Source: Gammaproteobacteria bacterium
Lineage (GTDB): Bacteria > Pseudomonadota > Gammaproteobacteria > Xanthomonadales > SZUA-5
Assembly: GCA_030430155.1 (NCBI GenBank)
Contig: JAUIFV010000028.1
Span: 1 to 38,320 of the forward strand
Direction: 5' to 3'
Length of the DNA stretch: 38,320 bases
Position 1 is the first letter of the stretch. Each line of letters opens with the position of its first letter. The notes below the pieces were generated by a model that was given only the letters and a program-made list of their open reading frames with translations, did not search any database and was not told the DNA's origin. Below are positions 1 through 38,320 of the stretch, in pieces. A program made the position numbers and the translations under genes.

Positions 1-1
1 G

Positions 2-1891
2 CTCTGCTACAGCTGCCATACCAGCTGGACGACCAGCTGCGGCGGCTGCCATCTGCCCATCCAGGCCAACAAGAAGACTGAACGGCACCACTACGAGGGT
101 CTGGAAACACGTAACTTCGCCACCTACAACCCCCAGGTGACCCGCGATGACGTGTTCATGCTCACCCGCCACGGTGAGATCAAGGACTACGCCATCGCGC
201 CGCTGCGTTCCAGCTCGGCCCTGGTGCTGTCCAGTACCAACATCAACCGTGAGCGCATCTACATCCAGCAGCCGCCCATCTCCGCCGCCGGCTACAGCTC
301 GCAGGCGATGGCGCCGCACTATCCGCACACCGAGCGGCGCACCGAAACCAAGACCTGCACCGACTGCCATCTGAGCGAGGCCAACGACAACAACGCGATC
401 ATGGCCCAGACCTTGGGTCACGGCACCAAGTTCATGGACCTGCTTGGATTCAACGCCTGGGTCGGCGGTGAGGGCGAGATCAGCGCCATTCGGGTCACCG
501 AATGGGATGAGCCGCAGGCGGTGGTCGGCAGCTATCTGCACCGCTACGCCTATCCGGACTGGTTCGCCCAGCATCAGCGTGATGGCCAGGCGCTGCAGGA
601 GGCCTACAAGCACGGCTCCGGCAACGCCAACTGCATCCAGCTGCGCGGCGAATACGTCTACGTGGCCGAAGGCAGCAAGGGCTTCCGCATCTATGACGCC
701 GCCAGCGTGGCCAATAAGGGCTTCTCGCAGCGGATCATCACTGCGCCATTCTCGCCGCTGGGGCAGACCACCCGCATCAAGTCCACCGATGCCACCTGTG
801 TGGCGATGGCGACCACCCAGCCGGTGCATCCGCCGCGCAGCGTCAGCGAGATGATGCAGAACGTCAATCTCGAGCAGCCCATGCACCCGATCTACAACTA
901 CGCCTTCGTCACCGATTCGGTAGAGGGCCTGATCCTGGTGGACATCAACACGCTGCATGATCTGGAGCCGCGCAACAACATCATGGAGCGTGCGCTGACC
1001 TGGAATGGCGACGGCGTACTCAGCGGCGCGCGTCATTTGTCGATCTCCGGCTACTGGTTCTACATCACCACGCCTAGCGGCGTGGTGGTGCTGAACATGA
1101 ACGACCCGATGGCACCGCAGTACGTCACCACCATCAATCTGCCGGACGCACGGGCGACCCAGCGTCAGTTCCGCTATCTGTTCGTGACCACCGGTCGCGG
1201 ACTGGAAGTGGTGGATGTGACCATTGCCGAACGGCCCGCCGTGGTCACCGGCGCGACGGTGCCGCTGGCCGATGCGCGGAAGCTGCATGTGGCGAGGACC
1301 TATGCCTACGTCGCCGCAGGCGCGGAAGGCTTGGCGATCATCGATGTCACCAATCCGACCAAGCCGGGTCTGTACAAGATGTACAACGCCGATGGCGCGA
1401 TCAACGATGCCCGTGACGTCACTATCGCCACCACAAACGCATCGCTGTTCGCCTACGTCGCAGACGGTCGCAACGGTCTGAAGGTGGTCCAGCTCACCTC
1501 ACCCGAGCTGCAGCCGAAGTTCTACGGCTTCAGCCCGACGCCCAATCCGTACCTGATCGCCCACTACCAAACCAAGCACGCGGCGCTTTCGCTGAGTCGC
1601 GCGTTGGAGCGGGATAGAGCGGTGGATGAGACCGGCGGGCAGGTAGCCATCCTCGGCCGCGTCGGCGCGCGGCCGTTCAACGAGGCCGAGCAGAAGGCCT
1701 TCTACCTCAACGACGACGGCCAACCCTGGTTCGTGACCGATCACGTCGAAGGGCCGACCGGAATGGTGTCACCGACGCTGCCGGTCAAACCCAACCGTCG
1801 TGGCACGGTGCCGCCGGACTTTGCGCCGATTGAGGCCAAGGCCAAGGACGATCATCACGCCGACGGCCACGGCGCCAAGCCGGGGCATTGA
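2..1891 (+). CDS. Multiheme c-type cytochrome with LVIVD-type repeats (5' end outside window)
   Basis: The reading frame is open from base 2, so the start lies upstream; the GTG at 137 is internal. Three heme-binding CXXCH motifs are visible: CYSCH (bases 5-19), CGGCH (38-52) and CTDCH (356-370). The rest of the protein holds about six short beta-rich repeats of the LVIVD kind, for example YVAEGSKGFRIYD, AFVTDSVEGLILVDI, LFVTTGRGLEVVDV and AYVAAGAEGLAIIDV, which suggests a beta-propeller-like domain. The C-terminus is rich in His, Asp and Lys. A periplasmic electron-transfer role follows from the heme motifs; the redox partner and substrate are unknown. A hairpin terminator follows the TGA stop. 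Confidence 0.85.
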   Translation, partial: LCYSCHTSWTTSCGGCHLPIQANKKTERHHYEGLETRNFATYNPQVTRDDVFMLTRHGEIKDYAIAPLRSSSALVLSSTNINRERIYIQQPPISAAGYSSQAMAPHYPHTERRTETKTCTDCHLSEANDNNAIMAQTLGHGTKFMDLLGFNAWVGGEGEISAIRVTEWDEPQAVVGSYLHRYAYPDWFAQHQRDGQALQEAYKHGSGNANCIQLRGEYVYVAEGSKGFRIYDAASVANKGFSQRIITAPFSPLGQTTRIKSTDATCVAMATTQPVHPPRSVSEMMQNVNLEQPMHPIYNYAFVTDSVEGLILVDINTLHDLEPRNNIMERALTWNGDGVLSGARHLSISGYWFYITTPSGVVVLNMNDPMAPQYVTTINLPDARATQRQFRYLFVTTGRGLEVVDVTIAERPAVVTGATVPLADARKLHVARTYAYVAAGAEGLAIIDVTNPTKPGLYKMYNADGAINDARDVTIATTNASLFAYVADGRNGLKVVQLTSPELQPKFYGFSPTPNPYLIAHYQTKHAALSLSRALERDRAVDETGGQVAILGRVGARPFNEAEQKAFYLNDDGQPWFVTDHVEGPTGMVSPTLPVKPNRRGTVPPDFAPIEAKAKDDHHADGHGAKPGH

Positions 1892-1919
1892 GTAGCGTTG
1901 GTTCCACATGAGTAGAGCC

Positions 1920-1950
1920 AGGGGCCGCCACAAGCGGCCCCTTTGCTTTG
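1920..1950 (+). terminator. Rho-independent terminator after the cytochrome gene
   Basis: A 9-bp perfect stem, AGGGGCCGC (1920-1928) with GCGGCCCCT (1934-1942), closes a 5-nt loop and is followed by a T-rich stretch (TTGCTTT). It lies 29 bp after the stop codon. Confidence 0.85.
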
Positions 1951-2004
1951 GCCCTGCAGCAAGAGCATCAACTCGCCACCGGCGGGGAGCTGGCTGACAT
2001 GTGG

Positions 2005-2023
2005 GTCCGATCTGTGATCGGAC
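2005..2023. repeat. Short perfect palindrome, REP-like
   Basis: GTCCGATC and GATCGGAC form an 8-bp stem around a TGT loop. It lies in the 1951-2175 gap, where I see no gene. It resembles the small extragenic palindromes common in gamma- and betaproteobacteria. A role as a terminator or regulator is not supported, as there is no T-run. Confidence 0.5.
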
Positions 2024-2175
2024 GCTCTGGAGCCGGTGTGCCGACTCGGTTTGCACCGGTCAGCGCTCCGCAAACAACCTGCAGGCTCGAATCATCAACA
2101 TTCGGCGACGCAGATTCACTTTGTGCAGCGTGATCGCCGGTATCCTCGGACAGGTTCCCAACCGCTGGAGTACCG

Positions 2176-2667
2176 ATGCTTGCTGCCGCGCTCTTGGTTT
2201 CAGCCGCCTTGGTCGCTCCGGGACAGATCTACAAATGCGCCGCCGCCGATGGTTCAGCACGATTCCAGGACAAGCCCTGCGCCGGACAGGAGGGCACCAA
2301 GCTGGACGCTGACGGCGATGCCGCTCAGCTGCGCCAATGGCTGCAGCAGTTTCCCAAGGAAAGCCGCTCTCAGCCGGCCGCCAAGCGCTCGGCTTCCAGT
2401 CGCCCTGCGGCCGACTTCAGCGTGGTCAGCGAGGCGCAGCTGGCGGTCTGCTCGGAGAAGTTTCTCGCCTGCGCCAGCGGCAACGCGAACAAGATGGACG
2501 CCTGCATTGCGGCACTACCGCGCTGCAGCGCCTCTCGCAGCCAGGGCTGCTGCCCGGCCAGCTGCATCAGCGCATACCAGGGCTTGCGCCGCAACGGCAG
2601 CAAACTCTCCGCTGCGGTGCGCAACGCGCTGATGGCGCCCGGACGACCCAGCTGCGCCCCGCGCTAG
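2176..2667 (+). CDS. DUF4124-type small exported protein
   Basis: The 163-residue product begins with a short hydrophobic signal sequence (about residues 1-16). The pattern IYKCAAADGSARFQDKPC at about 18-35 is typical of DUF4124 domains (a Y-K-C, D-G, F-Q-D-K-P-C motif), a periplasmic module of unknown function. The middle is a Ser/Ala/Arg linker, and the C-terminal half is Cys-rich (about eight cysteines), which suggests disulfides. The ATG has a GGAG ribosome site 6 nt upstream. The TAG stop is part of the CTAG target at which a transposon-like element begins (see 2668). Family assignment is good; the function is not known. Confidence 0.75.
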   Translation: MLAAALLVSAALVAPGQIYKCAAADGSARFQDKPCAGQEGTKLDADGDAAQLRQWLQQFPKESRSQPAAKRSASSRPAADFSVVSEAQLAVCSEKFLACASGNANKMDACIAALPRCSASRSQGCCPASCISAYQGLRRNGSKLSAAVRNALMAPGRPSCAPR

Positions 2668-2842
2668 CCCACATTATTCATGAACCTTCTACTGCGGCTT
2701 CCGCAGGCGCGCTGTGGCGCGGCTTGCTCCCTCCGATCGTCTCGACGTACTGTCAAGTACGCCTTTGCCGATCTCCAGTCCGCGATCCGCACCACAGCAC
2801 ACCTGCGAGACCCTCGCTACGAACGTTCATGAATAATGTGGG
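2668..2842. mobile_element. 175-bp palindromic MITE-like element with CTAG duplication
   Basis: The perfect terminal inverted repeat CCCACATTATTCATGAAC is at 2668-2685, with its reverse complement at 2825-2842. Both ends are flanked by CTAG (2664-2667 and 2843-2846), as expected for a 4-bp target duplication. The interior is also largely self-complementary: CGTACT-GTCA-AGTACG forms a central hairpin near 2744-2761, and CTGTGGCGCGG near 2710 pairs with CCGCACCACAG near 2787. There is no coding capacity, so movement would need a transposase supplied elsewhere. A truncated relative lies at 5468-5513. Confidence 0.75.
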
Positions 2843-2889
2843 CTAGACGCACGATAACTGCGTGCTATCCCGGTACGCCGTACGCACTC

Positions 2890-2916
2890 TTGTCCTGTGG
2901 TCTTTCCCCGTATAGT
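2890..2916 (+). promoter_or_regulatory. Possible sigma-70 promoter for the YjdF-type gene
   Basis: TTGTCC (2890-2895) and TATAGT (2911-2916) match -35 and -10 boxes. The 15-bp spacer is shorter than usual, so this is tentative. It lies 34 bp upstream of the GTG start at 2950, just after the MITE-like element. Confidence 0.35.
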
Positions 2917-2949
2917 GGCGCACAGCGCATTTGAGATCGAGGCACCGCA

Positions 2950-3588
2950 GTGAGCCCAGTCCCGCAATCCTGGCCGAAAGGCGAACGCATGGCGCTGATC
3001 ATCGCCGTCCTCCTCGCCTTGCTGCTCTCCGGCATCGGGCCTTTCGACCGCTTGACCTGGATGATGGAGGTGGTCTGGGTCGCGGTTGGGCTGCCGCTGG
3101 TGATCGCGATGTGGTCGCGCTTTCCGTTGACCCGGTTGCTCGGCTGGCTGCTGGCCATACACGCGATCATCTTGATCTACGGCGGTCACTACACCTATGC
3201 GCAGACGCCCCTGGGCAACTGGGTAGCCGAGCTAGTGGGGATTGAACGCAATCATTACGATCGACTCGGGCATTTCGCCCAGGGCTTCGTCCCGGCCATC
3301 CTCGCTCGGGAACTGCTGCTGCGCAAAACCCCGCTGCGACCCGGCGGCTGGCTGTTTTATCTCTGCGTCGCTGCGGCGCTCAGCTTCAGCGCATTCTTCG
3401 AGATGCTGGAATGGTGGGCAGCGCTGATCTGGGGCGGCGAGGCGGATGCCTTTCTGGCCACCCAGGGCGACATCTGGGACACCCAATGGGACATGTTCTT
3501 GGCGATGTGTGGGGCCATCATCTCGCTGCTGGTTTGCGGGCGCGTGCATGATCGGCAGTTGGGGTTGGCGGCAGGGGCGAGGGCATAG
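2950..3588 (+). CDS. YjdF/DUF2238-family integral membrane protein
   Basis: The product has 212 residues and about six hydrophobic segments. Features typical of the DUF2238 (E. coli YjdF) family include GGHYTYAQTPLG (about 78-89), RNHYDRLGHFAQGF (about 100-113) and a C-terminal EMLEWW...GDIWDTQWDM block. The function of the family is unknown. The GTG at 2950 is used here; an ATG at 2989 is an alternative. The last residues (LGLAAGARA) and the TAG stop run into the first unit of the heptamer array at 3581, so the original C-terminus may have been altered by the array. Confidence 0.8.
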   Translation: MSPVPQSWPKGERMALIIAVLLALLLSGIGPFDRLTWMMEVVWVAVGLPLVIAMWSRFPLTRLLGWLLAIHAIILIYGGHYTYAQTPLGNWVAELVGIERNHYDRLGHFAQGFVPAILARELLLRKTPLRPGGWLFYLCVAAALSFSAFFEMLEWWAALIWGGEADAFLATQGDIWDTQWDMFLAMCGAIISLLVCGRVHDRQLGLAAGARA

Positions 3589-3777
3589 GGCACAGGGCCT
3601 AGGGCTCAGGGCCCAGGGCACAGGGCCAAGGGCACAGGGCACAGGGCACAGGGCACAGGGCACAGGGCACAGGGCACAGGGCACAGGGCACAGGGCCAAG
3701 GGCACAGGGCCAAGGGCCCAGAAAAGCTGGATTCGGCATGCTCTTGAACTTCCTGGGCCCTAAGCCCTGGGCCCTAC
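3581..3777. repeat. Heptamer array: 20 in-phase GGGCNCA units plus inverted arm
   Basis: Bases 3581-3720 are exactly 20 consecutive 7-bp units with no phase slip. Most are GGGCACA, with GGGCCAA, GGGCCCA, GGGCTCA, GGGCCTA and GGGCATA variants. A 30-bp spacer follows, beginning GAAAAGCTGG. Then 3753-3777 is a reverse-complement arm (CCTGGGCCCTAAGCCCTGGG). It lies between two converging genes and contains the stop codon of the upstream one (3586-3588). The two arms could pair into a hairpin that ends transcription from both sides; that role is inferred. Confidence 0.85.
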
Positions 3778-3781
3778 GCAG

Positions 3782-5326
3782 CTAAACCCCTCTCGCCCTG
3801 GCCTTATGCCGATAGCACTGCGCGTCTGCGGCGGCCAGCGCGGCGTCGACGTTGGCCAATGTCCGGTCCAGCTCGATAACGCCGTAGCTCAGATCCAGCT
3901 TCGCACCAACGGCGTGGTCCCGTCCCAGCTGGCGAACGCGCCGGGCGAGTCTTTCGAGCAATTCCTCGACCTGCGCGTCCGGCAGATTGCTCAGCAGCAG
4001 GGCGAACTCGTCGCCGCCTACTCTGGCCGCAGTGTCGATGGCGCGGCAGCTGCTGGCGATGGCCTCGGCAACCTGCTTGAGCAGCCGGTCTCCGGCGGCA
4101 TGGCCGCCGCGGTCATTGACCACCTTGAAATGATCCAGGTCGATGTAGACCAGATGCCAGCGTCCCTCGCCGCTACGCTGGGCATTCAGCGCCGCCTGCA
4201 GACGCTGCTCGAACTCGCCGCGGTTGACCAGGCCAGTCAGCGGGTCATGTGCTGCCTGATGGGCCAGCCGCTCGGCCAGCTGCTCCAGTTCGGTGACGTT
4301 GCGTACCGCGCCGCGGTAGCCGAGAAAACGGCCGCTCTCGCCGTACACCGGACGGGCATGATTGACCAGACTCAAGGCCTCACCGCTGCGTGATATGAGC
4401 TGCGTTTGGCGCCGTATGTCCGGCTCCTGGCGGCGCATCAGGTCGACCAGATCGCTCATGTCTGGGACCGGAAAGTCCAAGTTTCGCGCGATCTGGTCCG
4501 GGCGCAGGCCAATGGCCGCGGCAGGGGAAACGCCGACGGTGGCTTCGAAGCCCTGCGAAATGTAGGTCAGCCGCAGCTGATCGTCGGTTTCCCACAGCCA
4601 GTCGCCGGCCATCGCCGCGAAATCGGCAAAGCGCGCTTGCGCCTGCTCGGCCTCGGCTCGCGCGGCGGCCTCATTGCGCGCCGCCTCGGCGGCCTGGTCG
4701 AAACTGCGAAACATCAGGCTTTGGAAGACCACGCCGGTGAATCCGTGCGCGATCGCCAACACCAATGGAATCCGATCCAATCCGGTGCGCAGGGATACCG
4801 CCGAAGGTACCAGCGGAAATTCGCCAGGCAGCTGCCGCAACGCCATCGACAGCAGCACAAGGCCTGCGCTGAGCAGCACCCACCCCACCAGTGCGATTCT
4901 TCCGCTGAGTATCACCGCCAGTGAGACCAGTATCGGGGCCGCAATGTTGACGTTGACGGCCCGGCCGCCGGAGCCCAGGGTCATTACCAGCATGGCCAGG
5001 AAGATTGCTCCGATGATCAGATTGCCGGCGTCGCCGCGTCGCCCCAACGCCGCCGCCACCCAGGGCAGGGCCAGCAGCCCCAGCGCCAGTAGCAGCAGTA
5101 CGATGCCGATACTGGAGGTCCCCCAGATCAGCTCCCAGGTGCCGAGCAAAGCGGACGGTAGCGCACTGGTGATGCTGAAGGCGACGCTGGCACGAAAGCG
5201 GAAGGCCTGGGCGACGCTGCCGTCCTGGGCCAGCCCGGGCAGCAGCCACAGCACCCGGTTCAGCGGCGAACCGCGAAGGTCGTGATGGCGCTTGCTGTGG
5301 CTTTGGTCCGATTGCTGCTCTGACAC
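3782..5326 (-). CDS. Membrane-bound PAS-GGDEF diguanylate cyclase
   Basis: The 514-residue protein makes cyclic di-GMP. About five to six hydrophobic segments occupy residues 45-205, followed by an Ala/Glu-rich coiled coil (about 208-235), a PAS domain (about 236-345) and a GGDEF domain (about 355-514). The active-site motif GGDEF is intact (437-441). A product-inhibition site RAID (428-431) lies exactly five residues before it. FKVVNDRGGHAAGD matches the substrate-binding helix. The start is GTG with no clear ribosome site. It converges on the YjdF-type gene across the heptamer array. Confidence 0.88.
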   Translation of the reverse strand: MSEQQSDQSHSKRHHDLRGSPLNRVLWLLPGLAQDGSVAQAFRFRASVAFSITSALPSALLGTWELIWGTSSIGIVLLLLALGLLALPWVAAALGRRGDAGNLIIGAIFLAMLVMTLGSGGRAVNVNIAAPILVSLAVILSGRIALVGWVLLSAGLVLLSMALRQLPGEFPLVPSAVSLRTGLDRIPLVLAIAHGFTGVVFQSLMFRSFDQAAEAARNEAAARAEAEQAQARFADFAAMAGDWLWETDDQLRLTYISQGFEATVGVSPAAAIGLRPDQIARNLDFPVPDMSDLVDLMRRQEPDIRRQTQLISRSGEALSLVNHARPVYGESGRFLGYRGAVRNVTELEQLAERLAHQAAHDPLTGLVNRGEFEQRLQAALNAQRSGEGRWHLVYIDLDHFKVVNDRGGHAAGDRLLKQVAEAIASSCRAIDTAARVGGDEFALLLSNLPDAQVEELLERLARRVRQLGRDHAVGAKLDLSYGVIELDRTLANVDAALAAADAQCYRHKARARGV

Positions 5327-5339
5327 CCCGTTGCGCTGC

Positions 5340-5361
5340 GACGGCGCCTGGCGGCGCCGTC
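5340..5361. other. 9-bp stem hairpin in the gap upstream of the diguanylate cyclase
   Basis: GACGGCGCC (5340-5348) pairs perfectly with GGCGCCGTC (5353-5361) around TGGC. It sits 13 bp upstream of the GTG start of the minus-strand cyclase gene, so it could lie in its leader RNA or end transcription from the adaptor gene at 5511. No T-run is seen on the minus strand. The rest of the 5327-5510 gap holds the truncated repeat at 5468 and no gene. Confidence 0.4.
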
Positions 5362-5467
5362 CTCCCCCCTGGTCAAGATAACGCCTGAATATTCCTCAAC
5401 CTTAGGGCGCGGCGCCAGTGCCGCAGGCAAAACATCGCAACATCGGCTGGCACGGAGTCCTATTAGT

Positions 5468-5513
5468 GCGCCTGCGGAAGCCGCAGTAGGAGGTTCATCA
5501 ATAGTGCGGGCTA
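5468..5513. repeat. Truncated copy of the 2668-2842 MITE-like element
   Basis: Bases 5468-5513 match the reverse complement of 2665-2710 with about four to five mismatches: both read GCGCCTGCGGAAGCCGCAGTA, then RGAGGTTCAT-like sequence, then GGGCTA. Only one end survives. The element begins directly after the TAG stop of the minus-strand adaptor gene, the same placement as in the full copy. Confidence 0.7.
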
Positions 5514-6584
5514 TAGATTGCCCGCTGCCAGCTCGGCCTCCACAACGCTTTGACCATCGCTGAGCCGCTCTGCACCGCGCACCACGACCTTGTCACCGGG
5601 CCGTATCGCACCGATCACCGCGACCAGCTCGCCCTGGGCGCCGCCGGGTTCCACTCGCACCCGTTCAACACGGTTTTCGCCATTGACCCGGTAGACATAG
5701 CTTTGATCGGCGCGCAGCACCAGCGCGTCGCGCGGGATGCCGGTGCCGACGGTGGCGTCGCCATTCTTGAGCGCGACTTCCAGGGCGCTGCCGATGGTCA
5801 GCTGTACGTCGATGGGAGTAATGCGCACCTCCATCTGTCGCGAACGCTGATCGCCCACCGGCACCACTGCGCGCACTTTGCCGGCGTAGAACTGATCGCC
5901 GGCACGCAAACGCACCGACTGGCCCGGCTGCAAGCGACCCGCCATTTGCACCGGGGCCTGGGCGGTCACATCCAAGCCCTTAAGGTCCACCAGCCGCACC
6001 ACCGGGGTGCCTTCACCGACGAACTCGCCCACCTGCACCAGCTGCTCGGCCACGGTGCCGTCAAAGGGCGCTCGTATACGGCTTTCAGCGACTCGGTGGG
6101 CGACCTGATCGCGCAGCGCGCGGGCGCGGCGCAGCTCCTGCTTGGCGATATCCCGTTCGCTGCGCACCTGATCGAGCTGGCTGGGCGCCACACCGCGTTT
6201 GGCCCCCAGCGCGGTAAGCCGCTGCAGCTGACTCTCTGCCAGCTCCAGTCGGGCCTTGGCCGCATTCATGGCCGCTTCCTGTTCGGCGGCCTGCAGGCTC
6301 AAACTACGATCCTCCAGCTGCGCCAGCACCTGGCCCTTGCTGACCTGCTCGCCGATCTCGACTACATCGGCGACACGCCCGGCAACCAGCGAGGCGATGC
6401 GCGCATCCTGGCGCGAGCTGACGCTGGCCGGGACCCACAGCTCAGGAGCAAACTCCGACTGCACCACCACACCGGTTTGCACTGGCGATGGCGGCGCACT
6501 GGGCGCGGCCAGCGCGGCGACGGTGGCGCACAACAGCATGGAGGCGGTGGCGACGCGTAGCGACTGCTTGGACAACCGGATCAT
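5511..6584 (-). CDS. RND efflux periplasmic adaptor (membrane fusion protein)
   Basis: The 357-residue product belongs to the HlyD/AcrA-type adaptor family. A signal peptide (about 1-26) is followed by a first lipoyl half (IASLVAGRVADVVEIGEQVSKGQVLAQLED, about 63-92), a coiled-coil hairpin (about 95-165), the second lipoyl half (RIRAPFDGTVAEQLVQVGEFVGEGTPVVRL) and beta-barrel domains to the end. It links an inner-membrane pump to an outer-membrane channel. Its ATG overlaps the TGA of the permease gene by 4 nt (ATGA), so the two are translationally coupled. No TolC-like channel gene is present in the window. The TAG stop abuts a truncated repeat element. Confidence 0.9.
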   Translation of the reverse strand: MIRLSKQSLRVATASMLLCATVAALAAPSAPPSPVQTGVVVQSEFAPELWVPASVSSRQDARIASLVAGRVADVVEIGEQVSKGQVLAQLEDRSLSLQAAEQEAAMNAAKARLELAESQLQRLTALGAKRGVAPSQLDQVRSERDIAKQELRRARALRDQVAHRVAESRIRAPFDGTVAEQLVQVGEFVGEGTPVVRLVDLKGLDVTAQAPVQMAGRLQPGQSVRLRAGDQFYAGKVRAVVPVGDQRSRQMEVRITPIDVQLTIGSALEVALKNGDATVGTGIPRDALVLRADQSYVYRVNGENRVERVRVEPGGAQGELVAVIGAIRPGDKVVVRGAERLSDGQSVVEAELAAGNL

Positions 6585-9500
6585 GACGAACTCTCCGTCT
6601 GCAAAGTAGGAAGGGAAGGGGACAAGGGTTGCTCGGCCCGGCTTGGCTCGTTCTGAGCGTCGCGCTGGGCCACGCCCAGCCGCAGCAGGGCAGGCAGCAG
6701 CAGCAGGGTGAACACCAGACTCACGCTCATGCCGCCGACGATGACCACGCCCAGGCCGCGATAGATCTCGCTGCCGGGCGCTGGGGAAAGCACCAGCGGC
6801 AGCATGCCGGCGATGCTGGTCAGGGTGCTGGAGAACACCGGGCGCAGGCGCTCACGCAGGCTTACCGCCACCGCCTCATCGCGTTCGGCACCCTCGCGCT
6901 CGGCCTGGCGCGCTCTGGCCACGATGAGGATGGCGTTGTTGACCACCAGGCCGAGCAGGATGATGAAACCCATCATGGTCAGCAGGTCCAGCGGCTGTGG
7001 CGTGAACAGATCCAGCAGGCGCAGCGCCAGCACCCCGCCGACAGTGGCCAGAGGCAGCGCCAGGCAGACCAGCAAGCTGTCGCGCAGCGAGCGGAATAGG
7101 GTGGCCAACAGGCCGAACAGCAGCGCTGCGGCGAGCAGGAACTGACCGCCCAGCTCGCGCACCACCCTGGCCAGCGAGTCGGCGCTGCCGCTGACCCGGA
7201 TGCTGGCGTCTGCGGGCAGATTGCGGCGCAGCTCCGGCAGCAGCTGTTCCTCGACCGTCTCGATCATCGGTTCCAGCGCCACCGACGGTGGCGGCACCAG
7301 GGCCAGGGTCACCGTGCGCCGGCCGTCGATCCGGCGCAGCGAGCTGGGTCCGGTGCCGCGCTCGATGCTGACCAGATCGCCCAGTCGACGCACATCGCCC
7401 AGTGGGGTGGCCAGCGGGGTATTGGCCAGGTCTTCGGGGTTGTCCCAGTCGGCGCTGCGCAGCATCACCGCCAGACGCCGATCGCCGTCGAAGTGCTCGC
7501 CCAGCCACAGCCCGTCGCCCACCACCCGGGTCACCCGACCGAGCTCGCGCCGATCCAAACCGCTTTCCAACAGGCGGGCGTCATCGGGAATCAGGGTCAG
7601 CTGCGGCTCGGCCAACTCGGTTCCTGGCCACACCTGCACCTGCACCCCCGGCAACAGCTCCTCGGCGCGCTGCTGGGCATCGGCCGCCGCGGCATACAGC
7701 GCTGGCACATCGGTGGACTGCATGTTCACCAGCAGGGCCCGCGAGGAGCCGGCGAAACCGCCAAAAAGATTGCCCTGGGCGGCGTTGGAACGCACATCCG
7801 GCAGGCCGACCAGCACCTCCTCGCGCATGATCCGTTCCAGCTCGCCGATCTGCGACTGATCCACGACTCTGGCGCCGATGGTGCCGCCGTTGGGCCACAG
7901 CAGCACGTAGTAGTTGCGCAGCTGCGGCTCCTTCTCACCGTCCATGTAGGGCTGCAGTCGCTCGATAATCAGCGGCACCACCTCGCGCTCCACGGTGCTC
8001 ACCGAGGTCCCTGGCGGCACGTTGAGAAAGGCGTCGACCGCGGCGCGTTTGACGTCCGGTAGATAGTCCAGCGGCGGCATCAGCGCTGCGGTCAGCGCGA
8101 TCGGCAGACCCATCAGCAGGCCGATCACGCCGCGCCGGCGCACTGGCGTGTCGGTGCAGCGCATCAGCGTTGCGGTGATCCGCTGCCACAGCGCGGCGTA
8201 ACGGTCGCTGTTGCCGCTGAGGCTGAGCAGCTTGCCCGAGGCCAGCGGCAGCACGGTCAGCGCCACCAGCAGCGACATGCCCACCGCGACGCTGATGGTC
8301 AGCGCCAGATCGGCGAACATCTGGCCCTCCACGTCGGCCAGAAACAGCACCGGCAGGAAGATCGCCACCGTGGTGGCTGTCGAGGCGAGCAATGCGCCGC
8401 CCACCTGTTCGGCGGCGCCGATGGCGGCTGCAGCGGCGCTGCTGCCGCGTTGACGCCAGCGCAGGATGTTTTCGGTGACCACGATGGCTGCATCCAGGGT
8501 CATGCCGACCGCGAAGGCCAATCCAGCCAGGCTGATCACGTTCAAACTGCGTCCGAGCAGGCTGAGCACCAGCACCGTGGCCAGCAGCGACAGCGGAATA
8601 GTCAACGCGATCAGCGCGGTGGCCTTGCGACTGCGCAGGAACAGCCACAGCACGCCGATGGCCAGGACGATGCCAGCGCCCAGGTTGGCGCCCAGCAGCG
8701 AAAGCGCCTGACGAATGAACAGCGCCGCGTTGAAGCTCTGTTCGATACCCAGACCAGCTTCAGCGAGCACCCCCTCGCGCAGATCGGCCACCACCAGCTG
8801 CACCTCGTCCAGGGTGCTGAGCACGTTGGCTCCCGGCGATCGCACCAGGCGCAGGCTGATCGCCGGATTGCCATTCTGGTAGGCCGCGTTGCTGCGATCA
8901 GGGCGCTCGATGGTCACCGTGGCGATATCGGCCAGCCGCACCGGGCGGCCGTCGCGCCAAGCCAGGATCAGCTCCTCCAGCTTCTCCGGCTCGTAGCGCG
9001 CGGCCAGACGCAGCGTGTACTGGCGCCTGCCGACGTCGACGAAGCCGCCGGAGACATCGTCGGCGCGCGCGGCCAGATCGGCGACCGTGGACAGCGGGAT
9101 CTGATACTGCGCCGCCTTGACCGGATCGACCCGAATCACCAGGTCCTCCGGTGGCCCGGCGTTGACGTCGACCGCGGCCACCCCGGGTACCGCCTCCAGG
9201 CGCGGCTTGACCACGTCTTCGATCAGCCGCAAGTGCGACTCGATGGGCCCCGGCGTGCCCGGCAGCAGCTGAACGAAGAAGAATGTCAGGTTGTTGTTGA
9301 CGTCGTTGCCTGCAGCGCCGCCGACGATGGTTGGGCGTTCGGCCTCAGCCGGCCAGGTGGGAATACGATTGAGCCGCGACAGCACCTCGATCTGGGTCTG
9401 CTCCATCGGCGTGCCGACGGCAAAGCGCAGATTGATCCAGGTGTTGCCCGGAGAAGCGTTGGCCTCCAGCTGTTCCAGCCCCGGCAGCCCGCTCAGCACC

Positions 9501-9706
9501 CGTTCCAGCGGCTCCACCAGATCAGCCTCCACCGCCTCCGGCGAAGCGCCGCGCCAGCTGGCCCGTATCGACATGGTTGGCGCCTCAATGTTGGGGAACA
9601 GCTGCATCGGCAATCGACCGACCGCACTGAGGCCGAGCAGGACCAGCATGGCGACGGCCAGCAGCACCGCGGCAGGATAGGTAATGGCAAGTCTGGGCAA
9701 GGACAT
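6581..9706 (-). CDS. RND efflux permease (AcrB/HAE-like superfamily)
   Basis: The 1041-residue inner-membrane pump has the usual RND layout: a first membrane helix (about 8-29), a large periplasmic loop, a helix bundle (about 335-530), a second loop, and a second bundle from about 850. TM4 reads GMTLDAAIVVTEN with a single acidic residue, D405; AcrB has two aspartates here (D407, D408). The TM10 segment LLGLVVNNAILIV has Asn where AcrB has Lys940. The proton relay therefore differs from AcrB, and the substrate (drug, metal or lipid) cannot be assigned. It is the first gene of a two-gene operon with the adaptor. Confidence 0.9.
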   Translation of the reverse strand: MSLPRLAITYPAAVLLAVAMLVLLGLSAVGRLPMQLFPNIEAPTMSIRASWRGASPEAVEADLVEPLERVLSGLPGLEQLEANASPGNTWINLRFAVGTPMEQTQIEVLSRLNRIPTWPAEAERPTIVGGAAGNDVNNNLTFFFVQLLPGTPGPIESHLRLIEDVVKPRLEAVPGVAAVDVNAGPPEDLVIRVDPVKAAQYQIPLSTVADLAARADDVSGGFVDVGRRQYTLRLAARYEPEKLEELILAWRDGRPVRLADIATVTIERPDRSNAAYQNGNPAISLRLVRSPGANVLSTLDEVQLVVADLREGVLAEAGLGIEQSFNAALFIRQALSLLGANLGAGIVLAIGVLWLFLRSRKATALIALTIPLSLLATVLVLSLLGRSLNVISLAGLAFAVGMTLDAAIVVTENILRWRQRGSSAAAAAIGAAEQVGGALLASTATTVAIFLPVLFLADVEGQMFADLALTISVAVGMSLLVALTVLPLASGKLLSLSGNSDRYAALWQRITATLMRCTDTPVRRRGVIGLLMGLPIALTAALMPPLDYLPDVKRAAVDAFLNVPPGTSVSTVEREVVPLIIERLQPYMDGEKEPQLRNYYVLLWPNGGTIGARVVDQSQIGELERIMREEVLVGLPDVRSNAAQGNLFGGFAGSSRALLVNMQSTDVPALYAAAADAQQRAEELLPGVQVQVWPGTELAEPQLTLIPDDARLLESGLDRRELGRVTRVVGDGLWLGEHFDGDRRLAVMLRSADWDNPEDLANTPLATPLGDVRRLGDLVSIERGTGPSSLRRIDGRRTVTLALVPPPSVALEPMIETVEEQLLPELRRNLPADASIRVSGSADSLARVVRELGGQFLLAAALLFGLLATLFRSLRDSLLVCLALPLATVGGVLALRLLDLFTPQPLDLLTMMGFIILLGLVVNNAILIVARARQAEREGAERDEAVAVSLRERLRPVFSSTLTSIAGMLPLVLSPAPGSEIYRGLGVVIVGGMSVSLVFTLLLLPALLRLGVAQRDAQNEPSRAEQPLSPSLPTLQTESSS

Positions 9707-9837
9707 GAGGCTCTTCGCAGTATCGGCTTGGCGTGCACATTGCGTGACGATGAGCCGACACAGACGGGCCAGAGGTCATGGAGTTTCTGGGGATGCGACG
9801 AGTTGATGGTGGGGTGCGGTGGAGCGATTGATGGAGA

Positions 9838-9947
9838 AGGGCCCAGGGCACAGGGCCAAGGGCCCAGGTGTCGCAAGATACAGCTCTTCTGGGCCCTGGG
9901 CCCTTGGCCCTGTGCCCTCCGCCCTAAGCCCTCCGCCCTAAGCCCCC
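9838..9947. repeat. Heptamer hairpin between two minus-strand genes
   Basis: The left arm, 9838-9868, has GGGCCCA, GGGCACA, GGGCCAA and GGGCCCA units. A 20-bp spacer (9869-9888) separates it from the right arm, 9889-9947, which contains the exact reverse complement and then GCCCTAAGCCCTCC repeats. The right arm holds the TAG stop (9938-9940) of the GGDEF-EAL gene. The remaining 9707-9837 sequence shows no gene. Confidence 0.85.
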
Positions 9948-12805
9948 AACTGCACCTGCTGCGGCCCCCGCTGTGACCCCGACGCCAATCGAGCCCCCAA
10001 CGCCTCCGCACTGAGCGCCTTGGTAAACAAGAATCCCTGCACCACTTCGCAGCCCAGATCGGCCAGCATCTGCGCCTGTATCTCGGTTTCCACGCCTTCG
10101 GCCACCACGCTAAGGCCCAGGTCGGCGGCGAATTGGACGATGGTGCGGACGATGGCGCGATGCCGCTCGTTGCAGTCGATGTCGTGGATGAAGCCGCGAT
10201 CGACCTTGAGTCCGTCGAAGTTGCTTTCTGAAAAGGACACCAGCGAGGAATAGCCGGTGCCAAAATCGTCAACCACCAGCTTGACGCCAATCTGCTTCAA
10301 CGCCGAGAGGATCTTGTGCAGATTGCCGAGAGCACCGCGGAATACGGTCTCGGTGATTTCCAGCTGCACAGAGGCGGGCGCCACGTGGCTTTGACGCAGG
10401 CGCCGGCTGAGCTGCTCGGCGAAGTCGCTGGAGGTGAACAAACGATCGGAGATGTTCACCGACAGCTGCTTGGGGGCGTTCTCTGGATGTTGCTCCTGCC
10501 ACTGCGAAAAATGCCGCAGGGCCAACTCCAGCATGCGCAGATCGATGCCGGGCAGCATGCCCGATTCCTCTGCGACCCCCAGGAACTGCGCCGGCAGCAG
10601 TAGTCCACGGCGCGGATGGCGCCAGCGGGCCAGCGACTCGACGCCGACAATTTGCCGCGTCTGCAACGAATGCATGGGCTGGAACCAGGCCTCCAACTCG
10701 TTGCGCTCCAGGGCGAAGCGCAGCTCGGTCTCCAGCGACAGCCGCTCGCGGGCAGCGCTATGCATATGGCTGTCGAACATCGCGTGGCCGCCGCCACCCA
10801 GTGCCTTGGCGCGGAACATGGCGGTATCGGCATCGCGCATCAGATCCTCGGCCTTGCGCTCGCCGCCGCGGATCAACACGATACCGATGGAGGCGCCGGT
10901 AAAGACCTGGTGACCGCGCACCTGAAAGGGGCTGGCCAGAATCTGATTGACCGCCTTGGCGATGGCTTCAGCGCCGGCGCCATCCACCGCACTGCGGGTG
11001 AGCAGGGCGAACTCATCACCGCCATAGCGGGCAATCACCACTTTGGCGGCCAGGGCCTTGGTGATACGCGCGGAGAACTTCACCAGCAGATCGTCACCGG
11101 CAGCGTGACCCAGGCTGTCGTTGACCAGTTTGAAGCGATCCAGATCCAGCAACAGCACGCCGCGGGCCAATCCATCGACCTGACTCTGCTGCAGAGCCTG
11201 ATCCAGCTCTATCTCGAAGCTGCGCCGGCTGGGCAATCCGGTCAGGTTGTCGTGATGGGCGAGAAAGCGCAGCTCCTGCTCGGCCGCGCGCCGGGCGCTG
11301 TTGTCGAGCAGACTGCCTTCCAAGAAGCCGGGGTCGTCGTCGTCGCGGCGCACCAGCCGAGTGCTGGTCAGAGCCCAGAAACGCTCGCCGTTGCGGCGAT
11401 ATAGCTCTACCTCCTGACCGACGATCTGTCCTTCTTCGACGATGCGCTTGAGCAGCCGTTCGCGCTCCTCACGATCCACATACCACTGCGACATGTTGCC
11501 CACTTCGCGAACCATGGCTGCCGGCGTATCGAAACCGAACATCTGCGCCATGGCTTCGTTGACCTCGACCATCTGGCCGTCGCGAGTGCTCTGGAACATG
11601 CCCAGCACGGCGTGCTGAAACAGGAGTCGATAGCGTTCCTCGGCCGCTTCCAGCCGCTTCTGCTGGGCGCGCACTTCGGTGATGTCGCGCATGGTTCCGA
11701 TGGAAGCGGGGGCGCCGCGATACTCCACCGCACCGGCACGCACGGCGCACAAACGACGTTCGCCGTCACGCCGCAGCAAGTGGATCTCGTACTCCTGGGT
11801 TTCGTAGGAGCCGGCCTCACGCTGGCTGCGGCGCTCGGCCTGGGCCTTCAGATCTTCAGGGCAGACCCAGTCGAAATAGCTGGCGCCGATCATCTCCTCG
11901 GAGGTGTAGTTGAGGATCTCCCCTAGCGCATCGTTGGCGAAGACGATGCGCCCATGCTGCATCAAGAACACGCCGTCACGGGAATTTTCGACCAGATTTC
12001 GATATAGCGCTTCGCTCTGGCTGAGTGCCTGCTGGGCCTCGATCTTGTCGCTGATATCGATCAGCGTGCCTTCGATGTACAGCGGCTCGCCGCCCCCGTC
12101 GTGGACCACTCGCGCGCTCTCGGAAATCCACAGCACCGATGAATCCGGGCGGCGGATCTGCGCGCTCTGCAGCGTGATGACGCCCTGATCGAGCAGTTCG
12201 GCGCGCAGCTCGCGAGCGTGTGCGATGTCGGCGTAGGGAAAATGCTCGCTATCGGCCAGCGCCTGCAGCAGTTCCTGTGGACTCGGATAGCCGAGCAGCC
12301 GGGCCAGCGCCGGGTTGACCTCCAGCAGCTCGCCGCTGCGCGCATTGCGCCGGTAGATGCCGAAATCGGACTCCATCACCAGCGCTCTGTAGCCGTGCGC
12401 CTCGCGCTCGCGGGCGCTGGCCTCGTCGGGATAACGGCGAATGTCATTGAGCACCGCAATGACATAGCGCTGGCCCTGATAATCGATCAGATTGGCGGTG
12501 AGCAGACCATCGAGGTATTCACTTTCGCTGTGGCGGATGGCAATCGGCTCACCCACCGCGCAACCGCGCTGCACGAGCATGCTGACCACGCCTTCGCGGC
12601 TGCGCTGATCACGCCACAGACCCATCTCCATGGCCGTACGGCCGATGGCCTGCTCGGCGCTGATCCCCAACAGCGGCTCGAAGCCGGGGCTGAGCGCAAC
12701 AATCTGAGCGTCGTCCAAACGCGAAACCAAAACCAGCACGTCCGGCGAGGTGAACACCTCCACCAGCTGAGTCAACGCCGCAGGCGCGGGCACGGTTTTG
12801 GACAT
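9938..12805 (-). CDS. Four-PAS GGDEF-EAL cyclic di-GMP sensor protein
   Basis: The 955-residue protein has no obvious membrane helix. PAS-like domains occupy about 15-125, 140-255, 262-380 and 388-505; then come a GGDEF domain (about 510-675) and an EAL domain (about 690-945). YGGDEF is intact (595-599), but the inhibitory RXXD site is missing (AAKV at that position). In the EAL domain the signature reads ESL (723-725) instead of EAL, keeping the catalytic Glu. VNIS, EITE, DDFGTGYSSL, KVD and VVAEGVE are all present, so phosphodiesterase activity is likely. It may therefore both make and break cyclic di-GMP. The stop lies inside the heptamer hairpin. Confidence 0.9.
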   Translation of the reverse strand: MSKTVPAPAALTQLVEVFTSPDVLVLVSRLDDAQIVALSPGFEPLLGISAEQAIGRTAMEMGLWRDQRSREGVVSMLVQRGCAVGEPIAIRHSESEYLDGLLTANLIDYQGQRYVIAVLNDIRRYPDEASAREREAHGYRALVMESDFGIYRRNARSGELLEVNPALARLLGYPSPQELLQALADSEHFPYADIAHARELRAELLDQGVITLQSAQIRRPDSSVLWISESARVVHDGGGEPLYIEGTLIDISDKIEAQQALSQSEALYRNLVENSRDGVFLMQHGRIVFANDALGEILNYTSEEMIGASYFDWVCPEDLKAQAERRSQREAGSYETQEYEIHLLRRDGERRLCAVRAGAVEYRGAPASIGTMRDITEVRAQQKRLEAAEERYRLLFQHAVLGMFQSTRDGQMVEVNEAMAQMFGFDTPAAMVREVGNMSQWYVDREERERLLKRIVEEGQIVGQEVELYRRNGERFWALTSTRLVRRDDDDPGFLEGSLLDNSARRAAEQELRFLAHHDNLTGLPSRRSFEIELDQALQQSQVDGLARGVLLLDLDRFKLVNDSLGHAAGDDLLVKFSARITKALAAKVVIARYGGDEFALLTRSAVDGAGAEAIAKAVNQILASPFQVRGHQVFTGASIGIVLIRGGERKAEDLMRDADTAMFRAKALGGGGHAMFDSHMHSAARERLSLETELRFALERNELEAWFQPMHSLQTRQIVGVESLARWRHPRRGLLLPAQFLGVAEESGMLPGIDLRMLELALRHFSQWQEQHPENAPKQLSVNISDRLFTSSDFAEQLSRRLRQSHVAPASVQLEITETVFRGALGNLHKILSALKQIGVKLVVDDFGTGYSSLVSFSESNFDGLKVDRGFIHDIDCNERHRAIVRTIVQFAADLGLSVVAEGVETEIQAQMLADLGCEVVQGFLFTKALSAEALGARLASGSQRGPQQVQLGA

Positions 12806-12874
12806 CGCCCGAGTGTAGCCGCAGTTTCGGCCTCACGCTGCGGGGGGTTGTGTCACGAAGTGTGTCTTGGAGGG

Positions 12875-13062
12875 GCAGGGCCCAGGGAGGAGGGCCCAGG
12901 GCCCAGGTTCGAGCGCCGGGTCATCGCGTGGGCGCGTAGGTCGTGCAAAGCGTAGCGTGCACGACGCGTTTTGGAGGAATGCGCCGCCGTCAGTAAAGGC
13001 GCCTACGGCTAGCCTATGCCCGCTGCCCTGGGCCCTAAGCCCTGTGCCCTGTGCCCTGCTTT
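12875..13062. repeat. Wide heptamer inverted repeat between dnaE and the GGDEF-EAL gene
   Basis: The left arm, 12875-12908, carries GGGCCCA and AGGAGGGCCC units. The right arm, 13021-13062, is CTGCCCTGGGCCCTAAGCCC and further CCCTGTG units. Between them lie about 112 bp that include a separate palindrome (12940-12965). No gene is seen in the 12806-13066 gap. Confidence 0.8.
12940..12965. repeat. REP-like palindrome GTCGTGCA...TGCACGAC
   Basis: An 8-bp perfect stem closes a 10-nt loop (AAGCGTAGCG), inside the spacer of the heptamer inverted repeat. It is followed by CGCGTTTTGGAGG. It looks like a dispersed extragenic palindrome; only one copy was found here. Confidence 0.5.
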
Positions 13063-13066
13063 CGAT

Positions 13067-16000
13067 TCATGCCGCCCGACGCGGAAAATGCAGCTCCACC
13101 TTGGTCACCCCCGGTACCAGTTCGATCAACTCCTTCAAATCGCCGGAGGCGGCGACGCGCCAGGTGTCGGGGAGTTCGAACTGGACCGGGCCGCCTTCGC
13201 GCTGCAGCTGCACGCGGACCACCGCCGGGCCGCCGCGGTAGGGGGCGAGGATGCGTTTGAGTTCGGCCACCGCTTCAGCGCCGCAGCCGTTGAGGGCGAT
13301 GCGCAGACCGCGGGCGAACTGGCCGCAGGCCTGGGGCACGCTCCAGGCCCGGCGCACCCGCATCTGCGGCTGCTCGCTGAAGCTGTCGATGGCGACCTGG
13401 CCTTCAACGACGATGATCTCCTCGTTGATCAGCAGCGGCGCCGACTCGGCAAAGGCCTCGCCAAAAAAGGCCAGCTCAATGCGCCCGGTGCCGTCCTCGA
13501 TAGCGACGAAGCGGCTGCTGTCGTTACGCTGACGCATGGCCACGATCTGTCCGGCCAGGAGCATCGGCGGATCGTCGCGGCGGGCGCGCTCGGGCACCTT
13601 GCCGTCCAACTCGCCGATGCGCGCGCTGATGAAGCCGTCGAGGATGTCGCGATAGGCATCGCAGGGATGGCCGGAGACATACCAGCCCAGCGTGTCGCGT
13701 TCGGCTTTGAGCAGACTGAGCAGCGGCCATTCTTCTCGCTCCGGACAGCCGGGCGCCTCGGCCGCCACCTGCGCCGCGCCGAAGATGTCGAACTGGCCGG
13801 AAGCGCCGTCGCGCTGGCGCTGGTCGGCGCCGCGCATGGCGTCGGGAATGAAGGCGGTGAGGCTGGCCCGGTTCGGCCCCAATGCGTCGGCCGCGCCGCT
13901 GGCAATCAAAGCCTCCAGGACCCGCTTGTTGACCTTGGCCAACTCCAGCCGCGCCAGCAGATCGTTGAGGTCGGCAAAGGCGCCGCCGCGCTCGCGGGCT
14001 TCAACGATCAAGTCTCCAACCGCGTGGCCGACACCTTTGATCGCGCCCAGGCCGTAGCGGATCTGGCCGTCTTCGGTGGCGCGGAAATACCAGTCGGCTT
14101 CATTCACATCCACCTTGCGCACCACGATCCCGCTGCGCGCGCTGTCGCGCAGGGCTTCGACCACCTTGTCGGTGTTGTCCATGTCCGAGCTCAGCACTGC
14201 GGCCATGAACTCGGCAGGGTAGTGGGCCTTGAGCCAAGCGGTTTGGTAGGAAACCAGCGCGTAGGCGGCCGAGTGCGATTTGTTGAAGCCGTACTCGGCA
14301 AACTTTTCCATCAAATCGAAGATCGAGGTGGCCAACGCCGGCTCGATGCCGTTTCCGGCCGCGCCCTGCTCGAAGATCACCCGCTGCTTGGCCATTTCCT
14401 CGGGCTTCTTCTTGCCCATCGCGCGGCGCAGCAGATCGGCGCCGCCCAGGGTGTAGCCGGCCAGCACCTGGGCGATCTGCATCACCTGTTCCTGGTAGAC
14501 GATCACCCCGTAGGTGGATTGCAGGATGGGCTCGAGCAGCGGATGCGGGTAGCTGACCTCGGCGCGGCCGTGCTTGCGGTCAACGAAGTCATCGACCATG
14601 CCCGACTGCAGCGGGCCGGGGCGGAACAGCGCGACCAGAGCGATGATGTCCTCGAAGCAGTCCGGCTGCAGCTTGCGGATCAGCTCCTTCATGCCGCGCG
14701 ATTCCAGCTGGAATACGGCGGTGGTATCGCAGCGCTTGAGCAGGCTGTAGGTGTCGGCGTCGTCCAGCGGCAGCGAGGCAATCTCCAGATCCGCCTCACC
14801 GCTGCGCCGTCGGCGCAGATTGATCGCCTCAATGGCCCAGTGAATGATGGTCAGCGTACGCAGGCCGAGGAAGTCGAATTTCACCAGTCCCACTTCTTCG
14901 ACATCCTTCATGTCGTAGTGGGTTACCGGGGTGTCGTTGGCCTCTTCCTGATGCAGCGGGCAGAACTCGGTGATCGGTGCCGGCGCGATGACTACGCCGC
15001 CGGCGTGCTTGCCGGCATTGCGCACCAGCCCTTCCAGCTCCAGGGCCAGATCGACCAGCGGGCGGACCTCATCGTCGGAGCCGTAGAGCTCGCATAGCTC
15101 GGCGCTGATCCGCTCGGGCTCCTTTTGCGACTTTTCGGTGCGTCCCAGCGAGTCACCCAGGCTGGTACCCAGCGGGCGGTTGGGGATCAGCTTGGCGATG
15201 CGATCGACCAGGCCGTAGGGCAGGCCCTGCACGCGGCCGGTGTCGCGCACCACCGCGCGCGCCGCCATTGAGCCGTGGGTGATGATTTGGGAGACCTGTT
15301 CGCGGCCGTAGTGGCGGCCGACGTAGTCGATCACCTCATCGCGACGGTCCATGCAGAAATCGATGTCGAAGTCGGGCATCGACACCCGCTCGGGGTTCAG
15401 AAAGCGCTCGAACAGCAGGTCGTAGCGCAGCGGATCCAGGTCCGTAATGCCCACCGCCCAAGCCACCAGCGAGCCGGCACCGGAGCCGCGACCCGGACCC
15501 ACCGGAATGCCTTCGGCCTTGGCCCAGTTGATGAAGTCCGCCACCACCAGGTAGTAGCCGGGAAAGCCCATCGACACGATGACACCCAGTTCCTCGGCCA
15601 AGCGGGCGTCGTAGTCCTCGCGGCTCATCCCCGCGGCCATCCCGTGCCGCTCCAGCCTCTGCTTCAGCCCCTCTTCGGCGTGACGGGTGAGAATTGCGTC
15701 TTCGCTTTCCCCGGTTTCCACCGGATAGCGCGGCAGGTGATAGACCCCGCGCGGCAGCTCAAAGGCACAGCGCTGCGCCACGGCCAGGGTGTTGCTGACC
15801 AACTCCGGGCAGTCGGCAAACAGCGCGGTCATCGCCTCGCCGTCCTTCAGCCATTGCTCGCCGCTGTACAGTCGCGGCCGGTTCTTGTCGTTGAGCGCGT
15901 AGCCGTCGTGAATGGCCACCCGGGCCTCATGGGCCAGGGCGTCGCGGGCCTGCAGGTAGCGTACGTCGTTGCTGGCCACCCCCGGCAGGTCCAGCTGCGC

Positions 16001-16558
16001 AGCCAGATCGGCGGCGGCGGCGAAGTACTCGGCCTCGTGCTCGCGGTCGCAGCGGCTCAGCTCAAAGAAATAACGATCGGGGAAACGCCGCGCCCAGCTC
16101 TCGGCGATCACGCGGGCGTGGCCATCGCGACCGCCCAGCAGCGCGCTGGCGACGCTGCCCTGCAGACCGCCGGACAGCGCCAGCAGCCCCTCGGTGCCTT
16201 CGTCCAGCCAGCTGCCGTCGATGATCACCCGATCCTTCAGGTCACGGCCGGCGCGCCAGGCGGCACTGAGCCAGCGGCACATCCGCCGGTAGCCATCCTG
16301 GTCCTGCACCAGCAGCGTGGCGCGGCCGATGTCCTCACCGTCGCGCACCCACACGTCGCAACCGGCAATAGGCTGTATCCCGGCCTTCTCCGCCGCCTTG
16401 TAGAACTTGACCATGGCGAAGACATTGCTGTCGTCAGTCAGCGCCAACGCCGGCATCCCCGCCGCCGCCGCCGCCTTCACCAACGCCGGTATCCGCACGG
16501 TGGAATCCACCAGGGAGTACTCGGAATGCAGGCGCAGGTGGACGAAAGGGGTGGGCAT
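13067..16558 (-). CDS. dnaE: DNA polymerase III alpha subunit
   Basis: This is the replicative polymerase catalytic subunit, 1163 residues from the ATG at 16558, matching the usual length of about 1160. The N-terminal PHP domain opens with FVHLRLHSEYSLVDS (5-19). The polymerase core has VGPGRGSGAGSLVAW (353-367) and the catalytic PDFDIDF motif (395-401). A helix-hairpin-helix region and an OB-fold (LLAGQIVAMRQRN...RIELAFFGEAF) complete the C-terminus. The frame stays open upstream to 16780, but that part only translates heptamer repeats (SALSPQPSALL), so I reject a longer start. No strong ribosome site precedes the ATG; the leader is C-rich. The gene diverges from ntrC. Confidence 0.95.
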   Translation of the reverse strand: MPTPFVHLRLHSEYSLVDSTVRIPALVKAAAAAGMPALALTDDSNVFAMVKFYKAAEKAGIQPIAGCDVWVRDGEDIGRATLLVQDQDGYRRMCRWLSAAWRAGRDLKDRVIIDGSWLDEGTEGLLALSGGLQGSVASALLGGRDGHARVIAESWARRFPDRYFFELSRCDREHEAEYFAAAADLAAQLDLPGVASNDVRYLQARDALAHEARVAIHDGYALNDKNRPRLYSGEQWLKDGEAMTALFADCPELVSNTLAVAQRCAFELPRGVYHLPRYPVETGESEDAILTRHAEEGLKQRLERHGMAAGMSREDYDARLAEELGVIVSMGFPGYYLVVADFINWAKAEGIPVGPGRGSGAGSLVAWAVGITDLDPLRYDLLFERFLNPERVSMPDFDIDFCMDRRDEVIDYVGRHYGREQVSQIITHGSMAARAVVRDTGRVQGLPYGLVDRIAKLIPNRPLGTSLGDSLGRTEKSQKEPERISAELCELYGSDDEVRPLVDLALELEGLVRNAGKHAGGVVIAPAPITEFCPLHQEEANDTPVTHYDMKDVEEVGLVKFDFLGLRTLTIIHWAIEAINLRRRRSGEADLEIASLPLDDADTYSLLKRCDTTAVFQLESRGMKELIRKLQPDCFEDIIALVALFRPGPLQSGMVDDFVDRKHGRAEVSYPHPLLEPILQSTYGVIVYQEQVMQIAQVLAGYTLGGADLLRRAMGKKKPEEMAKQRVIFEQGAAGNGIEPALATSIFDLMEKFAEYGFNKSHSAAYALVSYQTAWLKAHYPAEFMAAVLSSDMDNTDKVVEALRDSARSGIVVRKVDVNEADWYFRATEDGQIRYGLGAIKGVGHAVGDLIVEARERGGAFADLNDLLARLELAKVNKRVLEALIASGAADALGPNRASLTAFIPDAMRGADQRQRDGASGQFDIFGAAQVAAEAPGCPEREEWPLLSLLKAERDTLGWYVSGHPCDAYRDILDGFISARIGELDGKVPERARRDDPPMLLAGQIVAMRQRNDSSRFVAIEDGTGRIELAFFGEAFAESAPLLINEEIIVVEGQVAIDSFSEQPQMRVRRAWSVPQACGQFARGLRIALNGCGAEAVAELKRILAPYRGGPAVVRVQLQREGGPVQFELPDTWRVAASGDLKELIELVPGVTKVELHFPRRAA

Positions 16559-16599
16559 CGGGGGTGGGGTTGGGGTGGGGGGAGGATTGTAGCTGCTCG

Positions 16600-16829
16600 G
16601 AGGGCTGAGGGCTGGGTTGAGAAGCAGGGCTGAGGGCTGAGGGCTGAGGGCTGAGAAAAGCAAAAGCGGTCGCCAGCAGAATTGTGAATACGATGACGCG
16701 CTCCAAGCGACTTCTTGATCGCGTTCACTGCGTTCAGGGCGTGGAAAGACAGAATTGGGAGGGCTGCTCCAAGGTGCCAAGGGCCTGCTCTTCCTCAGCC
16801 CTCAGCCCTCAGCCCTCAGCCCTAAACCC
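16600..16829. repeat. GGGCTGA-type inverted repeat in the dnaE-ntrC divergent gap
   Basis: The left arm, 16600-16656, holds seven GGGCTGA/GGGCTGG units. The right arm, 16794-16829, is a run of CAGCCCT. Both arms border AGAAAAGC/GGAAGAGC-like motifs on the inner side. The intervening DNA of about 140 bp shows no gene. Promoters for both divergent genes must lie in this 328-bp gap, but I could not identify convincing -35/-10 pairs. Confidence 0.8.
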
Positions 16830-16886
16830 TTGCCATCCCCCACCCCCGCCACCATCCTGTAGCCACCTGAACCACCCGAGCCCGCC

Positions 16887-18263
16887 TTGGCCGCCAAGCA
16901 ACTCTGGATCGTTGATGATGATCGCGGCATCCGCTTCGTGCTGGAGCGGGCGCTGAGTGATGCCGGGTTTGAGGTGCGCTGTTTTGCCGATGCCGAGTCG
17001 GTACTGCAGGCGTTGGCCATAGGGCAGCCCAATGTGCTGTTCACCGATCTGCGCATGCCTGGGCAGGATGGGCATCAGCTGCTCGCCGCGATCAGCCGCG
17101 AGCACCCGGAATTGCCGGTGGTGGTGATGAGCGCCTACACCGATCTGCAGGCCACCGTCGGTGCCTTTTCAGGCGGGGCTTTCGACTATCTGCCCAAGCC
17201 CTTCGATATCGACCACGCGGTGGATGTGGCCGAGCGCGCCACCGCCAGTGCTGCGGTGGCTCCAGGTGCCCTCAGCGCCGAAGACGGGCTGGTTGGCTCC
17301 ACGCCGGCGATGCAGGAGATCTTTCGCACCATCGGGCGGCTGTCGCGCACCGAGCTGGGCGTGCTGATCACTGGCGAAACCGGGACCGGCAAGGAGCTGA
17401 TCGCGCAGGCGCTGCATCATCACAGCCCGCGCGCCAAAGGGCCCTTTGTCGCCTTGAACACCGCGGCGATCGCCCCCGAGCTGCTGGAATCGGAGCTGTT
17501 CGGGCACGAGCAGGGCGCCTTCACCGGCGCCACCCGGCGTCACGCCGGGCGTTTCGAGCAGGCTGATCACGGCACCCTGTTCCTGGACGAAATCGGCGAC
17601 ATGCCGCTGTCGCTGCAAACCCGGCTGCTGCGGGTGCTGGCCGAGGGCGAGTACTACCGGGTCGGCGGCCGAGAGCTGCTGCGCTCGGATGTGCGCGTGC
17701 TCGCCGCCACTCATCAGGATCTACGCGGCAAGGTCGAGCGCGGCGAGTTTCGCGCCGATCTACTGCATCGGCTGGACGTGGTGCGCATCCACCTGCCGCC
17801 GCTGCGCGAACGACTCGCCGACGTGCCGGCGCTGGCGCAGCGCTTTCTGATCGATGCCGCGCGCAGTCTGGGTATCAATCCCAAGCGGATGGCCGACGAG
17901 GCGCTGCAGGTGCTGAGCGGGCACCGCTGGCCGGGCAATGTGCGCGAGCTGCGCAATTTGTGCACCCGGTTGGCGGCTATGGCGCCCGGCAACGACATAC
18001 TCGCCGCCGATGTGCGTCACGCGCTGTCGGCCAGCGAGCCAGCCGCGCTCAGCGCCAACGACTGGCTGCAGGGATTGAATCTGTGGGCGGGCGAGCAGCT
18101 GGATCAGGGCCGCCCAGACCTGCTCGCCAGCGCCCGTGAGCAGCTGGAGCTGAGTCTGATCGAGCTGGCCCTGCAGCGTACCGGCGGCGATCGCCAGCAG
18201 GCGGCCAAGCTGCTCGGCTGCGGGCGCAACACCCTGACCCGAAAACTGGGACCCAAGCAATGA
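16887..18263 (+). CDS. ntrC: NtrC-type nitrogen response regulator, sigma-54 activator
   Basis: The 458-residue protein has a receiver domain (about 5-120) with acidic pocket D10-D12 and phospho-acceptor D54 (LFTDLRMPG). The AAA+ domain (about 138-375) has Walker A GETGTGKE, the sigma-54 contact loop GAFTGA and Walker B LFLDEIGD. The C-terminal Fis-type helix-turn-helix (about 418-456) reads ELALQRTGGDRQQAAKLLG. The start is TTG, chosen because the protein aligns with NtrC from AAKQLWIVDDD. A partner kinase gene ntrB normally precedes ntrC but is absent here. The downstream acetyltransferase overlaps it by 4 nt. Confidence 0.9.
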   Translation: MAAKQLWIVDDDRGIRFVLERALSDAGFEVRCFADAESVLQALAIGQPNVLFTDLRMPGQDGHQLLAAISREHPELPVVVMSAYTDLQATVGAFSGGAFDYLPKPFDIDHAVDVAERATASAAVAPGALSAEDGLVGSTPAMQEIFRTIGRLSRTELGVLITGETGTGKELIAQALHHHSPRAKGPFVALNTAAIAPELLESELFGHEQGAFTGATRRHAGRFEQADHGTLFLDEIGDMPLSLQTRLLRVLAEGEYYRVGGRELLRSDVRVLAATHQDLRGKVERGEFRADLLHRLDVVRIHLPPLRERLADVPALAQRFLIDAARSLGINPKRMADEALQVLSGHRWPGNVRELRNLCTRLAAMAPGNDILAADVRHALSASEPAALSANDWLQGLNLWAGEQLDQGRPDLLASAREQLELSLIELALQRTGGDRQQAAKLLGCGRNTLTRKLGPKQ

Positions 18264-18748
18264 GCGAGCAGCCATCCGAATCCGCAGGTGAGATCAGCGT
18301 CGGTCCCGCCGAACTGGACGATCATGCCTTCCTGGTCGCCTGCAATCAGGCCATGGCCTGGGAGACCGAGCAGCGTCGGTTGGATCCCGAGCGCCTGGCC
18401 GCCGGCGTGCTCGCGGTGCTCACCGATCCTGGCAAGGGCCGCTATTTCGTGGTGCGGCAGCAGAGCCGGCCGATTGCCAGTTTGCTGATCACCTTCGAGT
18501 GGAGCGATTGGCGCAACGCCTGGTTCTGGTGGATCCAAAGCGTTTATGTGGTCCCCGAAGGCCGCCGTCTGGGCGCCTTCAAGGCGCTGTACCGCTATGT
18601 CGAGGGGCTGTGCATCGACAGCGGCGGCTGCGGTCTGCGCCTGTACGTGGAGCAGGACAACGCCCGCGCGCAATCGACCTATGCGGCGCTGGGGATGAGT
18701 CAGTCGCATTACCAGATGTACGAGCGTGGGTTTATAGACGCGGGATAG
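18260..18748 (+). CDS. GNAT-family N-acetyltransferase
   Basis: The 162-residue product has a GNAT fold pattern. The beta-4/alpha-3 acetyl-CoA region reads IQSVYVVPEGRRLGAFKALYRYVEG (about 92-116), and LRLYVEQDNARAQSTYAALGM is the typical N-A-x-x-x-Y-x-x-x-G-M segment. It would transfer an acetyl group from acetyl-CoA to an unknown amine. ATGA overlap with ntrC shows translational coupling, so the two may be expressed together, which is an unusual partner for ntrC. Confidence 0.85.
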   Translation: MSEQPSESAGEISVGPAELDDHAFLVACNQAMAWETEQRRLDPERLAAGVLAVLTDPGKGRYFVVRQQSRPIASLLITFEWSDWRNAWFWWIQSVYVVPEGRRLGAFKALYRYVEGLCIDSGGCGLRLYVEQDNARAQSTYAALGMSQSHYQMYERGFIDAG

Positions 18749-18793
18749 CCGCGGCCGATGCTGGCATCCGAAGCCGGTCCACCAAGCGGCTGT

Positions 18794-18818
18794 TGTAGGA
18801 GCCAGCCTGCTGGCGATC
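18794..18818. repeat. REP-like sequence (GTAGGAGCCAGCCTGCTGGC)
   Basis: The sequence contains the palindrome GCCAGCCTGCTGGC and opens with GTAGGAGC, the pattern of REP elements in pseudomonads and relatives. It precedes three related copies in the tandem array that starts at 18858. Confidence 0.6.
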
Positions 18819-18857
18819 GGATGGTCCGACGAACCAGGAGCTTCAAGCTCAGCGGTT

Positions 18858-19128
18858 CAGGAGCATCGCTTGCAAGCAAGCTCCTACGGGAGAGCGGCTA
18901 CGCCCCTACGTTCCGCCGCTGGGCCCTGAGCCCCTTTGCCCTGGGCCCTTTCTCCAGGAGCATCGCTTGCAGGCAAGCTCCTACAGGAAAACGGCTACGC
19001 CCCAACGTTCCGCCGCTGGGCCCTGAGCCCTTTGCCCTGGGCCCTTGCACCAGGAGCATCGCTTGCAGGCAAGCTCCTACAGGAAAGCGGTTACGCCCCG
19101 ACGTTCCGCCGCTGGGCCCTCAGCCCTC
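18858..19128. repeat. Composite REP plus heptamer tandem repeat, about 97-bp period
   Basis: Copies begin at 18858, 18955 and 19051 (periods 97 and 96; the third is cut short). Each unit has three parts: a REP palindrome (AGGAGCATCGCTTGCAGGCAAGCTCCT, in two segments AGGAGC...GCTCCT), a conserved linker (GGCTACGCCCC-ACGTTCCGCCGCT), and a heptamer block (GGGCCCTGAGCCC...TTTGCCCTGGGCCC). It fills the 387-bp gap between two converging genes. Spacers are repeats themselves, so this is not CRISPR. Confidence 0.85.
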
Positions 19129-19135
19129 CACCAAC

Positions 19136-20095
19136 CTACGTCGCCTTCGTCACCTCTTCGGCACGCTTCAGCCAGCCCAGCATCGCCGCGACCTCGCCCT
19201 CGGCGATTACCCAGTCCAGATAGTCGGCCAGCTGCGGCGGGAAGTTGGAGTTGTCCGCCGGGACGTCGAATAGCGGGTCTTTGACAAAGCGCTCTGCCAG
19301 CGATTTGATCGCCGCCAGCTCCTCGCCACGCTCGCGGCGCTGCGCGTCCGTGGTGGCGTAGTTCATGCCGATGGTGGCGCCGGCCAGCGCGTTGGCCGCA
19401 GAGGTTTCGGCGGTATGGAACATCAGCTGGGCCAAGTGCCTACACAGCGGTCCGAGTTCCTCCAGTCGGGCCGGATCGGCGCTGGGCTCCGGGCACAGCT
19501 GCTGCGCATTGAGCTCGCCGGCCTGGCCAATGGCGATGGCCATGGAGAAGATGCTCGCCGCGCGCTGGCCACGCGCCATCTGCTTGAATCCCGGGTCGCT
19601 GGCCAGGGCGTCACGCAGGGTGGCCAGAGTCAGCCGATAGCCGTCTTCCATGCGGGTGCTGGCGGCGGCGCCGTTGAGTGCGTCTTCCAGCGCCTGCACA
19701 TCGCCACGCTGGTGAGCACGCTGGGCCTGGATCAGCCAGGGCATGGCGTTGGCCGCATCGGCCTTTTTCCAGCGCTCCAGGAGTCGGTGATCGTCGCAAA
19801 GCTTGCGCAGCCGCGAGGACGGCGGATAGCCGCAGGATAGCGAGGCCATCAGCACCACCGCGTCGGCGTCCGGTTTGCCGAACTCCCAGGCCTCGGCCAG
19901 CTTGTGTAGATCGGCCGGCCCGCCCATCTCGTTGAAGGGCGCGACCATCGCCAGCGCGCGAAAGCGGGCGTCCTCGCTGTTCTCCATCCGTGCCCACAGC
20001 GCCGCCATCGCTTTTTCGTCGGCGGTCGGCTCCCGCGCCGGTCCGGTAGCCCACAGGGCCGGGCTGAACAGCAGCAGGATCAGAGCAAGTCGCAT
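19136..20095 (-). CDS. Exported alpha-helical protein of unknown function
   Basis: The 319-residue product has a clear signal peptide (MRLALILLLFSPALWA, cleavage near residue 17). The mature part is almost entirely helical with Ala-rich amphipathic segments, for example PWLIQAQRAHQRGDVQALEDALNGAA, which resembles TPR/Sel1-like solenoids without a clean repeat. Four conserved-looking cysteines are at CGYPPSSRLRKLC, QLCPEP and PLCRHL. I do not recognise the family. The ribosome site GGAAG is 7 nt before the ATG. It converges on the GNAT gene across the composite repeat. Confidence 0.7.
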   Translation of the reverse strand: MRLALILLLFSPALWATGPAREPTADEKAMAALWARMENSEDARFRALAMVAPFNEMGGPADLHKLAEAWEFGKPDADAVVLMASLSCGYPPSSRLRKLCDDHRLLERWKKADAANAMPWLIQAQRAHQRGDVQALEDALNGAAASTRMEDGYRLTLATLRDALASDPGFKQMARGQRAASIFSMAIAIGQAGELNAQQLCPEPSADPARLEELGPLCRHLAQLMFHTAETSAANALAGATIGMNYATTDAQRRERGEELAAIKSLAERFVKDPLFDVPADNSNFPPQLADYLDWVIAEGEVAAMLGWLKRAEEVTKAT

Positions 20096-20194
20096 CGATA
20101 CTTCCTGGATGTCGGGCCAGCCACAGTGTAGCCCGCTGGAACTGATTTCGCTGGCAGGCTAACCTGCGCGCCACTTGAGGCGAGCGGGTAGACC

Positions 20195-20587
20195 ATGAGC
20201 ATTATTTCCGTCCCGGTGTCCTTCGGCGAATTGCTGGACAAGATGTCGATCCTGAAGATCAAGCTGGAGCGGATCAGCGATCCGGCCAAGCTGGCCAACG
20301 TGCGCCGCGAACTGGAATCGCTGCAGGTGACCTGGGACCACGCCGAGGAGTCCAAGGTGGATCTGGGCGAGCTGCTCGCGGATCTGAAGAAGGTCAACGA
20401 GCAGCTGTGGGAGATCGAAGACGAAATTCGCGAACTGGAGCGGGAAAAACGCTTCGACGCGCGCTTCATCGAGCTGGCCCGCAGCGTCTACATCACCAAT
20501 GACGAGCGCGCCCGACTCAAGCGTGAGATCAATCAGGCGCTGGGTTCGGCGCTGGTGGAAGAGAAGTCCTACGCCGATTACAAGTAG
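20195..20587 (+). CDS. DUF6165-family coiled-coil protein
   Basis: The 130-residue product is highly charged and helical, with a coiled coil from about residue 20 to 95 (LADLKKVNEQLWEIEDEIRE). The N-terminal pattern SIISVPVSFGELLDKMSILKIKLERI matches proteins annotated as DUF6165, often found near LPS or glycosyltransferase genes. Function is unknown. It is divergent from the exported protein gene and sits 14 bp before the next ORF. Confidence 0.75.
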   Translation: MSIISVPVSFGELLDKMSILKIKLERISDPAKLANVRRELESLQVTWDHAEESKVDLGELLADLKKVNEQLWEIEDEIRELEREKRFDARFIELARSVYITNDERARLKREINQALGSALVEEKSYADYK

Positions 20588-20601
20588 CTTCGTTCGCCTT
20601 C

Positions 20602-21234
20602 GTGAAGACCAGCACGACCTCGCCAATCTTCGAAGAATCTGATGTCCTGGCCGAGGAACTGAAGGCGGCAATCGCGGTGCCTCTTTATGACGATACGCAG
20701 CGCATTAGAACCAGCGGCATTGCGTGCTCTCTTTCGCTCGAACATTGGGAGTCGGCTAGGATCTTGCTTCGATTCGGGATGTTGCCATCCGCTGTCGGCG
20801 TGCATCGAAGCCAGTTCGAAGCGCTCTTGCGCTCCATCTGGTTGCTCTATGCCGCTTCCGATAGCCAGCTTTGCAGGCTCAACGCGACGCTGTCGATTGA
20901 AACGGAACAGGCCGCAAAGAATATGCGCCAGACCTCCGAGATGATGCAGGATCTGGAAAAGAAGGCACCGCCGCAGGCCTACGACGCACTATCTCGATTC
21001 AAAGAGAACTCGTGGAAAGCACTGAACTCGTACGTCCATGCGGGCGTCCACCCCATTCGGCGGCACGAAGACGGCTACCCCACACAACTGGTGCATGATG
21101 TACTGCGCAATGCAAACGGCCTCGCCATCGTTAGCTGTATGCAAGCTGTCGTGCTTTCTGGCCGCCCTACGATGCAACGCAGCGTCCTGGACTTAGCAGC
21201 CAAGCACCCCTTGTGCATGCCGCCCTTGTTATGA
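20602..21234 (+). CDS. Hypothetical protein, possible integron-cassette ORF
   Basis: The 210-residue product starts with GTG. It is mostly helical, with a central HRSQFEALLRSIWLLYAA segment and a later SYVHAGVHPIRRH segment, similar in style to DUF6988/DUF5677-like proteins; I cannot confirm the family. Its bases look less GC-rich than its neighbours (for example ATTAGAACCAGC and TTCGATTCGGGATG), which suggests recent gain. A palindromic sequence resembling an attC site follows the stop codon directly (see 21235). No signal peptide is seen. Confidence 0.6.
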   Translation: MKTSTTSPIFEESDVLAEELKAAIAVPLYDDTQRIRTSGIACSLSLEHWESARILLRFGMLPSAVGVHRSQFEALLRSIWLLYAASDSQLCRLNATLSIETEQAAKNMRQTSEMMQDLEKKAPPQAYDALSRFKENSWKALNSYVHAGVHPIRRHEDGYPTQLVHDVLRNANGLAIVSCMQAVVLSGRPTMQRSVLDLAAKHPLCMPPLL

Positions 21235-21311
21235 CGCCAACAAGGTCCGGGGAGCTCCTCGCGGAGCTTGGAAGCTGGCGTGCTGCAGCCGGTTAGCTCA
21301 GCGTTACGTGG
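21235..21311 (+). other. attC-like recombination site (tentative)
   Basis: The ORF stop is followed by CGCCAAC, a central hairpin GCTCC-TCGC-GGAGC (about 21254-21267), and an end reading GGTTAGCTCAGCGTTACGT. That end strongly resembles the right half of the classic aadA attC site (GGCTTAACTCAAGCGTTAGAT, in part). The left core does not match RYYYAAC exactly, and the arms outside the central stem pair poorly, so the call is weak. Confidence 0.3.
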
Positions 21312-21334
21312 GTTGGGAGGCCTCCCCGCTGCGG

Positions 21335-22102
21335 CTAAGACTCGCTAAGGAACTGCACCAGCCCGCGCGCCGTGCGCGGGTTCGCCACGGCGCTCAGATG
21401 GTCGCCTTCAATCAGCGCCAACCGGGCATCCGGTAGTGCAGCGGCCAGCCGCTCGGGATTTGCGGACAACGGATCGCTGTCGCCCGCAAAGACCCAGGTC
21501 GGCGCGCTGACCGCGTCCAAGCTGATCGGCTGCTGATGAATGGCCGCGGCCTGGGCGGCCAAAGCGCGACGGTCGGCACCTTGGCGGTCGGCGAAATGCC
21601 GAAAAGCGGCCGCGCTCGGATCGGCAATGCTGGCGGCATCGGCTGCCAGTAGAGCTTCGATCAGCAAGCTGCCGTTGATCCAGCGCGTGTCCAATCCACC
21701 GCACTCCAGGATCCCTTCGCCGACCCCGCCTATCGCCAATCGGCGTACGCGATGTTGTTCGGATGCCAGCAGCAGCGCCACCACCGCGCCCATGGAATAG
21801 CCGACCAGGTCGTAGCGCTCCACCCGCAGCTGAGAAAGCAACTCGGCAAGGTCTCGGGCCATGCGCTGTTCGCCGTAGTAGTTCCAATCGTGCGGTTTGG
21901 CGGAAGCGCCATGGCCACGGGCGTCGATCGCGATCACCGAGTGCCCGGCGGCGACCAGGCTGTCGACGATGCCTGGCGCCACCCAGTTGCCGTGCGCGCT
22001 GGAGGCGAAGCCGTGATGCAGCACCACCGGCGTGGCGTCTGCGCGGTGGTTCCACCGGTAATAGACCAGACTCAGTCCGTCGCTACTGAAGATGCGCAGC
22101 AT
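21335..22102 (-). CDS. Alpha/beta-fold hydrolase
   Basis: Starting at the ATG at 22102 gives 255 residues; that start has a strong GGGAGGGG ribosome site a few bases upstream. The frame is open to 22165, but the extra residues look non-native. The catalytic triad is visible: nucleophile S103 in GYSMG (101-105), acid D210 in GDSDP and H235 in GDHLS. The oxyanion region is HHGFASS (29-35). Substrates are likely esters or similar, but cannot be named. It diverges from the TonB receptor gene, with a 180-bp shared upstream region, so the two may act on the same nutrient (inferred). Confidence 0.85.
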   Translation of the reverse strand: MLRIFSSDGLSLVYYRWNHRADATPVVLHHGFASSAHGNWVAPGIVDSLVAAGHSVIAIDARGHGASAKPHDWNYYGEQRMARDLAELLSQLRVERYDLVGYSMGAVVALLLASEQHRVRRLAIGGVGEGILECGGLDTRWINGSLLIEALLAADAASIADPSAAAFRHFADRQGADRRALAAQAAAIHQQPISLDAVSAPTWVFAGDSDPLSANPERLAAALPDARLALIEGDHLSAVANPRTARGLVQFLSES

Positions 22103-22282
22103 GTCCCCCTCCCGGGTTGTTGCACGCGCCGATGGTGGCCCGTGGAGAGTTTCGTTTTCGCGCAAAAGCCCCTGCTAGCGTTGCTCTAACCGTGACCGAC
22201 TCCGCTTGAAAGCGCCCCGCAGAGGGCGAAAGGGGGCCGCTCCACGGGTGGGACTTCAAATCGACATGGGAGGGGAGCATCG

Positions 22283-24814
22283 ATGGATCACATGCATTCG
22301 GCGCGCCGAGCGCTGCCGCTGGCGATCGCCGCGGCGCTTTGGGCAACCGCGGCGGCACCTGCGCTGGCACAGGGCCAGGCAGCCACGCCGGCAGACGAAG
22401 AGAATCAGCTGTTGGGGGCGATCAAGGTCACTGCGCAAAAGCGCGAAGAGCAGCTGCAGGACGTGCCGATCTCGATCACCGTGGTCAGCGATCAGCTGCT
22501 GCAGGATATGGGTGCCAGAGACATCAAGGACCTGCAGATCGTTGTTCCCGGCCTGACCGTCACCTCCACCTCCAATGAGGCGTTGACCACCGCGCGCATC
22601 CGCGGGGTGGGCACGGTGGGCGACAACACCGGACTGGAGTCCTCGGTGGGCGTAGTGATCGACGGCGTTTACCGAGCCCGCAACGGTGTGGGTTTCGGTG
22701 ACCTGGGCGAGCTGGAACGGATCGAAGTACTGAAGGGCCCGCAGGGCACGGTGTTCGGCAAGAACACCTCTGCCGGCATCATCAACGTGGTCACCAAAAA
22801 GCCCGGCTTTGACACCGAGATCGCGGCCGAGCTGACTGCCGGCAACTACGGCACGCTGGGCGCTTCGGCGGCCTTCAACAGCCCCATCAGCGACACCTCC
22901 GCCTTCCGGCTTTACGCCACCAAGCGCCAACGCGACGGCTACCTGGATGTGGTTACCGGTGGCGGTCCGCGCAGCAGCAGCGAAGATGTGGACCAGGACT
23001 TCTACTCCTTCCGCGGTCAGCTGCTGCTGCAGCCCAACGAGGACCTGGAAGTCAACGTGGCCCTGGACTACACCTCGCGCGACGAGCGCTGCTGCGCCGG
23101 TGTGACCATCTTCCGCGGGCCAGCGGCCGGCATCGTCGACGCCTTGGCAGGCGGCGAGGGCGTATCGCCGACCGCCGACCCCTTCAATCGGGTGGCCTAC
23201 AGCAACCGCGACACCCGCCAGGACATCGTTGATCGCGGCGTTTCGGTGCAGATGGACTGGACCACGCCGTGGTTCGACAACGCCGTGCTGACCTCGATCT
23301 CGGCAGTGCGCGACTGGCGCACCATCAACGGCTCTGATCTGGATTACAGCACCGCCGACATCTGGCATCGCAACTTCGGTCCGGAGGAAGCCTCCGATGG
23401 CTTTGAGACCTTCTCCCAGGAGCTGCGACTGACCGGCAGCACCGATCGCACGGACTGGATGGTCGGGCTGTACTTCGCCGATGAGGATCTGGTTCGGCAC
23501 ACCCAGACGGTGTTGGGCAGCGCCTACGAGCCGTATCTGTCGATCGCCCTATTGAACAACATCGCCGGCGCATTTCCGGCAGGTGTGGTCAACACGGCAA
23601 ACGCCGCGACTTTTCTTTCCGAGGCCAGCGGCCGGCCCTTTGGCACCACTTTCGTCGGCGAGGCCTCCGATGATCGCTTTGATCAGAATGCTCGCAGCAT
23701 CGCCCTGTTCACCAACAACACCTTCCACCTGACCGACAGCTTCGATCTGACCGCCGGCTTCCGCTACACCCGCGAGGACAAGGAAGTCGATTCGCGCTTC
23801 GGCAGCCAGGGCGGCAATGCGGGCTGCGCTGGTGCGCTGGCCGATCCGAGTACGGCGGCGGCAGCTCTGGCCGCGCGCGGCGTCCCCAGCGCGGCGCTCG
23901 GCGCGGTGGTGCCGACGGTGATCGGCTTTATGTGTCTGCCCTGGTCCAACCCGCCGCATATCGGCCGCGAGACCAATCAGGAGCGCGACGAAAGCGAGTG
24001 GTCCGGCACCTTGAAGGCGGCCTATCGCTGGAACGACAACCTGATGTTCTACGGCTCCGCAGCGCGCGGCTACAAGGCCGGCGGTTTCAATCTGGACCGC
24101 GTGCAGTCGGCAGATGGCACCACCAGCGGCGCGGCCGGCGTGCTGCCGGTGACCGATACCTCCTTCCCGGCCGAATTCGTCAACAGCTACGAGCTGGGCA
24201 CCAAGACCACCTGGATGAACGGCAATCTGCTGCTCAACGGCGCGGTCTTCTATCAAGACTATTCCGGATTCCAGCTCAACAGCTTCCTGGGTACCACCTT
24301 CGTCGTTCGTTCGGTGCCGGAGGTGACTTCCAAGGGCGCCGAGGCCGAGATGCTGTGGCAGACCCCGGTCGATGGCCTGCTGCTACAGGCGGGCGTGACC
24401 TACGCCGACACCCGCTACGGGCCGGACCTGCTGCCCGATGCCGATCTGTTCCTGCTCCCCAACAGTCGGGTCAGCTTCGCACCCTACTGGTCATCGTCGG
24501 CGTCTTTGAACTACGAATGGGAGTTCGCCGGCAATCTGCTGGGTCGTTTCAATATTGGTGCCAAGCACTCCTCGGACTACAACACCGGATCGGATCTGGA
24601 CCCCGAGAAGGAGCAGTCCTCATTCACCGTGGTCAACGCCCGCATCGGACTGGGCAACCGCGACCAAACCTGGATGGTAGAACTGTGGGCGCAGAATCTC
24701 ACCGACGAGGAGTACATCCAGGTCGGCTTCGATGCACCGCTGCAGAGCGGTTCGTGGAATGCCTTCTTGGCGCCGCCGCGGACTTATGGGGCGACGCTCA
24801 GGTTGGCGTTCTAG
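22283..24814 (+). CDS. TonB-dependent outer-membrane receptor
   Basis: The 843-residue protein has a signal peptide (about 1-30, ending APALAQ), a TonB-box-like segment (IKVTAQKREEQLQDVPISITVV, about 48-69), a plug domain (about 65-175 with GPQGTVFGKNTSAGIINVVTKKP) and a 22-strand-type barrel ending in an aromatic residue (ATLRLAF). It imports a large or scarce substrate using the TonB system. The plug style matches the receptors common in catabolic clusters of sphingomonads and Lysobacterales; the ligand is unknown. A good ribosome site, GGGAGGGGAG, precedes the ATG. It may serve the downstream cluster on the other strand, though it is a separate transcript. Confidence 0.92.
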   Translation: MDHMHSARRALPLAIAAALWATAAAPALAQGQAATPADEENQLLGAIKVTAQKREEQLQDVPISITVVSDQLLQDMGARDIKDLQIVVPGLTVTSTSNEALTTARIRGVGTVGDNTGLESSVGVVIDGVYRARNGVGFGDLGELERIEVLKGPQGTVFGKNTSAGIINVVTKKPGFDTEIAAELTAGNYGTLGASAAFNSPISDTSAFRLYATKRQRDGYLDVVTGGGPRSSSEDVDQDFYSFRGQLLLQPNEDLEVNVALDYTSRDERCCAGVTIFRGPAAGIVDALAGGEGVSPTADPFNRVAYSNRDTRQDIVDRGVSVQMDWTTPWFDNAVLTSISAVRDWRTINGSDLDYSTADIWHRNFGPEEASDGFETFSQELRLTGSTDRTDWMVGLYFADEDLVRHTQTVLGSAYEPYLSIALLNNIAGAFPAGVVNTANAATFLSEASGRPFGTTFVGEASDDRFDQNARSIALFTNNTFHLTDSFDLTAGFRYTREDKEVDSRFGSQGGNAGCAGALADPSTAAAALAARGVPSAALGAVVPTVIGFMCLPWSNPPHIGRETNQERDESEWSGTLKAAYRWNDNLMFYGSAARGYKAGGFNLDRVQSADGTTSGAAGVLPVTDTSFPAEFVNSYELGTKTTWMNGNLLLNGAVFYQDYSGFQLNSFLGTTFVVRSVPEVTSKGAEAEMLWQTPVDGLLLQAGVTYADTRYGPDLLPDADLFLLPNSRVSFAPYWSSSASLNYEWEFAGNLLGRFNIGAKHSSDYNTGSDLDPEKEQSSFTVVNARIGLGNRDQTWMVELWAQNLTDEEYIQVGFDAPLQSGSWNAFLAPPRTYGATLRLAF

Positions 24815-24826
24815 GGGGAATGGAGA

Positions 24827-25029
24827 AGGGCCCAGGGCCCAGGGCTTAGGGCCCAGTCTGCGCCAGTGTGGGGCAGGGCTGGGCCATCGAGTGAAGGGCC
24901 CAGGGCTCAGGGCCCAGGGCCCAGTCTGCGCTAGTGCGGAGCCGGTCCGCCGCGATGGAGGATGGACGCCGGAAGACGCCGTCGAAGCGCTGCTTTCCTG
25001 GGCCCTAGGCCCTGGGCCCTGGGCCCTCA
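24827..25029. repeat. Heptamer inverted repeat with duplicated left arm
   Basis: The left arm occurs twice: about 24827-24856 and 24895-24935. Each copy is followed by the same flank CAGTCTGCGCYAGTG, so one segment of about 68 bp has been duplicated. The right arm, 24997-25029, reads CCTGGGCCCTAGGCCCTGGG and continues in CCCTGGG units. It separates the converging TonB receptor and IclR genes and fills most of the 277-bp gap. Confidence 0.85.
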
Positions 25030-25091
25030 AACCCGATGGTAGGACGGACTTCCGACCCACGGTGATCCGTCGTCGGAGCGAGACTCTCCCG

Positions 25092-25910
25092 CTAGATCCG
25101 CCCCCGCGTCGCGGCCAACACCCGATCCCGCAACCGCACCAGGCCCGGACCGATCTCATCGCGCAGACGCTGATGGGTCATCGATCCTGCTGGGCCGCCG
25201 CAGCTTAATGCGAGGATGCGCTCGCGGTCATTGCCGACGATCGGCACGCCGACGGCGTAGATGTCCTCGCGCCAGTCGCCCAGCGAGTAGCAGTAACCGT
25301 GCTCGGCGACGTCGGCTCGCGCCTTGAGGATGCCCTGTCTGACCTTGGGCCATTCCAGTGGCCGGCACAGCAGTTCCAGCTCGCTCAGTTCGCGCTGAAA
25401 CAGCTCCGGGCGACGCGCTGCCAGGTCGGCCCGTCCCAGCGCGGTCAGGCCGTGCGGAATACGGGTGCCCGGTTCCAATTCCAGATCGGGGCAGCAGGCG
25501 CTGTTGGCGATGGCCAGCAGGATCATGCGCATCCCGTCCGGTGCGCCCAGCATCACCGTTGAACCGGACTGCTCGGCGAAGGCCTGCATCAGCGGCTTGG
25601 CCACGCCGATGACCGGATTGCAGCGGTTATAGGTATTACCCAGACACAGCAGCGCCGCGCCCAGGGCGTATTTCTCCTGGGCTCGCGAGTAATTCAGATA
25701 ACCCAACGAACACAGGGTGAAGGTCTGTCTGGAGACGGTGGGTTTGGGTAGTCCGGTGCGCAGGGCGATCTCGCTATTGCCCAGGTACTGCTCGCCGTAG
25801 TCGAAGCAGCGCAGGATCGCCAGCGAACGCGCCGCGGCGGAGACGAACTGCGGGTGGTCCTGATCTGATTCGAATCGGACCGTGGACAGTTTGCGTTTGG
25901 GGTTGCCCAT
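25092..25910 (-). CDS. IclR-family transcriptional regulator
   Basis: The 272-residue product has an N-terminal winged helix (about 22-85; SAAARSLAILRCFDYG...IALRTGLPKPTVSRQTFTL) and a C-terminal effector-binding domain (about 100-265; GTRIPHGLTALGRADLA and YAVGVPIVGND). IclR proteins usually control catabolic genes in response to a small aromatic or organic acid. It lies 39 bp downstream of the MFS gene on the same strand, so it may be the last gene of the cluster and control it. Confidence 0.88.
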   Translation of the reverse strand: MGNPKRKLSTVRFESDQDHPQFVSAAARSLAILRCFDYGEQYLGNSEIALRTGLPKPTVSRQTFTLCSLGYLNYSRAQEKYALGAALLCLGNTYNRCNPVIGVAKPLMQAFAEQSGSTVMLGAPDGMRMILLAIANSACCPDLELEPGTRIPHGLTALGRADLAARRPELFQRELSELELLCRPLEWPKVRQGILKARADVAEHGYCYSLGDWREDIYAVGVPIVGNDRERILALSCGGPAGSMTHQRLRDEIGPGLVRLRDRVLAATRGRI

Positions 25911-25949
25911 CGCTTTCTCCCTGGCAGCTCTGGTAGGCAGGACGAGGAA

Positions 25950-27227
25950 TCAGCTCTCCGTCGCGATCGGATTCAGCGCGTTGCCGGCGCTGAACGGGGA
26001 CCTGGCCCTGGCAGCAAGCCAGAACAGCGGAATGGTCAACAGTCCGATGCTCTGAGTGCTGATGATGGCCATGGTGATCGGCTCTGGATGGCCGCTGGCG
26101 GCGAAGGAATCGGCGAGCGCGCCGGCCAGTGCCGAACCGCCGGCCGAACCGATCAGGGATGTAGCGAGCACGAAGACCGCGACCGTCGCTGCCCGCATTG
26201 ACGCTGGAACCACCTCTTGCAGGCTGGCCAGCGCCGGACCGAAAACCAGCATGAAGACCACGTTGCCCAGAAAGGCCAGCGGCAGGAACAGCGGGCTGCC
26301 GGCGGGCAGCAGTCTGAAGATCAACATCAAGGGGATGCCGACCGCGAAGGCGGCGACCAGAAACTTGAGCCGGCCGTTGGCCATCCGCGCCTGCGCGCGG
26401 TCGGCGCCGTAGCCGCCAAGCAGGGCGCCGCAGACCCCGCCGGCCAGGAACAGGCTGCCGTTGAGGCCCTGCGCGGTGCGTTCCTCGAAGCCGCGTTCGC
26501 GCACCCACCAGAGCAGGTCCAGCACCGCGGCGCCCTGCACGCAGGCGGCAGCAATGCAGCCCAGCAGGATGAACAGCATCGGTCGATTGCTGTGCAGTTG
26601 CTGGCCGATGCCGGCGAAGCTGCGGCGCAGTGACCCCTTTTCGGTCTGGCGCTGAGTGCCCACGCGGCTGGGGTCGCGCATGTACAGCAGCACCAGCACC
26701 GACGCGACCATCCCGACCACGCCAAGGGCCAGGAAACTGCCGCGCCAGCCCAGGTAGTCGCCGAAGGCGCTGGCGAAGATAAAGCTGCCGCCGATCCCGA
26801 TCGGAATGCCCAGGTAGTAGATGCCGTTGGCCAGCGCGCGACGGCCGGGCTGAAAGCCGTCGGCGAGCAGCGAGACTGCGGCGGGCGTCAGCGCCGCTTC
26901 ACCGATGCCCACGCACATCCGCGCCACCGCCATATGGACAAAGCTGCGCGCCAGGCCGGTCAGAGCGGTTACCGCACTCCAGACCAGCAGGCCTGCGGCG
27001 ATCAAGCGCGGTCGATGAACCCGGTCGGCCATCGCTCCCAGCACCAGGCCGAACAGCGTGTAGACCAGAGTGAAGGCCACGCCGGTGAGCAGGCCAAACT
27101 GCAGATTGGTCAGGCCCAGTTCGGGGACGATACGCGTGGAGAAGGCGATGATCAGATAGCGGTCGGTGAAATTGATCACGTTGAGCAAAGTCAGCGCCAA
27201 AAGCAGACCCCAGGCATTGCCTTTCAT
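25950..27227 (-). CDS. MFS transporter (spinster/aromatic-acid-like)
   Basis: The 425-residue protein has about 12 membrane helices. LTLLNVINFTDRYLII at the first helix (about 13-28) and the MADRVHRPRLIAAG loop between TM2 and TM3 (about 66-79) are MFS signatures of the spinster-like group. It would exchange a small organic compound across the inner membrane. The ATG overlaps the stop of the alcohol dehydrogenase gene by 4 nt, so it belongs to the same operon. Confidence 0.88.
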   Translation of the reverse strand: MKGNAWGLLLALTLLNVINFTDRYLIIAFSTRIVPELGLTNLQFGLLTGVAFTLVYTLFGLVLGAMADRVHRPRLIAAGLLVWSAVTALTGLARSFVHMAVARMCVGIGEAALTPAAVSLLADGFQPGRRALANGIYYLGIPIGIGGSFIFASAFGDYLGWRGSFLALGVVGMVASVLVLLYMRDPSRVGTQRQTEKGSLRRSFAGIGQQLHSNRPMLFILLGCIAAACVQGAAVLDLLWWVRERGFEERTAQGLNGSLFLAGGVCGALLGGYGADRAQARMANGRLKFLVAAFAVGIPLMLIFRLLPAGSPLFLPLAFLGNVVFMLVFGPALASLQEVVPASMRAATVAVFVLATSLIGSAGGSALAGALADSFAASGHPEPITMAIISTQSIGLLTIPLFWLAARARSPFSAGNALNPIATES

Positions 27228-28369
27228 GCGCCAGCTCCGTTGCTGAAATCGATCACCTGGCGCAGCGCCTCGCCGCGGGCCAGGCGGTCAAAGCCCGCAT
27301 TGATCTCGTTCAGCGTCAGACGGTGACTGAGCAGAGCGTCCACCGGCAGACGGCCGTCTCGGTACAGCGCGATGTAGCGAGGCAGGTCGCGGCTGGGCAC
27401 CGCCGAGCCCATATAGGAGCCCTTGATGGTGCGTTCCTCGGCAACCAGACTGACCGCCGGGATGGCGAACTGCTGGCTGGGATCGGGTAGTCCGGCGCTG
27501 ACCGTGGTTCCGCCGCGCGCGGTGGCGGCGTAGGCCAGCTGCAGCGCTGCGGTGCTGCCCACGCACTCGATTGCGCAGTCCACGCCACCGCCGCTCAAGT
27601 CGCGAATCTGCGTCAGCGCGTCCGGCTGATCTGCCGCGACCACATGGGTTGCGCCCAGCTGGCGCGCCATATCCAGCTTAGATGCAAGCACGTCGACCGC
27701 GATCAGCGGATTGGCGCCGCACATCCTGGCCCCGAGCAGCGCCGCCATGCCCACCCCGCCCAATCCCACGATGGCCGCGCTTTGGCCGCCGCGCAGCGCC
27801 GCGGTGTTGACCGCCGCACCGACGCCGGTGAGTACCGCGCAGCCGAACAGCGCTGCGATCTGCGGGTCCAGGTCGGCGTCGATCTTCACCGCCGAGCGGG
27901 CCGAAATGACGGCCTGCTCGGCAAAGCAGGACACGCCCAAATGGTGATTGACGCTGCCGCCATCGGCGCCGGACCAGCGCCGCTGCCCGCTGAGCAGGGT
28001 GCCGCTCAAGTTGCTTTGCGCACCGCTCTCGCAAAGCGCCGCGCGGCCGCTGGCGCAGGGCGCGCAGCAGCCACAGCTGGGCACAAAGGCCATGACCACG
28101 TGATCGCCTGGCGCGAAGCCGCGTACGTCGGCGCCTAGCTCGATGATTTCTGCGCAGGCTTCGTGGCCCAGCGCCATCGGCATCACCCTGGGGCGCGAGC
28201 CGTTGATCACCGAAAGGTCGGAATGGCAAAGCCCGGCAGCCAGCATGCGCACGCGCATCTCGCCTGGTCCGGGCGGCGCCAGATCCAGCTCCTCGATCTG
28301 CAGCGGGCGGCTGTCTGCGTAAGGCCCGGGGATTCCCATCTCACGCAGTACGGCGGCACGCACTTTCAT
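27224..28369 (-). CDS. Zinc-dependent alcohol dehydrogenase
   Basis: The start at 28369 ([12 protein letters not shown]) gives 381 residues and an ATGA overlap with the thioesterase stop; the frame extends further upstream but only as a shadow of that gene. Catalytic zinc ligands are C48 (GLCHSD), H69-E70 (GHEA) and a Cys in LFGCAVLTG. Structural zinc ligands are C99, C102, C105 and C113. The NAD-binding motif is [10 protein letters not shown]. Medium-chain dehydrogenases of this class oxidise primary alcohols to aldehydes. In this cluster it would oxidise a hydroxylated intermediate (inferred). Confidence 0.9.
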
Positions 28370-28818
28370 GCTTTGGGTTCCACCAGCAGCCGACTGAGTG
28401 CGGCGCGGAGCTGTGCCGGGATGGGGGTGGGTCGGCGGCTCTGCCGTGCTGCAAAGACATGGACGAACCAGCCCTCGGCGGCAATGTTCGGTCGACCTTC
28501 GGCGAACAGGCCAATCTCGTAGCGCACGCTGGATCGACCCAGGTGTGCCACACGCAATCCGGCATCGACGGCCGCCGGGAAGGCCAGTGAGTCGAGGAAT
28601 CGGCAATGGCTTTCGGCGCAGATGCCGATCACCCCGCCGGCGTGGATGTCCAGTCCGCCCTGAGCGATCAAATAGGCGTTGATGACCGTGTCGAAGTAGC
28701 TGTAGTACTCGACGTTGTTGACGTGCCCGTACAGGTCATTGTCTTTCCAGCGTGTGCTGATGCGCTGGAAATGCCCGTAGCTGTTGCGCTCGGGCAGGGC
28801 CGCAGCGTCGGTGCTCAC
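28366..28818 (-). CDS. Hot-dog acyl-CoA thioesterase (4HBT type)
   Basis: The 150-residue product carries the 4-hydroxybenzoyl-CoA thioesterase signature [22 protein letters not shown] (about 23-44, shown in two parts: [13 protein letters not shown] and VEYYSYFDT), with the Asp and His expected at the active site. These enzymes hydrolyse acyl-CoA thioesters. The start is GTG and overlaps the desaturase TGA by 4 nt (GTGA); the stop overlaps the dehydrogenase start (ATGA). It is the second gene of the operon. Confidence 0.9.
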
Positions 28819-29870
28819 GAACGGCTCTCGGCGGGCTGATCGACATCACCCCAGCGATTGGCGCGGGCGAAGCTGCCGTAGTCGTTGAATCGCACACCCA
28901 TCTGGCGCATCACCCGGTGCGCGATGGGCGCGGTCCACTGACGGATATAGAAGGGTTCCTTGACCACGAAATGGTGGATCGCGTGGGTACTGCCGAAGTT
29001 GAAGCAGAACAGCTGCAGCGGCCACAGCCACCACGGATTGAGCACCTGGGTTTGCTGAATCACATCGCCCGGCACCACGTCACCGTGGTAGTGCATGTTG
29101 CTGCTGACGAAATGCAGGCAGAAGCTGCGCAGCACATTCGGTGCGATCCACACCACGACAACCGCGTTGAGTACAGATAGCAGCGATTGCTGCGTCGCTG
29201 ACCATTCGATGCTGGTGCCGCTGAGCATGGCTCCAGCGCTGACCACCTGAACGATCAGGAACAAGTACCAGAGCCCCCAATGGATCCAACCCAGCGGGAA
29301 ATAGATGGCCGGGGCGCGCAGCCACAGTTTGCGCCGCACCTTGCCATCGTCGACCCGGCGAATGCGCCACCACACCGAGAATCCGGCGTCGGCCAGCATC
29401 AGAAAGCGGGCGACGCCCCACCGCTCACCGTTGGTGATCCCGCGCTCTTCGCGATCCTGGGCGCTACCGGAGACCTTGTGGTGCTCGAAGTGCAAGCCCC
29501 GGCGTACCCAGGGATTGATGGTGCTGGGTCGCGCCAGCCAGCACAGCGCCAGCATCAGGTGGTGGGCCCACGGACGGCGCTTGAAGTACATCCAGTGAAT
29601 CAGATCGTGCTCCAGCTCGTGGGTGAGCGAAGCAAAGAAGGCGATCAGGGGAATCACCAGCCAAGCCGACCAGCCCCAGTGCAGATGGGCGTAGGCGCTA
29701 CCGGCCATGCCGCCTAGGGCAACGATGAGGACCGCCATGCCGATCGCGTTCTGGTGGCGCAGCCAGGGGTGACGCTCGCGCAGCGCCACGCCTGCCGCGG
29801 TCACCACCCGTTTGATCTCGGCATTGCGTTCGGTCGGGTCGAGCAGTTCGATCTCGCTGGCGGCGGCCAT
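28815..29870 (-). CDS. Membrane di-iron fatty acid desaturase/hydroxylase-like protein
   Basis: The 351-residue membrane protein has three histidine boxes of the fatty-acid desaturase superfamily: H84-ELE-H88 with H92 (HELEHDLIH), H127-FE-H130-H131 (HFEHH) and H296-AI-H299-H300 (HAIHH). A further pair, H260 and H262 (NMHYHGD), lies between boxes two and three and may also bind iron. About five to six hydrophobic segments are present. Such enzymes use O2 to desaturate or hydroxylate hydrophobic substrates. It is the first gene of a four-gene operon whose genes each overlap by 4 nt, and it faces the AraC-type gene across a 194-bp regulatory gap. Which reaction it catalyses is not decided by sequence. 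Confidence 0.85.
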
Positions 29871-29944
29871 CGCAGTCCCCGGGCAGGATAGTGTCGATCT
29901 AAGTTATGACCGCAGCGCCGGCAATGCCCGACCCTGCCCGCCAA

Positions 29945-29999
29945 CGACTTGACTCTGCGCGCCACCTTGGCCATTTTGCATCTCGATTTGACTGCCGCT
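29945..29999. promoter_or_regulatory. Direct repeat, possible operator between desaturase operon and AraC-type gene
   Basis: CGACTTGACTCTGCGC (29945-29960) and CGATTTGACTGCCGCT (29984-29999) share the core CGAYTTGACT at 39-bp spacing. They lie in the divergent 29871-30064 gap. Direct repeats of this sort are typical binding sites for AraC/XylS regulators, but the spacing is longer than usual and each core could also be a -35 box. Tentative. Confidence 0.35.
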
Positions 30000-30064
30000 G
30001 AAGTCGTCCATGCCGGCCCAGACCCGAGTTCAAACGATGCGCTGCTGCGGGTGGGCTGGCTGAC

Positions 30065-31096
30065 ATGCCGATGGGTAGAACGGTCCTGAGCAGCTGGGTC
30101 AAGGCGATCCGCCGTACGCTGGAGGCGCGCGGCATCGACAGCCTGGAGCTGTGCCGCCAGGCCGGCCTGGATCTGGCCGCCCTGGACGACCCCAACGCGC
30201 GCTACCCGGTCGCCAAGACCACGCGGCTATGGGAGCTTGCGGTGGCCGTCACTGGCGATCCGGCACTGGGCCTGGCGGTGGCCAGCAACGTCGGGCCAAC
30301 CACCTTTCACGCGCTCAGCTACTCGATCATGGCCAGCGCCAGCCTGGGCGACATGCTGCAGCGGGTGTCGCGCTATTTTCGTATTGCCACCGACGTCTCG
30401 ACGCTGGAGTACCGGCCTGGTGCCGAGGAATGCCAGCTGGTGGTCTACACCCCGTCAGATCAGGAACAGCCGGCCCCGGAGTCGGTGGACGCCTTCACCT
30501 CGCTGCTGATACGCACCGCGCGCAGCCTGGTCGGGCGCCAACTCAATCCCCTGCGGGTGTCCTTGCGCCACCCGGCGCCGGCCGATATCCGCTGCTATGA
30601 GCAGGTGTGGCGCGCGCCGGTGGCCTTTGATGCCGAGCGCGACATCATCGTCTTCGCCGCAGTCGACTGCAGTCGTCCCCTCGATACCGCAAACGCCGAG
30701 CTGGCCCGCCGCAATGACGAGATCATTTCGCAATACCTGCAGCAGCTTGATCAGGCCTCACTGAGCGGTCAGGTGCGCGATCAGCTGATCAAGTCCTTGC
30801 CGCATGGCGAACCGAGTGCGGAGCAGGTGGCGATCAGCCTGCACTTGAGTCTGCGCAGCATGCAGCGCCACCTGGCCGATGCCGGGACCAGCTTCGAGCA
30901 GATCCTGCTGCAGGTGCGTCAAGAACTGGCGCGCTCCTATTTGAGCGACAGCCGCTACGCCATTGGCGAGATCGCATTCCTGCTCGGCTACGCCGACGCC
31001 AGCTGTTTTTCGCGCGCCTTCAAGCGCTGGGAGGGGGTTGCCCCGCGGCGTTTTCGTGCCCGTTCGCCGCAAGGAATCGATCCAGCATCGCCTTGA
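30065..31096 (+). CDS. AraC-family regulator with arabinose-binding-type N-domain
   Basis: The 343-residue product has an N-terminal sensor domain of the Arabinose_bd (PF12625) type (about 15-200; PVAKTTRLWELA and GPTTFHALSYSIMASASLGDML) and a C-terminal AraC DNA-binding domain with two helix-turn-helices (about 250-335; AFLLGYADASCFSRAFKRWEGVAPRRFR). Regulators of this type (OruR-like) often control lipid or amino-acid catabolism. It is transcribed away from the desaturase operon and probably controls it. Its last 77 bp overlap the 3' end of the convergent glycosyltransferase gene. Confidence 0.88.
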   Translation: MPMGRTVLSSWVKAIRRTLEARGIDSLELCRQAGLDLAALDDPNARYPVAKTTRLWELAVAVTGDPALGLAVASNVGPTTFHALSYSIMASASLGDMLQRVSRYFRIATDVSTLEYRPGAEECQLVVYTPSDQEQPAPESVDAFTSLLIRTARSLVGRQLNPLRVSLRHPAPADIRCYEQVWRAPVAFDAERDIIVFAAVDCSRPLDTANAELARRNDEIISQYLQQLDQASLSGQVRDQLIKSLPHGEPSAEQVAISLHLSLRSMQRHLADAGTSFEQILLQVRQELARSYLSDSRYAIGEIAFLLGYADASCFSRAFKRWEGVAPRRFRARSPQGIDPASP

Positions 31097-32111
31097 CCTC
31101 GTCCACGCTGATCAGCTCCATCACCCCAGTCTCCTCGATCTTGCTGCCCCAGGGCAGCTGCGCAGCCGGCTTGCCGCGATACTGGCGCGCGGCATCGTCA
31201 TAGCGGTCCACCGCCCACTGCTGGGAACGGTAGGCGCCGGAGCGGCGCGGGTTGGAGGCGGCGTGCAGCCCGATCACCGGGCAGCCCACCGCGCTGGCGA
31301 AATGCATCGGCCCCGAGTCCGGGCTGATCAGCAGCTGCAGCCGGGTCAGCAGGGCCATCAGCTGCTTCAGGGTGTCCTTGCCGACCAGATCCAAGAGCGG
31401 ATGCGGCACCGCGGCAGTGATCGCGTCGGCGAACTGCCGTTCGGTGTCGCTGCGGCCGCCGAGCAGCACCACCGCCATGCCGTGGGCCTCGATAGCATGC
31501 TGGATCACCGCCGCCTGGCGCTCAGCCGGCCAGTTGCGCAATGCATGGCTGGCGCACAGATTGACCCCCAGCCAGCGCCGATCATCGGGCAGATGGGCGC
31601 GGGCGAAGTCGAAGGCTTCCTCGTCGATGGGCATCTGCCACTGCGGCTGTGCGGGCGGCAGCCCGAGCTTCTCGGTGAAGGCCATCAGCGCGTCGACCAC
31701 GTGTTCACCGCCGGGCGGCGCCGGGCGGATGCGCTCGCGCACGAACAGCCCGTGGAAGTCCTTCGAGCGCGCCGGATCCAGGCCGATACGCCGTCGCGCG
31801 CGGATCGCCGCCGCCACCACGTTGGCGCGCAGTGAGATCTGCATGTGCAGTAGGGCGTCGAAGCGACGCCCGGCCAACCGCTGTCGCAGCTGGCCGATGC
31901 TTTGCCAAAGCCGCTTCTTGTCGATCTCGATGAACTCCACCCCGGGCAGACCGGTGAGCAGCTTGTGCTCCAGCTTGCCGATCACCCAGGTGATGCGCGC
32001 ACCGGGCAGGTCGCGCTGCAGCCGCTGCACCACCGCCACGACGTGGCTGGCATCGCCGAGGGCGGACAGGCGCAGGATGCACAGATCGGGTGTGTCGGAG
32101 GTGCTATGCAT
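31020..32111 (-). CDS. Glycosyltransferase family 9 (LPS heptosyltransferase-like)
   Basis: The 363-residue enzyme has the GT9 fold: an N-terminal CILRLSALGDASHVVAVVQRL (about 11-31) and a C-terminal donor-binding part with VNLCASHALRNWP, VVLLGGRSDTE and LLISPDSGPMHFASAVGCPVIGLHAASNPRRSG. Such enzymes add ADP-heptose to the LPS inner core on the cytoplasmic face. The exact acceptor cannot be told. It is divergent from kdkA, another LPS core gene. Its C-terminal tail (from about residue 338) is encoded opposite the AraC-type gene. Confidence 0.85.
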   Translation of the reverse strand: MHSTSDTPDLCILRLSALGDASHVVAVVQRLQRDLPGARITWVIGKLEHKLLTGLPGVEFIEIDKKRLWQSIGQLRQRLAGRRFDALLHMQISLRANVVAAAIRARRRIGLDPARSKDFHGLFVRERIRPAPPGGEHVVDALMAFTEKLGLPPAQPQWQMPIDEEAFDFARAHLPDDRRWLGVNLCASHALRNWPAERQAAVIQHAIEAHGMAVVLLGGRSDTERQFADAITAAVPHPLLDLVGKDTLKQLMALLTRLQLLISPDSGPMHFASAVGCPVIGLHAASNPRRSGAYRSQQWAVDRYDDAARQYRGKPAAQLPWGSKIEETGVMELISVDEVKAMLDRFLAANGHENAAGQPPPSA

Positions 32112-32176
32112 TAGACTCGCGCGACTTCAGATTCGACCAGCGGCATTCTGCCAGGGAGCGAAGGCGTGGGTAGGCA

Positions 32177-32938
32177 ATGACAACGAGGGCCGAACTGAAA
32201 GTCGCGCCCATCGATGGCCACAGCTGGCTGATCGTTCCCGCCGCACTGGCCAGTCAAGTGCAAGCCTGCTGGTTCGATCGCGAATACTGGGGCGAGGCAG
32301 CGCAGCCGCTGGCCGCCGACCGCGGCGGTCGTGCACCACCGCTGCTGCTACCCACCGATCCCGGTCCCTCGGTGTGGCGCCACTACCAGCGCGGCGGCGC
32401 GGTGGCCAGACTGCTGGGCGATCGCTACCTGTGGCGCGGGATGGCGCAGACCCGGCCCTGGCGAGAACTGCTGGTCAACCAGCATCTGTACCAGTGCGGT
32501 CTGCGCGTGCCGCAGCCGTTGGCCGCCCGGGTCTGTCGTCAGGGGCCCTGGTATCGCGCCGATCTGCTCACCGTGCAGGTTGCCGACGCACAGACGCTGG
32601 CCCAGCGCTGGGCGGGGCAAACGGTAGGCGAGGGCGACTGGTTGCGGCTCGGGGCGGCGATCGCGAAATTGCACGCCGCCGGCTGCGATCACGCCGATCT
32701 GAACGCGCATAACCTGCTGTTCGATGAGGACAATCAGGTTTGGGTGCTGGACTTCGACCGGGCCGTTACGCGCGATCCCGGCGGCCGCTGGGGCGAGGCC
32801 AATCTCGCCCGTCTGCAGCGATCCTTGACCAAGATCGGGGCCAGCAGCGGATTCAACGCAGACGCCGGCGGGCCGAGTGCGGAACAGTGGCAGCGCCTGC
32901 TGGACGCCTATCGTGAGAAACTAGACGATCGGTCCTGA
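32177..32938 (+). CDS. kdkA: 3-deoxy-D-manno-octulosonic acid (Kdo) kinase
   Basis: The 253-residue product is a small kinase of the Kdo kinase/RIO-like group. A Gly-rich region RGGAVARLLGDRYLW (about 72-86) is followed by the catalytic loop HADLNAHN (172-179, with D174) and the metal-binding DFD (192-194). It phosphorylates Kdo at O-4 in the LPS inner core, as in Haemophilus. The gene is 65 bp from the divergent GT9 gene and 12 bp before the MBL-fold gene. Confidence 0.88.
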   Translation: MTTRAELKVAPIDGHSWLIVPAALASQVQACWFDREYWGEAAQPLAADRGGRAPPLLLPTDPGPSVWRHYQRGGAVARLLGDRYLWRGMAQTRPWRELLVNQHLYQCGLRVPQPLAARVCRQGPWYRADLLTVQVADAQTLAQRWAGQTVGEGDWLRLGAAIAKLHAAGCDHADLNAHNLLFDEDNQVWVLDFDRAVTRDPGGRWGEANLARLQRSLTKIGASSGFNADAGGPSAEQWQRLLDAYREKLDDRS

Positions 32939-32950
32939 ACTCGATCGCCC

Positions 32951-33691
32951 ATGGTTGATGCACTGAAATTCCTCGGCGCCGGCAGCGCCTCATCGGACAC
33001 CCTGCTGCCCTCGGCGGCGGTGCTGGAGCGCGCCCGGCAGCCGCTGCTGCTGATCGACTGCGGCCCCGGGATGGTCAACGCCTACAGGGCCAGCTACGAC
33101 GCGCTGCCCAGCGCAGTGTTCATCACCCATCTGCATATGGACCACGTCGCCGGGCTGGAGGCGCTGTTCTACGCCTCGCGCACGCTGGGTGCGGACCAGC
33201 AGCCGCGGCTGTACGTGCCGGTGACCCTGGTCGCCGCGTTGCACGCCCGCTTGGCCGAATTTCCCAACCTGCTCGCCGAAGGTGGGGCAAACTTCTGGGA
33301 CAGGCTGCGGCTGATCCCAGTGAGCGACAATTTCTGGCTTGGAGATCTGCGTTTCGAGGTGTTTCCGGTGCGCCATCACGCGCCCTATGCGGCTTACGGT
33401 CTGGCGCTGCGCGGGCGCTTCGTCTACACCGGCGACACCCGACCCATACCGGAGATGCTGACTCGCTTGGCCAGCGCCGACGAGACCGTTTTCCACGACT
33501 GCGCGCCGCAGGCCAATCCCTCCCACACCGGGCTGGAGGATCTGCGCCGCGAGTACAGCGATTCCATCCTGCAACGACTGGTGCTCTATCACTATCCCGA
33601 TCAAGCCACCGCCGAGCGCTACCAGCAGGCCGGCTTCCGCATCGCCCGCGGCGGCGAGCGGATACGCCTGGGAGCCGATAATGGCGACTGA
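32951..33691 (+). CDS. MBL-fold metallo-hydrolase
   Basis: The 246-residue protein has the metallo-beta-lactamase motif HLHMDH (60-65), later metal ligands in VRHHAP, YTGDTRP and LVLYHYPD, and a LIDCGPG segment. The layout resembles RNase Z/ElaC-type or other phosphodiesterase-like members of the fold. The substrate is unknown. Its 3' end overlaps the moaA start by 11 bp, so it is in the same operon as moaA. Confidence 0.85.
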   Translation: MVDALKFLGAGSASSDTLLPSAAVLERARQPLLLIDCGPGMVNAYRASYDALPSAVFITHLHMDHVAGLEALFYASRTLGADQQPRLYVPVTLVAALHARLAEFPNLLAEGGANFWDRLRLIPVSDNFWLGDLRFEVFPVRHHAPYAAYGLALRGRFVYTGDTRPIPEMLTRLASADETVFHDCAPQANPSHTGLEDLRREYSDSILQRLVLYHYPDQATAERYQQAGFRIARGGERIRLGADNGD

Positions 33692-34718
33692 GTCGCTGCC
33701 AGGGATCGGTACTCTTGATACGCGTGGGCGGCGCCTGAATGAGCTGCGTCTGTCCATTGTCGATCGCTGCAATTACCGCTGCCCCTACTGCATGCCGGCC
33801 GATCAGATCGACGAGAAGCGCGATTTCCTCTCGCCCAGCCAGCGCATGAGCGCGGACGAGATCGAGCTGCTGGTGCGCGCCTTCGTCCGCGTCGGCATCA
33901 CCAAGCTGCGCCTGACCGGCGGCGAGCCGCTGCTGCGCAAGGATCTGCCGACGCTGATCCGGCGGCTGGCGGCGATAGAGCAGCTGGAGGATCTGGCCCT
34001 GACCACCAACGGCTCGCTGCTCACCGCCCAGGCTGGCGCGCTGCGCGAGGCCGGGCTGCATCGGCTGACGGTGAGCATGGATTCGCTGGATCCGCGGCAG
34101 TTCGCCGCTCTCAGCGGCGGCCGCGGTCGGCTGGACGAGGTGCTGGCCGGCGTCGACGCCGCCGTCGACGCAGGTTTTGCGTCGCTGCGGATCAACTGCG
34201 TGATCCAGCGCGGCGTCAACGAGGACCAGATCCTGCCCCTGTCCGAGCACTTCCGCGGCACGCCGCACGTGCTGCGCTTCATCGAATACATGGACGTGGG
34301 CACGCTGAACGATTGGACCCCGCAGGCGGTGGTCAGCGCCGCCGAAGTGCGCGAGCGGATCGCCCAGCACTACCCGATGATTCCGCTCTCCGGCGGCGTC
34401 GACGGCACCACGGCCAGCCGCTACGCCTACACCGACGGCCAGGGTGAGATCGGCTTCGTGGCCTCGGTGTCCGAGCCCTTCTGCAGCGACTGCGGTCGCG
34501 CCCGGGTGGCCGCCAACGGCGAGATGTACACCTGCCTGTTCGCATCCAGCGGCGTGGATCTGCTTACGCCCATGCGTGGCGGTGCCGATGAGCAGGCCCT
34601 GGCGCAGCGCATCGCTGCGATCTGGAGCGGGCGTCAGGATCGCTACAGTGAGCTGCGTGGTGCGGCACAGGCCAGGGCGCTGCCGGTGAGGGTGCAGATG
34701 TATACGGTGGGGGGGTAG
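33681..34718 (+). CDS. moaA: GTP 3',8-cyclase, molybdenum cofactor synthesis
   Basis: The 345-residue radical-SAM enzyme carries out the first step from GTP to cyclic pyranopterin. Radical-SAM cysteines are C30, C34 and C37 (CNYRCPYC). The C-terminal iron-sulfur ligands are C268, C271 and C285 (CSDCGRARVAANGEMYTC, CX2CX13C). TGGEPLLR is the SAM-binding segment. The protein ends in Gly-Gly, needed for activity. It overlaps the MBL-fold gene by 11 bp. A heptamer array separates it from moaC. Confidence 0.95.
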   Translation: MATESLPGIGTLDTRGRRLNELRLSIVDRCNYRCPYCMPADQIDEKRDFLSPSQRMSADEIELLVRAFVRVGITKLRLTGGEPLLRKDLPTLIRRLAAIEQLEDLALTTNGSLLTAQAGALREAGLHRLTVSMDSLDPRQFAALSGGRGRLDEVLAGVDAAVDAGFASLRINCVIQRGVNEDQILPLSEHFRGTPHVLRFIEYMDVGTLNDWTPQAVVSAAEVRERIAQHYPMIPLSGGVDGTTASRYAYTDGQGEIGFVASVSEPFCSDCGRARVAANGEMYTCLFASSGVDLLTPMRGGADEQALAQRIAAIWSGRQDRYSELRGAAQARALPVRVQMYTVGG

Positions 34719-34785
34719 CGTGGTGTCGGTCGAAGCGGTTGTTGGGGCTCTTTCGCGGAGCGATTGGAATCGGGACATGGGACTA

Positions 34786-34834
34786 GGGCAAAGGGCCCAG
34801 GGCCCAGGGCCCAGGGCCCAGGGCCCAGGAAAGC
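34786..34834. repeat. Heptamer array between moaA and moaC
   Basis: Six GGGC-type units, mostly GGGCCCA, run from 34786 and end at the boundary GGGCCCAGGAAAGC (34821-34834). Only a forward arm is seen here, with no reverse-complement partner, although GGGCCC is itself palindromic. It lies inside an otherwise continuous moa gene run, in a 144-bp gap. Confidence 0.85.
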
Positions 34835-34862
34835 GAGGCGCGCCGCGTGGGGGCGTTGATCG

Positions 34863-35381
34863 ATGAGTAGCAAGAGCGAGCAGCTCAGCCATTTCGACGC
34901 CCACGGGCGGCCGACGATGGTGGATGTGGGCGAGAAGGCGGTCAGTCGGCGCCGTGCGGTGGCGACTGGGCAGGTGCACTTTCCGGCGCAGGTCGCGGCG
35001 CAGCTGGCGGCGCAGGGCTATGTGGGCAAGAAGGGCAGTTTGATCGACACTGCGATCATCGCCGGCACCATGGCGGTCAAGCGCACCGCCGATCTGATTC
35101 CTTTCTGCCATCCGCTGCCGGTGGATGCCATCGCCATCCGCATCCGACCTGAAGGCAACGCGCTGTACATCGAGTGCGAAGTCGCCGTCAGCGCGCGCAC
35201 CGGTGTGGAGATGGAGGCGCTCACTGGCGCCAACATCGCCGCGCTGACCATCTACGATATGTGCAAGGCGCTTTCGCCGCGGATTCGTCTGGGGCCCTTT
35301 GCGCTGAAAGAAAAGACCGGTGGCAAGCGGGATTTCCGTGACGACGAAGCACCGGCACCAAGCGAGGACTCGGAAGATTAA
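34863..35381 (+). CDS. moaC: Cyclic pyranopterin monophosphate synthase
   Basis: The 172-residue enzyme converts the MoaA product to cyclic pyranopterin monophosphate. DVGEKAVSRRRAVATG (about 21-36), H83 (IPFCHPLP), MEALTG (117-122), and D132 and K135 (YDMCKAL) match the E. coli catalytic residues H77, D128 and K131. The C-terminus has an extra Glu/Asp-rich tail. The ATG lies 28 bp after the heptamer array. Its stop overlaps the expected start of moaD. Confidence 0.95.
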   Translation: MSSKSEQLSHFDAHGRPTMVDVGEKAVSRRRAVATGQVHFPAQVAAQLAAQGYVGKKGSLIDTAIIAGTMAVKRTADLIPFCHPLPVDAIAIRIRPEGNALYIECEVAVSARTGVEMEALTGANIAALTIYDMCKALSPRIRLGPFALKEKTGGKRDFRDDEAPAPSEDSED

Positions 35382-35619
35382 AGTACAGATTCGCTATTTC
35401 GCCGAACTCAAGCAGCAGGCCGGCGTCGACCAGGAAAGCCAACAGTGCGAGCAGCCGCTGACTGCAGTCGAGCTCTACGCCCAGCTGCGCGAGCGCCACG
35501 GTTTCCGCTTCGGCGCGCAGATGCTTCGTGTGGCGATCAACGGCGCCTTCGCCGAATGGGGGACGACCCTCAACGACGGCGATGAAGTCGCTTTCCTGCC
35601 GCCCTTTTCCGGAGGTTGA
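35338..35619 (+). CDS. moaD: Molybdopterin synthase sulfur-carrier small subunit
   Basis: The ubiquitin-like carrier ends in the required Gly-Gly (FLPPFSGG), whose thiocarboxylate donates sulfur. Its homologous part begins IKVQIRYFAELKQQAG, but no ATG, GTG or TTG lies there. The nearest are GTG at 35338 (used here, 93 residues) and GTG at 35320. An ATT at 35377 would give the standard 80-residue length and overlap the moaC stop by 3 nt. Which start is used is open. The gene overlaps moaC and is followed directly by moaE. Confidence 0.85.
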   Translation: MTTKHRHQARTRKIKVQIRYFAELKQQAGVDQESQQCEQPLTAVELYAQLRERHGFRFGAQMLRVAINGAFAEWGTTLNDGDEVAFLPPFSGG

Positions 35620-35621
35620 GC

Positions 35622-36029
35622 GTGTTTGCACTGTCCTATGAGGCCATCGACGCGAACAAATGGGTCGCCAAGCTCGGCCCCGGTCTGGATTCCGGCGCGT
35701 TGGTCTGCTTCGAGGGCAGAGTGCGCAATCACCACCAGGGCAAGGCGGTGCGCAGCCTGGACTACGAAGCCCACGAGGCCCTGGCCCTGGACGAAGGCGA
35801 GCGCATTGTGAAAGAGGCCCAACAGCGTTTCCCGGTACAGGCCGCTTGCGTGCACCGCCTGGGCAGTCTGGAACTGGGTGAAGTCGCAGTCTGGGTCGGT
35901 GTCGCCGGCAGCCACCGCGACGAAGCTTTCAGCGCCTGCCGCTGGATCATCGATGAGATCAAGGCGCGGGTGCCGATTTGGAAGCGTGAGTACTACGAGC
36001 AGGGAGAGGCGGTCTGGCAGCATCCTTGA
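35622..36029 (+). CDS. moaE: Molybdopterin synthase catalytic large subunit
   Basis: The 135-residue enzyme uses MoaD thiocarboxylate to add sulfur to cyclic pyranopterin monophosphate. VCFEGRVRNHHQGKAVRSLDYEAHE (about 28-52) and the C-terminal RVPIWKREYYEQGEAVW carry the conserved Arg, His and Lys residues of the family. I choose the GTG at 35622, which has a perfect GGAGG six bases upstream; a TTG at 35616 directly touching GGAGG is unlikely. A weak stem (36038-36061) follows the gene. Confidence 0.93.
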   Translation: MFALSYEAIDANKWVAKLGPGLDSGALVCFEGRVRNHHQGKAVRSLDYEAHEALALDEGERIVKEAQQRFPVQAACVHRLGSLELGEVAVWVGVAGSHRDEAFSACRWIIDEIKARVPIWKREYYEQGEAVWQHP

Positions 36030-36143
36030 GCGTAACGAGAACGATAGATCCATGTCGTTCTTGCCGACCGAAGTAGACAAGGCTCGACCCAAGTATCCTG
36101 GTTCGACTTGATACCGGGTTCGAAACGGCAGCCATCCCAATCG

Positions 36144-37439
36144 ATGGACCAGACATTCCAAAAGCCAGGCGTCCTAGGCACCCGATCCGGGACCGCTGTC
36201 CTGCTCGCCGAACCCGAGTTCGTTCACGCGCTGCAGCAGCGCGAGATGCTGGTTGAGCGCTGGATCAATCGCTTTCGGGCGGCTTATCTCGCCCTATTCA
36301 CCGCCGTGGATACGCTCGTGCTGTTCCGTCAGGACACGCTGACGCTGCCGGTAGGCGCCTCCGTCATTGCCCTGCTGATGGTCTTCGCCGGCTTCGTCTA
36401 CCTCATCGATCGATGCTGCAGACCGCCGCAGTATCGGCCCTGGGTTAAGTATGTGAGCGTCAGCTTCGAGTATGTGATGTTCACCGGCGTGATCGTTGGC
36501 TACTACGGCCGGGAGGAGTTTGAGCACTTCAACTCACAGGGTTGGATCATCCTGTTGACCGCAAACTTCATGCTGGTCAACTTCCTCAGCGCGCTACGCC
36601 ATGGTCGTGCCGTGATCGCCTACAGCACCTTACTCACCTTGGCTGCCAACAGCGTGCTGCTGCGACTGGGCGAAGTGGCTGCGGACTTGAGCGCCTATGT
36701 GCTGATCCTAAGCGTGGTTTCAGGGCTGTTGAGCCTGCTGGTGTCACAAAGCCTGAGCGCGCTGTTCGTGCGCTTTCGCCAGCGCGATCGGCTGCGACGG
36801 TTCCTTTCCCGAGACGTTGTGCGCAAGCTGGACGACGGACAGATCACCCTGGCGCTGGGCGGTCAGAGTCTGGAAGTGACGATATTGATCTCCGATCTGC
36901 GTGGATTTACCCGCCTGTCCGAGGGCAAGGACCCGCAGTTCGTCGTCGCCGCGCTCAACACCTATCTGACCACCATGACCGAGGTGATCTTCAAGCACGG
37001 CGGAACCATCGACAAGTTCCTCGGCGACGGGATACTGGCGGTGTTCGGCGCCCCGCTGGCGCAATCCGACCATGCCCGCGCAGGGCTGCTGGCGGCGATG
37101 GAGATGCAGCAACGCCTGGCGGAACTGAATACGCGCCTCGGCTCCGGTGATCTCGGCCCACTGCGGATGGGCATCGGCCTGCATAGCGGGCTGGTGGTTG
37201 CCGGCAACATCGGTTCCACCGAGCGCATGGAGTACACCGTCATCGGTGATACGGTGAACCTGGCAGCGCGCATCGAAAGCCTGACCAAGGAATACCAGCA
37301 AGCCATCCTGTTCAGCGAATCCCTGTGCGCCGCACTACCTGCAGGCACGGCGGCGAGCTTCGTCACGGAAACGGCGGTTCGCGGACGTCAGGGCTTGGTT
37401 CGGCTGTATGCCATTGAAGGATCGGCCGGCGCGGGCTGA
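36144..37439 (+). CDS. Membrane class III adenylate cyclase
   Basis: The 431-residue product (from the ATG at 36144; a TTG at 36108 is possible) has an N-terminal membrane part with about five to six helices (45-200), a short linker and a C-terminal cyclase domain (about 240-410). Metal-binding aspartates are D251 (SDLRGF) and D295 (LGDG). K291 and T365 are at the base-recognition positions, the class IIIb pattern for ATP. N372 and R376 are the transition-state residues. It should make cyclic AMP. It is 114 bp after moaE and 8 bp before the Nudix-like gene. Confidence 0.88.
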   Translation: MDQTFQKPGVLGTRSGTAVLLAEPEFVHALQQREMLVERWINRFRAAYLALFTAVDTLVLFRQDTLTLPVGASVIALLMVFAGFVYLIDRCCRPPQYRPWVKYVSVSFEYVMFTGVIVGYYGREEFEHFNSQGWIILLTANFMLVNFLSALRHGRAVIAYSTLLTLAANSVLLRLGEVAADLSAYVLILSVVSGLLSLLVSQSLSALFVRFRQRDRLRRFLSRDVVRKLDDGQITLALGGQSLEVTILISDLRGFTRLSEGKDPQFVVAALNTYLTTMTEVIFKHGGTIDKFLGDGILAVFGAPLAQSDHARAGLLAAMEMQQRLAELNTRLGSGDLGPLRMGIGLHSGLVVAGNIGSTERMEYTVIGDTVNLAARIESLTKEYQQAILFSESLCAALPAGTAASFVTETAVRGRQGLVRLYAIEGSAGAG

Positions 37440-37447
37440 GGAAAACG

Positions 37448-37936
37448 ATGCAGCTGGCAGCAAACATCTTTGACGTGTGGGCCTTTCGCAGAAGCCAGGG
37501 ACGGACGGAGTTCCTGTTGCTGCGAACCTCCCAGGAAAAGGCCGATCGTTACTTCAACGGTGGTCGCTTCTGGCAGATCCCCAGCGGCCAGGTGCTTGAC
37601 GGCGAGTCTGTCACTGAGGCGATCAGGCGCAAACTGGAGCAGTTTGGACTCCGCGCCAATGCCATTTGGGCAGCCGAGCATGCCTACACAGTCTATAACC
37701 GGCGCTTCGAGAACATGCAGCTCATCGGTGTCTACGCCGCCGAAGTGGACGACGCGCCAGTAGCGCTGGCGCCAGTAGAGCATTCGGAGTACGGCTGGTG
37801 CGACGCCGACACCGCGTTGGAGCTAGTTCACTATCGGGGCCTGAAGGAGGGACTGAAATCGGTGCGGGAGTATGTGACCGGGGTTGGTCAGCCCGCCGCC
37901 GAGCTTTGTCTGTTTCGAGGCGATCTCGGCGACTAG
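37448..37936 (+). CDS. Nudix-fold protein with degenerate Nudix box
   Basis: The 162-residue product resembles Nudix hydrolases of the dihydroneopterin-triphosphate/MutT group (FLLLRTSQEKADRYFNGGRFWQIPSGQVLDG). The Nudix helix reads GESVTEAIRRKLEQFGL: the canonical REUXEEXGU is reduced to RKLEQFGL, losing the acidic residues that bind magnesium. Hydrolysis is therefore doubtful; it may bind a nucleotide as a sensor. It follows the adenylate cyclase by 8 bp, so the two may be co-expressed. Its TAG stop is part of the CTAG at the left edge of the next element. Confidence 0.75.
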   Translation: MQLAANIFDVWAFRRSQGRTEFLLLRTSQEKADRYFNGGRFWQIPSGQVLDGESVTEAIRRKLEQFGLRANAIWAAEHAYTVYNRRFENMQLIGVYAAEVDDAPVALAPVEHSEYGWCDADTALELVHYRGLKEGLKSVREYVTGVGQPAAELCLFRGDLGD

Positions 37937-38219
37937 GGACTCCCTGAACAATGCACGCGGCCGCGACGGCACCTGAGAAGTTCGCCAGTAAGGCGGGCGT
38001 CGCAGGTCATAGCCTGCGCTCTGGGCAAGACGCCCAACGCAGCTGGCGGGCCCCCTTCTCAGCAAGACATGGAGGCGTCGTCCCGAAGGGTTGCGGCCCA
38101 AATCGGCTGCTGCGGCGTTGCAGCCCTCTGGCATAGAATGACTATGCCTTTCGGGACTGCGCCTACCAGCAGACGATTTGGACTCGCAACGCGGCTCGTG
38201 TGCATTGTTCAGGGAGTCC
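37937..38219. mobile_element. 283-bp MITE-like element with 20-bp terminal inverted repeats
   Basis: The ends are perfect inverted repeats, GGACTCCCTGAACAATGCAC (37937-37956) and its complement (38200-38219), with partial pairing further in. CTAG flanks both sides (37933-37936 and 38220-38223), a likely 4-bp target duplication like that of IS5-subgroup elements. A GGCATAG-AATGA-CTATGCC hairpin is at 38131-38149. A minus-strand open frame across the element shows no transposase motif. It is probably non-autonomous. Confidence 0.75.
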
Positions 38220-38312
38220 CTAGCAGCTTGTTGCCTTTCTCCTAGACAGGGACTTGCTTTGCGAGGCTTGGCTTGCGATACCTGTTTGGCAGAGAGCTTG
38301 AGGTGAGAGTTT

Positions 38313-38320
38313 ATGCGCGG
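38313..38320 (+). CDS. Possible start of the next gene (cut by window end)
   Basis: An ATG at 38313 is preceded at a fitting distance by GAGGTGA (about 38300-38306), a plausible ribosome site. Only two codons are in the window. The 38224-38312 sequence before it shows no other feature. Confidence 0.25.

Follow-up and report, generated by a model that had tools for sequence, protein, structure and literature searches.

The gene for a DUF2238 membrane protein (PF09997, which we take to be the family of YjdF) ends in an uninterrupted series of seven-base repeats, and this raises the question of what the series is, how it reached its length and whether it affects the protein encoded upstream. The locus lies within the window, that is, the whole stretch of 38,320 nucleotides that was analysed. 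On balance, we lean towards reading the array as a left arm, overgrown by slippage, of one copy of a dispersed palindromic element, which would have a role as a hairpin at transcript 3' ends and whose stems would be kept up.

The array and the stop codon

Twenty AGGGCNN units follow each other on the plus strand (3580-3719) in one phase and with zero slips, and TRF reported a single array at 3580-3721 (period 7, 20.3 copies, indels 0, score 200). The original prediction had described twenty phased units of the form GGGCNCA; their number and phase were confirmed, but the formula fits only 15 of the 20, with units 1, 3, 7, 17 and 19 reading GGGCATA, GGGCCTA or GGGCCAA, and the constant part of the units is AGGGC. 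A degenerate unit, AGGGGCG, is found immediately before the array at 3573, while units 8-16 (3629-3691) are nine identical copies of AGGGCAC with variant units on either side.

The overlap with the TAG stop was likewise confirmed; the codon lies across the boundary between the first two units. Since this places the stop at the outer edge of the array, with all later units downstream, growth of the array beyond it cannot alter the DUF2238 protein, contrary to what had been suggested: its C-terminus is alterable only by a change before or inside unit 1, and stop-codon switching by array growth was rejected as a likely effect. Absent from the earlier description were the partner arm in inverted orientation (3755-3775), a further six loci within the window and a genome-wide family (Table 1). 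Upstream of the DUF2238 gene, at about 2780-2846 of the window, there is also a palindrome, ATTATTCATGAACC...TTCATGAATAAT, which recurs at the orthologous place in a genome of the same genus (G001; L164 600-664) and elsewhere in the genome that carries the array (L105, near 16700).

Table 1. Coordinates of the array, its neighbours and further element copies; positions refer to the window unless a contig is named.
Feature	Position	Strand	Details
G-rich left arm, expanded	3580..3719	+	20 AGGGCNN units vs standard 4
Core/spacer	3720..3754	-	Minus-strand read AGGAAGTTCAAGAGCATGCCGAATCCAGCTTTTCT; carries family inner motif AAGAGC...GCTTTT (sequence and motif enrichment)
Inverted right arm	3755..3775	-	3 AGGGCNN units
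TAG stop of upstream gene	3586..3588	+	From sequence; formed where units 1 and 2 meet
Upstream gene, DUF2238 membrane protein	2950..3588	+	PF09997, E 1.8e-56
Convergent neighbour gene, PAS-GGDEF protein	3782..5326	-	PF00990, E 5.6e-37
Element copy	9838..9939	.	4-unit + arm, 25-bp spacer, 7-unit - arm; minus-strand gene 9938-12805 ends inside (TAG)
Element copy, long spacer	12891..13057	.	Spacer 118 bp
Element copy	16601..16823	.	AGGGCTG subtype in both arms
Three tandem 96-bp units	18858..19127	-	93% alike; each a GTAGGAGC-type palindrome joined to AGGGCNN heptads
Element copy between convergent genes	24827..25027	.	Two + arms, one - arm
Lone arm between tandem genes	34785..34826	+	6 units
ACGTTTT/AAAACGT inverted pairs, own genome	L122 6622-6722; L097 15740-15853; L264 2960-3071; L268 5669-5744 and 12597-12685

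A dispersed element at gene ends

The pattern AGGGCNNAGGGCNNAGGGC matched 45 times in the window, against 0.00 matches in 100 dinucleotide shuffles, which excludes chance. The six further AGGGCNN loci in the window are mostly inverted pairs with their G-rich strands facing each other. A search of the whole genome, which comprises 5.06 Mb in 287 contigs, for four AGGGC spaced at period 7 gave 829 overlapping matches, and the reversed control gave none; far from being rare, as originally proposed, the twenty-unit array is a length outlier of something common in its genome. The same pattern was found 143 times in G001, 8 times in G002 and 107 times in the more distant G031, with few or no matches in other genomes.

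The anatomy of the element was described from 1.27-1.52 Mb of the same genome, with 287 arms of at least two units coming from 1.27 Mb. This sample was partly drawn from contigs with matches, so that densities derived from it are biased, whereas the anatomy should not be. Most arrays share one layout: about four AGGGCNN units, a core starting with AG-RARAGC or AG-GARRTCAAGAGC, and about four inverted NNGCCCT units. Arm lengths peak sharply at four units (145 of the 287 arms), and seven arms have at least ten. Counted from the inner end, the frequency of a G-tract is 1.00, 1.00, 0.85 and 0.74 in the first four heptads, the first two values being fixed by the selection of the arms, and falls to 0.18, near background, in the fifth; the standard arm is therefore a four-heptad module. 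Neighbouring arms within 300 bp were arranged as "+-" in 80 cases and as "-+" in three, and the spacers between them fall into two size groups, of about 12-45 bp and 68-138 bp.

The inner motif RGRARRTCAANAGC occurred 88 times in this genome and 26 times in G008, a member of the same family, where the reversed control gave 0 and 1 matches, respectively; in most other genomes its numbers were near chance. Its shorter form ARAGC was present behind up to 86 of 301 arms in this genome, compared with about 6. The variable NN bases showed no covariation between partner arms of the main subtype, the signal obtained over all pairs coming from the AGGGCTG subtype; this disfavours strict selection on base pairing, and arm-to-arm copying within the main subtype was rejected on the same finding. 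Among four-unit arms genome-wide, such as AGGGCCCAGGGAATAGGGCCCAGGGCCCAG, variation is greatest in the unit next to the outermost one (AGGGNNN), and the others are mostly AGGGCCC.

Our own gene calls comprise 981 genes and place 189 arms in intergenic DNA. Of these, 120 follow a gene and read in its sense, at a median of 13 nt from the stop, and 77 sense 3' arms are within 50 nt of it. Arm pairs are enriched in convergent gaps and depleted in divergent ones: 29, 37 and 8 pairs were located in convergent, tandem and divergent gaps, which themselves number 154, 481 and 133, respectively. In 1.27 Mb, a stop codon lies within or directly at 18 arms and is TAG in 14 of the 18, compared with 41% TAG overall, so that the stop within the array at the DUF2238 gene is one instance of a recurring arrangement.

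Arm growth, relatives and other heptads

At the orthologous site in G001, where the neighbour protein is 74% identical, no array was present, and this copy would have been either gained here or lost in G001. DUF2238 orthologues in other genera likewise had no array downstream. At other loci compared with G001 (DNA about 80% identical) arms mostly occupied a common intergenic site in the two species, frequently differing in their number of units, and a few sites were occupied in one of the two only. For five locus pairs, identity was 0.76-0.78 in the arms and 0.78-0.80 in the flanks, compared with 0.58 in the spacers and 0.57 for unrelated sequence; one long spacer was still alignable (0.73). 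Inversion of the spacer between the arms was rejected, as cross-species spacers fitted the reverse complement no better than the direct strand.

The length of the array is probably due to seven-base replication slippage, which would have extended the left arm from some four units to its present twenty, because units 8-16 are identical and lie between mixed units. The site that is empty in G001 and the use of GGGAATC-type arrays as variable-number markers in Xanthomonas typing (PMC6459536, PMC8002079) agree with such growth, and in this respect the original proposal of expansion by slippage is likely to be correct. That an assembler inflated the number of units is very improbable. Although the assembly is a draft of 287 contigs, the array is interior to its contig, variant units continue beyond the nine-unit run, and other long arms exist, with 10-17 units elsewhere in this genome and 10-21 in G001.

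The design is not restricted to G-rich heptads. The genome also carries elements of another set, with (ACGTTTT)n arms and inverted (AAAACGT)n partners, mostly of two to five units, and a core reading AAAGAGC...GCTCTTTC. The pattern (CGTTTTA)3 had matches in this genome and in G002, a single match in G008 and none in the other relatives searched. In this A/T type the place matching the variable second unit of the G-rich arms is taken by a unit of eight bases, for example ACGTGATT or ACGTTGTT. In G008 the inner motif adjoins GGGACCC arms as well as GGGAAAA-type arms, and genomes of other families have GGGAATC arms that are followed in several cases by GTAAGAGC, GTCAAAGC or GGAAAAGC. For 84 arms of other genomes, the first interval behind the array contained ARAGC 15 times, compared with 1-3 times at greater distance.

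A tentative and rather doubtful extension of these observations is that a single family of gene-end palindromes runs through the Lysobacterales, with exchangeable heptads on both arms and a constant period of seven, about four units per arm, inverted layout and AARAGC core, the seven-base periodicity and the stem symmetry, rather than G-quadruplexes, being selected or enzymatically produced. The heptads (GGGCCCA, GGGACCC, GGGAATC, GGGAAAA and ACGTTTT) would then vary between lineages and even among copies within one genome, which, if true, would imply a process that writes matching heptad arms. The common inner motif offers a handle for finding the maker or binder of the elements. A different dispersed element, GGCCACCCTTCGGGCT...CATAGGGGAGGGGAGGTCAAAAGC, was observed in another family of the order (L239-L244 of G049 and L245-L247 of G043), and in several G049 copies it is followed by tandem CAAGAGC heptads.

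Possible functions and relation to known repeats

A role in the transcript 3' end is the reading we favour, with less certainty than the growth by slippage: the element may act there as a long hairpin that protects the end or aids in stopping transcription on both strands. Such a hairpin fits the position at gene ends, the "+-" polarity and the persistence of the stems while the spacers turn over; the lack of covariation between partner arms of the main subtype speaks against it. The heptad stems might be kept at a site by selection, or because the arms are created anew time and again, with turnover of the spacer. The RNA predicted for the locus folds into a hairpin of very high stability (-118.9 kcal/mol, z -4.85). 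Neither a T-run nor a consensus terminator was found within 3500-3900. Consensus terminators are scarce in this genome (8.5% with arms, 5% without), and with so few found either way there was no support for arms replacing intrinsic terminators. A known RNA family was rejected, as no Rfam model matched the locus at its gathering score and the sub-threshold hairpin matches were to animal miRNA models only.

The strongest rivals to the hairpin are a mobile palindrome and a quadruplex. The gene-end position could instead mark the sites where insertions harm least, and this is what would be expected of a MITE-like or REP-like palindrome moved by a transposase, with the arms as terminal inverted repeats and gene ends as tolerated sites. 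We consider such mobility unlikely. Hundreds of dispersed copies with a defined polarity and an inner motif, together with some sites occupied in one species only, are compatible with it, but most of the compared sites are common to G001, short spacers are unlike between copies, and the sole Y1 (RAYT-type) transposase gene found in a search for this class is flanked by GTAGGAGC palindromes and not by heptad arms. Three GTAGGAGC palindromes adjoin this gene at L301 1110-1346, and two of them enclose a GAAAGCCAGAGCGG...GTTGCTCTT stretch resembling the core of the heptad elements.

The quadruplex reading, in which four G-tracts per arm are kept for a quadruplex fold in DNA or RNA as regulatory repeats, is about equally improbable; it is the property that Rehm et al. 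2015 stressed for GGGAATC in Xanthomonas. G3N4 units and a mode of exactly four G-tracts are compatible with it, and GGGAATC oligonucleotides form quadruplexes in vitro; however, no regulatory role was found by Rehm et al. (PMC4692102), and the inverted C-rich partner competes through pairing. Since the ACGTTTT arms, with a like layout and core, contain no G-tract, what the elements have in common cannot be a quadruplex. The G-rich types may form one, but this cannot be the function that defines elements sharing this anatomy. Less probable still is a neutral by-product, in which seven-base slippage yields heptads from any seed and these survive in intergenic DNA. The prevalence of period 7 (173 of 425 tandem arrays in the sampled part of this genome) is in line with it, as is the proposal of Mrazek 2007, which PMC4679880 and PMC4692102 cite, of a match between seven bases and the contact of DNA polymerase. 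Yet the mode at four units, the 80-to-3 polarity, the common inner motif and the matching arms are left unexplained by it.

The closest known system is that of Rehm et al. 2015 (PMC4692102), who reported G-rich GGGAATC (GGGNATC) heptamers in Xanthomonas campestris and X. axonopodis, with two to 26 units, a mode of four and 70-75 convergent inverted pairs per genome. Both systems share the period of seven, GGG-initial units, the four-unit mode, a mostly intergenic scatter over the genome, convergent inverted pairs, a sense-strand position close to stop codons and a unit number that varies between species. The present elements differ in their heptad (GGGCNNA, compared with GGGAATC/GGGANTN), in having several times more matches in their genome and, relative to the repeats as described, in the common inner motif (AARAGC, GARRTCAAGAGC) and the A/T-armed ACGTTTT counterparts. 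Because the unit is GGGCNNA and GGGAATCGGGAATCGGG is absent from this genome, the element is a variant of the G-rich heptamer type that falls outside the GGGAATC family in the narrow sense.

Beggiatoaceae and some Cyanobacteria carry TAACTGA direct repeats (MacGregor 2015, PMC4679880), which are also abundant intergenic heptads and sometimes overlap stop codons. They are, however, a fixed heptad, mostly upstream of start codons and with one inverted case only, whereas the elements described here are mostly 3' of genes, form inverted pairs and have variable heptads. With REP/BIME sequences and their RAYTs they share the character of high-copy intergenic palindromes, often at gene ends, and this genome carries GTAGGAGC palindromes of its own; membership was nevertheless rejected, given that the heptad arms lack a GTAG/CGTC tag and that the single Y1_Tnp gene, a RAYT, is linked to the GTAG palindromes, its only flanking repeats.

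New in this genome are another heptad, a core motif common to genomes with different heptads, (ACGTTTT)n-armed elements alongside the G-rich ones, and arms that persist between species while short spacers turn unalignable. Of the properties of G-rich bacterial heptads, the quadruplex has attracted most attention, and one genome with and without G-tracts in like elements (AGGGCCC-type and ACGTTTT-type) constitutes a natural control. The arrays also resemble the heptad VNTR loci of Xanthomonas, where the seven-base units include GGGAATC, CGATTCC and GGGATTT and where copy number was measured to be variable among strains (PMC6459536, PMC8002079), compared with the one assembly available here. Finally, an array of about 100 GGGAATC units (695 bp) was observed in G037 (L148 1502-2197), far above any array in the genome studied here.
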